From Sphingobium arseniciresistens (lineage in GTDB: Bacteria > Pseudomonadota > Alphaproteobacteria > Sphingomonadales > Sphingomonadaceae), in NCBI GenBank assembly GCA_029167225.1, contig JARFNK010000008.1:124001-188000 (forward strand): DNA of 64,000 bases, read 5' to 3'. This document shows, in pieces, positions 1-64,000 of this stretch (position 1 is its first letter; each line of letters begins with the position of its first letter). The notes beneath the pieces were generated by a model. That model worked only from the letters and a program-made list of their open reading frames with translations, ran no database searches and had not been told where the DNA came from. The position numbers and the translations under genes were made by a program.

Positions 1-2
1 TG

Positions 3-410
3 CTGGCCGGCTCGGAGTTCGCGCTGGAACTCGGGCGATGGCTGGTCGCGGAGGCGGGCGTCTACCTGACCCGCATCGTCGATATCAAGCAGAGCCAGGG
101 CGAGACCTTCGTGGTCGTCGATGGTGGACTGCATCATCAACTGGCGGCCAGCGGCAATTTCGGCACGGTCGTCCGTCGCAACTATCCGGTCGCGGTCGCC
201 AACCATTTCGGGCGGCCGGCCGCGGAGCATGAGGTCACGGTCGTCGGGTGCCTCTGCACGCCGCTCGATCGCCTCGCCGATAAGGTCGCTCTGCCGCCGG
301 TGGAGGTCGGGGATCTGATCGCGATCTTCCTTGCGGGCGCCTATGGCGCGAGCGCGAGCCCCTCGGCGTTCCTCGGCCATGCGGCGCCTGCCGAAATGCT
401 GGTGGGTTAG
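3..410 (+). CDS. PLP-dependent decarboxylase, exosortase A-associated (3' part only)
   Basis: The window opens inside this gene; about 135 C-terminal residues are visible. The reading VVVDGGLHHQ, then VTVVGCLCTPLDRLADK and GDLIAIFLAGAY, matches the C-terminal barrel of fold-III ornithine/diaminopimelate-type decarboxylases, specifically the form found in XrtA loci (TIGR03099 type). It is cytoplasmic, and the substrate is unknown. It is the last host gene before attL, 45 bp away, so the prophage separates it from the exopolysaccharide genes that resume at 47761. The family assignment is by recall of conserved C-terminal motifs; the catalytic lysine lies outside the window. Confidence 0.8.
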   Translation: MAGSEFALELGRWLVAEAGVYLTRIVDIKQSQGETFVVVDGGLHHQLAASGNFGTVVRRNYPVAVANHFGRPAAEHEVTVVGCLCTPLDRLADKVALPPVEVGDLIAIFLAGAYGASASPSAFLGHAAPAEMLVG

Positions 411-455
411 GGCGGGGCCTCCTTGGCCGCCGCTCCGCTCCATCTCGCCATCCAG

Positions 456-470
456 ACCTAACGCTATCTT
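456..470. repeat. attL core, 15-bp direct repeat
   Basis: ACCTAACGCTATCTT is identical to 47645..47659. The flanks differ on both sides, as expected for integration by a tyrosine recombinase. The crossover falls between the decarboxylase gene and the polysaccharide export gene. Confidence 0.88.
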
Positions 471-651
471 ATCCATAATCCGCAGAAAACTGCGGTTTTT
501 TCCAAAAAAGAAGCAAAACACCCCCGATAAATATCAATATGATGGCCTGACGGTTTCAAACTTTCGGGCGGATGATTTTCGGATCCTGACGCCGGAAGCG
601 GGTACGTCACCCGAGATCGAGAAAGCAGTTCACGAGCTGCGGGCGGCATGA
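456..651 (+). CDS. 3' part of a phage ORF split by integration at attP
   Basis: No start codon exists on the host side. If the circular phage is rebuilt by joining 47640..47659 to 471 onward, an ATG at 47640 opens a frame that runs through the att core and ends at 651, giving about 66 residues beginning MKPNAILSIIRRK. The C-terminal residues (TPEAGTSPEIEKAVHELRAA) look protein-like, and the stop overlaps the next ATG at 648. In the lysogen the right half instead reads MKPNAIFTL and stops. The internal hairpin at 480..501 argues that it may be poorly transcribed. Function unknown. Confidence 0.5.
480..501 (+). terminator. Intrinsic terminator-like hairpin just inside attL
   Basis: CCGCAG-AAAA-CTGCGG is followed by six T. 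In the lysogen it would end transcription arriving from the host decarboxylase gene. In the circular phage it lies just after the integrase and inside the attP-spanning ORF. Confidence 0.65.
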
Positions 652-1404
652 GGGCGACAATCTACCACGGTACGCCCATGACGCCTCGGCGGGCACTCGA
701 AGCGATCATGCCCGGTCGCGCGGGTTGCGTAAGCTTCTACCGGCCCGATGATCTGGAGGCTCTGCTGGCGATCTGCCCGCAGGTAATGTTTCGACCATGG
801 CGCATTTTCGTTCTGGATGGCGGCCAGGCGCGTGGGCAAGGAGTGGGACGAAGCCGAGCGCGGGGAATGGTGGCAGGCATACTATCGCTGGCTGGAGCCA
901 ATCATCCATCATCCAGGCAGGTGGGCTATCATGCCCGACAGCCCAGCCGCACCTTCCCAGCTCAACGATGGACTACTCAACGACTGGCCGTTCGGGCACC
1001 GCGGAGCGCCTGTGTGGCACATGGATGGGTCGATAGAGCGGCTGGCCAGATTGTGCGAACGATACCCCCGCGTCTGCGTTGGCTGGATTGGCGATCCCAA
1101 AAAGGAGCCGGTTGGCTGCCCAGCGTACCGGCGAAAGATGGACGAGGTTGCCGCCTTGATGGGCAATACCTGGCATCCTTTGCACATGCTCCGGGGAGTG
1201 GCGGTGGCCTTCGATTATCCCTTCATCGGCGCAGATGCGACGACGCTCGCGCAAAATGGTTGGCGGTACGACAGCCCCATGGACGCCATATGGGGCGATC
1301 AGTGGCGCGGGCGACGCGCCTATGCAGACCGGCTCGAAGGTATACCGGGCAGGGCATTCCAACGGAACAACGCAACAACCTGCGCGGCATTGCGGCTGCG
1401 CTGA
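648..1404 (+). pseudogene. Phage accessory protein of the YHGTP...HGAFSFW family, frameshifted
   Basis: The N-terminal half reads in one frame (MRATIYHGTPMTPRRALEAI up to CPQVMF) and the rest in the +1 frame (FDHGAFSFW, RYPRVCVGWIG, HMLRGVAVAFDYPF). The switch is in the TTT at 789..791: one T fewer would restore a single frame of about 250 codons. I recall the family as widespread in phages, with a conserved phrase like M(L/F)DNGAFS. A TIM-barrel, tRNA-guanine-transglycosylase-like (DpdA-type) role is possible but is only a guess. The second half (817..1404) has its own ATG. This may be true decay or a sequencing error. Confidence 0.6.
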
Positions 1405-1417
1405 AAGGACAGTGGCA

Positions 1418-1882
1418 ATGAGCAGATATGCAGCAACAACCAGCGTGAGCAGCGCCAAGAGCAAGGCGGAGATCGAAGCGCTGGTTGAGCGCTACAGCGC
1501 GGCACAGTTCGTCTCGGGATGGTCAGCAGATAGGGCGGTGGTGGGGTTCACCATGCGGGGGCGCCAGGTCAAGTTCGTCCTTACCATGCCTGACAAGACC
1601 AGGCGCGAGTTCACGCACCACAGCAAGGGCGCGCGGACCGTTGAGGCCGCCCTGGCGCAGTGGGAGCAGGCTTGCCGCGCACGGTGGCGGGCACTGCTGC
1701 TGGTCATCAAGGCAAAGCTGGAAGCGGTTGAGAGCGGCATCAGCGTCTTCGAGGACGAGTTTATGGCCAATATCGTCCTGCCGGATGGGAAGATGGTTGG
1801 CGAGTTCATGCGGCCACAGATCGCCCATGCATACGAGACGCGGAAGATGCCGGCGTTGCTTCCCTATTTCGGAGAGGAATGA
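1418..1882 (+). CDS. Conserved phage hypothetical protein
   Basis: 154 residues from an ATG preceded by AAAGGAC. The C-terminal half (IKAKLEAVESG, FEDEFMANIVLPDG, FMRPQIAHAYETRKMPALLP) is recognisable as a family common in phages of Proteobacteria, with no known function that I can state. No signal peptide or membrane segment. The stop overlaps the next gene (ATGA at 1879), consistent with one rightward transcript. Confidence 0.75.
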   Translation: MSRYAATTSVSSAKSKAEIEALVERYSAAQFVSGWSADRAVVGFTMRGRQVKFVLTMPDKTRREFTHHSKGARTVEAALAQWEQACRARWRALLLVIKAKLEAVESGISVFEDEFMANIVLPDGKMVGEFMRPQIAHAYETRKMPALLPYFGEE

Positions 1883-3393
1883 ACATGACCAACGAAACAC
1901 ACCCCGCGCCGTCGCTGAGGGAGGCACTGCTTGCCGCACGCAAGATTATCGCCCTGAACATTGGCGACTTTGGGGGTATTCTCGGAAAGATCGAGGCCGC
2001 CCTATCCTCATCCCCCAACCAGCAGGAGCAGGGGTTGCAGGAGGATGGGGCGGAAATGGTCAAGATGCTCAACCAGCTTGCCGACAAGCAGGATGGTTAC
2101 GGCATGTCCTATCGATATCGCGGCGATAGCAACGATCAGTTCAACGTCTGGGGCGATCGAGCGCGGGCGGCGATATGGCTGTTCCAAAACGCCCGGAAGA
2201 TCGCTGCAGCCCTTTCCGCCCTCCTCCAGCAAGCGGCGTGGGAGGCAAAGGTGGATGACTATCGCGGTATACCTGGGGGCTATAAGGCCGTCAGCATTTC
2301 GGATTTGATCGCCGAAGGATCCAAGCTGCCCGGCAATTTCCCGAACTATGCCGATTGGGCGATTACCCTTCCTGCGGGACACTGGCGGGCGATCTTCCAG
2401 CCTCTCTCTACTCCCACAGCCCAGCAAGCACCCGTAGATATGTTGCTGTTCTGCCCGCGCTGCCACACGCAGCATATTGATGAGCCTGATGAGCGGACGC
2501 CAGAATGGGACAACCCGCCGCATCGCTCGCATTTGTGCCATAAGTGCGGCTGCATCTGGCGACCGGCAGACATTGCAACGAACGGCGTGATATCGATCAC
2601 CACTGTTGGGAAGTCTGACAATTGGACAGCCCAGCAAGCGACCCGGATGCCATGCCCCGACCTGCTGGACCGCTCGCACGATGAGGCGACGGACTGGATC
2701 ACGGCCAATTGCACAGCGATCCGGCGCGACAATGGCGACATGGATTACAGCCTTGGCGCGATGATCGCGGCCTACGAGGCTGGCAAGTCATCCCAGCAAG
2801 CGGCGACAGAAGCAAAGCCGGTGGCTTTCCTATATACAGGGCCGTTCGGAACGTACGGTTTTAGCCATCATCAAAGTCCTCGCCACATTGATGCCGGCTG
2901 GACCGAAACACCCCTATATCGCCACCCAACGACGAGGGATGAGGGGGAGGTTGACTGGCTGACCAAGCGCGTTGGCGAGGTGGTCGAGGAGGACGGTGGA
3001 TGCTGGACAGCCTGCTCGGGTTGTCAAGAAAGCGTGGATGGATATGTCTCCAGCAAGGATTATCCTCGCAGCCGTATCTTCAAGTGCCAGCCCGGCAGCG
3101 GGTGCCGTGAGTGCGGCGGGTTAGGCGTAATATGGCAGGACGGAGCGTTTCTTGCTGGCTACGGTGAAGCTCTCTGCGTCACCCCCAAGGCAGATCCATC
3201 GGAGCGTGAGCGGATCGTTGCGTGGCTACGGAATGATGCCGCTGCGACAAGGGGTGATTTAAGGCAGCTCCACGCCGACAAGCGACTGACCACCCCGCAA
3301 ACGATGGAATGGGAGAATCTAATCGCCCTAAAAAGTGGGATCGCCGACGCCATCGAGCGCGGCGATCATCTGCAAGCGGGAGAGGGGGAATGA
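1879..3393 (+). CDS. Ea22-like modular phage accessory protein with zinc ribbon
   Basis: 504 residues, apparently built from exchangeable modules: an N-terminal helical part; a zinc-ribbon segment near residues 190 to 230 (LLFCPRCHTQH, HLCHKCGCIWRPAD); a KPVAFLY...WTETPLY segment typical of Ea22-like accessory proteins; a cysteine-rich stretch (CWTACSGCQESV, CRECGG); and a helical tail. Two start codons are close together (1879 and 1885). Function unknown. The segmental Q-A linkers (AQQAP, AQQAT, SQQAA) between modules suggest assembly by recombination. Confidence 0.7.
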   Translation: MNMTNETHPAPSLREALLAARKIIALNIGDFGGILGKIEAALSSSPNQQEQGLQEDGAEMVKMLNQLADKQDGYGMSYRYRGDSNDQFNVWGDRARAAIWLFQNARKIAAALSALLQQAAWEAKVDDYRGIPGGYKAVSISDLIAEGSKLPGNFPNYADWAITLPAGHWRAIFQPLSTPTAQQAPVDMLLFCPRCHTQHIDEPDERTPEWDNPPHRSHLCHKCGCIWRPADIATNGVISITTVGKSDNWTAQQATRMPCPDLLDRSHDEATDWITANCTAIRRDNGDMDYSLGAMIAAYEAGKSSQQAATEAKPVAFLYTGPFGTYGFSHHQSPRHIDAGWTETPLYRHPTTRDEGEVDWLTKRVGEVVEEDGGCWTACSGCQESVDGYVSSKDYPRSRIFKCQPGSGCRECGGLGVIWQDGAFLAGYGEALCVTPKADPSERERIVAWLRNDAAATRGDLRQLHADKRLTTPQTMEWENLIALKSGIADAIERGDHLQAGEGE

Positions 3394-3587
3394 TGTGCGA
3401 TCCGATGCACGAAGAGGCGAACGTCTTTGCGGCATATCTCCTCATGCCGGAAGCCCTGTTTGCGCCCGCCGTGGCTGGGATTGACCTGTTCGACGAAGAG
3501 CGCGTGGTTAAGATTGCGCGCAAGTTCAGGGTTCCTGTCGCCGCCATTCATTATCGTTTCTGGCTCGCAAAGGAGTTTGGAGCATGA
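3390..3587 (+). CDS. Truncated ImmA/IrrE-like peptidase fragment
   Basis: 65 residues from ATGATG overlapping the upstream stop. EEANVFAAYLLMPEALF followed by a helical part ending in AKKFRV-like sequence (KIARKFRVPVAAIHYRFW) corresponds to the second half of ImmA/IrrE metallopeptidase domains, where E-AN-FAA-LLMP follows the HExxH helix. The HExxH itself is absent, so no protease activity is expected. It is either a shortened family member or a remnant that is still translated within the operon (stop overlaps the start at 3584). Confidence 0.6.
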   Translation: MMCDPMHEEANVFAAYLLMPEALFAPAVAGIDLFDEERVVKIARKFRVPVAAIHYRFWLAKEFGA

Positions 3588-4039
3588 CCGCCGACCACCG
3601 CTGCGGCTCCTGCGGCAAGCCCCTGACGGTCGATAGCCCGCCCTGTGATTGCAGGGGGACGCCGCCGGGATTTGAGCAGGGAGAGGTGACGCAGGCTGAC
3701 CGAGATGTAGCGGCTGACGTATGGCGCGATTATGTGGCCAAGATCGGCGAGGTCATTGTTGAACGGCAAATGCGCGCAGGCAAGTTAGATGAAGGCTTGC
3801 CAAGCATCTTCATGCGCCACCGCCTTGCATTCTCCACGCCAGCGCCAACCGACGCGGAGGCGATGCGGGAGGCGTGTGCGAAGGTGGTCGAGGCATGGCT
3901 TGATCCTGCCAAACGCATCATTGCCGAAGTGAACGGCCTTAGCGACCATGATATCGAAATTGCGCAGAATGTCGCGCGCGGATGCTCCGCCGCAATCCGC
4001 GCCCTTCCTCTGCCCAAGGCCGGGGAGGGGGAAGCGTGA
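3584..4039 (+). CDS. Hypothetical phage protein with N-terminal zinc ribbon
   Basis: 151 residues. The N-terminus carries CGSCGKPL and PPCDCRG, a plausible four-cysteine zinc site, followed by an acidic helical region with no recognised domain. It overlaps the preceding gene by ATGA, and its stop (TGA 4037..4039) shares bases with the start of the IS-disrupted gene (ATG 4039). Function unknown. Confidence 0.65.
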   Translation: MTADHRCGSCGKPLTVDSPPCDCRGTPPGFEQGEVTQADRDVAADVWRDYVAKIGEVIVERQMRAGKLDEGLPSIFMRHRLAFSTPAPTDAEAMREACAKVVEAWLDPAKRIIAEVNGLSDHDIEIAQNVARGCSAAIRALPLPKAGEGEA

Positions 4040-4044
4040 TGTCA

Positions 4045-4052
4045 GTTAAAAT
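4045..4052. repeat. Left 8-bp target-site duplication of the IS
   Basis: GTTAAAAT lies directly outside the left inverted repeat and is identical to 6536..6543. Eight bases is the length generated by ISL3-family elements. Confidence 0.93.
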
Positions 4053-4074
4053 GGTTCTCCGGAATAATGGGTTG
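4053..4074 (+). repeat. IS left inverted repeat
   Basis: 22 bp, matching the reverse complement of 6514..6535 at 18 of 22 positions. Confidence 0.9.
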
Positions 4075-4127
4075 ATCGGCACATAGCGTCGTGACCTCCG
4101 GGAGTCGGATTATCGGGTTGATGGCGG

Positions 4128-4847
4128 TCATGCGGCAAGCAGCGCCTGGCCGATCATTTCGGGAATTCGCGGCACTACGGCGTTGCCGCAGGCGCCAACT
4201 CGGTCCATCCGCTGGGGAACCCCATCAGCCACTCTTGCAGGCATGGGTTCGTCCGAGAAGGAATGTACGTCCCCCGCCGGAGCGCGGCTTTTCGAGAATT
4301 GCTCCCCCCAGCGTTGGAGACGCCGCTCTTCCTCGGTGTGGGGAACATAAGCCGCGATCCAAACTCGGTCTCTGATATGGGCAGCGCCAAGGTCGGCAGC
4401 TTGTATGCAGTGCCAGACCGCATCGTACCCGAGCGCGGCCAAGTCCCCGAGTACGCGACCGAACCACTGACCTCCTCCGCCAGAAAGGAGTTCTGGAACG
4501 TTCTCCACGATCGCGACGCGGGGTCGAAGCTCGCCAATGAGACGGGCGTAATCTGCCCATAGTCCGGAACGATCGCCATCAATGCCCGCTCGGCGACCAG
4601 CTTCGGACAGGTCTTGGCACGGGAATCCCCCGCAGATGATATCGACGGCAATGCCATCAGCGGCAAGTCGATCTGCTGTAAGTTCGCGGATGTCGGCATA
4701 ACAAGGAACCTCTGGCCAATGCTTCGCCAGCACACGCTGGCAAAAGGGATCAATCTCGCAGAACGCAACGGTCTTGAAGCCGCCAGTCCTTTCCAAACCG
4801 AGGTCGAAACCGCCGATACCAGCGAAGAGAGAGAGAACGCGCAGCAT
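4128..4847 (-). CDS. C5-cytosine-specific DNA methyltransferase (IS passenger)
   Basis: 239 residues, from an ATG with GAGG eight bases upstream. Motif I is SLFAGIGGFDLGLE (residues 6 to 19); motif IV is GGFPCQDLS with the catalytic cysteine at 77; motif VI is ENV (115 to 117); motif VIII is RDRVW (159 to 163); motif X is GNAVVPRIPE (221 to 230). The target-recognition region between VIII and X is only about 55 residues, short for the family. It methylates cytosine C5 at an unknown site, and no partner restriction endonuclease is visible. It lies inside the IS, divergent from the transposase. The open frame continues upstream antisense to the transposase, which is a shadow. Confidence 0.9.
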   Translation of the reverse strand: MLRVLSLFAGIGGFDLGLERTGGFKTVAFCEIDPFCQRVLAKHWPEVPCYADIRELTADRLAADGIAVDIICGGFPCQDLSEAGRRAGIDGDRSGLWADYARLIGELRPRVAIVENVPELLSGGGGQWFGRVLGDLAALGYDAVWHCIQAADLGAAHIRDRVWIAAYVPHTEEERRLQRWGEQFSKSRAPAGDVHSFSDEPMPARVADGVPQRMDRVGACGNAVVPRIPEMIGQALLAA

Positions 4848-4860
4848 CTGGATTGCCTCG

Positions 4861-4922
4861 ATAAGTGATATGAGATACTTGCGATAACTCATATGAGAAA
4901 CGGAGGCAATAACTCGTATGCG
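4861..4922. promoter_or_regulatory. Repeat-rich divergent control region in the IS
   Basis: Between the methyltransferase and the ribbon-helix-helix-like gene lie the perfect palindrome CTCATATGAG (4888..4897), a related ATATGAG at 4868, and two direct copies of ATAACTC(A/G)TATG at 4884 and 4909. The second copy overlaps the ATG at 4918. The layout suggests an autoregulatory operator for both directions; the binder is inferred. Confidence 0.55.
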
Positions 4923-5133
4923 AAATATCTCTGCTTGCGAATCAAAAGTCGTATCAGTTACTCCCGCCCGCGTGGGCAGAAAGAAACGATGGGCTGAAGA
5001 CATGCAGGCGCGATTCGCGGAGGGAACCTTCGACCGCATCGCGGCGGTTCTGGTTGGGGAAGAGGACCGGACGGACTTCGTTCGTGAAGCCGTCGAGCGT
5101 GAACTGAAACGGCGGGAGCGCGCCGCGAAGTGA
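4918..5133 (+). CDS. Small ribbon-helix-helix-like protein of the IS
   Basis: 71 residues. VVSVTPARVGRKKRW is a short basic beta-like stretch. It is followed by two amphipathic helices (DRIAAVLVGEEDRTDFVREA and ERELKRRERAAK), which is the pattern of ribbon-helix-helix DNA-binding proteins. Its last codons overlap the GTG start of the transposase (5130), so the two are translationally coupled. It could repress the shared control region or assist transposition. The start at 4918 lies inside the operator-like repeats, so an internal GTG start is also possible. Confidence 0.6.
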   Translation: MRNISACESKVVSVTPARVGRKKRWAEDMQARFAEGTFDRIAAVLVGEEDRTDFVREAVERELKRRERAAK

Positions 5134-6509
5134 GCCTCGAAGGACTGGCGACTGACACGCTGAACCTGCCGAACGTGAAGACGCTCCGCCATGTCGTGAG
5201 CGTCGGGCAGCACACCTACGAATCGGCCAGCATCAACCCCACCGGCCAGTGCTGCATGTTCGCCCGACCGAATGGGACGAAGCGCCAGGTCTTCGCCGAC
5301 ACGCCGCGAGAAGGCATGCCGGCGGTCATTCATCACAAGCGACGCCGCTGGTCCTGCACCGTCTGCGGGGGTTCCCCATATGAGGATCTGCCTTGGGCGG
5401 CGGAGGGACGGAAGATGACCGAGCGGTTGGGCGGGTGGATTCTCGACCAAGCCACACAACGACCTTTCGTTGCCGTCGCCAACGACTGCGGCCTCGATCC
5501 CGGCACCGTCACCAACGTGTTCGAAGAACGGGCGAAGCCCGCGGTCCTTGCCATCAAGACAAAGACGCCTCGCGTCCTCGGCCTGGATGAAAAGCATATC
5601 TTCGGCGGCTTCCGCGCGGTCATGGGCGACATCGAGAAGCGCACCATGTTCTGGATGTTGCCCGCCAGAAATGCCGACACGCTGGGCGCATTCTTCGCGA
5701 AGATCCCGGATCGCGAGCGCGTTGAAGTTGTGACGGTCGATATGTTCAAAGGCTATCGCAAGATCCTGGAGGACTGGTTTCCGACAGCCACGGTGGTGAT
5801 CGACAAGTACCACATCACGCAATACGCCTCGTTTGCGATGGACCGCGCACGGGCAGGTCTGCGCAGTGGGATGAACAGGGGTGAGCGGGTCCGCATGCTT
5901 CGCCGCCGATGGACGCTGCTCAAGCGTCGGCAAAACTGGGAGGCCAACAACTATCGGACCTTCGCGAAGATAAAGGTTCAGTATCCCCAGCTCGCCGAGA
6001 TTTACGAGTGGAAGGAGCGCGCCTGCGAGATCTGGGATTTGACCGACAGACGGGAGGCCGAACAGGCCTATCTCAAGTGGCTGGACGAACTCCCCGGCCC
6101 CTACAGGACGTATTTCAAGCGCTTCACCACCGCCATGAAGAACTGGGGTCCAGAGATATTCAACTACTTCGACCACCGCTTCACGAACGCCTATGTCGAG
6201 CGGCTGAATGGCATGATCGCGGACGCCAACCGTCTGGGTCGCGGCTACAGCTATCGCGTCCTGTTCTTCAAGACGATGCTGCGACATGGCGTTCCCAAGA
6301 CGCGCCCGAAGCGGTTGGACAAGTCCCCGGAGCGCCTTGATGGCGTGGTGCCCCGCGGGCTTGGCGGCAGCATCTTCGGCCTGGACTATCTCGGTAGAGC
6401 AGTGGCCGCGCTTGGCCGCGCAACATGGCGCAGGTTCCGCGATCGGGGCTATCATGGCGTACCGCTTTCAACCCTGAGCGAGGATTTCCGCGACACGTCG
6501 GTTTGGTGA
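5130..6509 (+). CDS. ISL3-family transposase
   Basis: 459 residues from GTG. The order is an N-terminal region with a CxxC (CTVCGG, residues 76 to 81), a helix-turn-helix-like segment (residues 108 to 130), and the DDE catalytic domain with LGLDEKH (D153), VTVDMFKGY (D204), DKYH (225) and NAYVERLNG (E357). Its length is in the normal range for ISL3 enzymes (about 400 to 460). The reading frame is intact and the terminal repeats and target duplication are well preserved, so the element may be recent and active. Confidence 0.93.
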   Translation: MSLEGLATDTLNLPNVKTLRHVVSVGQHTYESASINPTGQCCMFARPNGTKRQVFADTPREGMPAVIHHKRRRWSCTVCGGSPYEDLPWAAEGRKMTERLGGWILDQATQRPFVAVANDCGLDPGTVTNVFEERAKPAVLAIKTKTPRVLGLDEKHIFGGFRAVMGDIEKRTMFWMLPARNADTLGAFFAKIPDRERVEVVTVDMFKGYRKILEDWFPTATVVIDKYHITQYASFAMDRARAGLRSGMNRGERVRMLRRRWTLLKRRQNWEANNYRTFAKIKVQYPQLAEIYEWKERACEIWDLTDRREAEQAYLKWLDELPGPYRTYFKRFTTAMKNWGPEIFNYFDHRFTNAYVERLNGMIADANRLGRGYSYRVLFFKTMLRHGVPKTRPKRLDKSPERLDGVVPRGLGGSIFGLDYLGRAVAALGRATWRRFRDRGYHGVPLSTLSEDFRDTSVW

Positions 6510-6513
6510 TTTC

Positions 6514-6535
6514 CAACCCGATAATCCGCAGAACC
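6514..6535 (-). repeat. IS right inverted repeat
   Basis: 22 bp, beginning 5 bp after the transposase stop; pairs with 4053..4074. Confidence 0.9.
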
Positions 6536-6543
6536 GTTAAAAT
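6536..6543. repeat. Right 8-bp target-site duplication of the IS
   Basis: GTTAAAAT, identical to 4045..4052. Confidence 0.93.
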
Positions 6544-6753
6544 CAACGCTACTGCTCGCCAGTTTGAAATGGTGACAAGCATCGCAATCCAGATTGGTGA
6601 CGAGCATGTGAGGCACGACTTTGGACGGCGCGTCTCAATGTCTCATGCTCGGGCATTGGCACAGCACTATCTGGACATTTTCACCGGGGAGCCAAGCGAG
6701 TTCGCCGCAAATGTCCCCACCCCTTCAACCGAAGGGCACAAGGAACCCGGATC

Positions 6754-6924
6754 ATGACAAGCGGTAAATATTTCACAACATGTGTCGAGTGCGGGAAGCC
6801 TATCGACACATGCCATGGGGTTTGCGCTGAATGCAATGATGCTCATGGATATGAGGTAAAGGCAATCAGCACCGACAGAGATAATACTGCGGTGCGGAAA
6901 CAGTATCAGGATGGAGTGAGATAA
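6754..6924 (+). CDS. Small zinc-ribbon phage protein
   Basis: 56 residues, starting ATGA over the upstream stop. Four cysteines in two pairs (CVECGKP and CHGVCAEC) indicate a zinc site. The next gene starts at the base after the stop. Function unknown. Confidence 0.6.
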   Translation: MTSGKYFTTCVECGKPIDTCHGVCAECNDAHGYEVKAISTDRDNTAVRKQYQDGVR

Positions 6925-7164
6925 ATGTGCATTGTTTGCAATTGCCCCAATAGTTCCATTGAGGCCGACCGCTTTCTGATCGCCTTTCGCCAGTCTCAGG
7001 TCATGATGAAAAATGCGGCTCAGTTAATGCGCCAGTGTTCAAAGGTTGCTTTCGAGGATGACGTTCGCAAGCGATATGACATGACACACAAACGCATGGT
7101 CAGGTTGATCCGTGAGTGGAACAAGTTGGAAGAATTTCGCGAAAATACAGTGAATGGAGGTTAG
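6925..7164 (+). CDS. Hypothetical phage protein
   Basis: 79 residues. The N-terminus is cysteine-rich (MCIVCNCPN), followed by helical sequence rich in basic residues (DVRKRYDMTHKRMVRLIREW). It directly abuts the upstream gene. It is AT-richer than most of the prophage, as are the next two genes. Function unknown. Confidence 0.6.
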   Translation: MCIVCNCPNSSIEADRFLIAFRQSQVMMKNAAQLMRQCSKVAFEDDVRKRYDMTHKRMVRLIREWNKLEEFRENTVNGG

Positions 7165-7165
7165 A

Positions 7166-7327
7166 ATGTTTAGTATTGCTGATATAGTAAGTACTGTTTT
7201 AATATGCGCGGGATTTATTCTCACTGAATTAATTACTGAGCGCAGACGTGCCAAAAAGATTCAGATCATCATAGATCGCTTAAAGGTAATGGAGGCGCGG
7301 TTGGAAGAGGCCCGTAAAACTCTGTGA
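7166..7327 (+). CDS. Small single-pass membrane protein
   Basis: 53 residues after a GGAGG ribosome-binding site. There is one N-terminal hydrophobic helix (IVSTVLICAGFILTELI), then a basic, coiled-coil-like tail. Its stop overlaps the GTG start at 7324. Function unknown. Confidence 0.6.
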   Translation: MFSIADIVSTVLICAGFILTELITERRRAKKIQIIIDRLKVMEARLEEARKTL

Positions 7328-7545
7328 GCGTCGAACAAATTCGACTTTTTGGCCTTGTCGCTCTTGCAATATTCTCCGCATATTGGCTTGTGTGGTTTTT
7401 GTTGTGGGTACTGTCGCGACTGAAGCCAAAACCTACTGAGCCTCATTCTGTAACGCACGGGGCTGGCTCATATATACTGTCAGGCACATTCAACGCTCCT
7501 GTGCATCTTGCGACGCCCACTGATGATGTTAATGGAGAGGCGTGA
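7324..7545 (+). CDS. Small membrane protein
   Basis: 73 residues from GTG overlapping the upstream stop. One strong transmembrane helix (GLVALAIFSAYWLVWFLLWV) is followed by a basic anchor and a polar tail. Together with the preceding gene it forms a pair of tiny membrane proteins at the distal end of the rightward operon. Function unknown. Confidence 0.6.
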   Translation: MSVEQIRLFGLVALAIFSAYWLVWFLLWVLSRLKPKPTEPHSVTHGAGSYILSGTFNAPVHLATPTDDVNGEA

Positions 7546-7844
7546 TGTCCTACAATATCCTGATGCGTCGAAACGCTACCGGCGAAGAACGTCTGATCCC
7601 ATGCGATTTTGATTGGGAGAAGGATGCTGGCCGTACCGACCTGTTTTGGTGGACAGATGGGAACGGGGGATGCGATAGCAACCGCAGAAATTTCTGGACC
7701 AAAGGCAAGCGCGAGCCGAACAGCAGCATCACCGAAATGCCTGAGTTCGACGTGGACGGCGAGTTTATCCATTATTGCGACACGGGCCACTTCACCGTGG
7801 TCAAAGCCATTCTGCCAGACGGGCGCGAAATCTTGATAGACTGA
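7545..7844 (+). CDS. Hypothetical phage protein
   Basis: 99 residues from ATG with GGAG seven bases upstream. Mixed alpha/beta composition, tryptophan-rich (DLFWWTDGNGGCD), no membrane segment, no family that I recognise. It is the last rightward gene before the convergent terminator. Confidence 0.6.
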   Translation: MSYNILMRRNATGEERLIPCDFDWEKDAGRTDLFWWTDGNGGCDSNRRNFWTKGKREPNSSITEMPEFDVDGEFIHYCDTGHFTVVKAILPDGREILID

Positions 7845-7864
7845 GCCATCAGTCTACCAGCATG

Positions 7865-7886
7865 AAAAGGGACGCCGAAGCGCCCC
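7865..7886 (-). terminator. Intrinsic terminator of the late operon
   Basis: On the minus strand a 7-bp stem closes the stable loop TTCG and is followed by TTTTC, 8 bases past the stop of the last late gene. It also separates the late operon from the convergent rightward genes. Confidence 0.8.
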
Positions 7887-7893
7887 AATTCCT

Positions 7894-9405
7894 TTAAATG
7901 CCGAACCCGGAAGGCCGAACGTTCCCGCTGTCCTGAATGAGCTTGTTTCCTGCATAGCCCGCATGCGTCCCATCAGGCGTCAATGCAGAACCGGATGCGC
8001 CGACAATGCCGGATGCCGTCAAACAGCCCCAATAACCCCCGCCGCGAGTAAGAACGCCGGCCGCGTTGGCCTCGACCACATCAGCAACTTCCCAGCAAAC
8101 CGCTACCCCAGCGATACCCGCACGACGACGCGTGTTCTCCGTGATCCGGTCAGCGTTACGGGTTGCGTCCGAAATGGTCTGGTTGGCAGTCGTCACCCAT
8201 GAGTCCGTAGAAGTCGTCTGCGGCTCCATGGTCGTGGTAATGACGGTCTTTCCAGCCGGCAGTGACGCGAGCGCGGTGCCAAAGATCGTGGCAACGTTCG
8301 CTGCGCCGGTGCTCAGGTCGTTGAACCCAAGCTCAAGAACGATATGCGAGCAGAGACCAGCAAGATATCGCCGCTGCGCACTGGACGTATTGAAATCCAG
8401 AAGGCGGGACGAACTCACCGAAAGGTTGAGGACGCCATAATGATCGCCGATGGACCTAACGATACTACCAGTGGTACGGTCTTTGCTGGACATCCGATCG
8501 GCTGCGCCGAAACTGCGGCTATCCCCGATCACGGCATAGGTCGCGCGTTGCGTGGGGCCAAGGATGGCGCAGGGGCCATACCAGATGTTCGTTGCGCCGG
8601 CCGAGTTATACACGGGTGCGGCAGTCTGCGTAAGGTCGGTGGCGGTTGCGGTAGTGTAGAAATGGCTCTTGCCGGGCGACATCTGCGCGCCATCCAGCGT
8701 CAGCGACTGAGTATAGATCGTGCCTGCGCTGCACTCCCGATAGATACGCACGAAGATTTGTGCGCCCCTTGGGGCGTCGACGTCAAGCCGGTCGGATCGC
8801 AGCGTGCCGCCGTCTGGCACGGTCCCCTGCACGTTCCCACCGAAAGTCGCAATAGCCGCGATCGTTCCTTCCGGGTACTCGATCGATGCGGTGACGGTAG
8901 CCGCCGCGCCAGGGCCGGTGTCGCCAAGCGGCGCGCCAACATTGACCACCCAATTAGGGATTTCAATGTACATTTCACCATTGACGCTCTCGCGCAGAAA
9001 ATGGCCCGTGCGAGACATCTGCTTGGTCTGACCGGCATTCTTTGTGCTGGGAATGAAGGTGCCATTGGCCACTGGCCCGATGTACGACGGCAGAGACCCA
9101 GCCAGCCCGCGCTCAGCCAAATTGACCTCAAGCCCTGCCTCCCCCAAGGCGATCCCATCGGCAAGGACCGTGATCCGGCTATCGCGAGTGCCGGTGCCTG
9201 GCAGCGTCTCGCGCAACACAACGGTATTTACCGCATATGGAAGACCCGGATGCGAAACCCGGCCATTGATGACCGAAAAGCCGGGCGTGCCGTCATTGCC
9301 GACAATCTCAAGCGTTGACCCGACATTCTGTCCCGACACGGAGGCGGAATACTCCCGCCCGACAATGCCAGTGGTGATGTTGAGCGAAAGCGGATTGAGC
9401 GGCAT
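7894..9405 (-). CDS. Tail-associated SGNH/GDSL hydrolase
   Basis: 503 residues. Residues 1 to about 285 form a beta-rich, Gly/Thr-rich region, probably structural. The C-terminal half is an SGNH hydrolase with AVIGDSRSFG (Ser296), ELGFND (Gly360, Asn362) and DGTHAGY (Asp478, His481). Such domains remove acyl or acetyl groups, including from polysaccharides. As the last late gene, after the lysis genes, it is most likely a receptor-binding or surface-glycan-modifying tail protein. The substrate is unknown. Confidence 0.78.
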   Translation of the reverse strand: MPLNPLSLNITTGIVGREYSASVSGQNVGSTLEIVGNDGTPGFSVINGRVSHPGLPYAVNTVVLRETLPGTGTRDSRITVLADGIALGEAGLEVNLAERGLAGSLPSYIGPVANGTFIPSTKNAGQTKQMSRTGHFLRESVNGEMYIEIPNWVVNVGAPLGDTGPGAAATVTASIEYPEGTIAAIATFGGNVQGTVPDGGTLRSDRLDVDAPRGAQIFVRIYRECSAGTIYTQSLTLDGAQMSPGKSHFYTTATATDLTQTAAPVYNSAGATNIWYGPCAILGPTQRATYAVIGDSRSFGAADRMSSKDRTTGSIVRSIGDHYGVLNLSVSSSRLLDFNTSSAQRRYLAGLCSHIVLELGFNDLSTGAANVATIFGTALASLPAGKTVITTTMEPQTTSTDSWVTTANQTISDATRNADRITENTRRRAGIAGVAVCWEVADVVEANAAGVLTRGGGYWGCLTASGIVGASGSALTPDGTHAGYAGNKLIQDSGNVRPSGFGI

Positions 9406-9456
9406 GGATAAGGCTCCCTGAATTTGCGGTCAGGGTAGGCCGGGCGTTTGGGCGGA

Positions 9457-9467
9457 TTACCGCTGTC
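9457..9467 (-). promoter_or_regulatory. Late-operon gap motif, copy 1 (TTACCGCTGTC)
   Basis: It lies in the gap between the spanin gene and the SGNH gene, 52 nt upstream of the latter's start. On the coding strand it reads GACAGCGGTAA. It is the same word as the five other late-gene gap copies. Confidence 0.55.
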
Positions 9468-9472
9468 AGGCG

Positions 9473-9985
9473 TCAGTCGGTGACGGGCGCGACGTCGAGA
9501 ACCCACCCGCGCGCGATCTGAAGGCGGGCGGTGTTCTCCGCGCAGATCAGCGCATCATCGGTCGCGATCAGGATTGATCCTTGAGGAATGCCGGCACCTT
9601 GACCGGATCCGTCAGAGACTTCGGGGGCTTGGGTGGCGCCGGGCAGATCGGTTCGGCCGGCCGCACGCTGAGCGGCGGCGTAGCGCAGGACGGCAGCGCG
9701 ATACTGGCCAGACAGATCGGAATAAGCCGCATCAGCGACTTCGGCCTTGCGTTCATATTCTTTCTCCAGGGCTTGCTTTTGGGCGAAGGCTTTGGCGGTC
9801 GCTTCCATCTGGGCACGATTGTAGGCAGCGCGGTCTTCCTTGCGACCGGCCCGTTCGGCCTTCAGGCTATCGAGGTGCCGCCCGCGCAGGTGATCGACGC
9901 GGAAGCTCCACGCGATAAACAGCGCAATGGGGATGGCCCACCAGTAGCGGCGCAGGATTGCGAGAGCGAAGGGGATGGGGATCAT
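9473..9985 (-). CDS. i-spanin (Rz-like)
   Basis: 170 residues. The N-terminal membrane anchor (RRYWWAIPIALFIAWSF) is followed by a long charged coiled coil (KAERAGRKEDRAAYNRAQME onward), the layout of inner-membrane spanins that link to the outer-membrane spanin and disrupt the envelope at lysis. The start at 9985 was chosen because GGAAG precedes it and it overlaps the holin stop (ATGA). An o-spanin frame is embedded inside it. Confidence 0.82.
   Translation of the reverse strand: MIPIPFALAILRRYWWAIPIALFIAWSFRVDHLRGRHLDSLKAERAGRKEDRAAYNRAQMEATAKAFAQKQALEKEYERKAEVADAAYSDLSGQYRAAVLRYAAAQRAAGRTDLPGATQAPEVSDGSGQGAGIPQGSILIATDDALICAENTARLQIARGWVLDVAPVTD
9568..9756 (-). CDS. o-spanin (Rz1-like), embedded in the i-spanin gene
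   Basis: 62 residues in the alternative frame. Signal sequence LIPICLASIALPSC ends in a lipobox cysteine, then a short proline-rich chain (APPKPPKSLTDPVKVP) as in Rz1 lipoproteins. GGAGAAAG lies eight bases before the ATG at 9756. It is fully nested in the i-spanin gene, the classic Rz/Rz1 layout. Confidence 0.82.
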   Translation of the reverse strand: MNARPKSLMRLIPICLASIALPSCATPPLSVRPAEPICPAPPKPPKSLTDPVKVPAFLKDQS

Positions 9986-10245
9986 TTCCGCAACTTCCCG
10001 CCAGAGGATGCGCCAAGCCAGAACCCGCCGGCCGAAGTCGCCAGCGCGGTCCATGTGCCGATAATAGCGCCGCGGATGGTCGCGTCGTCGGTCGTGGCAA
10101 GGACATAGATGGTCACGCCGGCGAAGCAGAACAGGACGAAGAAGGTGACACCAACCACGACCTTGACGTGCGGGATGCCATCACGGGGGGAATCGATGTT
10201 GACCGTTTCCGCGTGCGTTACGACGGGCTTGTCTTCTGGGCTCAT
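9982..10245 (-). CDS. Putative holin, two transmembrane segments
   Basis: 87 residues. A charged N-terminus is followed by two hydrophobic segments (VKVVVGVTFFVLFCFAGVTI and AIIGTWTALATSAGGFW) and a short basic C-terminus. It is located between endolysin and spanin genes with ATGA-type overlaps at both ends. A holin role follows from position and topology; no family match is claimed. Confidence 0.6.
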   Translation of the reverse strand: MSPEDKPVVTHAETVNIDSPRDGIPHVKVVVGVTFFVLFCFAGVTIYVLATTDDATIRGAIIGTWTALATSAGGFWLGASSGGKLRK

Positions 10246-10799
10246 GCGTAAACCCCCGCCTCATAAGCCCGACGCTTGGTCAGTCCGTTCAGGACAACGC
10301 CTGCCTGCTTGTTCCAGCGGGCGAACTGCGCCTTGGCCTCACCATATTTGCCCTCCTTGTGGAGCCGCAGCAGTGTGCTTTCGCGAAAGCCTGTCTCGCC
10401 TATATTGTAGGCGAGGCTGACCATCGCATCGAACTGGCCCTGCGTTGTCGGGGCGGCACCGATCGCGGCCCGGACCTGTTCAGCAAATGCCGAAAAGTCG
10501 CTTGTGAATCTGGCTTCCGCCTGCTGGACCGTCCATACCGTGCCCATCTTCACATCCGGGCCGGTCGTGCCATATCCGATGGTCGGCCGGTCATTGGGCG
10601 TCGGCATATAGGCTTCGACTTTGCCGTCTGGCCGCAATTTCGCCAGTTTCTCGATGCCCTTCACGTAATCCGTGATAGCCTTGGACGGTCGCATGACGTT
10701 TTCGCCGGACAAAGCCGCGTTGATCGCATCAACCTCTGGCTGAGTCAGGCCGCTACCCTTGATCGCGCGGATGACGTCAAACAGTTCCTTGCCCATCAT
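10242..10799 (-). CDS. Endolysin, GH24 lysozyme type
   Basis: 185 residues. KGIEKLAKL (likely catalytic Glu near 50) followed by RPTIGYGTTGPDV and the helical domain (FDAMVSLAYNIGETGFRES, LLRLHKEGKYGEA, GLTKRRAYEAGVY) is the T4/P21-lysozyme fold that hydrolyses peptidoglycan. There is an N-terminal extension of about 40 residues with no signal peptide or SAR segment, so export would depend on a holin. Start at ATG 10799 overlapping the upstream stop; GTG 10802 is an alternative. Confidence 0.85.
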   Translation of the reverse strand: MMGKELFDVIRAIKGSGLTQPEVDAINAALSGENVMRPSKAITDYVKGIEKLAKLRPDGKVEAYMPTPNDRPTIGYGTTGPDVKMGTVWTVQQAEARFTSDFSAFAEQVRAAIGAAPTTQGQFDAMVSLAYNIGETGFRESTLLRLHKEGKYGEAKAQFARWNKQAGVVLNGLTKRRAYEAGVYA

Positions 10800-11098
10800 C
10801 ACCCCCCAACCAGCTTCACGATTGCGGCGCCAATGCCGCTGGCAGCCAGCAAGGGAAGGGCACGCATGGCGACGGCGCCAAGGCCCATGGCGCCCTTGCG
10901 CTGGTTCTCGGAGGCCTCCAGCGCCGAAACGCGCAGCTTTAGATCAGCTACATCCACAGGGATGTGACTGCTGCTATCGACAGTCTTCGCGAGCCCTTCG
11001 AACTTGACGATCAGGTTATTCAGCGAGTGGATCAGTTCGCGCATCTGCCCACGCATCTCCCCGAGCATCATAAGGGTGGAATCGCTGCCCTCAGTCAT
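10799..11098 (-). CDS. Small lysis-region protein with C-terminal membrane segment
   Basis: 99 residues. The N-terminus is helical and coiled-coil-like (LIHSLNNLIVKFEGLAKTV), and the C-terminus is hydrophobic (VAMRALPLLAASGIGAAIVK). The topology resembles XhlA-type accessory lysis proteins or a second holin. It overlaps the endolysin start. Confidence 0.55.
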   Translation of the reverse strand: MTEGSDSTLMMLGEMRGQMRELIHSLNNLIVKFEGLAKTVDSSSHIPVDVADLKLRVSALEASENQRKGAMGLGAVAMRALPLLAASGIGAAIVKLVGG

Positions 11099-11158
11099 GA
11101 TGTCAGCCAGCTTGCCTTGTTAAACATGCGGTCAGATAAGCAGCGGCTTTTTATAGAG

Positions 11159-11167
11159 TTACCGCTG
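11159..11167 (-). promoter_or_regulatory. Late-operon gap motif, copy 2 (TTACCGCTG)
   Basis: It lies 61 nt upstream of the start at 11098. It is the least complete copy, diverging after CTG. Confidence 0.45.
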
Positions 11168-11173
11168 ATGATA

Positions 11174-11491
11174 TCAGGCCGCGCCCTTCAGGTTGACGAG
11201 CACCGTGATCGCCGCATTGACGTGCGCGAAGATCCGGTCATCGCTGGGCACCTGCAGCGCCTTCAGCCCGTCCAGCACTTCGGCATAGGCGTCGCTATTC
11301 ACGAGTGCCTGCACGGGCGCCCGCTTGGCTTCTTCCTCGGCCTGTTTCTGCGCTATCTGCGCGCTGCGATAGGCCGCCAGCTGGCGCTCCATCGCGGCAG
11401 CCCGATCCTCGGTGAGGGGTTGCTCTGCAACGATCAGGGTGCCGTCGACCTTATGGCTGCCGGAGATGGTTGTGGTGGTTTCATCGGTCAT
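11174..11491 (-). CDS. Hypothetical phage protein
   Basis: 105 residues from ATG 11491. Thr-rich N-terminus (MTDETTTTISG), then a helical alanine-rich region, ending with a helix (IFAHVNAAITVLVNLKGAA). No recognised domain. It is located between tail and lysis genes. Confidence 0.6.
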   Translation of the reverse strand: MTDETTTTISGSHKVDGTLIVAEQPLTEDRAAAMERQLAAYRSAQIAQKQAEEEAKRAPVQALVNSDAYAEVLDGLKALQVPSDDRIFAHVNAAITVLVNLKGAA

Positions 11492-11498
11492 CTTACTG

Positions 11499-11771
11499 TC
11501 ATTTCCTGCGTTCTTCGCGCGCCGCCGTGGCGCGACAATGCCCTTGTCCGGCACCGATCAGGCGAAACAGCCTATCGATCACCCATTCACAGATCAGCGC
11601 CCAGCGCTTCCCCCGGATCGCCATGCGACCGACCTTGCCGCTGATCGTCTCATCGGGATCCGGGCGAGGCCCGCCCGCAAGGACATATTTCGGTGCGGCA
11701 AGGATGACGTGCGCCAGCTGGTCGATCGCGATCAGGACGACCAGCACCCACATCCTGAAACGGATGATCAT
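11499..11771 (-). CDS. Conserved small phage membrane protein
   Basis: 90 residues, ATG overlapping the upstream stop (ATGA). The hydrophobic N-terminus (MWVLVVLIAIDQLAHVILA) and the phrase DETISGKVGRMAIRGKRWAL with C-terminal GHC are recognisable as a family frequent next to lysis genes in phages. Biochemical role unknown. Confidence 0.7.
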   Translation of the reverse strand: MIIRFRMWVLVVLIAIDQLAHVILAAPKYVLAGGPRPDPDETISGKVGRMAIRGKRWALICEWVIDRLFRLIGAGQGHCRATAAREERRK

Positions 11772-12289
11772 GCCGGCCACCCCGTTTCCAGATCCATGGT
11801 CAGCAGCGCGACGAGGTCCGTGGCGCTTTCGATCTCAGTCCGCAGAGCCCGCGCGCGATCATGGGCGGAATTGACATGGCTCATGGTCGCCAGCCCAACG
11901 CCAATCATCTGCTCCGCGTCCAACGTCACCACGTCGTTGGTTGCCAGCGTCCACTCGATCGAGAAGGATTGCCCGGCCTGCTGCGCAAGCATCGCCGCCA
12001 TCGTGGCGCCAGCGATATTCGAACGGCTGATCTCGTCGCTATCGACCAGGCCGCTGGGCGTCATCGCGCCACTGTTGATTATGGCGTCGCGCTTGGCCTT
12101 TGCGGCCAACCACACGGCATGCTTCTGGGGCGTGAGGTTGACATCCGGCCAGCCCAGCACACCAGGCTCCACGGGATAGGCCACCTCGCCGCTCATCGCC
12201 TGAGCAGCGACCGATTCCCCTGCGCATGTGCCACCACGCACGACGGCCTGCGTCGTGACATTCACGACGACGAAGCTCACATTACTCAT
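11768..12289 (-). CDS. DUF4376-like tail fibre-associated protein
   Basis: 173 residues. The C-terminal helical part (KAKRDAIINSGAMT, then LDAEQMIGVGLATMSHVN and HDRARALRTEIESA) has the pattern of DUF4376 domains found in tail fibre assembly-type proteins. It follows the tail tip gene directly. Confidence 0.65.
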   Translation of the reverse strand: MSNVSFVVVNVTTQAVVRGGTCAGESVAAQAMSGEVAYPVEPGVLGWPDVNLTPQKHAVWLAAKAKRDAIINSGAMTPSGLVDSDEISRSNIAGATMAAMLAQQAGQSFSIEWTLATNDVVTLDAEQMIGVGLATMSHVNSAHDRARALRTEIESATDLVALLTMDLETGWPA

Positions 12290-12322
12290 GCCTGTTCTGC
12301 CTGACTGTTGAAATTTCGGTCT

Positions 12323-15300
12323 TCATCGCTTGAACTCCACAGCCTTGACGCCCTGGCCGGAGACAAGGTGATTGCCGCTTGTCCCTTCGACCTCGAAGCG
12401 GAGCAGGTAGCGCCAGCTGCCGGCAGGCGGTGAGTCGACGGTGAAGAAGCTCGCGGGCGGCGCCGAGACAGTGTTCGCGCCGTTGCGCTGCTCAATCACC
12501 GTCTCGGCCAGGGTGGATGTGTTGATCCTGACAACCTGCGCGCGGATGGTGTTGCTTGACGGCCCCGACGAGCGATAGGAATCGAACTGCGCCACCACGT
12601 CGACATCCTCGCCGATCGTCGAAATCACGACAGAGGACGCGTCCACCCATCCATCCCCGGCGGTGATACTTATCGCCCCAGGGTAAACCGCACTCGCCAT
12701 GTTGATCACGGCGTTTGGGGCGATCGTCTCGGTCGTGATGCTGCCGGCAACCATCAGATTGCCATGGATCGAAACATCACCCCCGATATCGACACCCCCG
12801 CCGCCATTGGCATCGGCGAACACCGTCAATTGCGCCCGGCCGCCAGATACTGCCGTCACCTGCCAGAAGACCGCCGTCCGTCCCTCCACATTGTCGAGGG
12901 CCGCCTGAATGACGGTGACATTGGAGTTCGTGGTGGCCACCGTGCTGCTCAGGGCGGCAAAGTTGCTGTCGAGGGTGGAAAGCGCCTGCGCCTGCTGGAG
13001 GAACGACGCACCGGCGCCGCCCACTGAATAGGCGAGCGGCGATGCAGTATCGGCCAGCGTCCTTTTCAGCTGCGAGCGGAGGAACCACGCATAACTGCTC
13101 GGGTCAGCGCCCGCCTCGGCGGGGATCGTCCCGAGCTTCCGCAGGATGATGAATGCCCGAACAGCGCCGGCCGGCGCCTGATCCTTCACCCATATGCGGG
13201 TAAAGTCTCCAAGCGTCGTTCCGCCTGATCTGCGGGTAAAACCTCCCGATCCGGTCGTTGCCGGGCCAGAATATCCGATGATGCCACCGGCAGTATTGAC
13301 CCATCCGATATACAGCTGCGTCTCGCACCGGTGCGACGCAACCCAGAAGCTGCCTTCCCACCATTCCCCGGCCTGCACCGAAGCCTGGGCGGTGACCCAA
13401 TCTCCATAAGCGCCGGCGTCGGTATCATTCTGATAGATGCCCAGCACATGCTCGCCGGGCGGATGCCATGCGGATCCTGCCAGATCGCGGGCGAAGCTGA
13501 TGGCGCCCGTGGAGCCGGCGCTTGTCCACCCCTCGGTGCCGATCGCCAGATCGGTGTTAGTCAGCGCATTGCCGCCGCCTGCGGTCAGCTGCAGCTTCAT
13601 CGTGGCCGTGTCGCCCAGCAGCGTGCTGGTGACAGTGAGCAGTGACGCGATGTTCGCCCCCTGCGTTGACAGGGTTGCGGCCATCGACGCCTGCGATCCG
13701 CTCAGGTCAGTGATCGCCAGCGCGTTCGTTGCGATATTGGCATTCGCGGTCGACAGGTCGCTACTCAGCTGCGCGATCTGGGTATCGGCGGTCTGGACCG
13801 CCCGGAAGGTCTGCGCGACCGCCGCCTCTTCCGACCAGCGCGCCGGCACCGAACCGCGGTTGACCTTGCACAGCCGGAAATACTTGTTGCTGGAAACGCC
13901 CTCGGCCACCAGCTGCACGTAGAACCCGTTTGCGTCCGCGGGGCAGATGCCGGTGGCCCAGGGGCGAGCGCTCTCGTCGTCGCTGAAGCCCCCGGTGCCC
14001 ACGGCAGCCGGACCAACTGAATGCAACGCGCCGCCGACCGTCCACACGATGCGCGCCGCCACATAACCGGCTGTTGAGCCGCCAAAGTCGATGTCGCACC
14101 GGATCGAATATGATGCGTTCGGCTGCGCTGACTGCACTGGCGATCCGGCGTAATAATTCCCGCCGGCTCCCGCGACATAGACGTAGGCACCCCAATTCGG
14201 GTCGTTCGGCGGAGGCGCGCCCCATTGCGGGCCGGACACAGACCAGCCGGTGAGACCGTTCGCAAACCCTCCGAGGGGCAACAGGTTAGGTGCCCCCGCA
14301 TTCACGCGCGTCGTCAACGTCGCCAGATTACCCACGACATTGCTGATCGCCGTCGCATTGGTCGAGATCGATGATCCCTGCGATGCGGTGACCGTTTCCA
14401 GATAGACGACATCGCCTTCGGCCGCCGTGATCCGCGCGACCAGATCGGCGATATCGACCGTCACCGACCCTTCGATCTCGTCGATCTGATCCTGCGCTGC
14501 GAGCACCGCCGTCTGCAGTGCAGCGATCAGCGTGGCATTGTCCTCGATCTGCTCGGCTTGCTCGGGTGTCGCGCCATTGGTCGCGCCAGGCTCGGCGGGC
14601 CTCAGATTGTTGATCGATTCTCCATCGGCATATTTCGGGTCGGATACATCCTGATAGATCGGCCCAAGATAGGGATCATATCGCGTTGGCTCCGCTGGCT
14701 GAACAGCTGGAGCCTCTTCGGCATCCCACAGGTAGATGCTCGCGTTTTCCTCGCGCAGCACCATGTTGCAGGTGCCGTCCACCCGAACATCGGTGTCGAT
14801 CACCCGAAACAGTTTGTTCGTGAATCCGAGCGGGGCGAAGGACTGGCGGATGACGCTGCCCTTTTGGGCCTTCCATGCGCGGTGGCTGTACGATGCAGTG
14901 AATGTGCCGGAATACAGCATCCGCGCAAGGCGCTGCTTTGCGAGGCGCTGAGCCTGCGATGGCGACTGCACGAACTGGAGATCTACCGTTTCTGTTCGGT
15001 CGATATCGTCAGGGCTGTCTATCCTGACTTCTGGGTAGTCCACCGCCTGATAGAGGCTGTTGGTCGATGGATCGATATAGGTGCCGCGAACGATGTTGAA
15101 TGTTTCGTCAAGCGCTGCTGTCTGGTCCCAATCGACATCGCCCAGGATGTCATCCTCGGTCAGATCGACAACAGGCGTCGCCAGGTCATTATGCAGGACG
15201 GTGACACGCAGCTTTCCGTCCATATCGTCCAGCGTCGCATTCATTGATGCCTTGAGCTGGTCTATGACGGTTTGCGTCGGGTCTCCCTCGGACCACACGC

Positions 15301-16186
15301 CATCGGTGCGGTAGCGCGGCTCGGTGCCGCCCGCAGCCTTGGTGACAGGCTCATCGCAGAGGTTCGCGGCGGTGATGAAGCTGGGCAGATCAATGCGCGC
15401 AGGGGGGATGCCCTTGCCGACCGCCAACTTGCCGTTGATCTTCCATCCGAGCAGATACCAGAGCAGATGCAGGGCTGTGTTGCTGCGGACGCTGGAATTA
15501 TAAACCCAGGTCGATTGATCATCGGCACGGCAAGACCCGCTGCCGCCCGGAACGGTGCTGTCGAGGCGTGGGTCGTAGAGATAGGCCCCGCCTCCAATGA
15601 TCGTGATCCGGGTCGGGACCGACTGCGCGAAGGGGCTTTCGCTCTTCTTGGTGTTGCCGGTCAGCTTGAAACGCAGATAGACCCATGCGAGGCCCGTGTA
15701 GCGCCGGGTTGAACCCATGCGGGGACTGATGTTCTTGGCGTTCGCCGCGCTGCCCTCGGTGTAGCATTCTACTCCGAGGTAGCCGAGAAAGTCGGCACTG
15801 ATGCCGCCAGTGGCGGACCATGCCAGTTTGTCGTCGAGCCATATCTGATCGATCGAACCAACTTTGTGGCTCGCGACCACGAGGAAGCGATGAAGCTGGC
15901 TGTCATCGTCCGTCAGTTCCTGATCGCGAATATCGGTGTTTAGCGCCGTATATCCGAGCGCTGATTTTCTGGGCGTGTTGGTGACGATGTTGGCGTTCAG
16001 GCGATCCGATGCGGTAGCAGAGGTATCCGGCGCCTTGGGTTTCTTGGCGAGCAGGGACGAACCGATAGCCGTTACGGCAGCAACTGTGCCTGCGATGGCC
16101 GCGATGGGCTGCAGGCCGGGAATAAACGCCGTGACCGTCGCGATGACCCCGGCGATCTTGCTGACGCCTTTGAGTATCTTGCTCAT
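12323..16186 (-). CDS. Tail tip attachment / host-specificity protein (J-like)
   Basis: 1287 residues. A hydrophobic Gly/Ala-rich start (VIATVTAFIPGLQPIAAIAG, residues 13 to 32) precedes the conserved tip region (RYTGLAWVYLRF, NTALHLLWYLLGWKING). After residue 500 come coiled-coil-like repeats (QIDEIEGSVTVDIADLVARI; similar A-L-x-T-x-x stretches), carbohydrate-module-like beta regions, and a C-terminal domain. This is the central baseplate or fibre protein that contacts the host. It overlaps the upstream peptidase gene by 4 bp. Confidence 0.82.
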   Translation of the reverse strand: MSKILKGVSKIAGVIATVTAFIPGLQPIAAIAGTVAAVTAIGSSLLAKKPKAPDTSATASDRLNANIVTNTPRKSALGYTALNTDIRDQELTDDDSQLHRFLVVASHKVGSIDQIWLDDKLAWSATGGISADFLGYLGVECYTEGSAANAKNISPRMGSTRRYTGLAWVYLRFKLTGNTKKSESPFAQSVPTRITIIGGGAYLYDPRLDSTVPGGSGSCRADDQSTWVYNSSVRSNTALHLLWYLLGWKINGKLAVGKGIPPARIDLPSFITAANLCDEPVTKAAGGTEPRYRTDGVWSEGDPTQTVIDQLKASMNATLDDMDGKLRVTVLHNDLATPVVDLTEDDILGDVDWDQTAALDETFNIVRGTYIDPSTNSLYQAVDYPEVRIDSPDDIDRTETVDLQFVQSPSQAQRLAKQRLARMLYSGTFTASYSHRAWKAQKGSVIRQSFAPLGFTNKLFRVIDTDVRVDGTCNMVLREENASIYLWDAEEAPAVQPAEPTRYDPYLGPIYQDVSDPKYADGESINNLRPAEPGATNGATPEQAEQIEDNATLIAALQTAVLAAQDQIDEIEGSVTVDIADLVARITAAEGDVVYLETVTASQGSSISTNATAISNVVGNLATLTTRVNAGAPNLLPLGGFANGLTGWSVSGPQWGAPPPNDPNWGAYVYVAGAGGNYYAGSPVQSAQPNASYSIRCDIDFGGSTAGYVAARIVWTVGGALHSVGPAAVGTGGFSDDESARPWATGICPADANGFYVQLVAEGVSSNKYFRLCKVNRGSVPARWSEEAAVAQTFRAVQTADTQIAQLSSDLSTANANIATNALAITDLSGSQASMAATLSTQGANIASLLTVTSTLLGDTATMKLQLTAGGGNALTNTDLAIGTEGWTSAGSTGAISFARDLAGSAWHPPGEHVLGIYQNDTDAGAYGDWVTAQASVQAGEWWEGSFWVASHRCETQLYIGWVNTAGGIIGYSGPATTGSGGFTRRSGGTTLGDFTRIWVKDQAPAGAVRAFIILRKLGTIPAEAGADPSSYAWFLRSQLKRTLADTASPLAYSVGGAGASFLQQAQALSTLDSNFAALSSTVATTNSNVTVIQAALDNVEGRTAVFWQVTAVSGGRAQLTVFADANGGGGVDIGGDVSIHGNLMVAGSITTETIAPNAVINMASAVYPGAISITAGDGWVDASSVVISTIGEDVDVVAQFDSYRSSGPSSNTIRAQVVRINTSTLAETVIEQRNGANTVSAPPASFFTVDSPPAGSWRYLLRFEVEGTSGNHLVSGQGVKAVEFKR

Positions 16187-16596
16187 GGGCCGACGCCCCA
16201 GGCACGCGTCCAGTCCGCGCGCGGGATCATCACCAGGCCTTCACGCTCGCCCTCACGGCCAACAAATGCGGCGTGCGACCCTACACACACGCCGACCCCG
16301 CCATCATGCATGACGACATCACCGCGGCGAGCATAACCGACAGGGCGGGTTGGGAGCAGCGCATCGAATGTCGCCTCAAGCGTGCCGGCGCCGTAGCGCT
16401 TGAGCGCCCGCGCGGAGCCGGCCGCAGTGCTGTATCGCCCACGGAAGGGGGCTGCGATGTCATGGCCGGTCATCGCCAGGATGGCGTTAGCCGCGTGCAG
16501 CGCGCAATCATGCTCGCCCCAAAGGAACTCTCGATCGGCAACGGATGCGAGATATTCGGAGAGTGCCTGCTCCCATGTTGAAATGCGCTCGATCAT
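16183..16596 (-). CDS. NlpC/P60-like tail assembly cysteine peptidase
   Basis: 137 residues. FLWGEHDCALHAANAIL supplies the likely catalytic cysteine, followed later by RRGDVVMHDGG with the histidine strand typical of the compact NlpC/P60-like (DUF6950) proteins next to tail tip genes. It probably acts in tail tip maturation or local peptidoglycan cleavage during entry. ATGA overlaps on both sides. Confidence 0.7.
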   Translation of the reverse strand: MIERISTWEQALSEYLASVADREFLWGEHDCALHAANAILAMTGHDIAAPFRGRYSTAAGSARALKRYGAGTLEATFDALLPTRPVGYARRGDVVMHDGGVGVCVGSHAAFVGREGEREGLVMIPRADWTRAWGVGP

Positions 16597-17255
16597 CGCA
16601 GCGCGTTCACGATTTTGCGGCCATTGGAGATCGCCGTGTAGATCCCGCCACTGCTCGTTTGCGTGTTGTTCGTGAGCGGGTTTCCGGACGTGCCATTCGC
16701 GATGGCGATGGATGCGCGGGCAGACAGGTCGCCCGGATCATATTTTTCCTGATCGAGATAGGTCCGGTTCGATGCAGCCGAGAAGGCGGCCAGATAGCTT
16801 TCGATCGCCATGCTGATCGTCTGCTCTTGCGGGGTGCTTCGGATGCCCAGCGCCGTCATGTAGCCGGTGTAATAGTGCTGGATTCCGCCCTGCTGCGCGC
16901 CGTTCTGGTCGCGGATCATGCGCCACAGCATTGCGACGCGGCCCTGCCATTTGGTGCGGTCGCCGATCACGTTCAGCGTGTCGTTGTCGATGTCCCGCAA
17001 ACCGGACAGGCGGGCCGTTACCTGATCGGAACCGCCTTCCTTCATGCGAACCGGATCGATGTCGATAAAGCTCGCATCGATGCCGCTGAAGGTGTGGCCA
17101 TCCAGTTCAGGGAAGCCAGTGCCGGTCAATGCGACATCGAATCCAAGCGTCGTGAAGCGTATTGGATCATCAAGGATGTCGAGGAAGACGAAGAAGCCTG
17201 GGCGAATGATGCGCTCATCCAGCGCCGCGCCCGCCGTTGCGTCGGGAAGGCTCAT
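16593..17255 (-). CDS. Minor tail protein (DUF2163-type position)
   Basis: 220 residues. The beta-rich N-terminal half contains FDVALTGTGFPELDGH, and a middle part contains GDRTKWQGRVAMLWRMI. The position between the distal tail protein and the NlpC-like peptidase, with ATGA overlaps, matches baseplate hub genes of siphoviruses and gene transfer agents. Domain call by context more than by sequence. Confidence 0.65.
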   Translation of the reverse strand: MSLPDATAGAALDERIIRPGFFVFLDILDDPIRFTTLGFDVALTGTGFPELDGHTFSGIDASFIDIDPVRMKEGGSDQVTARLSGLRDIDNDTLNVIGDRTKWQGRVAMLWRMIRDQNGAQQGGIQHYYTGYMTALGIRSTPQEQTISMAIESYLAAFSAASNRTYLDQEKYDPGDLSARASIAIANGTSGNPLTNNTQTSSGGIYTAISNGRKIVNALR

Positions 17256-17851
17256 AGCGCCTCCACCGCGTCGATGGCGAAGATCGTGACGCCATTGTCT
17301 GTGGTCCAGCCATGCCGCGCTTCAGCCATGGTCGCAGGCAGATATGGGTTGATGGTCTCGACCGTGGCCCCTGTTGCCGGCGTCTCGCCCAATAGCGGTT
17401 CGAAGATGGCAGTGGCATTGCCCGAAGCATCAGCCGCCAGATTGGCCGTGAGCAGCACCAAGCGGACATGGCCTGATGGGAGCGGCACGGCCATATACTG
17501 GCCAGCGAGCAGGGCCGTCGCGGACGCCGGGAGCCCGGCAAGGGGCAGGGTGTTCGCCGGGCCAGCACCCGCCCTTACGGTTGGGTTGGAACCTGTCCTC
17601 TGACTGCACGCGACCTGAATATTGAAGCTGCGAATTGGCCCTCGAGCCTGCGCGAAGAAGGCGCGATATGGGCGTTCCTCTTCCTCGGTTGCGATCGGCT
17701 CATATTCGGCGCGGACGTACCATTTCTGCGCGCCCGGCACCTGCGTCTTGCGCGTGCGGCCGGTCCATACGGACGTGTTGACCTGGAAATTCTGCTCCAG
17801 CTCAATCGTGAATTTCGCGAAGTCCTGGCTGGGTAGCGCAATGTCGGCCAT
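17252..17851 (-). CDS. Distal tail / minor tail protein
   Basis: 199 residues. IELEQNFQVNTSVWTGRTRK near the N-terminus and a beta-rich remainder. It is the first gene after the tape measure, where distal tail proteins lie. Overlaps the next gene by 4 bp. Confidence 0.6.
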   Translation of the reverse strand: MADIALPSQDFAKFTIELEQNFQVNTSVWTGRTRKTQVPGAQKWYVRAEYEPIATEEEERPYRAFFAQARGPIRSFNIQVACSQRTGSNPTVRAGAGPANTLPLAGLPASATALLAGQYMAVPLPSGHVRLVLLTANLAADASGNATAIFEPLLGETPATGATVETINPYLPATMAEARHGWTTDNGVTIFAIDAVEAL

Positions 17852-17884
17852 GACCGAGACGGTAAGTCTCGGGGCATGGCGGAT

Positions 17885-17895
17885 TTACCGCTGTC
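17885..17895 (-). promoter_or_regulatory. Late-operon gap motif, copy 3 (TTACCGCTGTC)
   Basis: It overlaps the tape-measure stop codon and lies 34 nt upstream of the start at 17851. Confidence 0.55.
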
Positions 17896-19975
17896 AGATG
17901 CGTGGCCGGCTCATGGTGTTGATCGCCTGATTGGCCGCCCCTTGCATGATCGATGGCGCGGACTGGCGCACTACCTCTACTGCGACCGGAGCAGATGCCT
18001 CCTGCACACGCGCGGTAAACACATCGTTGTCCATCATGATCTGCACGCGGATCGTGCCGGATTGCGGTGCGCCGACAGGTGCCACAGCGCGCGTATTGGC
18101 CATAGCGGAAGCCGCAAGCGCACTGTTGGGCACAATGCTCCCCGACGAGGGCGCCGTGAAAAGCTCTGGGCCTTTCTCGCCTACGAGATAGGTCTTGCCT
18201 GCGGAGACGGGGCCGCCGGAGGCGCGGGCGCCATCAAGGCCACCACCGATACCGCCACCGACCGATCTAAAGGGATCGAAAAATCCGCCGCCGCTGCCGC
18301 CGGAGATTGAGCCAGTGATGGATTTCAAGGCGCTGCCCAGGGATCCGCCATTTCCGCTGAGTTGGCCGATCGTGAACCGGGCGAGGGTTTCCGCGATAAC
18401 GCGCAAGCCAATGCTCTTGAAGTCAGACCAGATGGCCTTTGTCCCACCCCGGAACATGTCCTCATACAAATTGGCCACGGTCCGGATTTGGCTTTCCTGC
18501 TTGTCGCGCAGATCGGCGGCAATCCGGTCGTTTGCATCCATTTCGGCATCTCGGCGACGATCAGCGTTGGCGATGACGGTATCCATGTCAAACCCGCCTT
18601 TTTTGACAGGATCGTCATTGCCTCCGATGGTGTAACCAAGCTGCTGATCGAGCGTGCGGCTCGCGATATCGGCAATAGTCTTGGCCTGCTGCGCGGCGGC
18701 GGCGAGCTTATAGGTGAGCGCGTCTGTGGCGCTGATGAGGCCAGCCAGCCGCAGGTCATCGATCTGCTTCAGCGTCTCGTTGAAATCGGCTGCCGCCTTC
18801 TTGGCCGGATCATAGCGACCAGTGATCTGCTCCAATGTCTGCTGGAGTTCCTTTTGTGCGGCAGCCAGTTCGCGAGCGGCCTTTGCCTCTTCACGACGAG
18901 CGGCAGCGGCGCCTTGGCGGGCAGTCTTTTCCTTGTCCTTGATAGCCGTCTGCTCTTCGGAAAGCTGCTTATCGATCCTTTCGCGACCGGCCAAATAGGC
19001 GGCTTCATTGCCGGTTTTGGTGAACTGATCGCGCAGTTTTCCAAGGGCCTCTTCATGGCGCAATGCCGCTGCGGCGTTGGCGTCAGATGCCGCCGCTGCC
19101 TTGATATCGAGTAGGGGAACGCGAGCCTGAACTACGGCCTTCTCAGCATCAGACAGGCCCTTTTGCGCTACCGCTTGACGCGCCTTCGCGGCGGCGAGCC
19201 GTTCGGCATAAACAGCTGCGGCCGCTTGATCTGCGGCTTCGCTTTCAGGCGTCGAGAACGCATTACCCCTGCGCTGGCCTGCACGGATATTCTCCAGTTT
19301 GGTCAGTTGTGTGGCTGCCTCAGAAGCTTCTTTTCTGAGGTTCTGGAGGTTGCTTTGGCGGGTTGCTTCGGCAGCGGCCAATGCACTTTGAGCAACCTGC
19401 AACTGTGTCTTGTTCTGGATAGCAAGGCGCTGGTTCAGTTCCGCACTCGCCTTCGCCGCGCCATAAAGGCTGCTCTCAAATTGCTTCTGGGCAGTTTCCG
19501 CCATGCGCGCTTTTTCAGCATTTGCTTCGAGCTTTTCACGCAGGCTATCGACGGAAACGCCCGCTTCCAGCGCCTTGCCGGCGAGCACGCCAACAATCGA
19601 CCCGGCAGCCAGGAGGGCCGCCCCCCATGGTCCTGTAAAGAACGCAGCAACCTTCGACGCGCGCCCGCCCATGTCGGTCAAGGCATCTGCAACCTGCGGC
19701 GCCTGCTGAGCCAGAACCATGAACGGGCTTGAGCCAGAGGACAGCGAGGCGCCAACGTCCGCGATCTGCCGCCCAAGGTTGCGCTGGGCATTGGCAATGC
19801 GCCCGGTGTTGTCGACCACCAGTGTTGCGCTCCGGCGGATCGACTGTTCAGCGCGCGTGGCAGATGTCTCGACCTTGGACATGGTGCCTTCGACGACATC
19901 GCCATGCTGCACGATTTTTCGGTTTGCCTCGTCGACGCGGGCTTCAATGGTCAGGCGAACGGTTTCAGCATCCAT
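17894..19975 (-). CDS. Tail tape measure protein
   Basis: 693 residues. The N-terminus resembles lambda-type tape measure proteins (RRSATLVVDNTGRIANAQRN, LSSGSSPFMVLAQQAPQVAD). It is followed by a hydrophobic patch (ALLAAGSIVGVLAGKALEAG, about residues 115 to 135), long alanine-rich coiled coil, and a Gly-rich C-terminus with GKTYLVGEKGPELFTAPSSG, common in these proteins. It sets tail length; 693 residues suggest a tail of roughly 100 nm. The start overlaps the end of the frameshifted chaperone. Confidence 0.88.
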   Translation of the reverse strand: MDAETVRLTIEARVDEANRKIVQHGDVVEGTMSKVETSATRAEQSIRRSATLVVDNTGRIANAQRNLGRQIADVGASLSSGSSPFMVLAQQAPQVADALTDMGGRASKVAAFFTGPWGAALLAAGSIVGVLAGKALEAGVSVDSLREKLEANAEKARMAETAQKQFESSLYGAAKASAELNQRLAIQNKTQLQVAQSALAAAEATRQSNLQNLRKEASEAATQLTKLENIRAGQRRGNAFSTPESEAADQAAAAVYAERLAAAKARQAVAQKGLSDAEKAVVQARVPLLDIKAAAASDANAAAALRHEEALGKLRDQFTKTGNEAAYLAGRERIDKQLSEEQTAIKDKEKTARQGAAAARREEAKAARELAAAQKELQQTLEQITGRYDPAKKAAADFNETLKQIDDLRLAGLISATDALTYKLAAAAQQAKTIADIASRTLDQQLGYTIGGNDDPVKKGGFDMDTVIANADRRRDAEMDANDRIAADLRDKQESQIRTVANLYEDMFRGGTKAIWSDFKSIGLRVIAETLARFTIGQLSGNGGSLGSALKSITGSISGGSGGGFFDPFRSVGGGIGGGLDGARASGGPVSAGKTYLVGEKGPELFTAPSSGSIVPNSALAASAMANTRAVAPVGAPQSGTIRVQIMMDNDVFTARVQEASAPVAVEVVRQSAPSIMQGAANQAINTMSRPRI

Positions 19976-20578
19976 TGAGGTGCGCCTTCATGTAGTTGCG
20001 AAGCCTTTCCACGTCAGCGGGCGGCTTTTCGTCCGGAGCGCCGTGGATCTCGTTCCAATTCCAAAGCAGCGCCTGATATTCCCACCAGTCCAACGTGCGC
20101 CAGTCCGCGCCCATAACGGCGCAGTTGGCGATCACTCTGCCGAAGTCGATATCGTCCCTTGGCTGGCCGGATCCTCGTCCGGCTCCGCTTTTTTTGGCGG
20201 GTTGTAGCCTTCGATACGGGCCATCAGGATCGCTGCTGCAAGTGCCCAGGAATCACGCAATGGCGCGTTGTGGCAGTAGCGCTCGACGAGCTTCATGGCG
20301 ATGCCAGGGCTTACCTTGATCGCTGCGCCATCAACAATCCCCTCCGCCCCGCCAATCAGGCCAAGACGGATCGTTTCAAACAGGTCGGATGCAAACGCCT
20401 CGCCATGTTCCGGCAGTCCGATAGGCAAGCCTTCGATCGTGCCGCGGCCCAGCATCACCCGTCCATAGATGCGGAAAATCCCGGCGTCACACTTCTCCTG
20501 CAACTCAGCGATCTGCGGCAGTTTCAGGTCAAACAGGTAGACGCCATCGGCAAAGTCGAGTTCGACGGCGGTGCGCAT
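19965..20578 (-). CDS. Tail assembly chaperone GT-like product via -1 frameshift
   Basis: The upstream frame (20578 down) shifts -1 at the slippery run A AAA AAA (20195..20189, minus strand) and continues to TGA 19967..19965. This adds about 74 residues (RDDIDFGRVIANCAVMGADW, then ALLWNWNEIHGAPDEKPP) to 130 residues of the first frame, about 204 in total. The extension has no independent start with a good ribosome-binding site and ends overlapping the tape-measure ATG, exactly as in lambda G/GT and related phages. Confidence 0.82.
20132..20578 (-). CDS. Tail assembly chaperone G-like
   Basis: 148 residues in the zero frame (MRTAVELDFADGVYLFDLKL onward), located between tail tube and tape measure. 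The C-terminal tail after NPPKKAEPDEDP is short and low-complexity, as in G proteins. It caps the tape measure during tail assembly; a fraction of ribosomes is expected to make the longer GT form. Confidence 0.78.
   Translation of the reverse strand: MRTAVELDFADGVYLFDLKLPQIAELQEKCDAGIFRIYGRVMLGRGTIEGLPIGLPEHGEAFASDLFETIRLGLIGGAEGIVDGAAIKVSPGIAMKLVERYCHNAPLRDSWALAAAILMARIEGYNPPKKAEPDEDPASQGTISTSAE
20189..20195 (-). other. Programmed -1 ribosomal frameshift slippery site
   Basis: Seven consecutive A in the coding strand in the phase CCA AAA AAA, i.e. the heptamer A AAA AAA. The -1 frame downstream is open for 74 codons. No specific downstream pseudoknot was modelled. Confidence 0.8.
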
Positions 20579-21024
20579 CAGGTGGCGGCGGTCCAGACCA
20601 GCAGACCTTCGCCCTGAAGCGTAATTTCTACGCTACTGTCGCCCTCGGTCGTGAGTGACTGGTTCCGCGTCGTCATCATAGCGGTGCCGGCATATGTGCC
20701 CATCAGATCGCCCGTTGAGGTGCCATCGTCCTTGTAAAACTCGACATGATAGCTTTCGATGACGCCGAGCTTGGTCGAAAGGTTGACTTCGAGATCCACA
20801 TTGATGACGCCAGATCCGCTGATTTCCCAAGTGCGTCCGGTCGCCTTGAGTTTGCGCTGGCCTGGCAGATTGGGCGTGGCGCAATCCCTGCGAAAGCGCT
20901 CGCTGGTGTTGACGTTCTCGTTGACCGTGACAGATTCAATGCCGCAGAGCAGCGTATAGACATCCGGGCCGGTCGCCGTGCGCATCTTGATAAACGCGAA
21001 ATCCGGTTCGTTGGGAAGGCTCAT
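20578..21024 (-). CDS. Major tail tube protein
   Basis: 148 residues. Beta-rich, with FAFIKMRTATGPDVYTLLCG, RTWEISGSGVINVDLEV and a C-terminal SSVEITLQGEGLL, typical of siphovirus tail tube proteins. Directly followed by the chaperone gene (TGATG overlap). Confidence 0.75.
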   Translation of the reverse strand: MSLPNEPDFAFIKMRTATGPDVYTLLCGIESVTVNENVNTSERFRRDCATPNLPGQRKLKATGRTWEISGSGVINVDLEVNLSTKLGVIESYHVEFYKDDGTSTGDLMGTYAGTAMMTTRNQSLTTEGDSSVEITLQGEGLLVWTAAT

Positions 21025-21062
21025 TGTGGTCTCCAGCGGGTTTGGCTGGAGGTTAGGCCTCG

Positions 21063-21314
21063 TCAGTCTGCGTCTTTACCGCTGTCGGTTATGATCCGGA
21101 ACACCTTGCGCGCGGCCTTAGCTTGATATTCGCCAGCGCTTTCGGTGTTGGCGAACATGATTATGCAGCGCATATTGTGGGCGGCGGCAGAATGTCCCTC
21201 CCGATCGAGTTCGTCGGCGCCTTGCCTTATATCGTCTTCTGAGATGAGGCCCTTACGTAGCAGGATAATAGCCAACTCCCGGTTGACCAATGTTGCGTTG
21301 AAGCCATCTGACAT
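21063..21314 (-). CDS. Hypothetical phage protein
   Basis: 83 residues, helical (LVNRELAIILLRKGLISEDD). No recognised domain. Its last codons contain copy 4 of the late gap motif. The 113 nt upstream of it (21315..21427) hold no gene that I can support. Confidence 0.55.
   Translation of the reverse strand: MSDGFNATLVNRELAIILLRKGLISEDDIRQGADELDREGHSAAAHNMRCIIMFANTESAGEYQAKAARKVFRIITDSGKDAD
21076..21086 (-). promoter_or_regulatory. Late-operon gap motif, copy 4 (TTACCGCTGTC)
   Basis: It lies 52 nt upstream of the tail tube start. Unlike the others, this copy is inside the last codons of the preceding ORF. Confidence 0.5.
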
Positions 21315-21427
21315 GGACGCACCTTACCGCCTCTCACCCTGAAAGCATATCCCCGGTGCTCAGGATTCGCCAGCATGGCGATGCGGGCAAACGCCATGCG
21401 ACGCGGTGAAGCGCTTGAGCGGAATCC

Positions 21428-21694
21428 TCACTTCGTCACGCGATTTTGGTTGAGGGCATGCTGGCCTTCAAGTTCGGACAGCAGACAGCTAGTATCGGCC
21501 TTGCCTTTCCATAGCCGGTAGTTGCTTTCGTCGCCCTCTTGCAGCCATGCGTCAGCAACCTTCTTTGCCGCGTCGCATACATCCTGTTGCTCAACCGCTG
21601 TGTTCTCAACCATGTTGAATTGCGCCTCCGCATCACGCGCCGCACTTCCGCATGACGTGGTGGCCAACAATGCAACAGCGATGAACCAACGCAT
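21428..21694 (-). CDS. Small secreted protein or lipoprotein in the neck region
   Basis: 88 residues from ATG 21694. The hydrophobic N-terminus WFIAVALLATTSCGS resembles a lipoprotein signal with cysteine near residue 15, although the TTSC box is atypical. A polar helical domain follows. Unusual among structural genes; it could alter the lysogen's surface. The longer upstream frame overlaps the preceding gene and is less likely. Confidence 0.5.
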   Translation of the reverse strand: MRWFIAVALLATTSCGSAARDAEAQFNMVENTAVEQQDVCDAAKKVADAWLQEGDESNYRLWKGKADTSCLLSELEGQHALNQNRVTK

Positions 21695-21711
21695 ACCCCA
21701 CCCCGACAGAA

Positions 21712-22167
21712 TCATTCGACTTGACTCATAACCCGAGCGCGGAAGCTTACGATAGCCCTCCATGCGTCGGTTTCGGCCCCAGCGATCCTGCTTGATGTGC
21801 TCACCCATCGGATTCTCGCCTTGGCCGGATAAGGCGATGCGAGCGTCAGGGTTTGGCGATCTATGGCGGCGGAAATGGCGGCACCGATGATTATCACCCT
21901 GTCCTCGGCCGTCTCTATCATCCGGGAGCCGTCGTAGGCCGGCTTGGCGTATGCCTGGAATGAGAACGGCATTTCCATGCCGTCAACGCACGCCATCCTG
22001 ATCGGAGTCGCCGTGTCCGAGCCGTACATTACAAACGGCCATTGAACGCCTGACAGCGTGGTCGCAGGATATATCCGAGCAGCCGGGACAAGCGAGGTTA
22101 GCGCTGCATTTCCTTTGAGCGCTGCCATCACCGCCTTGCGGACATAGATCGAGCTATCAAGAGCCAT
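21712..22167 (-). CDS. Tail terminator / completion protein (DUF3168-like)
   Basis: 151 residues. Start SSIYVRKAVMAALKGNAALT, with later FSFQAYAKP and a C-terminal beta strand, the pattern of DUF3168 tail completion proteins. Position after the HK97 gp10-like gene fits. Confidence 0.65.
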   Translation of the reverse strand: MALDSSIYVRKAVMAALKGNAALTSLVPAARIYPATTLSGVQWPFVMYGSDTATPIRMACVDGMEMPFSFQAYAKPAYDGSRMIETAEDRVIIIGAAISAAIDRQTLTLASPYPAKARIRWVSTSSRIAGAETDAWRAIVSFRARVMSQVE

Positions 22168-22690
22168 TGCCAGCAGCCTTCTCCGCGCGATTGACGGCAG
22201 CAGTGATCATCTTCGCGATTTCCACTCGGTTCTTCTCTAGCGCCGGGCGCATATAAGGCCGCTCTGGCATGACGATCGTGTGCGGTTTGGTGCGGGGCAG
22301 ATAGGTGGACAGGATGTTGCTGTCTGGCACGAATACAGCCATGCCATCGTCGCCAATGAAGTATGCGGTGCCGCCCGGATGGTTGATCGTGCCGCCGTAT
22401 TCATGGATCGCCGCGTAGGGTGCATTGGCGCTAACCTCGACAACGAGCGGAGACTTCTGCACCGTCTCGATGCTGTTTGCGAGAAACCCGGTATCGTTGT
22501 TCGGCGCGGTCCCGGCCTTGCTTGGCTTGTGACTTTTCCCCGACACAGAACCATCGGTGATACTGATCTGAGCATCAACCTGAACCATTTCCCCTGCCGC
22601 AAATAGTGCTGCGCCAACCTGCTTGACGATCTCAGGCCCCATTTTCTTGATTTTTGCGGTGTAGTTTGACCCGCCGGTATACTTGGCCAT
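22157..22690 (-). CDS. HK97 gp10-like tail-head connection protein
   Basis: 177 residues from ATG 22690 overlapping the previous stop. The diagnostic phrase APYAAIHEYGGTINHPGG and a C-terminal RPYMRPALEKNR are characteristic of gp10-like neck proteins that join tail and head. Confidence 0.75.
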   Translation of the reverse strand: MAKYTGGSNYTAKIKKMGPEIVKQVGAALFAAGEMVQVDAQISITDGSVSGKSHKPSKAGTAPNNDTGFLANSIETVQKSPLVVEVSANAPYAAIHEYGGTINHPGGTAYFIGDDGMAVFVPDSNILSTYLPRTKPHTIVMPERPYMRPALEKNRVEIAKMITAAVNRAEKAAGNGS

Positions 22691-23070
22691 CAAGCGGCCC
22701 GCCCACGCAATTCCCACCCGATAGAAGCGGGATCGCGAGCAACCGACTCCACCATCCAGAGCCCGGCAAACGGGCCTGAAAGCACCTCTATGCGTGCGTC
22801 GGTCGTGATCACTCCAGACAACGAACCAGCCAGGACGAGCATCCTGCGGTCGCCTTCAACAAAGCCGTCCTGTCCGCGCATGGCGTCCGTCGCCGCATCC
22901 ACCTGCACCTGGCAAGTTCGCATCACGGGCTCACCGGAAGAGACAATGCTTCCTCCGGCATCAAACACCACGTCAGCCTGATCGATGATGCGGGCTGGCC
23001 AATATGGAGCCCCGAGCAGGGCGCTGAAGCCCATGGCGATCTCGCTGAATGCCGCGGCAAGGTCAGGCAC
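22690..23070 (-). CDS. Head-tail connector (neck) protein
   Basis: 126 residues. Beta-rich, with RRMLVLAGSLSGVITTDARI. Position between the DUF4054-like and gp10-like genes indicates a head completion or connector role. No specific family is claimed. Confidence 0.55.
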   Translation of the reverse strand: MPDLAAAFSEIAMGFSALLGAPYWPARIIDQADVVFDAGGSIVSSGEPVMRTCQVQVDAATDAMRGQDGFVEGDRRMLVLAGSLSGVITTDARIEVLSGPFAGLWMVESVARDPASIGWELRGRAA

Positions 23071-23455
23071 AGTATCCGCCCCCGATCAGGCGCGGGCCGC
23101 TGAATATCCGCCGCTGGATGGCCTCGAATTGCTGGCCATAGGGCGATGCGCCATAGCCCCCGGCCACGCGCGCCTTCACGGCATCGGCGGAAATGGAAGC
23201 GCTGAACCCTCCCGACTTGAAGTCGGTCACGCCCGCTGCCGCGATGCCCGCGAGTTGGCTGCTCTGACCGATGCCGTTGATGGAGAGCAGATGCGCCAGA
23301 AGTAGCTCTGTTGCGTCCTGCTGGGCATCGCCATAGCCGGTCCCGACGCGAGCTTCGGCCTTCGGCGCCCATGCATCATATTGCCCCTGTGTCAGCGCCA
23401 GGAAGGCCGGAAACAGGTCCGTGAACTGCGACAGGGTAATGCGGGTATAGGCCAT
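23063..23455 (-). CDS. DUF4054-like head-tail adaptor protein
   Basis: 130 residues. FTDLFPAFLALTQGQYDAW, then ATELLLAHLLSING and a Gly/Ser-rich C-terminus (GFSASISADAVKARV) match DUF4054 adaptor proteins that bind the portal ring. ATG 23455 was preferred to an upstream in-frame start five residues earlier. Confidence 0.7.
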   Translation of the reverse strand: MAYTRITLSQFTDLFPAFLALTQGQYDAWAPKAEARVGTGYGDAQQDATELLLAHLLSINGIGQSSQLAGIAAAGVTDFKSGGFSASISADAVKARVAGGYGASPYGQQFEAIQRRIFSGPRLIGGGYCA

Positions 23456-23532
23456 GTGATCCTCTTGCAAAAAGGGCCGCCGCTGGTGTCAGCAGGCGGC
23501 CCAATCCCCGTCTTCCCCCGGAGTGTGGTGGC

Positions 23533-23808
23533 TCAGCCCTCGCGGGCCAGCTCGATCGCAGAAACGATGTCAGCCTTCTTGGTGGCGTCGCCGAGATCGA
23601 TGCCTTCGGCTTCCGCGATAGCCTTCAGTTCGGCGACCGTGTGCGAGGCAAGGCCATCATCGGTGGCGTCGCCTTCAACGATCCCCTCATAGACAGACGC
23701 AACCTCGGCATCGATCGTCAGCGTTGCGCCGGCATCGATGTAGATGGTCGTGCCATCAGCGAGCAGCACGCCGCGCGCGCCCTGTGCGGTGTTCGTGAGC
23801 GTAGGCAT
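23533..23808 (-). CDS. Small hypothetical protein next to the capsid gene
   Basis: 91 residues. A beta-like N-terminal part (GVLLADGTTIYIDAGATLTI) is followed by an acidic C-terminal helix (VAELKAIAEAEGIDLGD, DIVSAIELA) resembling a SAP/HeH-type helical fold. A head-associated role is inferred from position. Confidence 0.55.
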   Translation of the reverse strand: MPTLTNTAQGARGVLLADGTTIYIDAGATLTIDAEVASVYEGIVEGDATDDGLASHTVAELKAIAEAEGIDLGDATKKADIVSAIELAREG

Positions 23809-23811
23809 GGA

Positions 23812-24816
23812 TCAAACTCCATCCACAAAGGTGATCGCCTTGGGAATGCGGTTCTCGTATCCGCCAATGGCCATGATGCCCGGAACCTCCCAGGAGAACG
23901 GACCCTTCTGCCATGCCGGGAACAGCTGATGGCCGCCGCCGGGCAGATGGAAGCGGTGAACCTCCATCGTGTTGGCATAGGCGATCAGGCGCTTGGTGCT
24001 CGAGGCGCCGGCGGTTTCGAGGTGACGGCTCTTCTTGATCGTGAGGTTCGGCACGACCGAGTTCTCACGGACATAGTTGAGCAGCGACATGCCGGTTTCG
24101 GTCATGCGACGCGAGGCCATGGAATTATAGACCGAGGTCGGCACCGCGAGCGTGTTCGCCTGATAGGTCTCGCCGGTATTCTCTTCGACCGAAGAGAGCG
24201 CGCTATTGACAACCGCCACAGCCTGGTCCGGCGTGCCGGCAATGATCGTCTGCGCAGCCGTGCTGGCGGTCGCGAGCGGGTTGTTGATGAAGCCGGTCGT
24301 GAACTTCAGGCCGTCGCCGCGCATGGCGGTCTTGTGGATGAAGCGCTCGGCCGTCTTGATCGAAGCATCCGCCTTGTCGGCAATGACGTTCACCCCGAGC
24401 TGCTGCCCGCGCTCCAGATCCATGCGGTTCCACTTGTAGCCGATCGCGGCCATGTGGTTTTCCTGCAGGAACTGCGTGCGGCTGACATCCGCATAGGGCA
24501 TGTCGTCGGCTGCGACGTCGAACCATTCCGGCTTGCCCGCGATGTCGCCCGAATAGTAGAGCGAACCGGCCGACCAGATGGTGCCGGAGGTGTCGACGGG
24601 CATGAACTCGGCATAATCCGCGAGCGGATACTTGACCATGTAGATGCCCTGCTCGACCCGCAGAAGCTGCGGCGCAAGGAAGGCCATGGTCTGCTGCGCG
24701 TCGTTCAGGTCGATGCCACGCAGGCCGTCGATGAAGCTGACGCCGGGCACATCGGGATTCGCATCCAGATAGGCCACGGCCTCCATGACGGAATCGAAAA
24801 ACATAGGCTTGGTCAT
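23812..24816 (-). CDS. Major capsid protein (DUF2184 family)
   Basis: 334 residues. Recognisable by the DUF2184 pattern with YPLADYAEFMPVDTSG, GYKWNRMDLERGQQLG, and the C-terminal FHLPGGGHQLFPAWQKGPF. It forms the capsid shell, directly downstream of the cement protein gene as usual in this phage type. Confidence 0.82.
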   Translation of the reverse strand: MTKPMFFDSVMEAVAYLDANPDVPGVSFIDGLRGIDLNDAQQTMAFLAPQLLRVEQGIYMVKYPLADYAEFMPVDTSGTIWSAGSLYYSGDIAGKPEWFDVAADDMPYADVSRTQFLQENHMAAIGYKWNRMDLERGQQLGVNVIADKADASIKTAERFIHKTAMRGDGLKFTTGFINNPLATASTAAQTIIAGTPDQAVAVVNSALSSVEENTGETYQANTLAVPTSVYNSMASRRMTETGMSLLNYVRENSVVPNLTIKKSRHLETAGASSTKRLIAYANTMEVHRFHLPGGGHQLFPAWQKGPFSWEVPGIMAIGGYENRIPKAITFVDGV

Positions 24817-24827
24817 CTCAACTCCCC

Positions 24828-25277
24828 TCAGCGACGCACGATACGGACAGGCGCGCCGCTCAGCGCCGTGTCGTCAAATGACCAGCCATCAGCGATGACA
24901 TTGCTGGTCGAAACGTTGGTGATGACACCGGCCGAGGTGACATAGACCTGCTCGCCGTCAGCGACGTTGACGCCGGGCAGAACCCAGATCTTGCCGCGGT
25001 TCTTGATGCGAACACTGTCGCCTTGGGCAAAAGTGTCGGCGGCGCGCGCAGACGTGACAGGCAGGCCCTTGTTCGCGATGGCAAAACCATAAAGCGCGCC
25101 GGCCGCCGGGGTAGTCACGCAGCCGCGATCGGCGGTCCCGCGATACACGGGCTTGCCGAATGCCAGGGTGCCGGATTCCAGCGTGCGCGTGATGATGTTG
25201 GACAGCTCGCCATCCGCTTCCATGCCGGGGAAGCCGTATGCCGGATCTTCTACGAAATTGCCCTGAAGAATGGCCAT
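24828..25277 (-). CDS. Capsid structural cement protein (Gp24/DUF2190-like)
   Basis: 149 residues. A small beta-barrel-like protein (GKPVYRGTADRGCVTTPAAG, VRIKNRGKIWVLPG) with the layout of decoration or cement proteins that follow the protease in DUF2184-capsid phages. Confidence 0.7.
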   Translation of the reverse strand: MAILQGNFVEDPAYGFPGMEADGELSNIITRTLESGTLAFGKPVYRGTADRGCVTTPAAGALYGFAIANKGLPVTSARAADTFAQGDSVRIKNRGKIWVLPGVNVADGEQVYVTSAGVITNVSTSNVIADGWSFDDTALSGAPVRIVRR

Positions 25278-25289
25278 GTCGATTTCTCC

Positions 25290-26585
25290 TTATGCAGCCT
25301 GACCGCGATAGGCGGACTGCTTGTTTGCGAGCCAAGCCTTGCGGGCCGAGGCAACGCCCGTGGCGGCGTCCCCGATCACCTTGGGCTGACCGAGCGGATG
25401 GACACCGGATGCCGGCGCCCCGTCCTTGGTGAAGGCCGCGAATGCGCCCGAAATGGCGTCATCGGACATGTCCTTGGCGGCATCCCCCAGCTTCGCGGTG
25501 ACGGCTTCCTTGCGGATATCGGCGTCGCTCTTCCCATCGGTGACGATCTGCGGAGCCAGCTGCTTCGCTTTGCCGATCACATCGGCGCGGGCGTCGGCCA
25601 GCTGCTGCAGCTTCTCCGGCGTGATTGCGGCATCCGAAACCTGCTGCTTGAGCGCGGCGATCTCGCCATCCTTGGTTTCGACCGCCGCCTTCAGGGTGGC
25701 ATTGTCAGCGGTCAGGCCGCCGATTGCCTTCTGGGCATCGGATAGGGTCGTATTGAGGGCGCCGACCGCAAGAGCAACAGCGGCGCCGTCGCTCAGGTCA
25801 ACGTCCTTGGCGTCGCCGATATTGATTTTCATCGTGGAATCTCCCATTTTCATAGACTTGCCGGCGCCCGGCTGAAGTTCGGAAAGAGCTTTCTCCATCT
25901 GCTCCATCATGAGCTTTTGGCTTTCGTCGCCCGCCTTCCCGGTCGTGGGCGCGGTGCCGTTCATGTGTTTCTTGTGGAGCGAGATTGCCTTCTTCAGCCA
26001 GGAAATCGCCCCTTCTGCGTCGTCACGAAGGTTTGCGTGGCGCTCGTCTACGATGCGCAGCTCAGAGCCGCCGCGAGCAACCGGAACGGCGGCGAGATGG
26101 TTGTAGCGAAAGCTGCGGGCCGACCCGTCGTAGGCGGCGCCGTCATGGATTCCGGGCGTCATGTCGATGTCGGCAGTGTACCCAAGGCTGAACTGGCCGT
26201 GCGTCGTGCGAACGGCATCTACAGCGGCATGGTCCATGATCTTGAACGGCACGCGGATGAACTCGCCATCACGCATGATGTCGCCGCCGACGTCGCCGCG
26301 CGCATGGTCTTTCCAGTTGCTGGACGTGACGGCATCGGCAGGGTGGTTGATCGTGACAGGCCGGTGCGCGAGGCTGGCGAGGGCGTCCTTGTGAAACACC
26401 TCCGAGGCGGGACGAAAGATGCGCACCACGTCATTTGGGGCGCGATCGGTCAGGCCAAGCTCAGATGCCCGGTAATCCTGAATGTTGTCCGCGCGACCGA
26501 CAAGTGCATCCCCGACGAGATAGCCGTCTCGTGTGATGCGGGCAGGGCCGTCAATGGTGGCGCGGTCGAAGAGCATGCGCCGCAC
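25290..26585 (-). CDS. Prohead protease-scaffold fusion (DUF2213)
   Basis: 431 residues. Residues 1 to about 180 are a DUF2213 protease-like domain (ARITRDGYLVGDALVGRAD, LAHRPVTINHPADAV, FSLGYTADID). The rest is a low-complexity, helix-rich scaffold (LKQQVSDAAITPEKLQQLAD). It likely guides procapsid assembly and then degrades the scaffold. GTG 26585 or ATG 26576 may be the start. Confidence 0.78.
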   Translation of the reverse strand: MRRMLFDRATIDGPARITRDGYLVGDALVGRADNIQDYRASELGLTDRAPNDVVRIFRPASEVFHKDALASLAHRPVTINHPADAVTSSNWKDHARGDVGGDIMRDGEFIRVPFKIMDHAAVDAVRTTHGQFSLGYTADIDMTPGIHDGAAYDGSARSFRYNHLAAVPVARGGSELRIVDERHANLRDDAEGAISWLKKAISLHKKHMNGTAPTTGKAGDESQKLMMEQMEKALSELQPGAGKSMKMGDSTMKINIGDAKDVDLSDGAAVALAVGALNTTLSDAQKAIGGLTADNATLKAAVETKDGEIAALKQQVSDAAITPEKLQQLADARADVIGKAKQLAPQIVTDGKSDADIRKEAVTAKLGDAAKDMSDDAISGAFAAFTKDGAPASGVHPLGQPKVIGDAATGVASARKAWLANKQSAYRGQAA

Positions 26586-26609
26586 GATATTTCGCGCGGG
26601 GGAGGGGCT

Positions 26610-26619
26610 TTACCGCTGT
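26610..26619 (-). promoter_or_regulatory. Late-operon gap motif, copy 5 (TTACCGCTGT)
   Basis: It lies 25 nt upstream of the DUF2213 start, just past the homing endonuclease gene. Confidence 0.5.
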
Positions 26620-26636
26620 TGGCTAAGCGAAGACAA

Positions 26637-27341
26637 TCAGCGCAGATTGGAGCGGCGCCCCTTGAGTTTGCTCTGGGCGACGGGGGTTGAGATAGCCCGA
26701 TCTAGTGCCCATCCGCGCCTAAGTCTAGCAGACAGGGTCCATCGATCTATGCGCTCTATCTCTGCGATCTCTTGGAGCGTTCTATCTAGCCCTTTATGCC
26801 TAAAGACACGGTTTGCTCTAGTGTTCCTCGCTTGAGTGCTGCTCGTCGCCCATCTGCAATTGTCAGGATGATATCCCGAACCATTATCTATTCGGTCTAT
26901 AGAATGGTCGGCAGACGGCCTTGGCCCCATGTCCTCGATGAAAGCCGTAAAACTTTCCCGCCAGCGTTCGCACACCGTTATTCCGCGCGCGCCGTACTCA
27001 AGATAGATGGGCTGCTTGGGATTGTGACACCTCTGCTTCATCATCGACCAAATTCGATATTCAGATGAGCGGGTCTGCCCGTGGGTGACCTTGCGAACAA
27101 GGTTCTGCTCTTGGCGATAACATCCACAACTCGTCGTTTTGCCACCAACGAGACAATTGGCTCGCACATCAACCGAGTTTCCGCAGTCGCATTTACACCG
27201 TACCCGCAAACTCTCTCGTCCGCCGGAGATTAGCGGCACACCTAAACCAACAGCGACGAGACGCCCAAATATTTGACCAACCGTAATCTGGTGCTTCCGC
27301 GCCAGTGGATTGATGATAATAGGCGTGTCAGCTTCTGTCAT
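26637..27341 (-). CDS. Putative HNH homing endonuclease
   Basis: 234 residues from ATG 27341 (GGAG upstream). There are paired cysteines (RCKCDCGNSV, SCGCYRQE), then a homing-type DNA-cleavage region (SIDRIDNGSGYHPDNCRWAT) and a C-terminal DNA-binding-like helical region. It is inserted between minor head and protease genes, a typical place for a free-standing homing enzyme. Its composition is less GC-biased than neighbouring genes. Confidence 0.78.
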   Translation of the reverse strand: MTEADTPIIINPLARKHQITVGQIFGRLVAVGLGVPLISGGRESLRVRCKCDCGNSVDVRANCLVGGKTTSCGCYRQEQNLVRKVTHGQTRSSEYRIWSMMKQRCHNPKQPIYLEYGARGITVCERWRESFTAFIEDMGPRPSADHSIDRIDNGSGYHPDNCRWATSSTQARNTRANRVFRHKGLDRTLQEIAEIERIDRWTLSARLRRGWALDRAISTPVAQSKLKGRRSNLR

Positions 27342-27364
27342 GGGTCGCTCCATGCTTGGGGTTA

Positions 27365-27398
27365 GGGCCGGGCACTGTTAGCGCAGTGTTTCCGGCCC
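27365..27398. other. Strong inverted repeat upstream of the HNH gene
   Basis: GGGCCGG / CCGGCCC arms enclose a second stem CACTG / CAGTG with a six-base loop and a small bulge. On the plus strand it is followed by GTTTT. It could act as an attenuator between the minor head and HNH genes. Confidence 0.5.
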
Positions 27399-27428
27399 GT
27401 TTTGCATAACATTCCAAGCGATTCAGCG

Positions 27429-28292
27429 CTAGTCATCATCCCAACCGAAGACCAAAATCCCGCGTTCCCGGCAACCGCACGCGGGCCTTACGCCAGCCCT
27501 GTCATCCGCAGGCGGCGCCAGCTTCACCACCCTGCCATCCAACTTCTTACCGACCAGATCCGCATTCTCTGTGTAGAGAACACCGTTGCGCTTGACATGC
27601 TCTTGGCGGGGGTATCGCTTCTGCGAATGATGCCATGCAAAGACATCTAGTCCAGCCTGCCTCCGTCGCTCACGTGCCAATTCGCTCGACAGGCTGGAAA
27701 GCTGATGGCTCGCGATACGGATGGACCTGTCCCGCCCCATAGACACGGCTTCACGAATATCCTTCGCCACTTCGCGTGCGGGCTTGCGCTGGTTTAGGCC
27801 GGTGAACACGAAATTGCTGATTCTCTGACGGGCCTGGGCGGAGACATCGCGGATCAAGCTCGTGTTCCATTCCAGATATGCGTCAACGGTCTGACGCGCG
27901 TCCTCTGGCCCGATTAGAATGGAAATATCGACACCAGCAGCACTGAGTATCGCACCACTCCATGACCGATCGATGTAAGACGAAACCGACAGAACCCAAT
28001 CGCGGATCTCTGGCGTCAGGAGCAGCAGCAGACGGCTTATAGCATCGGCCGGGCCATCGATGGCGGCCTGCACATCGGCAGGCGCGTCGGTGACCATGGA
28101 GGATAGCGTGCGCTCATATTCCGCGATGATGGCAGGGGCGGCGCGCTCCCATGCGGTGATGATCGGGAGGTAGACGCGATGGAAGAGGTTCGTCGCCATG
28201 GTCGCGGGCGGCGCGATATCGCGGATGACGATCGCGCGGCGGCGGATGTTGCGTTGGCGGCTCGCGATGGCGGCGAGATCGAAGCGGGGCAT
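27429..28292 (-). CDS. Minor head (Mu F-like) protein
   Basis: 287 residues from ATG 28292 overlapping the upstream stop. Helical N-terminal region; FVFTGLNQRKPAREVAKDI; then C-terminal FAWHHSQKRYPRQEHVKRNG and a CGCRERG tail, the arrangement of Mu gpF-like minor head proteins that follow portals. Confidence 0.75.
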   Translation of the reverse strand: MPRFDLAAIASRQRNIRRRAIVIRDIAPPATMATNLFHRVYLPIITAWERAAPAIIAEYERTLSSMVTDAPADVQAAIDGPADAISRLLLLLTPEIRDWVLSVSSYIDRSWSGAILSAAGVDISILIGPEDARQTVDAYLEWNTSLIRDVSAQARQRISNFVFTGLNQRKPAREVAKDIREAVSMGRDRSIRIASHQLSSLSSELARERRRQAGLDVFAWHHSQKRYPRQEHVKRNGVLYTENADLVGKKLDGRVVKLAPPADDRAGVRPACGCRERGILVFGWDDD

Positions 28293-28543
28293 CACGCCCT
28301 CCGAAATAACTTGTCGCGCAGCCAAACCAGTTGACGCTCAGTGGCCGCAATGAACTGCCTCAAGTGGGCGCCCTTGGTTTCGCCGGCAACGCCATGGCCG
28401 TGGCGAACAGTGCCGACATCATCGCTGTAGGCGACTGAGACATGGACCATGCAACAGCGATCTGGCCCTGACAGCAATTCGGCAAGCGCCTGCGCTTCAT
28501 CAGCGATCACCTGATCCGTAGCATCTCGGATTTTTCGGCTCAT
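28292..28543 (-). CDS. Hypothetical protein between portal and minor head
   Basis: 83 residues with ATGA overlaps on both sides. CCMVHVSVAYSDDVGTVRHG and a helical C-terminus. No recognised domain. Confidence 0.6.
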   Translation of the reverse strand: MSRKIRDATDQVIADEAQALAELLSGPDRCCMVHVSVAYSDDVGTVRHGHGVAGETKGAHLRQFIAATERQLVWLRDKLFRRA

Positions 28544-30468
28544 TCCTCAGTCACCTTACGCTTCCAATCCAGACCAAGGCCCTCGAAAATCTCCGGCCCA
28601 AACCGCAGTTCCCCGTTGAACGCCTTTAGCGCGTCCAGATCTGCACCCTCAGGCACGTCATAGCTGAGCGTCACATGAGGCGCGTATTCCGGCCAGTCAT
28701 GCGATCCGCCAGCCTCAACCATGTCGTTGTGCCGATATTCCAGATCGGGCGACGCGAACCGCAGAACGACCGCATTTTCACCCAGGCGCTCAATTACGCG
28801 CGGGCCACCGGGCCGAACGGTGATTTCACCGCGGTCATTCTCGCGCCAGTCCCGGCCCATCTTCATCGGGTCCACAGCGGTCTTCGAATACAACACGGTA
28901 ACATGCATGTCGCTCGCGGGCAGGGTGGAGGTGAAGCCATTGCCCTTGGCCCATGCGATCAGGTCGGTAGCGTTCAGGAGCTTGCGCTGGACATAGAGCG
29001 GGCGAGGCGTGGCATCGTTGAACCATGCAGCCGCGTCGCCGATGGCACGACCGGGGCGACCATTCGGGAGGCCGCCCCCGCCGGCAGATGCTACAGGATC
29101 ACCTCCCCCCGCTTGAACAGCCGATGGATCGTCATCACCACCTCCAGCATCCGGCGTCAGGCCGAATCTCTCATTTTGAGGAACCTCATCGAGCGCGCCT
29201 TCAAGGCCCGCCATCCAACCACCTTCGATCAACCCGTTCTGATATGCCTTGTTGAACGCGACTTCGGGAATGGCGCCAGACATCTGCACCCTGTCGGCAG
29301 CCTCGACCCAGACCTTGAAGCGGTCCGTCTCCTCCTTTTCAGAGGGCACATCGAGCGGCGCGAACTTCCACCAGATTTCGGACGGCACAGACCCAAGCGC
29401 GGACGGAATGAGCACGGCGTCGATCTGCTCAAGGCATGGCCGGGTCTCAAGCTTCTGGCCGGTCCCAACCATCTTGGACCAGTTCTGATCATCGCCTTCA
29501 CCCGTCGCGTTGAGGCCCTTAGCGGACGTGCCCCAAAAGCGCGTGACCGGGATATCGGAGGCGGCGGAAAACGCTTCGGCATAAACCCGGATAATCTCCG
29601 GGATGCCAGTCCACGTCACCTGATGACGATCGATCTTCTCGCCACCCTTGCCTTCGCCGTCGCCAAGATCATAGAGGTTGCCGTTGATGATCGATTGACC
29701 GGTGATCATGAGCGCAAGGCGCTTTTTCAGGGTGTCCTCGCCAGCCTGATCGGACAGGATATCAAACAGCCCCGTCACGCCGATATCGATGTTCAGCGCG
29801 TTCTTGATGATCGCCGAGAAGGTCGATAGCGCCTCGTCGAGGTTCTGTGCCGATTCCAGTAGTGACGGCACCCGGCCCCTTCCCCAGAACCGGTCATCCG
29901 CGCTACCCATGTAGATCGACGGCAGGGGCTCGGCACGGAAGCACACGACACGGCTGGGATGAATGCGCTGGTTGCCCTTGGTGGCGCTGATCTGGAAATA
30001 GGCCGGCGCGCCGTAGTTCGGGCTGGCGAGATCGTCGTCCCAATCCATGCCCGTGAGATGCCAGCGCGAGACGACGTTGACCGCGACGAGGCTACCCTTG
30101 CGGATAGACGCGGCGTTGATCGGCGTCGCTGGATCGCCGGCTGTGACGAGGATTAGCGCGCCTCCACCGAGGCCACGCAGGATCTCCGCCTGCTTGACCT
30201 TGGCCTGTATCTGGAGCCGCTTTTCTTCGGCCTCAAGAGCCTTGATCTGGTCTTTGTCCGCCTGCCAGTCACGCCATGCCCGGATGCGATCTGTTGCCGG
30301 GATGGTGATCGCCTTGCGCAGGGATGGGGAGGCATCATAGGCCGCCTCGATCTGCTGCGGTGAGATGGCGAGTTGGGTATATTGACGATACGACCGCGCA
30401 TCAGCGGATGTGCCAAGGCCAGTCACCAGATTTTGGAGACCGTCCGCGATGTGCCGGATGATACGCAT
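28540..30468 (-). CDS. Portal protein (DUF1073) fused to Acb1-like 2H phosphoesterase
   Basis: 642 residues. Residues 1 to about 430 are the HI1409/DUF1073-type portal, the ring through which DNA enters (GGGALILVTAGDPATPIN, WHLTGMDWDDD, RVVCFRAEPLPSIYMGS). After a Gly/Asp-rich linker, residues 490 to 642 form a 2H phosphoesterase-like domain with DMHVTVLYS (His522, Thr524) and APHVTLSY (His598, Thr600). This domain is recognisable as the Acb1 type, which hydrolyses cyclic nucleotide signals of CBASS defence. Whether the fused form is released, or acts from the capsid, is unknown. Confidence 0.82.
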   Translation of the reverse strand: MRIIRHIADGLQNLVTGLGTSADARSYRQYTQLAISPQQIEAAYDASPSLRKAITIPATDRIRAWRDWQADKDQIKALEAEEKRLQIQAKVKQAEILRGLGGGALILVTAGDPATPINAASIRKGSLVAVNVVSRWHLTGMDWDDDLASPNYGAPAYFQISATKGNQRIHPSRVVCFRAEPLPSIYMGSADDRFWGRGRVPSLLESAQNLDEALSTFSAIIKNALNIDIGVTGLFDILSDQAGEDTLKKRLALMITGQSIINGNLYDLGDGEGKGGEKIDRHQVTWTGIPEIIRVYAEAFSAASDIPVTRFWGTSAKGLNATGEGDDQNWSKMVGTGQKLETRPCLEQIDAVLIPSALGSVPSEIWWKFAPLDVPSEKEETDRFKVWVEAADRVQMSGAIPEVAFNKAYQNGLIEGGWMAGLEGALDEVPQNERFGLTPDAGGGDDDPSAVQAGGGDPVASAGGGGLPNGRPGRAIGDAAAWFNDATPRPLYVQRKLLNATDLIAWAKGNGFTSTLPASDMHVTVLYSKTAVDPMKMGRDWRENDRGEITVRPGGPRVIERLGENAVVLRFASPDLEYRHNDMVEAGGSHDWPEYAPHVTLSYDVPEGADLDALKAFNGELRFGPEIFEGLGLDWKRKVTEE

Positions 30469-30501
30469 GGCCGCGACATTGCGCGGGCATAGGGCTGTGG
30501 A

Positions 30502-30512
30502 TTACCGCTGTC
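30502..30512 (-). promoter_or_regulatory. Late-operon gap motif, copy 6 (TTACCGCTGTC)
   Basis: It overlaps the terminase stop codon and lies 34 nt upstream of the portal start. Confidence 0.55.
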
Positions 30513-31953
30513 AGAGGGAGCGGGAGAGGCCGGATTTATAGTCGTAGCCGCGATTGATTGCTATCGCGTCGAAGGCGCGCGAGGTGCTGTCCGCATCATC
30601 GTCATGCTTGGCGACCGGGAAGGATTCGAGCGCAGCAAACCAGCGATCGTTCCAATCACCGCGCAGGACATCGACATTGCCACCCTCAGCCTGCGCCGAG
30701 AACGGGCTGAATCGCGTGATCTTGTCTCCAGTCTCCGTGGACGATCGCACATTATAGCCCGCGAGCGACTGCTTCATGCTGGCGACCTGGCTTTTACCGG
30801 CCTGCCCAGGATCTTGGGGGAGAGAAATGATGCATCCCTTCTCGTCCTGACTGGCGGTGTTGACGATCTTCCTTTGAACGCCAGCAGGTGACAGGCAATC
30901 GTTGTCATTGTCGACCACGATGTATCGGCCGTCAGGTGTTCTGCCAATCTTTGTGCTGCTGGTGGCGTCAGGATCAGGATTCTCCGCCGTGCGCAGTGTC
31001 GCCGCGAGGTCGTACCCGCGCGCGAACACGGTTCCGGCCGGGATCGCATCGACCACGCGGCACCATGACCGTTGGAAATACAGACCGGCGGCGGGCCTGA
31101 TCTTCCAGTTACCTCCAAGTAGACGTTCACGCTCGACCAGCGGCAGGGCGAGCAGCGAGGCCATATAGCCGGGGTCCGCAGCCATTAGCGCTTTGTTGTC
31201 GGTCAGTTTGGCTGGAATGAACGTCAGAGATTTGGGCGGGATCGGCACACGCTCGCCCGCATCGTTGAGCATGGTGTATTGCTCGAGCTCTGACGGATCA
31301 TCTGCCCATTTCAGGTCTTCGCCGACACGCACGAACCATCTGAGCTTCCCCGCGCGTTCTGGAATCGGCAGGCCGGTATCCTGATCGATCCACCACGCGA
31401 TGAGGTCGGCCACCCAGCTATCCGCATCAGGGTTGCAGGTTGCGCGGATGTAGGGGCGCACACCGCACATTGAGCGGTTGCGGCTGACCATGTACCAGAA
31501 CTGGACCGCGCTGAAGTGGGTCAGTTCGTCGAAGCAGATGAGCGGAATCTGGCTACCCTGCCAGTTGAACCGGGTCTTATCATGTTCGAGGTGGGCGAAG
31601 CTGACAGACGCGCCGCTCGGGAACGCCCATGACAGGGTGTGCTCTTTCGGGTCGCCGCCAATCTGAGGATAGAGGACGGCGCTTTCGTCCCAGAGCCCGC
31701 CCTCGTTGCGGATCTGGACGGTGGAGCGTCGGAAGAACACTGCGCCGAAGCCGGGGTTGCCGACATGGCGCAGTGGCTCCATGAGCAAGCCCCAGGTCTT
31801 CCCGCCGCCGGCGCCACCGCCGTATATGGCTACGTCGCCAGCCGAAGACAGGAACGCGGTCTGCGGGCCGAGCTGGGGCTTGATCGTCTCGGGGCCGATG
31901 GCCGGGCCGCCGTTGTGGCCTATGCCGGGAGTGATCGAGGCGTGCGCGTTCAT
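30511..31953 (-). CDS. terL: Terminase large subunit
   Basis: 480 residues. Walker A AIYGGGAGGGKTWGLLMEP (near residue 45), Walker B PLICFDELTHF, and a C-terminal RNase H-like nuclease with FARGYDLAATLR and a later acidic site (STSRAFDAIAIN). It is the ATP-driven DNA packaging motor and nuclease at the portal. ATGA overlap with the upstream gene. Confidence 0.92.
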   Translation of the reverse strand: MNAHASITPGIGHNGGPAIGPETIKPQLGPQTAFLSSAGDVAIYGGGAGGGKTWGLLMEPLRHVGNPGFGAVFFRRSTVQIRNEGGLWDESAVLYPQIGGDPKEHTLSWAFPSGASVSFAHLEHDKTRFNWQGSQIPLICFDELTHFSAVQFWYMVSRNRSMCGVRPYIRATCNPDADSWVADLIAWWIDQDTGLPIPERAGKLRWFVRVGEDLKWADDPSELEQYTMLNDAGERVPIPPKSLTFIPAKLTDNKALMAADPGYMASLLALPLVERERLLGGNWKIRPAAGLYFQRSWCRVVDAIPAGTVFARGYDLAATLRTAENPDPDATSSTKIGRTPDGRYIVVDNDNDCLSPAGVQRKIVNTASQDEKGCIISLPQDPGQAGKSQVASMKQSLAGYNVRSSTETGDKITRFSPFSAQAEGGNVDVLRGDWNDRWFAALESFPVAKHDDDADSTSRAFDAIAINRGYDYKSGLSRSL

Positions 31954-32195
31954 TCGGGGTGGCCGAGCGCCTTCAACTTGCGGCGCAGGCGATACACTTC
32001 CGGCAGGTTAGGAATGCCGTGGTTGCTTTCTACCCCAAGGCTAGTAGCCTGCTTGATGGCGCACGGTCCGCATCGCGCCGTCTCACAATATTCCCAGCAA
32101 AGGTCGGGTGTCGGGCAAATGCCCTCCACGTCGTCTCGCCAGAGAAGGCGTTGAGGATCTGTCATTGTTCGTCGGATGCGCTCCTCATCGGTCAT
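31950..32195 (-). CDS. Hypothetical cysteine-containing phage protein
   Basis: 81 residues. CPTPDLCWEYCETARCGPCA gives a cluster of five cysteines. The basic C-terminus (YRLRRKLKALGHPE) may bind nucleic acid. It is coupled by 4-bp overlaps to both neighbours in the terminase operon. Confidence 0.6.
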   Translation of the reverse strand: MTDEERIRRTMTDPQRLLWRDDVEGICPTPDLCWEYCETARCGPCAIKQATSLGVESNHGIPNLPEVYRLRRKLKALGHPE

Positions 32196-32479
32196 GCCCT
32201 GCGCACCTTCACTTTGACGCCGAACTCTTCACCAAGCGCCTGAACGATGGACACCGCCTGGAAGTAAGCGACGACATCGAACTGACCGTCATCGCGACTC
32301 TTAACGATCGCGATCTCTCCCGATGGCCCGGTTCGACCGAACAGCCTTATCGTCCTCCCGCGCGGGCAGACCGGCCGCAACAGGGCCAGCATCACCTTCG
32401 GTTTATCCGTCACCATCTCGCCGCGATTGAAGCTGTCTATGGCGTCCATGCACAGGTCGAATAGTTCGACAGGCTTCAT
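32192..32479 (-). CDS. Hypothetical phage protein
   Basis: 95 residues, alpha/beta. TIRLFGRTGPSGEIAIVKS followed by a helix. It lies between the small and large terminase genes, overlapping both neighbours. Function unknown. Confidence 0.6.
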   Translation of the reverse strand: MKPVELFDLCMDAIDSFNRGEMVTDKPKVMLALLRPVCPRGRTIRLFGRTGPSGEIAIVKSRDDGQFDVVAYFQAVSIVQALGEEFGVKVKVRRA

Positions 32480-32949
32480 CCATCCCTCCCATTATCCGGC
32501 AGCGCGAAGATCGCCACAGCCGGCGCAGCGACAGGCAAATCCTTCCCGTCCTTCCCGGTGATCTCGCGCTTGTTCGTGTAGGCGTTGCCCATCTCCTCGG
32601 CCGCCTGCTTGTGCAGCTGGGCAGCCAGCGGGAAGTTGCCCTTCCGCTCCGCAGCCTGGGCCATGCGCTGAAGTGCGCGCAACCGTGTCGAGCGGTGGGC
32701 TATGGGAATGCTGCTGCTGTCCTCTACGAAGGCCTTGCGAGCGTTCTCGAACATCACCCGCCATTTTGGCGCGAGGCCGCGACCGGCATATTTAGTGGGG
32801 TCATAGGCCTGCACGGCCTGCGGGGTCATGGTGACGCCGTACTCGTCCTTGACGGCGGTAACGACCTGTGACGGGCTATCGAACGATGCGAGACCTTGGA
32901 TGACAAAGGCTTTGATCTCGTCCGTCATCTGTTTGTTTCGGGCAGCCAT
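32476..32949 (-). CDS. terS: Terminase small subunit (DUF2280-like)
   Basis: 157 residues. The N-terminal helical DNA-binding part (IKAFVIQGLASFDSPSQVVT, EYGVTMTPQAVQAYDP) and middle RSTRLRALQRMAQAAERKGN match DUF2280 proteins that serve as small terminase. It recognises phage DNA to start packaging. ATG 32949 was chosen; TTG 32955 is possible. Confidence 0.78.
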   Translation of the reverse strand: MAARNKQMTDEIKAFVIQGLASFDSPSQVVTAVKDEYGVTMTPQAVQAYDPTKYAGRGLAPKWRVMFENARKAFVEDSSSIPIAHRSTRLRALQRMAQAAERKGNFPLAAQLHKQAAEEMGNAYTNKREITGKDGKDLPVAAPAVAIFALPDNGRDG

Positions 32950-32951
32950 AT

Positions 32952-33575
32952 TCAAGCAGCCTTCAAACTACAGGTGCCGCAGATGCCGGCGATCGATGCC
33001 CGACCGATCAGAGGGGCTTGCTGTGCCGCCTCGACCATAGCGGACACACCAGCGGCTTCCGCGCCATAGCGAGCGACGACGCCCACAAACTCTTCAATAT
33101 CATGCCCTCTGATGCAGAATGAGGGCAGCCCGTCCTGACCAAATGCCGGCATCCCGTATTTGTCCTGCTTTTGAGAGCAATGATACATTTCGTGTTCTAC
33201 GAGCGCGCAGAACGAAGCATCATCCATCCCGGCTGCCGCGGGCGCGCTGAATGTCAGCAGGAAGTCCGGCATTCCATCAAACCATTCCTCGATCTGCTGG
33301 ATGGCCCGGGCGCGTTGCCACTTCCCCATCGCCATGGGCGGCATCAACTCGGCCTGGCCAATGACGCTGCGCATGTTCCGGCTGTTGTCGCAGTTCGTCC
33401 AGAGGACACCCAAGCGGGCATCGCGAAGATGGGCATGATCTGGATTGAATAGCGGGCTGGCCTCGTCCAGAAACGTCTCCGATATCCAGTCCGCCAATTC
33501 CGTCGCGGGCACGAACCTGTCGGCCATTTCCATTTCGGAGAAAGTCGCGAGATTGTCAGGTGGATAAGGCCTCAC
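32952..33575 (-). CDS. Putative phage metallopeptidase
   Basis: 207 residues from GTG 33575 (GTGA overlap). FCALVEHEMYHCSQ contains an HExxH-like zinc motif (HEMYH), the core of phage putative metallopeptidase domains (PhageMetallopep). LGVLWTNCDNSRNMRSVIG is also conserved in that group. The C-terminus has a CGTC pair. Target unknown. Confidence 0.75.
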   Translation of the reverse strand: MRPYPPDNLATFSEMEMADRFVPATELADWISETFLDEASPLFNPDHAHLRDARLGVLWTNCDNSRNMRSVIGQAELMPPMAMGKWQRARAIQQIEEWFDGMPDFLLTFSAPAAAGMDDASFCALVEHEMYHCSQKQDKYGMPAFGQDGLPSFCIRGHDIEEFVGVVARYGAEAAGVSAMVEAAQQAPLIGRASIAGICGTCSLKAA

Positions 33576-33778
33576 CGCAACGCCTCCGCATCCACAAAGA
33601 ATACCCCGAAAAAAATCGCCGTTCCCACGCGGACATTGCCCATGCACAGAACGGCATTGTCAGGCGCCTCAACTCGCTCCATTGCTGCGATATATCCGGG
33701 GTGTGGAGGACCAATTCCAGGTCTTCCGAACACCTCAGATCGCTCGAATACGCGCTCACCGCAGTCCCGCATATTCAC
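33572..33778 (-). CDS. Small hypothetical phage protein
   Basis: 68 residues. GIGPPHPGYIAAMERVEAPDN then a hydrophobic patch (VGTAIFFGVFFVD). Start at GTG 33778 (GTGA overlap) or ATG 33772. Function unknown. Confidence 0.6.
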   Translation of the reverse strand: MNMRDCGERVFERSEVFGRPGIGPPHPGYIAAMERVEAPDNAVLCMGNVRVGTAIFFGVFFVDAEALR

Positions 33779-33984
33779 CGTACCCCCTCCAAATACCCCT
33801 TGCGCTTCTCCCGCAGCGCGGCAACCCCGATCACCTGAGCCCAGCGCTTGGCCCGGTTCTTCCCGTACATGTGCTCGACCTCCCGCCAGCCATGCTGCAC
33901 GAAGTTGTCGATGAACTCGGGGTCCACAGGAACAGGCGTCTTGGTCGGCAAAACGCGATAGCGCTTGAAATTCTTACTCGGCAT
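33775..33984 (-). CDS. Small basic phage protein
   Basis: 69 residues from ATG 33984. Basic sequence (MPSKNFKRYRVLPTK, YGKNRAKRWAQVIGVAALRE) suggests nucleic-acid binding. Overlaps both neighbours. Confidence 0.6.
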   Translation of the reverse strand: MPSKNFKRYRVLPTKTPVPVDPEFIDNFVQHGWREVEHMYGKNRAKRWAQVIGVAALREKRKGYLEGVR

Positions 33985-34531
33985 CGGCGTAAACCTTGTT
34001 CTCGTTGATGGTCTTGAAGGCGGCGAGTTGTGCGAGTTGCATGAACTCGCGCCTGGCGGTCTCGCTGGCGCCGTTCCATGCCCGCACGATCGCGGTGAGC
34101 GCAGCCGCATCGATGTCATCCTCTTCGAATAACTGCCCCGTCTCGTAGCGGCGCTGGGTCACGGCCTCCCGCATCTTGGCGATGTCCCAATGGCCATCAC
34201 CGGCACTCTTGAGCATCGCCATCTGATCATCCTTGGGCAGGATCGCGACGGCGCGGTGATGATCGCTCGACAGTGCAGGGTGGCGCACTTGGGGCGGGAA
34301 GCGCTGTGACAGGCTGGCGCAGGACGTGGCATAGCGCTTGTCCATGTCGATCTGCTCAAGGAACATGTCGAGCTCGCCCTGGTGGTGGACGCGGACGTGA
34401 TTGACGAGATCACCGGCCATGAAATCGATGTGCCGCTGATAACGGGCCAGCGTGCGGCCGGTCTCGATCAGTTCAACGATGCTGGCCGTCTCGGGCAGGG
34501 CGAGGGCGACGGTAGGCGCGAGGTCGGTCAC
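33974..34531 (-). CDS. Hypothetical phage protein
   Basis: 185 residues from GTG 34531, which follows GGGGAAATACAA and overlaps the upstream stop. Helical, acidic; conserved-looking RYQRHIDFMAGDLVNHVRVH and LSSDHHRAVAILPKDDQ. It lies between replication and packaging genes. Function unknown. Confidence 0.6.
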   Translation of the reverse strand: MTDLAPTVALALPETASIVELIETGRTLARYQRHIDFMAGDLVNHVRVHHQGELDMFLEQIDMDKRYATSCASLSQRFPPQVRHPALSSDHHRAVAILPKDDQMAMLKSAGDGHWDIAKMREAVTQRRYETGQLFEEDDIDAAALTAIVRAWNGASETARREFMQLAQLAAFKTINENKVYADAE

Positions 34532-34647
34532 TTGTATTTCCCCATGGTTTCGGCTTTGCAGAACCAGCATTGGCGAGGCGTTGGCTGGCCGGTGTCATCC
34601 TCCCGAGCGCAGCAGCGGATGCAGGAAAGGTAGGGGATCCGGGTCAT
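34528..34647 (-). CDS. Very small zinc-ribbon protein
   Basis: 39 residues: SCIRCCAREDD and QCWFCKAET give a CxxC pair of zinc ligands. It starts inside the stop of the upstream gene and ends in GTGA with the next. Function unknown. Confidence 0.55.
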   Translation of the reverse strand: MTRIPYLSCIRCCAREDDTGQPTPRQCWFCKAETMGKYK

Positions 34648-34925
34648 GACACCCACACTGACCCGTCAGGAAGCCTGATCCCGTCCCAGCGGCGGTACAG
34701 CCACGTTTCCGCGTCATCGCTCTTGGTCGCCTCGTAGAAGCGATCGATGAACTGGCGCATAGCCTGCCCGCCGCCTTCTTGCGCTATGGCTTGGCCGATC
34801 ATGCGGACATGTTGATTCTGCAACTCGATCTTGTCGGCGTGCTTCGGATCGGCCTTAATGGCACGATGGACCTGAAACATGCTGGATAGCAGTTCGATGT
34901 GAAAATCAGCGCAATGGGTGGTCAT
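34644..34925 (-). CDS. Hypothetical phage protein
   Basis: 93 residues, helical, with a C-terminal LYRRWDGIRLPDGSVWVS. Coupled to both neighbours by overlaps. Function unknown. Confidence 0.6.
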   Translation of the reverse strand: MTTHCADFHIELLSSMFQVHRAIKADPKHADKIELQNQHVRMIGQAIAQEGGGQAMRQFIDRFYEATKSDDAETWLYRRWDGIRLPDGSVWVS

Positions 34926-35728
34926 GCGGTGGCCTCGATGTTGGGAAGGTGCGTTTCGATCGAACCGGTGGGAGAATGCTTTGCAGCCGGAGCATTAGCC
35001 CCAGCAGTCACTTGTAGTTCGGCAACCGCCGCCTCCGCGTCCGTCAGGGAAAGACCGAGCGCGACGTAATCCGCCACCGTCACCTCCCGAGGGCCGCGCA
35101 GGTTGCTCGTGTCGATCCCATAGGACTTGCTCTCGAACGCGCTGCCGATCCCGAACTCCGCCATGATCGCAGCAGCCTCCTCCGGGGTGCAGACGTCCGT
35201 GGCACGGTTGGGCGTGGCGTCCTGCTCCCACGGGCTGCGCTGGTCCGCGATGCCGCCGTTGACGATGCTGTCCAGTCGCTTACGCTGCCGATGCCGCTCC
35301 GCAAGGATGGGGTTGGCATGGGCCAGGATCTCCGCCGCTGTCGGCGTGAAGCGGGACGCGCACTGCGCCTCGTCGATCGCATGGGCGGCGATGTCTTGCG
35401 GCAAATGCTTGGTCAGCCGTCCGGTTTCGTGCAGCCAGGCCTTTGCCTCCATTGCATTGGTCGGCGTGGTAGACTTCCACACGAGCCTGAGGCGATCAGC
35501 CAACCAGCTCGTTTGCACCGGCATGACGGATTCATTTGCGGCGCGCAGTTCGGATGGAATGTCCGTCGCATCGTCCAGCATCTTCCGCTTGGCATAGGCC
35601 CGGTTGTAATCGTCCCAATCCCTAGCGGCCAAAGCCGAGATCGTGGAAGGCTTGATCCATTTCCTCGGCCCGTGAGTGCCGGCGACCGAACTGGCCGGGG
35701 ATGACCGTATCGCGATTTCCTGTCCCAT
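34922..35728 (-). CDS. Hypothetical replication-region protein
   Basis: 268 residues from ATG 35728, which has AAGGA nine bases upstream but begins 107 bp inside the preceding gene. Helical, with WLADRLRLVWKSTTPTNAME, RFTPTAAEILAHANPILAER and an acidic C-terminus. It directly follows the replication gene, so a helicase-loader or primosome role is possible but unsupported by motifs. Confidence 0.6.
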   Translation of the reverse strand: MGQEIAIRSSPASSVAGTHGPRKWIKPSTISALAARDWDDYNRAYAKRKMLDDATDIPSELRAANESVMPVQTSWLADRLRLVWKSTTPTNAMEAKAWLHETGRLTKHLPQDIAAHAIDEAQCASRFTPTAAEILAHANPILAERHRQRKRLDSIVNGGIADQRSPWEQDATPNRATDVCTPEEAAAIMAEFGIGSAFESKSYGIDTSNLRGPREVTVADYVALGLSLTDAEAAVAELQVTAGANAPAAKHSPTGSIETHLPNIEATA

Positions 35729-36299
35729 TTCGTCCAATCCTTTCGTCGGCTGTCATCAGCCAGTTGACCCATGTTCGCTGCCAGTTGGCCTTGGTCGCGT
35801 CTTTGCCGGGCTTGGCGATCCAGTAATTTCGGAACTTAGCCAGTTCCCGCTCGATGGACCCGGGTGGCCAGAGCGCGATCATTTCCGCAGCCGGCCCGAT
35901 GACCGGATCGGGCTGCCAATCTTCATCCAAACGGGTTCCCTTACGCGCGTGCGGTCCCATCGCGGGGGTGTGGGTGGGGGTGGGTTTTGGTTGGGGGTCT
36001 GGGGGAAGGAAAAGGGAGGGGGCGGGAGAGGGGGAGGTAGCGTCACGGACCGTCACATGTGACGCTTTATCGTCACAAACCGTCACGCTATCGTCACATG
36101 TGACGCTTTGTGACGCTTTGTGACGCTGGTTGTCCCGCCAACGTTCGGTGCGTAGGGCAGCCTTCGACCGCGCAGGAGCGGCAGGCTGAGTATTTGATGC
36201 CAGCGCTGCCGCCAATTCCATCATGAGCGCCATAGCGTCCGGGGCGAGGCCTAGCGCGGCGATATCAGCCATGACGGTGCGGGCGTCTCGGATACTCAT
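35622..36299 (-). CDS. Putative replication initiation protein containing the iteron array
   Basis: 225 residues from ATG 36299. The short N-terminal helical part is followed by the segment encoded by direct and inverted CGTCAC repeats, then a Pro-rich linker and a C-terminal DnaT/primosomal-like module (PDPVIGPAAEMIALWPPGSI, FRNYWIAKPGKDATKANWQR, WVNWLM). Phage replication proteins commonly carry their origin inside the gene, as in lambda O. Function inferred from architecture and position. Confidence 0.65.
   Translation of the reverse strand: MSIRDARTVMADIAALGLAPDAMALMMELAAALASNTQPAAPARSKAALRTERWRDNQRHKASQSVTCDDSVTVCDDKASHVTVRDATSPSPAPSLFLPPDPQPKPTPTHTPAMGPHARKGTRLDEDWQPDPVIGPAAEMIALWPPGSIERELAKFRNYWIAKPGKDATKANWQRTWVNWLMTADERIGRNGTGNRDTVIPGQFGRRHSRAEEMDQAFHDLGFGR
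36041..36125. other. Candidate replication origin: 10-bp-spaced CGTCAC iterons
   Basis: Nine copies of CGTCAC or its complement GTGACG lie between 36041 and 36125 at about 10-bp intervals. They include two perfect palindromes CGTCACATGTGACG at 36051..36064 and 36092..36105. A G-rich tract (about 35960..36036) lies beside it. It is inside the putative initiator gene. Confidence 0.65.
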
Positions 36300-37366
36300 G
36301 CGCCCACCTCGAACAGATCGCCCATTGCGGCGTCCTGCTTCATTGCTGGGGTCAGGGGTGGCGGGCCTTCGCGCCACAGGCGCTCCATGTACGAGAGCAT
36401 CCATGCCATTGCCTCATCGTCGGGCTCCGGCTCATCGTCGTCATCGACCGCGCAGGAGGCGGTGCAATCTCCGACCGGGCGCAGCGATTCGAGGTCCGCG
36501 ATCGGCGGGGTGCGCTGAGCTATGTCGGCCAGGGCGGCATAGGTGTATTCGGTGACGAACCTTGCAGTTTGAGGCCGTCCCTTGAGTTCTGTTATCCCAG
36601 CCTCTTCCTCAGCCCACCATGCAAGCGTCCCAGGTTGCTCGCGCTCAGACTGGCAAAGGATCTCATACCCCTTGAGGAAGCAGCCATCGCAATTTCCTTC
36701 GTATCGCCGAAGCCCGAGGTCGAAGCCTTGTGGCAGGTAATATTCCAGTTTGCGCGGGTCGTTGTTCCGGCCCAGCCAGAAGCGCCAAACGATGCGTTCG
36801 ACCACGCCAGCCAGGGCAAGCGGGCAGTAGCTATTCCACCACTGCTTGCCTTGTGCATTGTTGAGCACCTGTTTCATTACGCGCTTGCGCTCATCAGCCC
36901 GCAAGCCGACCATATTGGTCCAAGTTTCATGCCCCATCGAAAGCATGAAATGCTTCATGACCCTGATTTTCAGTTCTTGGGTGCAGAATCGAGTGACAGC
37001 GTTGGGCAGAAATCCCCGCTTTTTGATCAATGCAGAGAATGGTTCGCCTATACGGCTGGCGCTGTTGAATCCCACGACGTTGAAGCGCTCAGAAGGTGTC
37101 GCTCTTGCGCAGTCTCCATCGCTACGTTCCAGCCACCAGATATGAACGCCCCAGCGATTGCCGCACTCATAGACGAAGCGCAGGGTCTCTATCCGCTCCT
37201 TGCCGGTATTGCAGAACACGACATAGACGTAGGGCGGCAGCACCCCACCATGGGCGCACAGCACCATGTAGAGCATGTAGGCTGACGTGCGCCCGCCGCT
37301 GAATGAGATCAGCGTGGGGCCGTGGCAGAAATATGGGCTGGTTGGATCAGCGGCAGGCCATTTCAT
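36296..37366 (-). CDS. PP-loop ATPase of the PAPS reductase family
   Basis: 356 residues. TLISFSGGRTSAYML is the PP-loop (residues 18 to 32). There is a cysteine-containing core (FCTQELKIRVMKHF, EGNCDGCFLKGYEI), as in PAPS reductase-like phage enzymes. It activates a substrate by adenylation. The sulfate-assimilation role is unlikely here; DNA, tRNA or defence-related chemistry has been proposed for relatives. The acidic C-terminus (DDDDEPEPDDEA) is unusual. Confidence 0.78.
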   Translation of the reverse strand: MKWPAADPTSPYFCHGPTLISFSGGRTSAYMLYMVLCAHGGVLPPYVYVVFCNTGKERIETLRFVYECGNRWGVHIWWLERSDGDCARATPSERFNVVGFNSASRIGEPFSALIKKRGFLPNAVTRFCTQELKIRVMKHFMLSMGHETWTNMVGLRADERKRVMKQVLNNAQGKQWWNSYCPLALAGVVERIVWRFWLGRNNDPRKLEYYLPQGFDLGLRRYEGNCDGCFLKGYEILCQSEREQPGTLAWWAEEEAGITELKGRPQTARFVTEYTYAALADIAQRTPPIADLESLRPVGDCTASCAVDDDDEPEPDDEAMAWMLSYMERLWREGPPPLTPAMKQDAAMGDLFEVGA

Positions 37367-37719
37367 CGGCCTATCCCTCCAATCATCACCTGAACAGCGC
37401 CATGCTTCACCACGTCACCCCAACCAATCGTGATGACGCGGAACTCGCTGTCATCAACGCCTATGGCCTCTGCCACTGCATCAAGGCCCTGCTTCATGCG
37501 GGAGAGCATGCCATCCAGATCGCGCTTGCGGCGATCAGGCGGGCAGAAGATGATCGTCACGCTCGATACGTCCTTGGGGCGTAAGCGTGCGGCATTGGCG
37601 AGAAGCAGGCAGTCAGCCCGGTATTTTTGCGCAGCCGTCTGCTTTACCCGCCATGCGCCTGGTGAGGGCGCGTTAGGGCTCAGCTTTGCCGATGGCCATG
37701 GGAGAGTGATGCTCGGCAC
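37363..37719 (-). CDS. RusA-like Holliday junction resolvase
   Basis: 118 residues from GTG. FCPPDRRKRDLDGMLSRMKQ and LDAVAEAIGVDDSEF carry the conserved acidic residues of RusA endonucleases. Cuts four-way junctions during phage recombination or before packaging. 4-bp overlap with the downstream gene. Confidence 0.85.
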   Translation of the reverse strand: MPSITLPWPSAKLSPNAPSPGAWRVKQTAAQKYRADCLLLANAARLRPKDVSSVTIIFCPPDRRKRDLDGMLSRMKQGLDAVAEAIGVDDSEFRVITIGWGDVVKHGAVQVMIGGIGR

Positions 37720-37721
37720 GG

Positions 37722-37976
37722 TCAGATATCAAACCCAAGCTGCATACCGAGCGCTGAGGCGTAGCTGGCGTAGATAGCCTCCTCGGTTGCGCGGTCATTG
37801 GGGTCTTTCTTCCGGGCCGCAATAATCTTTCGGATCGTCTTTGTGCAAAAGCCGCGAGATTTCGCCTCCAGAAGAACGTCTTTTTTGTCCTCGGCCAGAC
37901 CCTTTGCCTCCTCGTCGAGGCGCTCATACCTCTCAACCAACAAGCGCAATTCATCCGCTGCCACATTCTCACTCAC
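37722..37976 (-). CDS. GapR-like DNA-binding protein (DUF2312)
   Basis: 84 residues from GTG (GTGA overlap). Near the full DUF2312 pattern: ELRLLVERYERLDEEAKGLA, DVLLEAKSRGFCTKTIRKII and the C-terminal helix. Alphaproteobacterial GapR binds AT-rich overtwisted DNA ahead of forks. A phage copy next to replication genes suggests a role in phage DNA topology. Confidence 0.85.
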   Translation of the reverse strand: MSENVAADELRLLVERYERLDEEAKGLAEDKKDVLLEAKSRGFCTKTIRKIIAARKKDPNDRATEEAIYASYASALGMQLGFDI

Positions 37977-38149
37977 ACTGATTTCCTCTCTTGAACGATG
38001 CCGTCGACCAGCGCGGCGATGTGCGCCTTACGATCGGGGGAAAGCTGCCTCTGGCGGTTGATGGTGAAGTCGATGTTCGCCGCGATCGTGCGTGCCCGGA
38101 TGCGCGCGAGGCGGCGGCGCGCCATGCGCTGGCGGAGGGCGCGGATCAT
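37973..38149 (-). CDS. Small basic phage protein
   Basis: 58 residues from ATG 38149 in ATGA overlap. Very arginine-rich N-terminus (RALRQRMARRRLARIRART), then NRQRQLSPDRKAHIAALVDG. Possibly nucleic-acid binding. Function unknown. Confidence 0.55.
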   Translation of the reverse strand: MIRALRQRMARRRLARIRARTIAANIDFTINRQRQLSPDRKAHIAALVDGIVQERKSV

Positions 38150-38277
38150 GCGGCCTTCCTCCCCACAAAGTTGCGCATCGACCAGCAATGCCGGCAAAGC
38201 CCGGTCTTGGTCGGTGACTTACCGGGAAGCGGTTTTTCGCATGTGCCGCACGCGGGCTTGCTGTCAGGGCTCACCAT
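38146..38277 (-). CDS. Very small zinc-ribbon protein
   Basis: 43 residues: CGTCEKPLPG and GLCRHCWSMR provide four zinc-binding cysteines. Its start overlaps the end of the upstream membrane peptide and its stop overlaps the next ATG. Confidence 0.6.
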   Translation of the reverse strand: MVSPDSKPACGTCEKPLPGKSPTKTGLCRHCWSMRNFVGRKAA

Positions 38278-38402
38278 TGCGAAATCACCCTCTCGAAATA
38301 GTCCTCAGCCTTCTGGTGAAGATCGATGAGGAATGAGCGGAAGCCGATGTAGAGGCAGGCCGCCCCCATCAGCGCGAAGAAGACGATGGCGGGCGTGTTC
38401 AT
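38271..38402 (-). CDS. Very small membrane protein
   Basis: 43 residues: hydrophobic N-terminus (AIVFFALMGAACLYIGF) with an amphipathic tail (LIDLHQKAEDYFERV). TGATG overlap with the CII-like gene. Function unknown. Confidence 0.55.
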   Translation of the reverse strand: MNTPAIVFFALMGAACLYIGFRSFLIDLHQKAEDYFERVISQW

Positions 38403-38854
38403 GCTGCCACGACCTTCCCAGCCCGATCGTTCAGGCCGGCCGCGGCCATCTTGATATCTGCCACCTCATTGTGGACGATGCGGATGCCTCCGGGGCTGTC
38501 GGGATGCCTGGCCGCGATGTACTTCTGCAGCACGTCCACTGCCGCGCGCGCGAGGTCATCGAGATCGGTTTCCTCCGGCTCGGAATCGGCAAGAACCTTG
38601 TCGGCGGGCTCCAGCATCAGGCTCGTCAGCTCGTTCGGGATGATGCGCGCCAGCTTCGCCAGGGCAGACACGGGCATCGACGTGCCCTGCGCGTAGGAGC
38701 GCAGCGTGCCGAACGGAATGCCGCTGTCGAGGCTGAGAATCTTGAGGCTCAGGCCGTGGTCGCGCTCGGCAAGGCGGAACATGGCAAGCTGCCCGGCCTC
38801 TACCGCCTGTGATATCTCGCATGTGCGAGATGTGATCTTGGTATCATGCGTCAT
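38399..38854 (-). CDS. CII-like / helix-turn-helix phage regulator
   Basis: 151 residues. Residues 15 to 80 form a helix-turn-helix region (EAGQLAMFRLAERDHGLSLK, SLDSGIPFGTLRSYAQGTSM, VSALAKLARIIP), followed by an acidic region and a C-terminal helix. Position early in the leftward operon, after the Cro-like gene, suggests a regulator of the lysis-lysogeny decision. Directly abuts the upstream stop. Confidence 0.65.
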   Translation of the reverse strand: MTHDTKITSRTCEISQAVEAGQLAMFRLAERDHGLSLKILSLDSGIPFGTLRSYAQGTSMPVSALAKLARIIPNELTSLMLEPADKVLADSEPEETDLDDLARAAVDVLQKYIAARHPDSPGGIRIVHNEVADIKMAAAGLNDRAGKVVAA

Positions 38855-39202
38855 CTATTGGTCCTCTCCATGATGATTGGCTGCGACACCGAAGGCGAGG
38901 GAAGGCGATCGGCCACGCGGCGGTGCGCCGTCTGTGACCGGGATGAACTGTGCGAGCATGGGCTTGACCCTGCCGCCCTGGGTGAGTGCGATTGCTATGA
39001 TCCCGTGAGCATCGGTGTCCTCGCGGCCGAACTTGTCGCCCGCTGGAATATCGGTTGCTGCGTTGCCAACCTTCGCGAGCATAATGTCGTCGGACCCAGC
39101 CCGGAGACTCGCGTTGACGCTTTGCAGCGCAGGATGGCCATTGTTACCGGCGCCGCAGCTGTCGCAGGGTGGAACCCTCCGGTCAGGTGTCTGTGTGTTC
39201 AT
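38855..39202 (-). CDS. Hypothetical phage protein
   Basis: 115 residues. N-terminal CDSCGAG motif; the rest is low in predicted structure (GDKFGREDTDAHGIIAIALT). Its TAG is immediately followed by the ATG of the next gene, supporting translation. Function unknown. Confidence 0.5.
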   Translation of the reverse strand: MNTQTPDRRVPPCDSCGAGNNGHPALQSVNASLRAGSDDIMLAKVGNAATDIPAGDKFGREDTDAHGIIAIALTQGGRVKPMLAQFIPVTDGAPPRGRSPSLAFGVAANHHGEDQ

Positions 39203-39208
39203 GTGCGA

Positions 39209-39304
39209 TTACCCTTCGGGGCCATCGAGCAAGATGAAGGCGAGCAGGTTCGCGACGGCGATGAAGACGAGCGCGATTGCAATGATGGTGAGAAGGTTGG
39301 TCAT
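39209..39304 (-). CDS. Very small membrane protein
   Basis: 31 residues: almost entirely one transmembrane helix (LLTIIAIALVFIAVANLLAF) with GGGAGG upstream of the ATG. Function unknown. Confidence 0.55.
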   Translation of the reverse strand: MTNLLTIIAIALVFIAVANLLAFILLDGPEG

Positions 39305-39345
39305 GCTGCCTCCCGTGCTATGCTGGTGCGGAAAGGGGATTCTGG

Positions 39346-39627
39346 ATGGACGAAAAGTGGGCGCGCACGATCGAAACAGAAATCAGCAAGATCAATTTCC
39401 TGCTGGAAAATCTCTACGCGGTTTCCTTCAAAGGCCATGGACTTACGGCCTCCGATGTTGACGATGTTGCTGGCGAAATGTGCCGCCAGTGCGAGCAGAA
39501 CCCCGGCACAAGCTGGGGCGCGCAGTTGTCGCAAGCAGAAATGCAACAACAACAAGAGATGCTATCGCATAGGATCGCCATGTTTTTTTCTGGGGTGCAG
39601 CATCGTCTGCGAACCGATCAGCAGTAA
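39346..39627 (+). CDS. Hypothetical protein opposite to the leftward operon
   Basis: 93 residues with AAAGGGG before the ATG. Acidic/helical (IETEISKINFLLENLYAV), glutamine-rich near the C-terminus (AEMQQQQEMLSHRI). It is the only rightward gene within the leftward early region and may be expressed independently in the lysogen. Function unknown. Confidence 0.55.
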   Translation: MDEKWARTIETEISKINFLLENLYAVSFKGHGLTASDVDDVAGEMCRQCEQNPGTSWGAQLSQAEMQQQQEMLSHRIAMFFSGVQHRLRTDQQ

Positions 39628-39675
39628 GACTGAAGTCCGGCTGGCTATTGCCGACGACAAGGGGGGATGCGCTGC

Positions 39676-39900
39676 TCATGCCGCACGCTCTTCTGACGGT
39701 GAGCGAAGCGCACGCGCGGCAGCGGCCCACGCCAACTCTTCAAGAGACGCCTTTCCGTCAGAAGCAAAGCCAGCCCAATGCTCTGCTGGGATACTGTCGC
39801 GCTGGATCCATGACCGCACAGTGTGGATGGAAACATTGCGGGCGCGCGCCACTTCATCGGCGCTTCCCGCATTCTTCACGATGTCGGCATGTGTCTGCAT
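39676..39900 (-). CDS. Cro-like helix-turn-helix protein
   Basis: 74 residues. ADEVARARNVSIHTVRSWIQ is a helix-turn-helix of the YdaS/Cro type. It is divergent from the CI repressor gene across a 72-bp operator region, the standard place for Cro. Confidence 0.72.
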   Translation of the reverse strand: MQTHADIVKNAGSADEVARARNVSIHTVRSWIQRDSIPAEHWAGFASDGKASLEELAWAAAARALRSPSEERAA

Positions 39901-39906
39901 AGGCGG

Positions 39907-39935
39907 ATAATGCAGAATGCGTTAAAACATTGCAA
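39907..39935 (-). promoter_or_regulatory. Leftward early promoter (pL-like)
   Basis: On the minus strand: -35 TTGCAA (39935..39930), a 17-bp spacer and -10 CATTAT (39912..39907), just upstream of the Cro-like gene. One operator half-site lies in the spacer. Confidence 0.65.
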
Positions 39936-39969
39936 GCGCCTTTTGCGTTATCCAGTCCCTTATGCGTTA
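39917..39969. promoter_or_regulatory. Repressor operator sites, left cluster
   Basis: Three copies of (A/T)TGCGTTA at 39917, 39943 and 39962 between the Cro-like and CI genes, matching the sites at 40887 and 40904. Confidence 0.6.
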
Positions 39970-39972
39970 TGC

Positions 39973-40596
39973 ATGAGCACACCAGCAGAACGATTGAGAT
40001 TCGCGCGCGAGCGCGCAGGCTTTCAAAGCGCCAAGGATGCGGCTGTGTCGCTCGGCGTGCCGACCTCAACTTATATCGGTCATGAGAATGGATCACGCGG
40101 CATCCCCCGCGATCGAGCGCCTCAATATGCCCGCAAGTTCAAGGTGACCGAGGAATGGCTTCTATATGGAAAGGGGGGCACCGAGGCCGAATCAAATGTC
40201 CCAGAGGGGGCCGAGCGCGTCGTTAAGGTTCCGCTACTTGGCGATGTTCCTGCCGGACCAGTACGCGAAGCGATACGTCATTCACGCGGCTTCGTCCTGA
40301 TCCCGGAGAGCGAGGCGCCAAAGGACAGCTATGCGTTGAGGGTTTCAGGTGAATCGATGAATGTGCATGCACCTAATGGGTGCACGATCGTTGTAAACCC
40401 CAATGATACCGACCTTTTCCCCGGTCGGCGCTATGTCGTTAGAACTGGGGGAGGGGAGGCAACTTTTAAGGAGTATCACGAAGGCCCGGCGCGCCTGGTC
40501 GCCGTCTCGACCTATGACGAATATGAGGACATCCGCCTTGGCAGCGAGCCAACCGAAGTGCTTGGGCGCGTGATTTCTGTAACTACGCGGCTTTGA
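39973..40596 (+). CDS. CI-type repressor (HTH plus S24 peptidase)
   Basis: 207 residues from ATG 39973. The N-terminal helix-turn-helix (AKDAAVSLGVPTSTYIGHEN) is followed by a linker, a likely self-cleavage site (GDVPAG, Ala-Gly) and an S24 domain with serine in SGESMN and lysine in TFKEYH. It maintains lysogeny and should be inactivated by RecA-stimulated autocleavage. The start is next to an operator copy, compatible with a leaderless transcript. Confidence 0.88.
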   Translation: MSTPAERLRFARERAGFQSAKDAAVSLGVPTSTYIGHENGSRGIPRDRAPQYARKFKVTEEWLLYGKGGTEAESNVPEGAERVVKVPLLGDVPAGPVREAIRHSRGFVLIPESEAPKDSYALRVSGESMNVHAPNGCTIVVNPNDTDLFPGRRYVVRTGGGEATFKEYHEGPARLVAVSTYDEYEDIRLGSEPTEVLGRVISVTTRL

Positions 40597-40777
40597 TGGA
40601 TTCCAGACCGGAATCATAAGCTATCTGCATTTCGCCAGGTACGGTGATGTAGAAGGTTCCCCATTCCGTGTACTCCCCCAGCTCGTGCTCGATTAGGTCT
40701 TCTTGCGCGAGATTTCGGCAGGTGCGCCACGGCCCCACCGGCTGATTAAAGCAGAGCGCCCGATACATTATCCGCAT
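40583..40777 (-). CDS. Small hypothetical protein
   Basis: 64 residues from an ATG with GGGAGG six bases upstream. The pattern RTCRNLAQEDLIEHELGEYT then EWGTFYITVPGEMQ is seen in small phage proteins. It converges with and slightly overlaps the repressor gene. Function unknown. Confidence 0.55.
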   Translation of the reverse strand: MRIMYRALCFNQPVGPWRTCRNLAQEDLIEHELGEYTEWGTFYITVPGEMQIAYDSGLESIKAA

Positions 40778-40853
40778 TCCCGACCTCCCGAATCGCGAAT
40801 TCAGGAAAAGAACATAAAGAGAACATGCGTGCAATATTGAGCCCGCATTTTCT

Positions 40854-40862
40854 TGTGGATAA
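40854..40862 (-). promoter_or_regulatory. DnaA box
   Basis: Perfect TTATCCACA on the minus strand, in the AT-rich region upstream of the rightward promoter. A single box; its role is uncertain. Confidence 0.4.
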
Positions 40863-40886
40863 CTCGCGCGCTCAAAATAATGCAAA

Positions 40887-40921
40887 ATGCGTTTGACAGG
40901 TAGTAACGCAATATGCATGAT
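40887..40921 (+). promoter_or_regulatory. Rightward early promoter (pR-like) with operators
   Basis: -35 TTGACA (40893..40898), 17-bp spacer, -10-like CATGAT (40916..40921). Operator half-sites ATGCGTTT (40887) and TAACGCAA (40904) form an inverted pair over the -35 and spacer. It would drive the recombination-integration operon. Confidence 0.65.
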
Positions 40922-41013
40922 ACACCCCAAGCAGCCGATGAGCCACCAGCGCAGAACCGGCCAAGGGTAGCCCGGAGCAATCCGGGCCGAGGATAAATTC
41001 AGGAGTTCTCACA

Positions 41014-41268
41014 ATGAACGCCACAGCGCTTACCGCGGCAAAATCGCGGGCAGTCACATCATCGGCCCGAGACCGCCACAACTTCAGCCTTGCTGACGTG
41101 ACGCTGGCCAACCTTCTGCAACTCCCATTGAAGGATGCGCTGAAGGTGATCGACCGCTTCAACGATGCGGAATTGAGCCAGTATGGTCACGGCTCCGACA
41201 GCATTGCCCAGGGCATTGCGTGGATCGCGTCTGAAATCCGCTCCGAAGAAGATCGTGAGGCCGCGTGA
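41014..41268 (+). CDS. Hypothetical phage protein, first gene of the rightward operon
   Basis: 84 residues. Helical region (FSLADVTLANLLQLPLKDAL, KVIDRFNDAELS) and acidic C-terminus. Overlaps the next ATG. Function unknown. Confidence 0.6.
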   Translation: MNATALTAAKSRAVTSSARDRHNFSLADVTLANLLQLPLKDALKVIDRFNDAELSQYGHGSDSIAQGIAWIASEIRSEEDREAA

Positions 41269-41366
41269 TGGCGCGCCGGTATCTCTTCGCCTCCCTGATT
41301 GAGGCCGCATTCATCCTGCCATGCATCGTCGTTCTCGGCGTGCTGTGGCTCAACATTTTACCGTGA
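41268..41366 (+). CDS. Very small membrane protein
   Basis: 32 residues, one transmembrane helix (AAFILPCIVVLGVLWLNIL) after a basic start. TGATG overlap. Function unknown. Confidence 0.5.
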   Translation: MARRYLFASLIEAAFILPCIVVLGVLWLNILP

Positions 41367-41374
41367 GGCAGACC

Positions 41375-41596
41375 ATGGCAACCGTCATTGAATTTGTCAC
41401 TCCTTTGCCGCTCGCGCTTCAGGCGATGAACAATCACCGCGCGCTGGAATACTGGCACGATTGCAAGGGTGAAGCCGATGCTGCCGAGCATCATTGCCGC
41501 CAGGCACGCCGCTACGAACAGCAGGTTCGCGCCGACGTCCACAAGCTTCTCCCCGAGGGGGTGACGCTGGATGCTCTCGTGGCGGCGTTCTCATGA
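41375..41596 (+). CDS. Hypothetical phage protein
   Basis: 73 residues with GAGG before ATG 41375. Helical (HRALEYWHDCKGEADAAEHH). ATGA overlap with the next gene. Function unknown. Confidence 0.55.
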   Translation: MATVIEFVTPLPLALQAMNNHRALEYWHDCKGEADAAEHHCRQARRYEQQVRADVHKLLPEGVTLDALVAAFS

Positions 41597-41976
41597 GCCG
41601 GGAGCGTGTCGATTATTCCGAACTGCGCGATGTGCAGGCGACAGGTCTCAATCCCGATGAGCCGGTTTCTGGATATTATCGGATGCGCCTCAAAATGGGC
41701 GGCGCGTTCGTCGGTGTCCGCATCTGGTACGGCGCACCGCTCGATCCCGAGACTGGCGATGAAATGGATCGCTCCTGGCGCTGGCAGGCGCTCGTGAATG
41801 ACGGCCCGGTCCTGCTGGAACGGGTCTGGCCCAAGTGCGGATCCGACCCGGTTGACCAGTCCGAATACGAATATCTCTGCGAGGTCCACAAGTGGGCGAA
41901 GCGGCACGCTCCAAACAGTCCCCAGGCTAACCCGATGCAGCGGATCAACCCGCTCACCGCACCCACACCGTTTTGA
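41593..41976 (+). CDS. Conserved phage hypothetical protein
   Basis: 127 residues. YYRMRLKMGGAFVGVRIWYG and GDEMDRSWRWQALVND form a compact beta-rich domain that recurs in phages near recombination genes. Function unknown. Confidence 0.65.
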   Translation: MSRERVDYSELRDVQATGLNPDEPVSGYYRMRLKMGGAFVGVRIWYGAPLDPETGDEMDRSWRWQALVNDGPVLLERVWPKCGSDPVDQSEYEYLCEVHKWAKRHAPNSPQANPMQRINPLTAPTPF

Positions 41977-41987
41977 AAGGAACCGAC

Positions 41988-42860
41988 ATGGCAGTTGTCC
42001 AGCGCGCCCGCGCACCTGAAGCTGACGAAAACCCGCGTGCCGTAATCGGCGGAAATCGTGCGCCAATTGATGAACAGGTCGTGATCGACCTCGTTGAAGC
42101 ATTGGCAGCCGAAGGCCTGACGGCCCGCATCGAGGAACTGATCGCATCTGCCGGCCGCGCGCCGAATATCACCAGCCCCGAAATCGCGGGCCGCTACGCC
42201 GATCTGATCAAACAGATGGTTGCGGCGGGCAAGGCTGTGGAAGCAGAGCGCGAGAAGCTGAACCGCCCTCTGCTGAACGCCCAGCGCGCATTGAAGGGCA
42301 GGGCTGATGCGATCGTGTCTCCGCTCAAGGATACTGAGGCGGAAGCGCGGGCGAAGGTAAACCGCTACGATGCCGAGCAGGCGGAAATCGAGCGCAAGCG
42401 TCGCGAGGCTGCTGAAGCAGAGCGCCGCCGACTTCAGGCTATTGCCGACGAGGAAGCGCGGCAGGAACGTTTGCGGTTGCAGGCTATCGCCGACGAGAAC
42501 GCCCGGCAGGAGCGCTTGCGCCTTCAGGCGATAGAAGACGAGCGCGCGGCTGCTGAAGCCCGTGATGCGGCACAGATCGTGGTCGAAGCGGAAGAGGTTG
42601 AAGTCGCCGCGCCGCTGGTTGAGATCGCAGTCGCCGAGCCGGAACGTACATCGATCCAGGGTGACATGGGCGCGAAGGTCGCTCGCGTCACGACCTACAA
42701 GGCCCGCATTTTGAGCGTCCGCCAGCTGCCCGACAGCATCCTCAAGCACGCCAAGGTGGTGGAGGTTCTTCAGAAGGTCATCGACGCCCAGGTTCGCGGC
42801 GGCGTCCGTGAGATGAAGGGCTGCGAGATCTACGCAGAAACCTCGACGGCGATCCGGTGA
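41988..42860 (+). CDS. Coiled-coil phage protein with internal tandem repeats
   Basis: 290 residues from ATG 41988 with AAAGGA upstream. The middle consists of a highly charged coiled coil with three near-identical 15-residue units (LQAI-DE-ARQERLR). Flanking parts are globular (ITSPEIAGRYADLIKQM; C-terminal VEVLQKVIDAQVRGGV). It lies two genes upstream of recT, so it may act in recombination or phage DNA handling; no direct evidence. Confidence 0.65.
   Translation: MAVVQRARAPEADENPRAVIGGNRAPIDEQVVIDLVEALAAEGLTARIEELIASAGRAPNITSPEIAGRYADLIKQMVAAGKAVEAEREKLNRPLLNAQRALKGRADAIVSPLKDTEAEARAKVNRYDAEQAEIERKRREAAEAERRRLQAIADEEARQERLRLQAIADENARQERLRLQAIEDERAAAEARDAAQIVVEAEEVEVAAPLVEIAVAEPERTSIQGDMGAKVARVTTYKARILSVRQLPDSILKHAKVVEVLQKVIDAQVRGGVREMKGCEIYAETSTAIR
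42432..42545 (+). repeat. 45-bp in-frame tandem repeat
   Basis: Units start at 42432, 42477 and 42522 (third partial) and encode the 15-residue coiled-coil unit of the surrounding gene. Confidence 0.8.
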
Positions 42861-43177
42861 TGTTCAAGCCGCGCCCCTATGATCCGCTTCGGAAATACAA
42901 TCAGACGCCAGCCCAGCAGGCTGCCACTATCCGCAATTTCAATGTCTTCAAGCTGCACGGCCTGCACGCGCAGATGGGGATGTTGACGGGCCCACGACGG
43001 GAATTGGCCAGAATGCTGGTTGATCAGGAGTTGCAGACCATGGGCGCAGATTCCGTCGCGGAAAGTCGGGATAAGGCCAAATCGCGCCGCTTGGCGAAGC
43101 AGCGTCGCGCGCTTGACAATCAGAAATGCTCGGGTTGCGGCGAAAAGCTCATCGAGTGCGACTGCATCCCATTTTGA
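42860..43177 (+). CDS. Hypothetical phage protein with C-terminal zinc ribbon
   Basis: 105 residues. Helical N-terminal part; C-terminus KCSGCGEKLIECDC carries four zinc-ligand cysteines. TGATG overlap with the upstream gene. Function unknown. Confidence 0.6.
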   Translation: MFKPRPYDPLRKYNQTPAQQAATIRNFNVFKLHGLHAQMGMLTGPRRELARMLVDQELQTMGADSVAESRDKAKSRRLAKQRRALDNQKCSGCGEKLIECDCIPF

Positions 43178-43188
43178 AAGGACCGAAA

Positions 43189-43428
43189 ATGAAACGCCAA
43201 TATGTTGCCTGAAAATTCCGTCCCGACGATCGCCGCAGCTACACCTATCATTTCGATGGTGAGCCGCTTGCTGCGGGCGATGAGGTCAAGGTCGCCGGTC
43301 GCTCAGAGGAAGGGTGGCAGCGCATCTTTGTTGTCGCCGTGAGTGACGAAGCGCCACCCTTCGATACGAAACCCATCCTTGAAAAGTGTGAGCCGAAGCA
43401 GGCTGATCTGCTGGAGAATGATCAATGA
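43189..43428 (+). pseudogene. Small phage gene with premature TGA at codon 8
   Basis: After AAAGGACCGAAA the ATG at 43189 opens MKRQYVA, then TGA (43210..43212), then the same frame continues KFRPDDRRSYTYHFDGEPLA ... to TGA at 43426..43428, overlapping the recT start. The downstream part has a clear small-protein pattern (FRPDDRRSYTYHFDGEPLAAG-type). A single base change would restore 79 codons. Confidence 0.75.
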
Positions 43429-44363
43429 ACATGCAAACCGCTCGTGGCCGCGCGATTGCCGCGCAGGACCATTCCATTGCCGCAAACGTCGCAAAAATCG
43501 AAGAGGCCAAGGCTCGTCCTTCGGCGCTCGATGCGCTAGCCAGCAAGCTCAACGTCAGCCCCGGCGCGCTCACCACCACCCTGAAGAACACTGTGTTCAA
43601 GGGCGCCAGCAATGATGAATTTGTTGCGCTGGTGATCGTCTCTAACGCCTATGGCCTCAACCCGCTGCTTAAAGAAATCTTCGCATTCCCGGCGAAGGGC
43701 GGCGGCATTATCCCCGTCGTGAGCGTCGATGGCTGGATCAGGATCATCAACGAGCACCCGCAGTTCGATGGCATCGAGTTCAACGACATCGTTGATGAGA
43801 ATGGAAATCTCTACGCCATCGAAAGTGTGATCTACCGTCGCGATCGCACGCGGCCGATCAAGGTCACGGAATATATGGACGAGTGCAAAGGCGCTGGTCC
43901 GGCATGGCAGAAGACGCCCAAGCGCATGTTGCGACATCGCGCACTGATCCAGGGTGGGCGTGTCGCGTTCGGCTTCTCCGGCATCTACGTCGAGGACGAG
44001 GCGAGCACCTTTGCGGCCACCGTGCAGCAGGACGGCGGAAACGATGCCCGCAACATCACCTATCCGTCACGCCAACAGACGATGGTAGCTCACGACGTCG
44101 AGACAGGCGAAATTATCGAGGACGAGGAAACCGCCAGGGCCCTCGACGCCCAAACCGATGGTTGGCAGGAAGGCCCCACGGATGAGCAGCGCGGCGAGCG
44201 TACCGACCTTGCTACCGCGAAATCCGAAATCGACAGCGCGGAAACCGTCATCGACGTCAACAGCCGCGTGGCCGCGTTGGTTGATCTCCTCGGCGATGAG
44301 GATGCCGACACCCTACGCGAATATGCGATGGACCGGATCGACCTCCTGAAGGAGCGTCGCTGA
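43425..44363 (+). CDS. RecT-family single-strand annealing protein
   Basis: 312 residues. The core motifs KNTVFKGASNDEFVALVIVS, NPLLKEIFAFPAKGGGIIPV, VSVDGWIRIINEH and KRMLRHRALIQ are typical of RecT/Bet recombinases. The acidic C-terminal tail resembles the usual partner-binding region. It anneals single strands in phage recombination; no exonuclease gene is recognisable beside it. Confidence 0.9.
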   Translation: MNMQTARGRAIAAQDHSIAANVAKIEEAKARPSALDALASKLNVSPGALTTTLKNTVFKGASNDEFVALVIVSNAYGLNPLLKEIFAFPAKGGGIIPVVSVDGWIRIINEHPQFDGIEFNDIVDENGNLYAIESVIYRRDRTRPIKVTEYMDECKGAGPAWQKTPKRMLRHRALIQGGRVAFGFSGIYVEDEASTFAATVQQDGGNDARNITYPSRQQTMVAHDVETGEIIEDEETARALDAQTDGWQEGPTDEQRGERTDLATAKSEIDSAETVIDVNSRVAALVDLLGDEDADTLREYAMDRIDLLKERR

Positions 44364-44653
44364 TGCCCTGCAATCACCCGCATGACCGCCGCACCGCACG
44401 ATGCCGGCGCTGCACGCAACTCAATCGTTCGCCTGCGGCACTGCAGAGCCGGGCGATCGCCCTCGACATGCTGCGCTCAGGCAAATGGGTGCATGGCGAA
44501 AAGCTCTGGATCGCGGCTTATGCCGATATGCCGCGCCACAACGTGAAGGCGCTGATCTTTCGCCTGCGCCGGGAGGGGTACGAGATCGATAGCGAGGGCG
44601 GCGGGCAATCTTCTCGTGGATACCGGCTGATTTCAGAGAGGGAGCACGCATAA
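44363..44653 (+). CDS. Hypothetical phage protein, winged-helix-like
   Basis: 96 residues. Cysteine/basic N-terminus (CNHPHDRRTARCRRC), then ALDMLRSGKWVHGEKLWIAA and a beta-wing (EGYEIDSEGGGQSSRGYRL) typical of small winged-helix phage proteins. Regulatory role inferred. Confidence 0.6.
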   Translation: MPCNHPHDRRTARCRRCTQLNRSPAALQSRAIALDMLRSGKWVHGEKLWIAAYADMPRHNVKALIFRLRREGYEIDSEGGGQSSRGYRLISEREHA

Positions 44654-45090
44654 TGCTTCCCAACCAGAAAGAACCCCGCGAGCGCTGCGCCCAATGGCTG
44701 CGCGCCAACCGCTGGACGCCCGAAGAAATGAACCGGGCGATGCGCTCTGTCGGACACGCCATGCCGCCCACGGGTGCGGCCCTGCATCGCTGGCTGGATC
44801 AGCGCGAGTTGCTGAGCCGAGCCCAACTGCGCGACCTTACCGGGTTCATGGATCGCTATCCCCGCATCAAGGGTAGCGCCGACGCCTTTGCCGAAGCTGC
44901 GATTATCGCCAGGCGCGAGAAACTCACCCGTCAGCGCGAGGAATTGGCGGCGCGGAAGATCGCCACGGTTGCCCAGCGCGAGGCGTACCGAACCGCATGG
45001 CTGGCCAGAGAGCACAGCCCCAAGCGCCGCGATCTCGGACCGATGTTCGGCCTCGACAAGGCCACAGTCACCGCCCTGCGCGGATATTAA
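44653..45090 (+). CDS. Hypothetical phage protein with helix-turn-helix-like end
   Basis: 145 residues. N-terminal WLRANRWTPEEMNRAMRS; C-terminal LGPMFGLDKATVTALRGY resembles a helix-turn-helix. Highly basic. Function unknown. Confidence 0.6.
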   Translation: MLPNQKEPRERCAQWLRANRWTPEEMNRAMRSVGHAMPPTGAALHRWLDQRELLSRAQLRDLTGFMDRYPRIKGSADAFAEAAIIARREKLTRQREELAARKIATVAQREAYRTAWLAREHSPKRRDLGPMFGLDKATVTALRGY

Positions 45091-45102
45091 GGGAGAACGA
45101 CC

Positions 45103-45324
45103 ATGTTCATCACGAAGAAGCGTTACGACAACGACCTTGCCGCCCAGGCCGCAACCTACATGGCGCGGATCACCAATATCCAGATGCACGCCGGCGAAAT
45201 GCAGGCCGAGAATGAGCGGCTTTTCGGCGAACTGTGCGAGGCGAACAGGCGCGCCGACGATGCGCAGGCAAAGGTCTCGCGCATGACCGGTGGGCTTCGC
45301 CAGAACCGGGCCAAGGCGGCCTGA
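45103..45324 (+). CDS. Small coiled-coil protein
   Basis: 73 residues, almost wholly helical (GEMQAENERLFGELCEANRR) with a basic end. GGGAGAA precedes the ATG. Function unknown. Confidence 0.55.
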   Translation: MFITKKRYDNDLAAQAATYMARITNIQMHAGEMQAENERLFGELCEANRRADDAQAKVSRMTGGLRQNRAKAA

Positions 45325-45375
45325 GCAGTTTCTCAAGGGAGCGCCGGGCACCTAACAAGGCCCGGCGTACAGACG

Positions 45376-45528
45376 ATGCCAAGCAATGCCGAACACTGGC
45401 GCAAGATCCATATCGCTGGCGACCGCAATCCTCCGATATTCCTTCCTGACCGTCGCGTTCGCCGATCTGTCGGGACGGCCACGAGGTTCTTCGAGCGCGG
45501 CCGGAAGGATCAGGTGACATATGAGTAA
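45376..45528 (+). CDS. Small basic protein
   Basis: 50 residues: NAEHWRKIHIAGDRNPPIFL then a very basic stretch (PDRRVRRSVGTATRFFERG). Its stop overlaps the next ATG at 45521. Function unknown; supported mainly by operon packing. Confidence 0.45.
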   Translation: MPSNAEHWRKIHIAGDRNPPIFLPDRRVRRSVGTATRFFERGRKDQVTYE

Positions 45529-45718
45529 AATGTTTCCCCGCACCTGTGTCGAATGCGGTGCGCCGGCCGATAGCAACTTTGTCTGTGAGGCCCACAAGGC
45601 GCTTTACGCGAGCGAGCCTGCGCTGATGGGCGACGAGTGCTCCTGCGTCCCGTGCAGGTCGGGCATGACGCATATTATGCCGTGCATCAAGGAGTATGGA
45701 TCTCGTGACAATGCCTGA
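45521..45718 (+). CDS. Zinc-binding small protein
   Basis: 65 residues with seven cysteines: CVECGAPAD near the start and ECSCVPCRSG later, a likely two-site zinc protein. Overlaps both neighbours. Function unknown. Confidence 0.6.
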   Translation: MSKMFPRTCVECGAPADSNFVCEAHKALYASEPALMGDECSCVPCRSGMTHIMPCIKEYGSRDNA

Positions 45719-45890
45719 GAAACGCCACCACTGCTTCAACTGTGGAGCTGACATCGGCCTTAAGGATCGGTGGTCAAGCAACCTTGATGACTGCGGCGAA
45801 GCAGAGTGCCAGCGCGCCGCTCGCGATGCCCAGGCGCAGGAACGTGATGAGGCACACGAGCAGCTTGATCGTGAGAGGGGGTGGTACTGA
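45711..45890 (+). CDS. Zinc-binding small protein
   Basis: 59 residues from ATG 45711. HHCFNCGADIG and DCGEAECQRAAR, then a charged helix. Second of two adjacent cysteine-rich small proteins. Function unknown. Confidence 0.55.
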   Translation: MPEKRHHCFNCGADIGLKDRWSSNLDDCGEAECQRAARDAQAQERDEAHEQLDRERGWY

Positions 45891-46252
45891 TGGCTGAAGC
45901 ATCCCACTCAGACACAATTCACAATTTATTGGGCACCGATCCTATCTGCAGCGGCCGGGTAACGTCATCAACCGTCGCGCATATCGCCGCTCTGGTCGAG
46001 GCAATGGAACAGCGCGCCTTTGATGCGGAAAATTTGCTCTCATCGATGATGAAGGGCGGGCAACTCATGGCGGAGGCGCTTGGTGAGGCTGGCGACACCT
46101 TTGGCTACTTGCATGCCTGCATGTTCAGCGCAGAGCGGCACCTTCGGGAAAATGGGTGGCTGAAGCCTGACGCCTGTGATTGCCAAGCGCCTCCTACGCA
46201 CATGTCGAATGACTGCCCGATTCATGGGCTTGATGATGGAAGGCCTTTCTGA
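45890..46252 (+). CDS. Hypothetical phage protein
   Basis: 120 residues. Helical central part (RAFDAENLLSSMMKGGQLMA, SAERHLRENGWLKPD) and a C-terminal CDCQAPPTHMSNDC. TGATG overlap at both ends. Function unknown. Confidence 0.6.
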   Translation: MAEASHSDTIHNLLGTDPICSGRVTSSTVAHIAALVEAMEQRAFDAENLLSSMMKGGQLMAEALGEAGDTFGYLHACMFSAERHLRENGWLKPDACDCQAPPTHMSNDCPIHGLDDGRPF

Positions 46253-46353
46253 TGGCTGAAACCGCAATCGAATGGACCGAAAGGACGTGGAATCCCGTCG
46301 TGGGGTGCTCGTTGGAATCGCCGGCTTTCATGTGGGCCAAGAGGAAAAGCTGA
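46252..46353 (+). pseudogene. N-terminal remnant of a Gp37/Gp68 (DUF5131) protein
   Basis: 33 codons: AIEWTERTWNPVVGCS matches the start of DUF5131 proteins, which normally continue for 200 or more residues with CxxCYA. Here the frame ends after SPAFMWAKRKS and the next gene begins on the stop. A deletion joining the two genes is likely. Confidence 0.65.
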
Positions 46354-46592
46354 TGGGCGTTCACGTTCCGCACTGGCCGCGAATGATGAAGCGAGCGACG
46401 GCCTGCGCCTATCTCGACCTGTCCGCAGCCGAGATGGAGCGAGAAATAGCATCGGGTCGCCTGCCGCATCCTGTCATGCTGGGCAACGGTCTCCATTGGA
46501 GCCGAGCCGAGATCGATACCTATCTCGAACGTCTGACCGGAGAAGGCGAGGATGATTGGCGCAAGGGAACGAAGCTATATGCGAGCGGCTAA
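46353..46592 (+). CDS. Excisionase / AlpA-like DNA-binding protein
   Basis: 79 residues. MKRATACAYLDLSAAEMERE, GRLPHPVMLGNGLHWSRAEI is the small winged-helix (HTH_17/AlpA) pattern. Directly upstream of, and overlapping, the integrase gene. Probably a directionality factor or integrase regulator. Confidence 0.75.
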   Translation: MGVHVPHWPRMMKRATACAYLDLSAAEMEREIASGRLPHPVMLGNGLHWSRAEIDTYLERLTGEGEDDWRKGTKLYASG

Positions 46593-47592
46593 ATCCATCC
46601 TTCATGTCAAGAGGACGAGGGCCAAGGGGCGCCTCTATTACTATTTCGACACCGGGCAGTCGGATGAGAAAGGCGCGCGGATCTGGAAGCGTTTGCCTGA
46701 TCCATCAGATCGTACCTTTGGTGCCGTCTATGCCGCGATGCTGGGACACCGCACCCGCCGCGCAAATGTCGTGACGGCCATGACTGTGGCTCGGCTGTTC
46801 GATCTCTACATGGATAGTGCGCAGTTCCAGAAGCTCCGACCCTCGAGTCAGCGCCAGTACCAGATGTATCTTGGCCAATTCGCCGACAACCTCGGGCCGG
46901 CACCAGCTAGCCAGTTGGAGCGCAAGGACGTGCTGCTGCTGCTCGACAAGCGCGCCAGGACGGCGGGCGCGGCGAACATGTTGCTGGCGATCGGCCGCGC
47001 GGTCTGGTCCTGGGGCAGGAAGCGCGGCCACGTCTCCAATAATCCGTTCGATGGCATCGATGCGATGGACATGGGCGAACACCAGCCTTGGCCCGATGCG
47101 CTGGTGAAGCAGGCGCTCGAATCCGACGATGGCCGGATCAGGTTGGTTGTTCATCTGCTCTACTATACCGCCCAAAGGATCGGCGATGTCGCGGCGCTGG
47201 CATGGCGGGATATCGACGGCGACAAGATCGTCATGACGCAGCAGAAGACCGGCAAGACGCTCGTCATCCCGATGCACGCGGATCTCGCGGCGGAGCTCGC
47301 GCGACACCCCCGGTCGCTGGCAACGATCCTGAATGTGCCGCTCACCAAATCAGGCCTGCACACGATCCGTAAACCGCTGCAGGATTATGCAGCGGCTCGT
47401 GGCCACAAAGTGGTCCCTCACGGCCTGCGCAAGAATGCGGTCAATGCGTTGCTGGAAGCTGGATGCTCGGCGGCCGAGACCGCCGCGATCAGTGGGCAGA
47501 GTCTGCAAATGGTCGAACACTACTCTAAAGGCCGCTCCCAAGCAAAGCTGGGTCGTTCCGCGATCCTAAAGTGGCAGAGGAACAAGGCGTGA
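46552..47592 (+). CDS. int: Tyrosine integrase
   Basis: 346 residues from ATG 46552 (GGAG upstream) or 337 from ATG 46579. The N-terminal arm/core-binding part ends near residue 170. The catalytic domain shows YYTAQRIGDVAALAW (Arg), QQKTGKTLVIP (Lys), VPHGLRKNAVNAL (His-Arg) and MVEHYSKG (His and the nucleophilic Tyr). It recombines attP with attB; attR starts 53 bp after its stop. Confidence 0.92.
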   Translation: MIGARERSYMRAAKSILHVKRTRAKGRLYYYFDTGQSDEKGARIWKRLPDPSDRTFGAVYAAMLGHRTRRANVVTAMTVARLFDLYMDSAQFQKLRPSSQRQYQMYLGQFADNLGPAPASQLERKDVLLLLDKRARTAGAANMLLAIGRAVWSWGRKRGHVSNNPFDGIDAMDMGEHQPWPDALVKQALESDDGRIRLVVHLLYYTAQRIGDVAALAWRDIDGDKIVMTQQKTGKTLVIPMHADLAAELARHPRSLATILNVPLTKSGLHTIRKPLQDYAAARGHKVVPHGLRKNAVNALLEAGCSAAETAAISGQSLQMVEHYSKGRSQAKLGRSAILKWQRNKA

Positions 47593-47639
47593 CTCTTCAA
47601 ACTCTGTCAAACCACCCCGGAAAGGCACGGAAAACGGTG

Positions 47640-47669
47640 ATGAAACCTAACGCTATCTTTACCCTTTAG
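47640..47669 (+). CDS. 5' part of the attP-spanning phage ORF (lysogen form)
   Basis: ATG 47640 with GGAAAACGGTG upstream; in the lysogen it reads MKPNAIFTL and stops at TAG 47667..47669. In the circular phage it would join 471 onward and extend to 651. Confidence 0.4.
   Translation: MKPNAIFTL
47645..47659. repeat. attR core, 15-bp direct repeat
   Basis: ACCTAACGCTATCTT, identical to attL. To its right is host DNA leading to the polysaccharide export gene. Confidence 0.88.
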
Positions 47670-47680
47670 CGCCATGAAGG

Positions 47681-47698
47681 GCGCGTGACGTCATGCGC
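47681..47698. promoter_or_regulatory. Dyad in the leader of the exopolysaccharide operon
   Basis: GCGCGTGACGTCATGCGC is an 18-bp near-perfect dyad centred on TGACGTCA, 63 bp before the first gene. It may be an operator. In the uninterrupted chromosome it would lie about 110 bp after the decarboxylase stop. Confidence 0.35.
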
Positions 47699-47760
47699 GC
47701 CGCCTGTCCGCTTGCCCTCTTTGGCGGACGCGCGTGCATGGCAGCAAAAGGGGTGATGAC

Positions 47761-48405
47761 ATGGCGTTCGCGCGGATTTCTCGCTATTTTCTGGGTCTTG
47801 GGCTGGCTGCAACGACGCTGGGCGGATGCGCGTCGGGCGGAAGCGGTCCGCAGCTGCCCCCGGCATCCTTCGTATCCACGCAGGAAGGTCCGGGCGAGGA
47901 ATATGTCATCGGCCCGCTCGATGAACTCACCATCTTCGTCTGGCGCAACCCGGAACTGGGCGCGAAGGTACAGGTGCGGCCCGATGGACGCATCACCACG
48001 CCATTGATCACCGACATGCCGGCCGTGGGCAAGACGCCCAAGATCCTGTCCGACGACATCAAGGTCGCGCTGTCCAAATATATCGAGAACCCGCTGGTTT
48101 CGGTGATCGTCAACAATTTCTCCGGCACCTTCAGCCAGCAGATCCGCATCGTCGGTGCGACCGAGAAGCCGGCCTCCATCCCCTATCGCGCGAACATGAC
48201 GCTGCTCGACGCGATGATCGCCGTCGGTGGCCTGTCGGAATATGCGGCGGGCAACAAGGCGCGGCTGGTCCGCTTCAACCGCGAGACCGGCAAGCAGCAG
48301 GAATATGCGGTGCGCATCAACGACCTCATCAAGCGCGGCGAGACCAAGGCGAATGTGCAGCTGGCGCCGGGCGACGTCATCATCATCCCAGAAAGCATGT
48401 TCTGA
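47761..48405 (+). CDS. XrtA-system polysaccharide export lipoprotein (Wza-like)
   Basis: 214 residues after AAAGGGG. Lipoprotein signal (LGLGLAATTLGGC, Cys23), polysaccharide-export domain (YVIGPLDELTIFVWRNPELG, VQVRPDGRITTPLI) and a SLBB-like region (IRIVGATEKPASIPYRANMT, LLDAMIAVGGLSEYA). Outer-membrane export channel component. First gene of the right part of the locus, 102 bp from attR, so the prophage could alter its transcription. Confidence 0.88.
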   Translation: MAFARISRYFLGLGLAATTLGGCASGGSGPQLPPASFVSTQEGPGEEYVIGPLDELTIFVWRNPELGAKVQVRPDGRITTPLITDMPAVGKTPKILSDDIKVALSKYIENPLVSVIVNNFSGTFSQQIRIVGATEKPASIPYRANMTLLDAMIAVGGLSEYAAGNKARLVRFNRETGKQQEYAVRINDLIKRGETKANVQLAPGDVIIIPESMF

Positions 48406-48429
48406 AAAACAACGGGATAACAACACCCT

Positions 48430-49947
48430 ATGTCCGGCCTTTTCGATGAACTGCTGATCGCCCTGCATGGGGTCTGGAACCGGCGCTGGCTGGCGCTGGC
48501 CGTCGCCTGGGCGATTTGCATGGCCGGCTGGCTGGTGGTGGCGCTGATCCCCAACACCTATGAATCGCGGGCGCGCGTCTATGTGCAGACCCAGTCGATC
48601 CTGCCCGGCAAGATCGGCATCACGCCGGTCGAGCAGCAGCAGCAGATGGACCGGGTGCGCCAGACGCTGGCAAGCGCGGAGAATCTCGAAAAGGTCGTGC
48701 GCGGCACCGATCTGGCGCAGACGGTCGCCAGCGACCGCGATATCGCAGGCCGCGCGGCGTCCCTGCGCGAGCATATCAAGGTCGTCTCGCAGCAGGATAA
48801 TCTGTTCGAGATCAGCACCACCTTTTCGGACAGCAGCCTGTCGGAAGGTGCGAACGCCAAGATCGCCAACCAGATCGTCCAGAAGCTGATCGACATCTTC
48901 CAGGAGGACAATATCGCGGGCGACCGCGACGAGACCCGCCAGACGCTGGCGTTCCTCGATGCGCAGATCAATTCGCGGGGCCAGCAGCTGCAGGCCGCCC
49001 AGCAGAAGAGCGTCGAGTTCCAGCAGAAATATATGGGCATGCTGCCCGGCGCCGGATCGATCAGCGACCGGATGAATGCGGCGCGCAGCGAGATCAACAG
49101 CATCGATTCGCAGCTTGTGTCGGCCCAGAGCGCCCTGTCCGCGATGAATGGCCAGCTTGCCGGCACGCCTGCGATGATCGCTGGCGGGGCTGTGGGCGGC
49201 GGGACCAGCGCGCTGGCCTCTGCGCAGGGCGAACTGGCGGCGGCACTGGCGCGTGGCTGGACCCAGAACCACCCGGACGTGATCGCGCTCCAGCGCCAGA
49301 TCGCGGCGCTGCGTGCGCAGGGCGGCGGGAAGGGCGCGGCTGCGGGCGGCACGCCCAACCCCGCCTATCTCTCGGTCAAGTCGATGCAGGCGGAGCGCGC
49401 GGCGACCGTTTCCGCGCTTCAGGCCCGCAAGGGACAGATCCAGGCGGACTTGAATGCGATGACGGCGCGTCAGGTCGACGAACCGGGCGTCGCCGCCGAG
49501 CAGGAGCGGCTCGACCGCGACTATGACGTGCTCAAGACCCAATATGACAAGCTGCTCGCCGACCGCGAGGACATCCGCCTGCGCGGCGACGTGCAGAATG
49601 AGACGGACCAGGTGAAGTTCCGCGTCATCGACCCGCCCAGCATGCCCTCCGGCCCTGCCGCGCCCAACCGGCCGCTGCTGCTGGTCGCGGTGCTGATCGT
49701 CGGCATCGGCGGCGGTATCGGCGCGGCCTTCGGCATGGGGCAGCTGCGTACCACCTATGCGACCGCCGCCCGCCTCGAAAAGGCGACGGGCCTGTCGGTC
49801 ATCGGCGCGATCAGCGAAACGGTCACGCAGGCGCAGAAGGCGGCGCGCAGGCAGCAATTGCGCTGGTTCTACGGTGCCAGCGGCGGGCTCGCGGGTGTCT
49901 GCCTGCTGCTGATCGCGGTCGAATTCGTCCAGCGAAACCTGGCCTGA
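48430..49947 (+). CDS. XrtA-system chain length determinant (Wzz/GumC-like)
   Basis: 505 residues. N-terminal membrane helix (LALAVAWAICMAGWLVVALI), Wzz-like periplasmic domain with long coiled coils (QQQQMDRVRQTLASAENLEK; QEDNIAGDRDETRQTLAFLD), PDVIALQRQIAALRAQGGG, and a C-terminal Pro-rich motif plus helices (PAAPNRPLLLVAVLIVG). Controls polymer length with the kinase encoded next. Confidence 0.88.
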   Translation: MSGLFDELLIALHGVWNRRWLALAVAWAICMAGWLVVALIPNTYESRARVYVQTQSILPGKIGITPVEQQQQMDRVRQTLASAENLEKVVRGTDLAQTVASDRDIAGRAASLREHIKVVSQQDNLFEISTTFSDSSLSEGANAKIANQIVQKLIDIFQEDNIAGDRDETRQTLAFLDAQINSRGQQLQAAQQKSVEFQQKYMGMLPGAGSISDRMNAARSEINSIDSQLVSAQSALSAMNGQLAGTPAMIAGGAVGGGTSALASAQGELAAALARGWTQNHPDVIALQRQIAALRAQGGGKGAAAGGTPNPAYLSVKSMQAERAATVSALQARKGQIQADLNAMTARQVDEPGVAAEQERLDRDYDVLKTQYDKLLADREDIRLRGDVQNETDQVKFRVIDPPSMPSGPAAPNRPLLLVAVLIVGIGGGIGAAFGMGQLRTTYATAARLEKATGLSVIGAISETVTQAQKAARRQQLRWFYGASGGLAGVCLLLIAVEFVQRNLA

Positions 49948-49960
49948 GGGAGATGGAGAG

Positions 49961-50950
49961 ATGACGAAGCACAGCTCCATCACGAGCGGTACTCCCGCCG
50001 AAACGCTGCTCGAACGGGCGATGGACATCTATGATTTCGGTGCAGCGCTGCGCGGCGACGCGGCGCCGAAGATCGACGTGCCTGCAGGTGCGCCCATGGT
50101 CATGGCACCGCCGCCCGCCGCGCCCTTCGCGGCGGACATGGCGGGGGTGGATGTTCCCGCACAGGCCGCGCCGGCTCTGCGCGCCTGGAGCGGTCCCGTG
50201 CGCGCCATCGATCGCGCGACACTGATCGACGCCGGCTTCGTCCTGCCCGATGGACCGGTGTCCGGGATCAGCGAGGAATTTCGCATCCTCAAGCGCGAAC
50301 TGCTCGATCAACTTCGCGAACGGGCTGCAACGGACGCTGCCTGCAATGGCGGCGCGCTGCTCGTCTGTTCGGCGCATTCGGGAGAGGGCAAGACCTTCTG
50401 CGCCGTCAACCTTGCCCTGTCGCTGGCGGCGGAGAAGGATGTCGACGTGTTGCTGGTCGATGCCGACGTCGCCAATCCCAGCGTGCTTGCGGCGCTCGGC
50501 CTGTCTGCCGAGGGGGCCGACGACAGCGGCACAACGCCCGGCCTCATGGACGTGCTCGCCGATCCGGCGCTGGTGGTCGAGAATGTCGTGATCCGCACGG
50601 ATATTCCCTCGCTGGCCATCCTGCCGGCGGGAACGCAGACCAACAACGACACCGAATATCTCGCCTCCGCGCGGACGCAGCGCCTGCTCGCCTCGCTTGT
50701 GCAGGGCAACCCGAACCGCATCGTCATCTTCGATTCCCCGCCACTGCTCGCGGCATCGCCCGCTGCGGTGCTTGCCGGCCATGTCGCGATGGCGCTGCTC
50801 GTCGTTCGCGCCGACCGCACCAGCGAGGCCGCGCTGCGGGATGCGGCGAGCATGCTCAAGGGCTGCGGCGATGTCCGGCTGATCCTCAACAGCATCAGCT
50901 TTTCGACCGGCGGCCGCCGCTTCGGCAATTATTACGGGCGCGGCAAATGA
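49961..50950 (+). CDS. XrtA-associated tyrosine autokinase (CpsD/CapB-like)
   Basis: 329 residues with GGAGATGGAGAG before the ATG. Walker A SAHSGEGKTFCAVNLALSLA (about 139 to 158), Walker A' VDVLLVDADVANPSV and Walker B RIVIFDSPPLLAASP. The C-terminus ends YYGRGK, a single tyrosine pair in place of the usual cluster. Cytoplasmic partner of the chain length protein. Confidence 0.87.
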   Translation: MTKHSSITSGTPAETLLERAMDIYDFGAALRGDAAPKIDVPAGAPMVMAPPPAAPFAADMAGVDVPAQAAPALRAWSGPVRAIDRATLIDAGFVLPDGPVSGISEEFRILKRELLDQLRERAATDAACNGGALLVCSAHSGEGKTFCAVNLALSLAAEKDVDVLLVDADVANPSVLAALGLSAEGADDSGTTPGLMDVLADPALVVENVVIRTDIPSLAILPAGTQTNNDTEYLASARTQRLLASLVQGNPNRIVIFDSPPLLAASPAAVLAGHVAMALLVVRADRTSEAALRDAASMLKGCGDVRLILNSISFSTGGRRFGNYYGRGK

Positions 50951-52569
50951 TGGGGACGCGGACATCAACCTTTCGCGCCATCATGGCGTCGGCGACCGCC
51001 GCTTTGCTCTGCGGTCTGCCCGTCAGCGTGTTTGCACGGGGGCGCACTGAAGTTACGCCCTATCTGGAGGTCGACCAGACGGTGATCGCCAATCTGAAGG
51101 GCGGTTCGGACGACATCCTGTCCTATACCAATGTCGCGGCCGGCATCGACGCGAGCGTGAGCGGAGACCGCGCCGCCGCGCAGGCCAGCCTGCGCTACGA
51201 GCATCAGTTCAGCTGGCAGGACGACACGCCCGATCAGGATGTCATCAGCGGGCTCGCGCGTGGCCGCCTCAGCCTGATCCGCAATGCGCTCAGCCTTGAG
51301 GGCGGGGTGATCGCCACCCGTGTCCGCACCGATGGCCCCCGCGGTGCGGTCAACGGCATCGGCAGCAATATCGGCGCGACCAACCAGATCTACTCCGCCT
51401 ATGTCGGCCCGACGCTGGCGACGCGCATCGGCGCGCTTTCGGTGAACGCGGCCTATCGGCTCGGTTATACGCGGGTGGACGACAAGGTCTCGGTCGCCGG
51501 ATCGACGATCCAGCCGCTCGACAGCTTCGACGACAGCCTCAGCCATTATCTGACCGCCTCGGTCGGCATGCAGCCGGGCGTGCTGCCCTTCGGCTGGTCG
51601 GTGGGCGGCGGCTGGCAGCGCGAGGATGCACGCCAGCTCGATCAGCGCTTCGACGACAAATGGGTGCGCGGCGACGTGACCCTGCCGGTCGGCCCAACGC
51701 TCGCGCTGGTCGGCGGCGTCGGCTATGAGAAGATCGAGATCAGCGCCCGCGACGCTGTGCGCGATGCCAGCGGCAATCCGGTGATCGGCAGCGATGGCCG
51801 CTATGTGACGGACAAGAGCGCGCCGCGCCTGCTGAACTACGACCAGGATGGCCTGATCTGGGATGCGGGCGTGCTCTGGCGCCCCAGCCGCCGCACCTCG
51901 CTGGAGGCGCGGGTTGGCCATCGCTATGGCAGCTGGACCTATATCGGCAGTTTCTCCTGGGCGCCCAGCCGGGACAGTTCGCTCAATGTCGGCGTGTTCG
52001 ATGCGGTCGACAGCTTCGGCCGGATGATGACCGGGGGGCTGGCGAACCTCTCCACCAGCTTCGCCGCCACGCGCAATCCCTTCAGCGGTGATCTCAACAG
52101 CTGCGCCTTCTCGGCCAGCGGCGGCGGCCAGTGCTTCAACGATGCACTCAGCTCCGTTGGCACCGGCAATTTCCGCCGGCGGGGAATCGGCGCGCAGTTC
52201 GCGGTGGCGCGGGGCGCGACGAGCTATGGCATCGGCGCGGGCTATTCCCGGCGCAAGTTCGTCGGGCGGGACACCGGCAATGTCGCCATCACCGGCACGA
52301 CGGACGAGAATTACTACGCCAATGCCTCGATCAGCCGCCAGTTCGACAATCGTTCGGGCATCGATGCGACGATCTACGGCAATTACTATGTCGCTGGCCT
52401 CGATGGGCTGGACGATGTGCTGAATGCCGGCGGCTACATCACCTATCATCGCACCTATGGCCGCAGCCTGACGGCAACGGCATCCGTAGGTGTCGATGCG
52501 GTTGATCCCAAAAGTGCGGAAAGCGTTATTGCCGCGTTGGCCCAGCTCGGCCTGCGCTACAGTTTCTAA
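50947..52569 (+). CDS. XrtA-system outer-membrane beta-barrel protein (TIGR03016-like)
   Basis: 540 residues, ATG overlapping the kinase stop. Signal peptide (ASATAALLCGLPVSVFA), then alternating amphipathic beta strands throughout and a C-terminal aromatic residue (LGLRYSF), typical of outer-membrane barrels. Its place between kinase and ATPase genes matches the PEP-CTERM-associated barrel proteins; probably part of polymer export. Confidence 0.78.
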   Translation: MMGTRTSTFRAIMASATAALLCGLPVSVFARGRTEVTPYLEVDQTVIANLKGGSDDILSYTNVAAGIDASVSGDRAAAQASLRYEHQFSWQDDTPDQDVISGLARGRLSLIRNALSLEGGVIATRVRTDGPRGAVNGIGSNIGATNQIYSAYVGPTLATRIGALSVNAAYRLGYTRVDDKVSVAGSTIQPLDSFDDSLSHYLTASVGMQPGVLPFGWSVGGGWQREDARQLDQRFDDKWVRGDVTLPVGPTLALVGGVGYEKIEISARDAVRDASGNPVIGSDGRYVTDKSAPRLLNYDQDGLIWDAGVLWRPSRRTSLEARVGHRYGSWTYIGSFSWAPSRDSSLNVGVFDAVDSFGRMMTGGLANLSTSFAATRNPFSGDLNSCAFSASGGGQCFNDALSSVGTGNFRRRGIGAQFAVARGATSYGIGAGYSRRKFVGRDTGNVAITGTTDENYYANASISRQFDNRSGIDATIYGNYYVAGLDGLDDVLNAGGYITYHRTYGRSLTATASVGVDAVDPKSAESVIAALAQLGLRYSF

Positions 52570-52598
52570 CCTTCAGGCCGCGGAGCGGAGACGGAAGC

Positions 52599-53921
52599 AT
52601 GTACGATCAGTTCTACGGATTGCAGGGGCGCCCCTTTCAGCTGACGCCCGATCCGCGCTTTTATTTCGAGAGCGCGACGCACCGCAAGGCGCTGTCCTAC
52701 CTCGGCTATGGGCTGGCGCAGGGGGAAGGCTTCATCGTCATTACCGGCGATATCGGCGCGGGCAAGACGACGCTGGTCGGGCATCTGATGGAAACCATCG
52801 ATCCCGCGCGGCTGACGGCGGTGAAGATCGTTTCGACGCAGGTCGGCGGCGACGACATGCTACGCCTTGCCGCGCAGAATTTCGGCGTACAGGTGGACGG
52901 GCTGTCAAAGGCGCAGATCCTGCAGCGGATGGAAGCCTTTCTCCATGCCCAGGCGCGGGCCGGCCGCCGCTCGCTGCTGATCGTCGATGAAGGGCAGAAC
53001 CTGTCCGTCTCGGCGCTGGAAGAACTGCGGATGCTGAGCAATTTCCAGCTCGGCGGGCAGGCGCTGCTGCAGATCTTCCTGCTCGGCCAGCCCGAGTTTC
53101 GCGACCTGCTGCGTTCGGCGGAGCTGGAGCAGCTGCGCCAGCGCGTGATCGCGACCCATCATCTGGACCCGATGATGGCGAAGGAGGTCGAGTCCTATAT
53201 CGTCCACCGCATGAAGCTGGTCGGCTGGCACGGTAATCCCACCTTCACCGCCGATGCCTTCGCCGCGATCCATTCGGCGACGGGCGGCGTGCCCCGCCGG
53301 GTGAATGCGCTTACCAGCCGGGTGCTGCTGCTCGGCGCGATCGACCGGCTCTCCACCATCGATGCGAGCGTCGTGGACGCCGTGGTGATGGACATGGATG
53401 GGGATGATGCGGCGGAAACGAAGTCCGCTGCGCCCGTCGCCCTGGATGTCGCGCCGGAACTCCCGGAGGATCTGTTTCCCGAGATTGTGGCGCCGGAAAG
53501 CCCTGTGCACCTGTCGCTGGTCGTCACGCCCGAGCCCGAACTGGCGCCTGAGGTGGCGCCAGAACTGGTCGTGACGCCGGAGCCGGAAGCCGTCGCCAGC
53601 GCCGAGCCCGAAGCTGTGGCTGAGCCCTCTGTCGAGCCCGTGCCGGAGCCCGAACAGCGCCCTGCGATCGAAGCGCTCGTCTCGGCCGATGTGCAGGCGG
53701 AACTCCGCGCGGAGATCGCCGGGCTGGGGGCGATCCTTGCTGATGTTGGGAAGGTTCCCGTCGTCGATCCCCGGATCGACGAAATGCTGTTCCGCCTTGC
53801 CGCCGTGGAAGCCCGCGCTGACGAGCAGGACGTGGCACTGCGCCGCGTCCTCTCGCTGTTGGTGGATTGGGTCGAGCGGGAGGATCAGGACCGCCTGCCC
53901 GGTCATGGCGAAGCCGCCTGA
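52599..53921 (+). CDS. XrtA/PEP-CTERM-associated AAA ATPase (ExeA-like)
   Basis: 440 residues. Starts YDQFYGLQGRPFQLTPDPRF, typical of the family; Walker A ITGDIGAGKTTLVGHL (about 47 to 62), Walker B SLLIVDEGQNLS. After residue 265 comes an unusual Pro/Glu/Val-rich linker of about 100 residues (PEPELAPEVAPELVV-type repeats) and a final helical segment. ATPase of unknown exact role in exopolysaccharide systems. Confidence 0.85.
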   Translation: MYDQFYGLQGRPFQLTPDPRFYFESATHRKALSYLGYGLAQGEGFIVITGDIGAGKTTLVGHLMETIDPARLTAVKIVSTQVGGDDMLRLAAQNFGVQVDGLSKAQILQRMEAFLHAQARAGRRSLLIVDEGQNLSVSALEELRMLSNFQLGGQALLQIFLLGQPEFRDLLRSAELEQLRQRVIATHHLDPMMAKEVESYIVHRMKLVGWHGNPTFTADAFAAIHSATGGVPRRVNALTSRVLLLGAIDRLSTIDASVVDAVVMDMDGDDAAETKSAAPVALDVAPELPEDLFPEIVAPESPVHLSLVVTPEPELAPEVAPELVVTPEPEAVASAEPEAVAEPSVEPVPEPEQRPAIEALVSADVQAELRAEIAGLGAILADVGKVPVVDPRIDEMLFRLAAVEARADEQDVALRRVLSLLVDWVEREDQDRLPGHGEAA

Positions 53922-53927
53922 TCTTTG

Positions 53928-54806
53928 ATGGAAAAGCCCGACGGGGCCGGGGAAATATTCAAGATGCGCAATGCCTTATCCGTCGACGTGGAGGACTGGT
54001 TCCAGGTCGGCGCCTTTGAAGGCACGATTTCCCGTGGCGACTGGGACAGGCTGCAATATCGGGTCGAGCAGAATACCGACGCGGTGCTGGCGCTGTTCGC
54101 GGAAGCAGACGTCAAGGCGACCTTCTTCACGCTCGGTTGGGTGGCGGAGCGCTATCCGGCCCTGATGCGGCGCATTGCCGATGCGGGGCATGAACTCGCC
54201 AGCCACGGCTATGACCATCGCCGCGTCTTCACTTTCACGCCGGAGGACTGGCGCGCGGATCTGCGCAAGGCGCGCGCGCTGATCGAGGATGCCGGGGGAC
54301 GGCGCGTCCATGGCTATCGCGCGCCCAGCTTCTCCATCGATACCCGCACGCCCTGGGCGCATGTGATCCTCGCCGAGGAAGGCTATGCCTATTCCAGCAG
54401 CGTCGCGCCGATCACGCATGACCATTATGGCTGGCCGGGATCGCCGCGCTTCGCATGGCGGCCGGTGGCGGAGAGCCCGCTGATCGAGCTGCCGGTGACG
54501 ACCGCACTGCTCGCCGGGCGCACCATGGCGGCTGGCGGCGGCGGCTTCTTCCGTATGCTGCCCTATGGCTTTTCGCGCTGGGCGATCAAACAGGTGAACC
54601 GGCAGGACGATCGCCCGGCGATCATCTATTTCCATCCCTGGGAGATCGACCCCGGCCAACCCCGCGTCGTCGGCGCGCCGCTCCGCTCGCGTGTGCGGCA
54701 CTACAGCAATCTCTCGAAGATGGCAGGCAAGCTGCGCCGCCTGGTCCGGGATTTCGAATGGGGCAGGGTGGATGCCGTCGCCGCTATCGAGGCGGGGCGG
54801 ACATGA
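53928..54806 (+). CDS. XrtA-system polysaccharide deacetylase
   Basis: 292 residues. NodB fold: NALSVDVEDWFQVGAF (catalytic Asp and metal Asp), HELASHGYDHRRVF (metal His pair), YRAPSFSIDTRTPW, and YFHPWEIDPGQPRV. Removes N-acetyl groups from the polymer or an intermediate. ATG 53928 or 53964 may be the start. Stop overlaps the FemAB-like gene. Confidence 0.87.
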   Translation: MEKPDGAGEIFKMRNALSVDVEDWFQVGAFEGTISRGDWDRLQYRVEQNTDAVLALFAEADVKATFFTLGWVAERYPALMRRIADAGHELASHGYDHRRVFTFTPEDWRADLRKARALIEDAGGRRVHGYRAPSFSIDTRTPWAHVILAEEGYAYSSSVAPITHDHYGWPGSPRFAWRPVAESPLIELPVTTALLAGRTMAAGGGGFFRMLPYGFSRWAIKQVNRQDDRPAIIYFHPWEIDPGQPRVVGAPLRSRVRHYSNLSKMAGKLRRLVRDFEWGRVDAVAAIEAGRT

Positions 54807-55876
54807 TGATGATTGGCCCGATCACCGGCGATTTGGCGGTCCTGCCGCTGGACCTGCGCGACATGGCGCAGGTGGCGCAAGTCGATGCCTATGTGTGTGC
54901 CCATCCGGCCTCCACGCCCTTTCATCGGACGGGCTGGATCTTGGCCGTGGAAGAGGCGACGGGCAATGCCGCCCATATGCTGGTAGCGCGGCGGCTCGAC
55001 GGGCGCATCGCGGGGCTGCTGCCGCTGGTACATATGCGCAGCCGCCTGTTCGGCAGCGCGCTCGTCTCGTCCGCCTTTGCCGTGGATGGCGGGATATTGG
55101 CGGATGATGACTCGGTGGCGCGGCTGCTGGCCGATGCGGCGCAGGCATGGGCGGCGCTGCTCGGCGGACTGCCGATGGAATTGCGCGGCGGCGTGGCGCC
55201 CGGCGACGGCTGGCGCCTGTCGGAAGGCGCGCATCTGGGCTTCTCCCGTCCGCTCGCCGCCGATGACGATGCGGAACTGCTCGCCATCCCCCGCAAGCAT
55301 CGCGCCGAACTGCGCAAGGCGCTCGCCAACGACGCGCTCCGCTTCGAGACGGGGGCGAGCGACCGGCTGCTGCGCGACCATTACCGTGTCTATGCCGAGT
55401 CCGTCCGCAATCTTGGCACGCCGGTCTTCCCGCGCGCGCTGTTCCGCCGGATGCTCGCGCAGTTCGGGCAGGATGCGGATATCCTCGTGATCTATGAGGG
55501 CGAACGGCCGGTGTCGGCGGTGCTCAGCTTCTACCATCATGGCGCGGTAATGCCTTATTGGGGCGGCGGCATCGCAGATGCGCGGCGGCTGCGCTCCAAC
55601 GAACTGCTCTATTTCCGGCTGATGGGCCATGCCCGCGCGCGCGGTTGTACGACCTTCGACTTCGGCCGGTCGAAGACGAACAGTGGGCAGGCGGCATGGA
55701 AGCGGAGCTGGGGGTTCGAACCCCGCCCGCTCGCCTATCATGTCCGCGAGGACGGCCCGGTGCGGGACATCAGCCCGACCAGCGACCGCTATGGCCGCAA
55801 GGTCGAGCTGTGGAAGAAGCTGCCGCTGCCGATCGCTAACGCCATAGGTCCATGGCTGGCGCGGGGCCTGGGCTGA
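54803..55876 (+). CDS. XrtA-system FemAB-like acyltransferase
   Basis: 357 residues from ATG 54803 (overlap). GNAT/FemAB pattern: STPFHRTGWILAVEEATG near the start, IPRKHRAELRKALANDALRF, YRVYAESVRNLGTPVFPRAL, and GCTTFDFGRSKTNSGQAAWK. Likely transfers an amino-acyl or acyl group to the glycan or its carrier. Confidence 0.85.
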   Translation: MMMIGPITGDLAVLPLDLRDMAQVAQVDAYVCAHPASTPFHRTGWILAVEEATGNAAHMLVARRLDGRIAGLLPLVHMRSRLFGSALVSSAFAVDGGILADDDSVARLLADAAQAWAALLGGLPMELRGGVAPGDGWRLSEGAHLGFSRPLAADDDAELLAIPRKHRAELRKALANDALRFETGASDRLLRDHYRVYAESVRNLGTPVFPRALFRRMLAQFGQDADILVIYEGERPVSAVLSFYHHGAVMPYWGGGIADARRLRSNELLYFRLMGHARARGCTTFDFGRSKTNSGQAAWKRSWGFEPRPLAYHVREDGPVRDISPTSDRYGRKVELWKKLPLPIANAIGPWLARGLG

Positions 55877-57153
55877 TGCCCGGCATGGGCGCGCTTGGAA
55901 TGGGTGGACCGGGAGCGGGGGGCGAGATCCTCTACCTCTGCCACCGCATTCCTTTCCCGCCCGATCGCGGTGACAAGATCCGCTCGCACCACCTGCTGCA
56001 TGCGCTGGCGAAGATCGCGCCGGTCCATGTCGGCTGCTTCGCCGACGACGACCGGGACGAGCGCTTTGCGCCGCTGCTGGCACAGCTCGCGGCAAGCCAG
56101 GCAGTCATCCGCCGCGATCGTTCGCGCGCCGTCGCCGGCATCACCGGGCTGCTGCGGCGCCAATCGCTGCTTGTCGCGCTGTTCGACCATCCCCGGCTGC
56201 ATGGCTGGGTGCGCGAGACGCTGGCGACCCGGCCCATCGCAGCCGTCGTCTGCTTTTCCGCGCAGATGGCGCATTTCGTGCCGCCGCTGCCTTCGTCCAC
56301 GCGCTTCATGATGGATTTCGTCGATTTCGATTCCGCCAAATATGCCGCCTATGGCGCGGAGCAGGGCGGGCCGATGGGATGGATCAACCGGCGCGAGGCG
56401 CGGCTGCTGTTCGATTTCGAGCGTCGCGTGGCGTCTCGCGCCGATATCTCCACCTTCGTCAGCGAAGCCGAAGCGGCGATGTTTCGCACGGCCACCGGCC
56501 TTGGCGCGGATGCCGTGCAGGCGCTCGAAAATGGCGTTGCGCTCGATTATTTCGCGCCGACCGCCGGTTTCGCGCCGCTCGGGCCGGCCGAGCGCGGGCA
56601 GGGGCCGCTGATCGTGTTCACCGGGCAGATGGACTATCGCCCCAATGTCGAGGCGGTCGTCAGCTTCGCGCGGGAGAGCATGCCCGCCATCCGCGCCATG
56701 CACCCCGATGCCCGCTTCGCCATCGTTGGGCGTGATCCGACGCCGGCCGTGCAGGCGCTCGCCGCGCAACCGGGCGTCGTCGTGACCGGCGGCGTTCCCG
56801 ATGTGCGTGGCTGGCTCGCCGCCGCCGATGTCGTGGTCGCGCCGCTCCGCATCGCGCGGGGCATCCAGAACAAGGTGCTGGAGGCCATGGCGATGGGCCG
56901 TCCGGTCGTGGCCTCCGCGCAGGCCGCCGAAGGGATCGACGCGCAGGATGGCAAGCACCTGCTGATCGCGTCCGATCCGGCGGCGGAGGCGGATATGGTC
57001 TGCGCGCTGCTCGATGATCCGGCCCGGGCCGCAAGTCTGGGCCGGGCCGCCCGCGCGCGGATGGAGCAGCGCTATCATTGGGACGCGACGCTGGCGCCGC
57101 TCAGCGCCATGCTGGGCGGCAAGACGTCGCCCGTCGCGGTGCGGGCCGCGTGA
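55876..57153 (+). CDS. XrtA-system glycosyltransferase (TIGR03087-like)
   Basis: 425 residues from ATG 55876 (TGATG overlap). N-terminal ILYLCHRIPFPPDRGDKIRS is diagnostic of this family. FMMDFVDFDSAKYAAYG follows, then a GT-B C-terminal domain with VFTGQMDYRPNVEAVVSFA and GIQNKVLEAMAMGRPVVAS. Adds a sugar during repeat-unit assembly on the cytoplasmic side. Confidence 0.88.
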   Translation: MPGMGALGMGGPGAGGEILYLCHRIPFPPDRGDKIRSHHLLHALAKIAPVHVGCFADDDRDERFAPLLAQLAASQAVIRRDRSRAVAGITGLLRRQSLLVALFDHPRLHGWVRETLATRPIAAVVCFSAQMAHFVPPLPSSTRFMMDFVDFDSAKYAAYGAEQGGPMGWINRREARLLFDFERRVASRADISTFVSEAEAAMFRTATGLGADAVQALENGVALDYFAPTAGFAPLGPAERGQGPLIVFTGQMDYRPNVEAVVSFARESMPAIRAMHPDARFAIVGRDPTPAVQALAAQPGVVVTGGVPDVRGWLAAADVVVAPLRIARGIQNKVLEAMAMGRPVVASAQAAEGIDAQDGKHLLIASDPAAEADMVCALLDDPARAASLGRAARARMEQRYHWDATLAPLSAMLGGKTSPVAVRAA

Positions 57154-58676
57154 ACCGGATTGCAGCCACGCGGTCGTGGGGGAGTTTCGACCTCACCGGC
57201 TGGCGCCTGCATCTCGCCGCGCTGGGTGCGCTCTGGGCGCTGATCCTCACCGTCTTCGCGCGGGACGCGATCGGCATGGTCACGATCTGGTGGACCGCCT
57301 CCACCTTCGGCCACTGCCTCTTCATCCCGTTCCTCATCGCTTGGCTGGTGCAGCAGCGCCTGCCGGGGTTGCGCCAGCTTGATCCTGCCGCATGGGCGCC
57401 GGGCCTGCTGTGGCTGGCGGCGGGCGGGTTCGGCTGGCTGCTCGGCGATGCGGGCGGGGTGGCGCTGTTCCGCCATGCGGGGCTCGTCATCATGGCTCAG
57501 GGCGCGGTGATCGCCACCCTTGGCCCCGCCGCGTCGCGCGCGCTGATGTTCCCGATCTTCTACGCGCTGTTCATGATCCCCTTCGGCGAGGAGATCGTGC
57601 CGCCGCTCCAGCTTCTCACCGCCCGGCTGGCGATGATCCTGCTCGATCTGTTCGCCGTGCCAGCCCATGTCGATGGCATCTTCATCACAACGCCCACCGG
57701 CTATTTCGAGGTGGCGGAAGCCTGTTCGGGCGCGAAGTTCGTGATCGCCATGAGCGCCTATGGCGCGCTTGTGTGCAATGTCTGCTTCCGCACATGGCCG
57801 CGCCGCATCGTCTTCATGGGCGCGGCGCTGTCGCTCTCCGTACTTGCCAATGGCGTGCGCGCCTTCGCCACCATCTATGTCGCGCATCTGACATCGGTGG
57901 ATGCGGCGGTGGGGTTCGACCATGTCGTCTATGGCTGGGTCTTCTTCGCGATCGTCCTGACGATCATCATGGCGGTCGGCTGGCGCTTCTTCGATCGCAG
58001 GCCAGGCGACCCATGGTTCGACCCCGCCGTGCTTCAGGGCCGCAGCGGGGGCGGATCGCTCGCTCGGACGCTTCCCTTTGCCGTGCTGCTGATCCTCGCC
58101 GCGCCGCTCTGGTCACTCACCATGTCGAGCCGCACCATGGCACTGCCCGCAGCGCCGCAGCTTCCGGCCGTCCCCGGCTGGAGCACCAGTGCCGCGCCCA
58201 CGGCCTATCCATGGAAACCGCGCTTCGACGGGGCGGACCATCTGCTCCAGCGCCGCTATGTCGATGCACGGGGGCAGGTCGTCGACCTCGCCATCGCCCT
58301 GTACGACAGGCAGGAGGAGGCGCGTGAACTGGTCGGCTTCGGGCAGGGCGCCGCCGATCCCGACAGCGGCTGGACCTGGTCTTCGCCCGCACCGGCCCCG
58401 GCGGGCGGACTCGGCGCGCAGATCACCGCGCCCGGCCCCGTCATCCGCCATGTCGTCACCTTCTATGCGCTGGGCGGGATCGTGACCGGGAGCGCCGGGG
58501 CGGTGAAGCTGGAGACGCTGAAGGCCCGGTTGCTGGGCGGCGACCAGCGCGCGGTCGCCATCCTGATCTCCGCCGAGGCGCGGGAGGGGTATCCCGCCGA
58601 CGCCGCGATCGCCGCCTTCCTGCGCGATCTCGGCAGCATCAAGGAACTGGCTGACGCAAGCGCGGGCATCCGCTAG
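57150..58676 (+). CDS. xrtA: Exosortase A with C-terminal EpsI domain
   Basis: 508 residues from GTG (GTGA overlap). About eight membrane helices, then catalytic residues VAEACSGAKFV (Cys near 192), LANGVRAFATIYVAH (Arg near 236) and GFDHVVYGW (His near 257). Residues from about 310 form the EpsI/DUF3485 domain (DHLLQRRYVD). It cleaves PEP-CTERM sorting signals and links export to the polymer. No PEP-CTERM substrate gene is in the window. Confidence 0.92.
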   Translation: MNRIAATRSWGSFDLTGWRLHLAALGALWALILTVFARDAIGMVTIWWTASTFGHCLFIPFLIAWLVQQRLPGLRQLDPAAWAPGLLWLAAGGFGWLLGDAGGVALFRHAGLVIMAQGAVIATLGPAASRALMFPIFYALFMIPFGEEIVPPLQLLTARLAMILLDLFAVPAHVDGIFITTPTGYFEVAEACSGAKFVIAMSAYGALVCNVCFRTWPRRIVFMGAALSLSVLANGVRAFATIYVAHLTSVDAAVGFDHVVYGWVFFAIVLTIIMAVGWRFFDRRPGDPWFDPAVLQGRSGGGSLARTLPFAVLLILAAPLWSLTMSSRTMALPAAPQLPAVPGWSTSAAPTAYPWKPRFDGADHLLQRRYVDARGQVVDLAIALYDRQEEARELVGFGQGAADPDSGWTWSSPAPAPAGGLGAQITAPGPVIRHVVTFYALGGIVTGSAGAVKLETLKARLLGGDQRAVAILISAEAREGYPADAAIAAFLRDLGSIKELADASAGIR

Positions 58677-58685
58677 AGCGGCCCC

Positions 58686-60584
58686 ATGTGCGGCATAGCA
58701 GGCATCTTCCACATCGAGACGGCAAAGCCGGTCGATCCCGCGCGCGTGGCGCTGATGACCGACGCGCTGGTGCATCGCGGGCCGGACGGATCGGGCGTGT
58801 GGACCGCGCCGGGCGTGGGACTGGGGCATCGCCGCCTCTCCATCATCGATCTGGGCGGTGGCGCGCAGCCGATGCTTTCGACCGACGAGAGCCTCGCTGT
58901 CGCCTTCAACGGGGAAATCTATAATTTCCGTGAGATACGCGCCGAACTTGAGGCCAAGGGGCACAAGTTCCGCACGAACAGCGACACGGAAGTCATCCTG
59001 CACGGCTATCGCCAATGGGGGGAGGCCTGTGTCGACCGTTTCGTCGGCATGTTCGCCTTTGCCTTGCTGGATCGGCACGCCAATGCGCTCTGGCTGGTGC
59101 GGGACCGGCTGGGGGTGAAGCCGCTGCACTATGCCCAGCTGTCGGACGGCAGTGTCATTTTTGCTTCCGAACTCAAGGGCTTGCTGGCACATCCTCTGCT
59201 CCGCCGTGAGCCGGATCTGACGGCGGTCGAGGACTATATGGCGCTCGGCTACGTGCCCGATGACGCCTGTTTCATCGCCGGCGTGAAGAAGCTGGGCGCC
59301 GGCGAGGCGCTGCGCCTCGTGCGCGGTCAGCCGATGCCGCGCCCGACCCGCTATTGGGACATGAATTTTTCCGACCGCAGCCGCGCGAAGCCGGCCGCGC
59401 TGGAGGAGGAACTGGTCGCCCTGATGCGGCAGGCGGTGCAGTCCCGCATGGTCGCGGACGTGCCGCTGGGCGCGTTCCTCTCCGGCGGTGTCGACAGCAG
59501 CAGCGTCGTCGCGCTGATGGCGGAGGCAAGCCGGCAGGCGGTCAAGACCTGCACCATCGGCTTTGACGTCGCCGCGCTGGACGAAACCGGCTATGCCGAC
59601 CGGATCGCCCGCCGCTTCGCCACCGACCACCGCACCCGTATGGTCTCGCCGGATGATTTCGGGCTGATCGACACGCTCGTCCATCATTTCGACGAGCCGT
59701 TCGCCGATGCCTCCGCGCTGCCGACCTATCGCGTGTGCGAACTGGCGCGGGAGGAAGTGACGGTTGCGCTATCAGGCGATGGCGCCGACGAGGCCTTTGC
59801 CGGCTATCGCCGCCACCTGTTCCAGCATCGCGGCGAGGGCCTTCGCGCGTTGCTGCCCGCCGGCATCCGCAAGCCGTTGTTCGGTACATTGGGCAAATAT
59901 TATCCCAAGGCGGACTGGGCGCCGCGACCGCTGCGCGCGAAATCCACCTTGCTCGAATTGGCGGCAGACGGCGCGGAAGCCTATGCCGCCTCGGTCGGGG
60001 TCACGCCCCACGCCGTGCGTCACCGCCTCTACAGCCCGGACTTCAGGGCCGCCATTGCCGGCCACCGGGGCGAGGATCGCTACATTGCCGCGATGCGCGA
60101 CGCGCCCGCGTGCGATCCGCTGGACCGTGCCCAATATGCCGACATGAAGATCTGGCTGCCCGGCGATATCCTGACCAAGACCGACCGCATGAGCATGGCC
60201 GTCGGCCTGGAAGCGCGTGAGCCGCTCCTGGACCATCGCCTCATGGAGTTTGCCGGCCGTCTGCCCATCGGCCAGCGCATCCATGGCAACAGCGGCAAAT
60301 ATATCATGAAGAAGGCGATGGAAGCCTATCTGCCGGAAGACATTCTCTATCGCCCGAAAATGGGCTTCGTGACGCCGATCAGCGCGTGGTTCCGTGGTCC
60401 GCTGGCAGGCGAGGGGACGGCGATCGCGGGCGGCTCGGCCCTGGCGCGGACGGGCTGGTTCGACCTGAAGGCGCTGGCGAAGGTCGCGGCGGACCATAAG
60501 GCGGGCCTGTCCGATAATGGCCGGCTGTTGTGGCAACTTCTGATGCTGGACCGGGCGCTGGGCCGCACTTTCGGCTTGTCATGA
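58686..60584 (+). CDS. XrtA-system asparagine synthase-like amidotransferase
   Basis: 632 residues. Class II glutaminase domain with N-terminal nucleophile Cys2 (MCGIAGIF), RGPDGSGVW and FNGEIYNF, then the synthetase PP-loop FLSGGVDSSSVVALMAE (about 263 to 279) and GDGADEAFAGYRRH. In XrtA loci it is believed to amidate a sugar or uronic acid of the polymer. It is the last gene of the cluster. Confidence 0.9.
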   Translation: MCGIAGIFHIETAKPVDPARVALMTDALVHRGPDGSGVWTAPGVGLGHRRLSIIDLGGGAQPMLSTDESLAVAFNGEIYNFREIRAELEAKGHKFRTNSDTEVILHGYRQWGEACVDRFVGMFAFALLDRHANALWLVRDRLGVKPLHYAQLSDGSVIFASELKGLLAHPLLRREPDLTAVEDYMALGYVPDDACFIAGVKKLGAGEALRLVRGQPMPRPTRYWDMNFSDRSRAKPAALEEELVALMRQAVQSRMVADVPLGAFLSGGVDSSSVVALMAEASRQAVKTCTIGFDVAALDETGYADRIARRFATDHRTRMVSPDDFGLIDTLVHHFDEPFADASALPTYRVCELAREEVTVALSGDGADEAFAGYRRHLFQHRGEGLRALLPAGIRKPLFGTLGKYYPKADWAPRPLRAKSTLLELAADGAEAYAASVGVTPHAVRHRLYSPDFRAAIAGHRGEDRYIAAMRDAPACDPLDRAQYADMKIWLPGDILTKTDRMSMAVGLEAREPLLDHRLMEFAGRLPIGQRIHGNSGKYIMKKAMEAYLPEDILYRPKMGFVTPISAWFRGPLAGEGTAIAGGSALARTGWFDLKALAKVAADHKAGLSDNGRLLWQLLMLDRALGRTFGLS

Positions 60585-60599
60585 AGGCAGGGTGCAAAA

Positions 60600-60751
60600 A
60601 CATGATAGCGCTAACGGTTGCGTGAAACGCAATCGTAATATTCCACAACGCATTTGCAGCATCACACCGTTTTGAACATAAGGAACAGGCCTTTCAGGCA
60701 TCCTCTCCTAAAACTTTCAAGGCCGGTCCTGATGGATCGGCCCTTTTTTTG
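60600..60751 (+). ncRNA. Candidate small RNA ending in a strong terminator
   Basis: The 234-bp gap after the amidotransferase gene contains no ORF. It contains AT-rich start-like sequence, an unpaired CCTCTCC (anti-Shine-Dalgarno-like) near 60703, and an excellent terminator at its end. This is a pattern shared by alphaproteobacterial small RNAs. Alternatively it is only the operon's 3' untranslated region. Confidence 0.3.
60721..60751 (+). terminator. Intrinsic terminator of the exopolysaccharide operon
   Basis: GGCCGGTCC-TGAT-GGATCGGCC stem-loop followed by seven T. Confidence 0.85.
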
Positions 60752-60818
60752 TTCGTGACGAATCGGCTTTCGCGTGTCCTGTCGATGTGTCGTCACCGGC
60801 CAGCGCGTGGCGTTGCGC

Positions 60819-61565
60819 TCAGGCTTCAGGATAGTCCGCACCGACGAAATACAGCCCATCCGGGGGCGCATTCAGGCCCAGTGCCGCGCGATCCCGTGCG
60901 TCCAATGCGGCTTTCAGGTCGCTGCCCGTCCATTGCCCGGTGCCGACCATGGCGAGGCAGCCCACCATCGACCGCACCTGATGATGCAGGAAGGAGCGCG
61001 CCTCCGCATGGATCGCGATTCGCTCGCCGTCGCGAATCACGTCCAGCCGGTCCAGCGTCTTGTCGGGGCTTGCCGCCTGGCAATGGGCCGATCGGAAGGT
61101 CGTGAAGTCATGCCGCCCGACCAGATGCTGTGCCGCTGCGTGCATCGCGTCGGCGTCCAGCGCCCGTGTCACGCGCCACGCCAGCCCAAGCTGGGTCGTC
61201 AGCGGTGCCCGGCGATTGACGATCCGGTAGACATAGCGCCGCCCCAGGCAGGAAAAGCGCGCATGCCAGTCATCCGGCACGATGGCGCAATCGAGAATCG
61301 CGATGGGGGCAGGGCGCATCAGTGCGTTCATCGCCTCCATAAGCCGAAAAGGCGTGATCGCCTTGTCGATGTCGGCATGGGCGCGCATCGCGAGGCCATG
61401 GACGCCGGCATCGGTTCGGCCGGCGGCGTGGACGACCGCCTGCTCGCGCGTGACGGCGGCGATGGCCTCTTCCATAGCCTGCTGGACGCTCGGGCCATGG
61501 GCCTGTCGTTGCCAGCCCATGAAAGGGCGGCCGTCAAATTCCACGGTGAAGGCGTAGCGGCTCAT
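60819..61565 (-). CDS. truA: tRNA pseudouridine(38-40) synthase
   Basis: 248 residues. [18 protein letters not shown], catalytic Asp52 in [25 protein letters not shown], and C-terminal [14 protein letters not shown]. Full family length. Converts U38 to U40 of tRNA anticodon stems. Follows fmt on the minus strand with a 10-bp gap. Confidence 0.95.
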
Positions 61566-61575
61566 GACCGGCGCG

Positions 61576-62496
61576 TCATTCGCTGGCTAGGGGCTCGACC
61601 ATGCTGCCGGCCGGCATGGTAAAGCCGCGCAGCAGTTCGCCCGGGCTCATCGCGCCCTTGCCGGCGCGCTGGATCAGCGTGGGGCGGATGCTGTGCCGGC
61701 CGCAGGCGATCAGCAGGCTGTCGTCCAGCAATGTGCCGGGCGCGCCGCTCGGCTCCTCGACATGGCCGGCAAGGATACGGAAGCGCTCGCCGCCATAGAT
61801 GAAATAGGCACCTGGCGCGGGGTTGAACGCACGCACCTGCCGCTCGACGGCATGGGCTTCGTGGCGCCAGTCGATGCGGCTTTCCGCCTTGTCGATCTTC
61901 GCCGCATAGGTGACGCCCTCCTCCGGCTGGGGCACGGGCGGATGCAAAGAGAGGTCGTCGAGCACCTCCACCATCAGCGCGGCGCCGGCGTGAGCCAGTT
62001 CATCGGTCAATTCGCCGGCGGTCTTGCCTTCGATCGGTGTCACGGCCTTGGCGCGCATCGGCCCGGTATCGAGCCCGGCTTCCATGTCCATGATGGTCAC
62101 GCCGGTCACATTGTCCCCGGCCAGGATGGCGCGCTGGATGGGCGCGGCCCCCCGCCAGCGCGGGAGCAGCGAGGCATGGATGTTGAGGCAGCCGGAACGC
62201 GGCGCATCCAGAACCGCGCGGGGCAGGATGAGGCCATAGGCCGCGACCACCGCGACGTCGGCGTCGAGCGCCGCGAATGCAGCCCGCACCTCGGCGTCCT
62301 TCAAGGAAAGCGGCGTTCGAACCTCGATCCCCATCGCTTCGGCGCGGGCGTGGACGGGGGTAGGCCGCAGCGCCTTGCCCCGGCCCGCCGGACGCGGCGG
62401 CTGGCTGTAGACGGCGACGATCTGGTGCCCGGCCTCCGCCAGCGCCTCAAGGGCGGGGACGGCGAAATCGGGCGTGCCCATGTAGATGATACGCAT
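61576..62496 (-). CDS. fmt: Methionyl-tRNA formyltransferase
   Basis: 306 residues from ATG 62496 ([19 protein letters not shown]). [20 protein letters not shown] with catalytic Asn/His, [15 protein letters not shown], and a C-terminal OB-like domain. Formylates initiator Met-tRNA. An upstream in-frame ATG is unlikely. Confidence 0.95.
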
Positions 62497-62579
62497 GCCG
62501 CCCTCCAAAGCCCCAGATGCGCTCAAGCGCAAGGGCTATTGTACGGAGGTGGCGGAGATAAGCGCGGTCGGGAGGGCTT

Positions 62580-62747
62580 TCAGGCCGCGCGGGCGAGCGC
62601 GATTTCCTCGACGGGAAGGTTCGTGAGGACGGGTGCGGGCGCTGCTACCGTCTTTTGCGATGCATCATTGGAAAGGCCGGAGACATAGCGCTCGGCAAGA
62701 ACGACATCGCGGCGATAGGCGAAGTAGAGAGAGATCAGCGAAAACAT
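62580..62747 (-). CDS. Small conserved-looking hypothetical protein
   Basis: 55 residues with GAGG seven bases before the ATG. Starts FSLISLYFAYRRDVVLAERY, then Ala/Pro-rich (ASQKTVAAPAPVLTNLP) and VEEIALARAA. Not a member of any family that I recognise. It lies between fmt and recR. Confidence 0.5.
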   Translation of the reverse strand: MFSLISLYFAYRRDVVLAERYVSGLSNDASQKTVAAPAPVLTNLPVEEIALARAA

Positions 62748-62955
62748 GGTACAGCCTCAATATTAAATCATGCTTGGACTTGCTGCACTGCAGCATCATC
62801 GCCCATGTGGTCCCACGGCGCGGTTTCCGCAAATGCAATGATGCCGCTTTCGATTGCAGAAAACGACATCGGGATTCTCTAGGTGGCCATCGCAGTCCTG
62901 GCCTTGGTCCGGCGGCTATTGTGCAAGGCGGACCCGACGCCTTATGTGTCGCGGC

Positions 62956-63552
62956 ATGGCATCGCCCGAAATCGACGCGCTCACTCAGGCGCTTTCCCGC
63001 CTGCCGGGGCTTGGTCCCCGCTCGGCCCGCCGTGCCGTGCTGCATCTGCTGAAGAAGCGCGAAGCGGCGATGGAACCGCTGCTTCGCGCGCTGGAGGCGG
63101 TGAATGAGCGGCTGGAGACCTGCAACCTGTGCGGCAATGTCGACACCACCAACCCCTGCGCCATCTGCGTGGATACCCGGCGCGATGCCCGCGCGCTGTG
63201 CGTGGTGGAGGATGTGTCGGACCTCTGGGCGCTGGACAAGTCCCGCCTGTTCCCCGGCCGCTTCCATGTGCTGGGCGGGCGGCTTTCCGCGCTCGATGGC
63301 GTGCGCCCCGAAGACCTCTCCATCGATTCGCTGATCGGCCGGGTGGCGGCGGGTGGGATCGATGAGGTCGTGCTGGCCATGAATGCGACACTGGAAGGGC
63401 AGACGACCGCCCATTATATCGCTGAGCGGCTGGAAAACTTCCCGATCCGGCTGACCCAGCTGGCCCATGGCCTGCCGGTCGGCGGCGAACTGGACTATCT
63501 GGACGAGGGTACGCTGGCACAGGCGTTAAGGGCCCGGCGACCCGTGGGGTAG
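62956..63552 (+). CDS. recR: Recombination mediator protein RecR
   Basis: 198 residues from ATG 62956. Helix-hairpin-helix ([20 protein letters not shown]), zinc finger [16 protein letters not shown], Toprim domain ([35 protein letters not shown]) and Walker-like C-terminus ([20 protein letters not shown]). Loads RecA with RecF/RecO. The 208 bp upstream hold no gene and presumably its promoter. Confidence 0.95.
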
Positions 63553-63604
63553 GGTGGCGGCGAGGAATGCGGACGGCGCGCGTGTCGCAGGCCGATTACA
63601 GCGG

Positions 63605-64000
63605 TTATGCGGCGGCATGTTCCCGTCGTTCGAGACGGGCCTCGGCGACCTTGCTGCGAAGCATGCGATCGCTCGCGATGATCGTCCGGTCACGCCCCTG
63701 TCGTTTTGCCCTATATAGCGCTGCATCGGCCGCGGTGACGAGGCTTTCCAGATCCTGCCCGGGTGAGCAGCGCGTCAATCCTGCGCTGAAGCTGATATGC
63801 AGGTCGTTGCCCGCCGATGTCCTTGCCTGCGCCATCACTTCGCGCAGCTTCGCCAGCGTCGCGATCGCGGATGCGAGGGATGTGCTCGGGAAGATGATGA
63901 GAAATTCTTCCCCACCCCATCGCGCAATGATGTCCGTTTTCCGCAAGACGTCGCGCGCAGTGTCCGCGAAGCAGCGCAGCACCTCGTCGCCGACGCCATG
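63605..64000 (-). CDS. GGDEF domain protein, diguanylate cyclase (3' part)
   Basis: 131 C-terminal residues; the gene continues beyond the window. RKTDIIARWGGEEFLIIFPS contains the GG(D/E)EF active site and, five residues before it, an RxxD inhibitory c-di-GMP site. LHISFSAGLTRCSPGQDL, AALYRAKRQGRDR complete the domain. Probably an active, feedback-inhibited diguanylate cyclase; c-di-GMP often controls exopolysaccharide. Confidence 0.9.
   Translation of the reverse strand, partial: HGVGDEVLRCFADTARDVLRKTDIIARWGGEEFLIIFPSTSLASAIATLAKLREVMAQARTSAGNDLHISFSAGLTRCSPGQDLESLVTAADAALYRAKRQGRDRTIIASDRMLRSKVAEARLERREHAAA

What the first reader, a model, noticed from the sequence alone, without database searches (positions are those of the whole stretch)
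4053..6535. An ISL3-family IS that carries a C5-cytosine DNA methyltransferase as cargo
Seen: 22-bp terminal repeats (18/22), perfect 8-bp target duplication GTTAAAAT, an intact ISL3 DDE transposase, a small ribbon-helix-helix-like gene coupled to it, and a complete methyltransferase in the opposite orientation ending 53 bp from the left repeat. Known: some IS carry passenger genes, and 8-bp duplications fit ISL3. Inference: self-methylation might protect the element, tune transposition through methylated ends, or change host expression on arrival. I do not know a described element with this combination.
Basis: partly seen in the sequence, partly recalled or inferred. Interest (0 to 1): 0.88.

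Follow-up and report, generated by a model that had tools for sequence, protein, structure and literature searches.

The report
Phage-borne transposon carrying split DNA methyltransferase
A small jumping gene sitting in a phage genome carries a DNA-marking enzyme; it belongs to a group of elements, often found in phages, that exchange one passenger gene for another, and the enzyme gene here probably encodes two subunits in overlapping reading frames.

Summary
In detail: a 2483-bp ISL3-family element (4053-6535) with 18/22 terminal repeats, a perfect 8-bp duplication, an ISL3 transposase and a C5-methyltransferase inside its ends. It is not a one-off. Of 104 related transposase loci tested, 80 have matching ends plus a target duplication (0 of 60 mismatched controls), with passenger DNA nearly always on the left. 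The closest named relative (Sphingomonas naasensis) has the same core with a PAPS-reductase-like gene instead; others carry methyltransferases, antirepressors or Lar anti-restriction genes. An identical methyltransferase-bearing element sits in two different Vibrio phages with different duplications. Two features were missed: the left end is doubled (65 of 76 elements), and the methyltransferase gene contains a second conserved gene in its +1 frame (4 stops against about 195 expected in 51 genes; Shine-Dalgarno plus ATG in 31 of 51 against 6 expected), probably the motif-IX subunit of an M.EcoHK31I-like split enzyme. Passenger-bearing ISL3 elements and split methyltransferases are both known, so this is a new variant. 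Most likely the cargo protects the phage vehicle from restriction; that, and enzyme activity, are untested.

The parts
4045..4052 (.). left copy of the 8-bp target duplication GTTAAAAT
4053..4074 (+). left terminal repeat (outer copy), 18/22 with the right end
4099..4122 (+). second, inner copy of the left repeat; 4106-4120 matches the right end 15/15
4128..4847 (-). cargo: C5-cytosine DNA methyltransferase, catalytic frame, 239 aa (motifs I-VIII and a motif-X-like GNAVVP); start ATG preceded by GAGG
   Evidence: PF00145 1.4e-44, phrog_363 5.3e-73
4175..4699 (-). nested second gene in the +1 frame of the methyltransferase gene, 174 aa, start ATG preceded by AGAGGT at 8 nt; probable motif-IX subunit
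   Evidence: phrog_1008 3.2e-18; selection tests; coordinates
4865..4922 (.). operator-like array CTCATATGAG (sites at 4865, 4888, 4913), same spacings in L003
   Evidence: 0 of 2000 shuffles of 4848-4990 reach three sites
4918..5133 (+). 71-aa small gene, probable ribbon-helix-helix repressor, overlaps the transposase start by 4 nt
   Evidence: homologues upstream of the transposase in 13 other fetched loci besides the host's own
5130..6509 (+). ISL3-family DDE transposase, 459 aa, GTG start
6514..6535 (-). right terminal repeat
6536..6543 (.). right copy of the target duplication

Best explanation
It is a mobile ISL3-family transposon with one replaceable passenger slot. Kept core: asymmetric ends with a doubled left repeat, a divergent promoter with an operator array, a small probable repressor coupled to the transposase, and the transposase; it inserts with an 8-bp duplication. 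Exchanged slot: between the left end and the core. Here the slot holds a phage-type C5-methyltransferase that is probably two polypeptides from overlapping frames: a catalytic subunit (motifs I-VIII and X) and a nested subunit with motif IX, as described for M.EcoHK31I. The element sits in a phage or prophage and most likely pays its vehicle by methylating phage and host DNA against restriction. Shown: ends, duplication, gene content, different cargo on the same core, operator conservation, selection on the nested frame, the same sister element in two phages. Inferred: repression by the small protein, enzyme activity and two-subunit action, the anti-restriction benefit.
For: 80 of 104 loci with ends and duplication, 0 of 60 controls. 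Same core with a PAPS-reductase-like gene in S. naasensis, operators at identical spacings of 23 and 25 bp. Doubled left end in 65 of 76 elements, 1 of 76 in a mid-element control. Passenger genes are phage accessory genes, among them C5-methyltransferase in 6, Lar in 3 and Dam in 2 of 87 ORFs scanned. Identical element in Vibrio phages K256 and K251 g2 with duplications GAAAAGAG and GAAAAAAG. Cargo C5-methyltransferases scattered on a tree: the common ancestor of four covers 74 of 94 leaves. Tail and lysis genes beside the insertion. Nested frame: 4 stops against 194.7 expected, start signals, protein families.
Against: No activity data of any kind. 24 of 104 loci show no acceptable ends, some cut by contig ends; L003 itself has repeats (19/24) but only 2/8 of a duplication. 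At least 50 of 87 passenger ORFs have no Pfam match at 0.001, so an anti-restriction role is not general. Some elements are on plasmids, so the family is not phage-only. The motif-IX match of the nested protein is not significant by itself (E 0.59; E 0.18 on one sequence and hhalign probability 0.6%). Support values in the methyltransferase tree are mixed (0.22-0.98 on the nodes printed), it covers four of the six Pfam-positive cargo enzymes, and whether the window enzyme's nearest relatives (80-84%) are themselves on such elements is unknown.
Confidence: 0.6

Rival explanations
1. Self-regulatory methylation: the enzyme methylates the element's own ends or promoter and so tunes transposition (recalled precedent: Dam and IS10).
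For: The methyltransferase is divergently transcribed from the same intergenic region as the transposase operon; DNA methyltransferases recur as cargo (6 C5, 2 Dam, 1 D12, 1 N6_N4 of 87 ORFs).
Against: The same core works with unrelated cargo; the target motif is unknown; the four cargo C5-enzymes placed on a tree do not form one lineage.
Confidence: 0.1
2. Neutral hitch-hiking: the transposase captures whatever phage gene lies beside it through a cryptic left end, and the cargo gives no benefit.
For: Cargo is very diverse and many passenger ORFs are without known family; the doubled left repeat would make alternative end use easy (inference).
Against: Cargo ORFs are mostly open and named classes recur (C5-methyltransferase 6, Bro-N 5, PAPS_reduct 4, Lar 3 of 87), and both frames of the window methyltransferase are intact.
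Confidence: 0.22
3. The nested frame is not a gene; its openness and similarity are by-products of codon bias in the methyltransferase gene.
For: The genes are related, so z-scores are inflated; synonymous resampling ignores codon-pair and dinucleotide effects; 5 of 49 genes are not significant singly at 0.05; the third frame also exceeds resampling (z 34.8 against 63.6); ATG close to motif IV alone is not enriched beyond the simulated range (41 of 51, mean 34.5, maximum 42).
Against: Sharp borders of stop depletion: 117 against 115.7 expected before, 4 against 194.7 within, 102 against 78 after; the signal holds at 41-46% GC; ATG with a Shine-Dalgarno-like word in 31 of 51 genes against 5.95 expected, maximum 13 in 300 simulations.
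Confidence: 0.07

Closest known systems
ISPst2 (ISL3 family, 2,985 bp; PMC6305408, passages read)
   Same: ISL3 element with two passenger genes, 8-bp duplications, 24-bp ends GGGTATCCGGAATTTCTGGTTGAT / GGGTATACGGATTTAATGGTTGAT much like those of this family
   Different: passengers are an ArsR regulator and a permease, not a DNA methyltransferase; whether its left end is doubled was not tested
ISPpu12a (ISL3 family, 3372 bp, CzcD passenger; PMC4447125, passage read)
   Same: ISL3 element with passenger genes
   Different: metal-transport cargo; no methyltransferase mentioned in the passage
Element of Vibrio phages K256 and K251 g2 (L043, L048; not described as an element in the records)
   Same: 2484 bp, ISL3 transposase (32.7% identity over 85%), DNA methyltransferase inside the ends, 8-bp duplications, doubled left end
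   Different: 345-aa methyltransferase of D12 adenine type (by its motif, my reading; one of 87 ORFs matches D12), same direction as the transposase; no match to the small gene (one search was run before this locus was fetched, so not tested)
M.EcoHK31I (PMC3404938, passages read)
   Same: large polypeptide with motifs I-VIII and X, small polypeptide with motif IX; small-subunit length about 176 aa (recalled) against 174 aa here
   Different: EcoHK31I belongs to a restriction system; here no endonuclease is in the element. That its small gene is nested in another frame of the large one is recalled, not read (paper not held)

Membership tests
ISL3 family of insertion sequences | ISL3-type DDE transposase | tested here: met
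   PF01610 1.4e-48; NF033550 235.8 bits against cut-off 180
ISL3 family of insertion sequences | 8-bp target duplication and imperfect terminal repeats | tested here: met
   8/8 and 18/24
ISL3 family of insertion sequences | transposition activity | not testable with these tools
   only indirect: identical sister element in two Vibrio phages
IS with passenger genes (as ISPst2, ISPpu12) | non-transposition gene inside the ends | tested here: met
   methyltransferase 4128-4847 inside 4053-6535
M.EcoHK31I-type two-polypeptide C5-methyltransferase | large subunit with motifs I-VIII and X but not IX | tested here: met
   alignment to HhaI ends at residue 166; GNAVVP near the C-terminus; no motif-IX-like stretch seen by eye
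M.EcoHK31I-type two-polypeptide C5-methyltransferase | separate polypeptide with motif IX | tested here: inconclusive
   nested frame under selection; best weak alignments fall on motif IX of 4onj (E 0.59) and of L224 (E 0.18)
M.EcoHK31I-type two-polypeptide C5-methyltransferase | both polypeptides needed for methylation | not testable with these tools
   needs an expression experiment
M.EcoHK31I-type two-polypeptide C5-methyltransferase | sequence homology to the EcoHK31I subunits | not tested
   the EcoHK31I sequences were not at hand

The most novel reading that the evidence does not exclude
There is a large, so far undescribed lineage of ISL3 transposons with a doubled left end and a swappable passenger slot, common in phages, that acts as a shuttle for phage counter-defence and immunity-control genes; and the nested two-frame design, known from split restriction methyltransferases, is the usual architecture of orphan phage C5-methyltransferases, with the second subunit left unannotated in nearly all of them.
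Probability: 0.55. Interest if true: 0.82.

Novelty: new variant of a known kind. Interest (0 to 1): 0.68.

Why it matters
Transposons are usually seen as burdens on compact phage genomes. A family found in many phages that carries methyltransferases, anti-restriction and antirepressor genes gives a concrete route by which phages could exchange such genes without homologous recombination, with borders that a script can recognise. Separately, if many phage C5-methyltransferases need a nested second subunit, then expressing the annotated gene alone may wrongly suggest an inactive enzyme, and many methylation specificities may have been missed. Both points can be tested directly.

Tried and rejected
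Read-out from the transposase stop through the right end into the interrupted phage gene: possible in the window, but only 15 of 76 elements have such an open frame, so dropped as a family feature. ATG close to motif IV alone as a mark of selection on the nested frame: not convincing (41 of 51, simulated mean 34.5, maximum 42); the test with upstream stops and ribosome sites was clear. First genome-contig scan with a single protein found no relative; the second scan, allowed for that case, used an alignment and worked. Fold of the nested protein alone: poor, mean pLDDT 59.3, so no fold search was made. Empty site of this insertion: not found, the right-hand piece of the interrupted frame matches only the host itself among 397 family genomes. 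Same-clade elements beyond S. naasensis: 19 transposases of 46-78% identity are held as proteins, but their DNA was not fetched. A fourth operator-like site in the window, seen by eye near 4948, has 3 mismatches and is not counted.

Rows dropped before counts. (104 loci = window, 13 of the 14 genome loci, 7 of the 8 phage-record loci fetched, 25 of the 26 viral loci, 58 of the 80): left out L016 (short partial match), L017 (apparently the same insertion as L003), L049 (no acceptable ends) and second-scan loci on contigs already present. The plasmid loci L130-L137 were done apart: ends with an 8/8 duplication in 3 of 8. Searches are capped lists (best 80). One search added L003, L021 and L038 by hand, without a full duplication; 87 ORFs chosen by eye from those, mostly from the 104 of 100 aa or more, leaving out overlapping, doubtful or duplicate ORFs, and putting the methyltransferase (window) and the PAPS-reductase ORF (L003) in place of overlapping mechanical ORFs; 48 of the 80 loci, chosen by eye as full-length matches, plus the window; 51 of 52 after adding L031, L035 and L040 and dropping one as 85% or more identical; 45 of 51 nested frames (4 without an ATG in the start region and 2 short ones left out).
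Full report
1. The element. The sequence at 4053-6535 is a 2483-bp unit bounded by 22-bp repeats that agree at 18 positions and flanked by a perfect GTTAAAAT duplication. It encodes an ISL3 transposase, a 71-aa gene overlapping the transposase start by GTGA, and, divergently, a C5-methyltransferase. By eye, the insertion lies four codons into a small open frame whose ATG overlaps the stop of the gene 3584-4039. Six of ten neighbouring proteins match PHROGs families, among them tail fibre, tail and endolysin, so it sits in a phage or prophage. It is single-copy in a 6.6-Mb genome; apart from that genome itself, 0 of 93 same-genus genomes (E <= 1e-60) and 0 of 396 family genomes (E <= 1e-90) have this transposase. 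Protein databases hold 19 transposases of 46-78% identity (P0124-P0142).

2. A family with a passenger slot. An alignment of these led to 14 genome loci, among them a relative in Sphingomonas naasensis (L003, 59%), and to 26 viral loci. L003 keeps the small gene (75%) and the transposase but has a PAPS-reductase-like gene (PF01507 7.5e-15) where the window has the methyltransferase. A wider alignment gave a capped list of 80 viral loci, many on contigs already seen. Of 104 loci tested, 80 have recognisable ends with an 8-bp duplication (8/8 with at least 15/24 end identity, or 7/8 with at least 17/24), while 0 of 60 mismatched left/right pairings pass. L003 is not among the 80: its ends agree at 19/24, but the flanks share only 2/8. 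The 78 unique elements (three of them added by hand) have a median length of 2231 bp, with a median 841 bp left of the transposase and 30 bp right of it; one (L036) carries genes on the right instead. For comparison, a plain ISL3 element such as ISArsp7 is 1,451 bp (PMC6305408, passage).

3. Cargo. Of 87 passenger ORFs scanned, Pfam finds C5-methyltransferase in 6, Bro-N in 5, PAPS_reduct in 4, Lar restriction alleviation in 3, Dam in 2, YopX in 2, and D12 and N6_N4 methyltransferase in 1 each; at least 50 have no match at 0.001. The commonest PHROGs matches are PAPS reductase (7), C5-methyltransferase (6) and antirepressor (up to 6 per family); PADLOC's top families are type II methyltransferases. 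L034, L035 and L040 have nearly the same left ends but carry a PAPS-reductase-like gene and, in the latter two, C5-methyltransferases. Four cargo C5-methyltransferases (window, L031, L035, L040) are scattered over a tree of 94 enzymes: their common ancestor covers 74 of 94 leaves (mixed support), so capture probably happened more than once.

4. Movement between phages. Among 50,697 phage records, 30 encode a related transposase. Vibrio phages K256 and K251 g2 carry an identical 2484-bp element (identical stretch 2889-5379 of L043 and L048) among different neighbouring genes, with duplications GAAAAGAG and GAAAAAAG; its cargo is annotated as a DNA methyltransferase. Plasmids have such elements too, with an AbiEii-type gene in L130 and nucleotidyltransferase plus DUF86 genes in L137; 3 of 8 plasmid loci tested have ends with an 8/8 duplication. 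The family is therefore not restricted to phages.

5. Two structural marks. First, the left terminal repeat occurs twice: an inner copy of at least 15/21 within 220 bp of the left end is present in 65 of 76 elements, against 1 of 76 in a mid-element control. Start-to-start spacing is 44-46, 55-57 or 66-67 bp in 63 of the 65; the steps of about 11 bp suggest helical phasing, hence a second transposase site (inference). Second, the divergent promoter holds CTCATATGAG-like sites at 4865, 4888 and 4913 (0 of 2000 shuffles reach three) and L003 has such sites at the same spacings of 23 and 25 bp. The operator array thus goes with the core, not with the cargo, and the small protein is the natural candidate repressor (inference).

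6. The hidden second gene. The +1 frame of the methyltransferase gene matched methyltransferase families on its own (phrog_1008 5.1e-18) and 119 proteins. To avoid bias I took methyltransferase genes found through the catalytic frame. In 44 of 49 the +1 frame is open longer than in synonymous codon shuffles at P < 0.05, and in 31 of 49 none of 300 shuffles reaches it, including five genes of 41-46% GC. On 51 aligned genes, stops in the +1 frame number 117 (115.7 expected) before the nested frame, 4 (194.7 expected) within it and 102 (78 expected) after it; amino-acid conservation is 0.321 against 0.228, sd 0.0015. The third frame also exceeds resampling (z 34.8 against 63.6), which shared wobble positions can explain. 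Wobble conservation of the catalytic frame rises from about 18 codons before motif IV, dips in the variable region and ends after motif X. An in-frame ATG in the start region is found in 47 of 51 genes (28.1 expected), and one with a Shine-Dalgarno-like word in 31 of 51 (5.95 expected, maximum 13 in 300 simulations). In the window this is AGAGGT, 8 nt, ATG at 4699, giving 174 aa. In four annotated phage genes picked by the catalytic frame, the nested frame is longer than expected in Zerg (P 0.012), Synechococcus phage Ssp-JY42 (0.036) and Sulfitobacter phage phiGT1 (0.046), not in Microbacterium phage R1 (0.186). Of 44 phage records matched by the nested protein, 40 are listed and 37 of these have the match under a gene annotated as a methyltransferase or methylase. 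Among 14 plasmid records matched, three tested genes, picked by the nested frame itself, give P 0.001 (an archaeon), below 0.001 (Paenibacillus) and 0.085 (Leptolyngbya). Relatedness of the genes inflates z-scores; the sharp borders and start signals do not rest on them alone.

7. What the nested gene is. Its conserved end (consensus NPxxVEWLMGFPxGWT) aligns best, though not significantly, on motif IX of a plant DRM enzyme (E 0.59) and of a monomeric enzyme of the host genome (E 0.18 on one sequence). The catalytic frame aligns to HhaI only over residues 2-166, motifs I-VIII, and has a motif-X-like end. This is the division reported for M.EcoHK31I: large subunit with motifs I-VIII, X and the predicted target-recognition domain, only motif IX in the small one (PMC3404938, passage read). 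That the EcoHK31I small gene is nested in the large one in another frame is my recollection; the original paper is not held. AlphaFold of the nested protein alone is poor (mean pLDDT 59.3) except around a helix at 152-159 in the motif-IX stretch, as would fit a subunit.

8. Known and new. ISL3 elements with passenger genes are published (ISPst2, ISPpu12a; passages), and ISPst2's ends resemble those of this family. My ten literature searches (an open-licence library only) listed no paper that I recognised as describing an ISL3 element with a DNA methyltransferase, a phage-associated cargo ISL3 family, or a nested gene in phage C5-methyltransferases; I read passages of eight listed papers (searches cover nine look-ups, PMC5009743, PMC8227390, PMC3404938, PMC3439449, PMC6456624, PMC6305408, PMC4447125, PMC7371123, PMC9208149), no whole paper. 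ISfinder and REBASE could not be searched. I therefore call it a new variant of a known kind, with the wider reading in the section on the most novel reading.

Noticed in passing
L043 2891-5374 and L048 2891-5374 (Vibrio phages K256, K251 g2): Identical 2484-bp methyltransferase-transposase element in two different Vibrio phages with different 8-bp duplications; the records annotate two genes, no mobile element. Twenty Vibrio records are among the 30 phage hits.
   Followed up: partly
L022:3462-4001:+: A T5orf172/MUG113 (GIY-YIG-like) domain fused in one ORF to the homologue of the small regulatory gene.
   Followed up: no
L130 and L137 (P. putida and Rhodanobacter plasmids): The same kind of element on plasmids with AbiEii-type or nucleotidyltransferase/DUF86 (toxin-antitoxin-like) genes in the slot; L137 has 24/24 ends.
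   Followed up: partly
proteins P0064 and P0120: Database proteins that seem to switch between the catalytic and the nested frame of the methyltransferase gene: natural fusions, decay or sequencing errors.
   Followed up: no
L036 1008-4563: The one element with passenger genes on the right side, among them a radical-SAM/DUF5131-like protein.
   Followed up: no
window 6507-6757: The transposase stop overlaps a GTG whose frame runs through the right end into the interrupted phage gene; 15 of 76 elements have such a read-out frame.
   Followed up: yes
L232 (Methanomethylovorans plasmid), L234 (Paenibacillus plasmid): The nested frame also lies in C5-methyltransferase genes of an archaeon and a Bacillota plasmid, neither annotated with a second gene.
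   Followed up: partly
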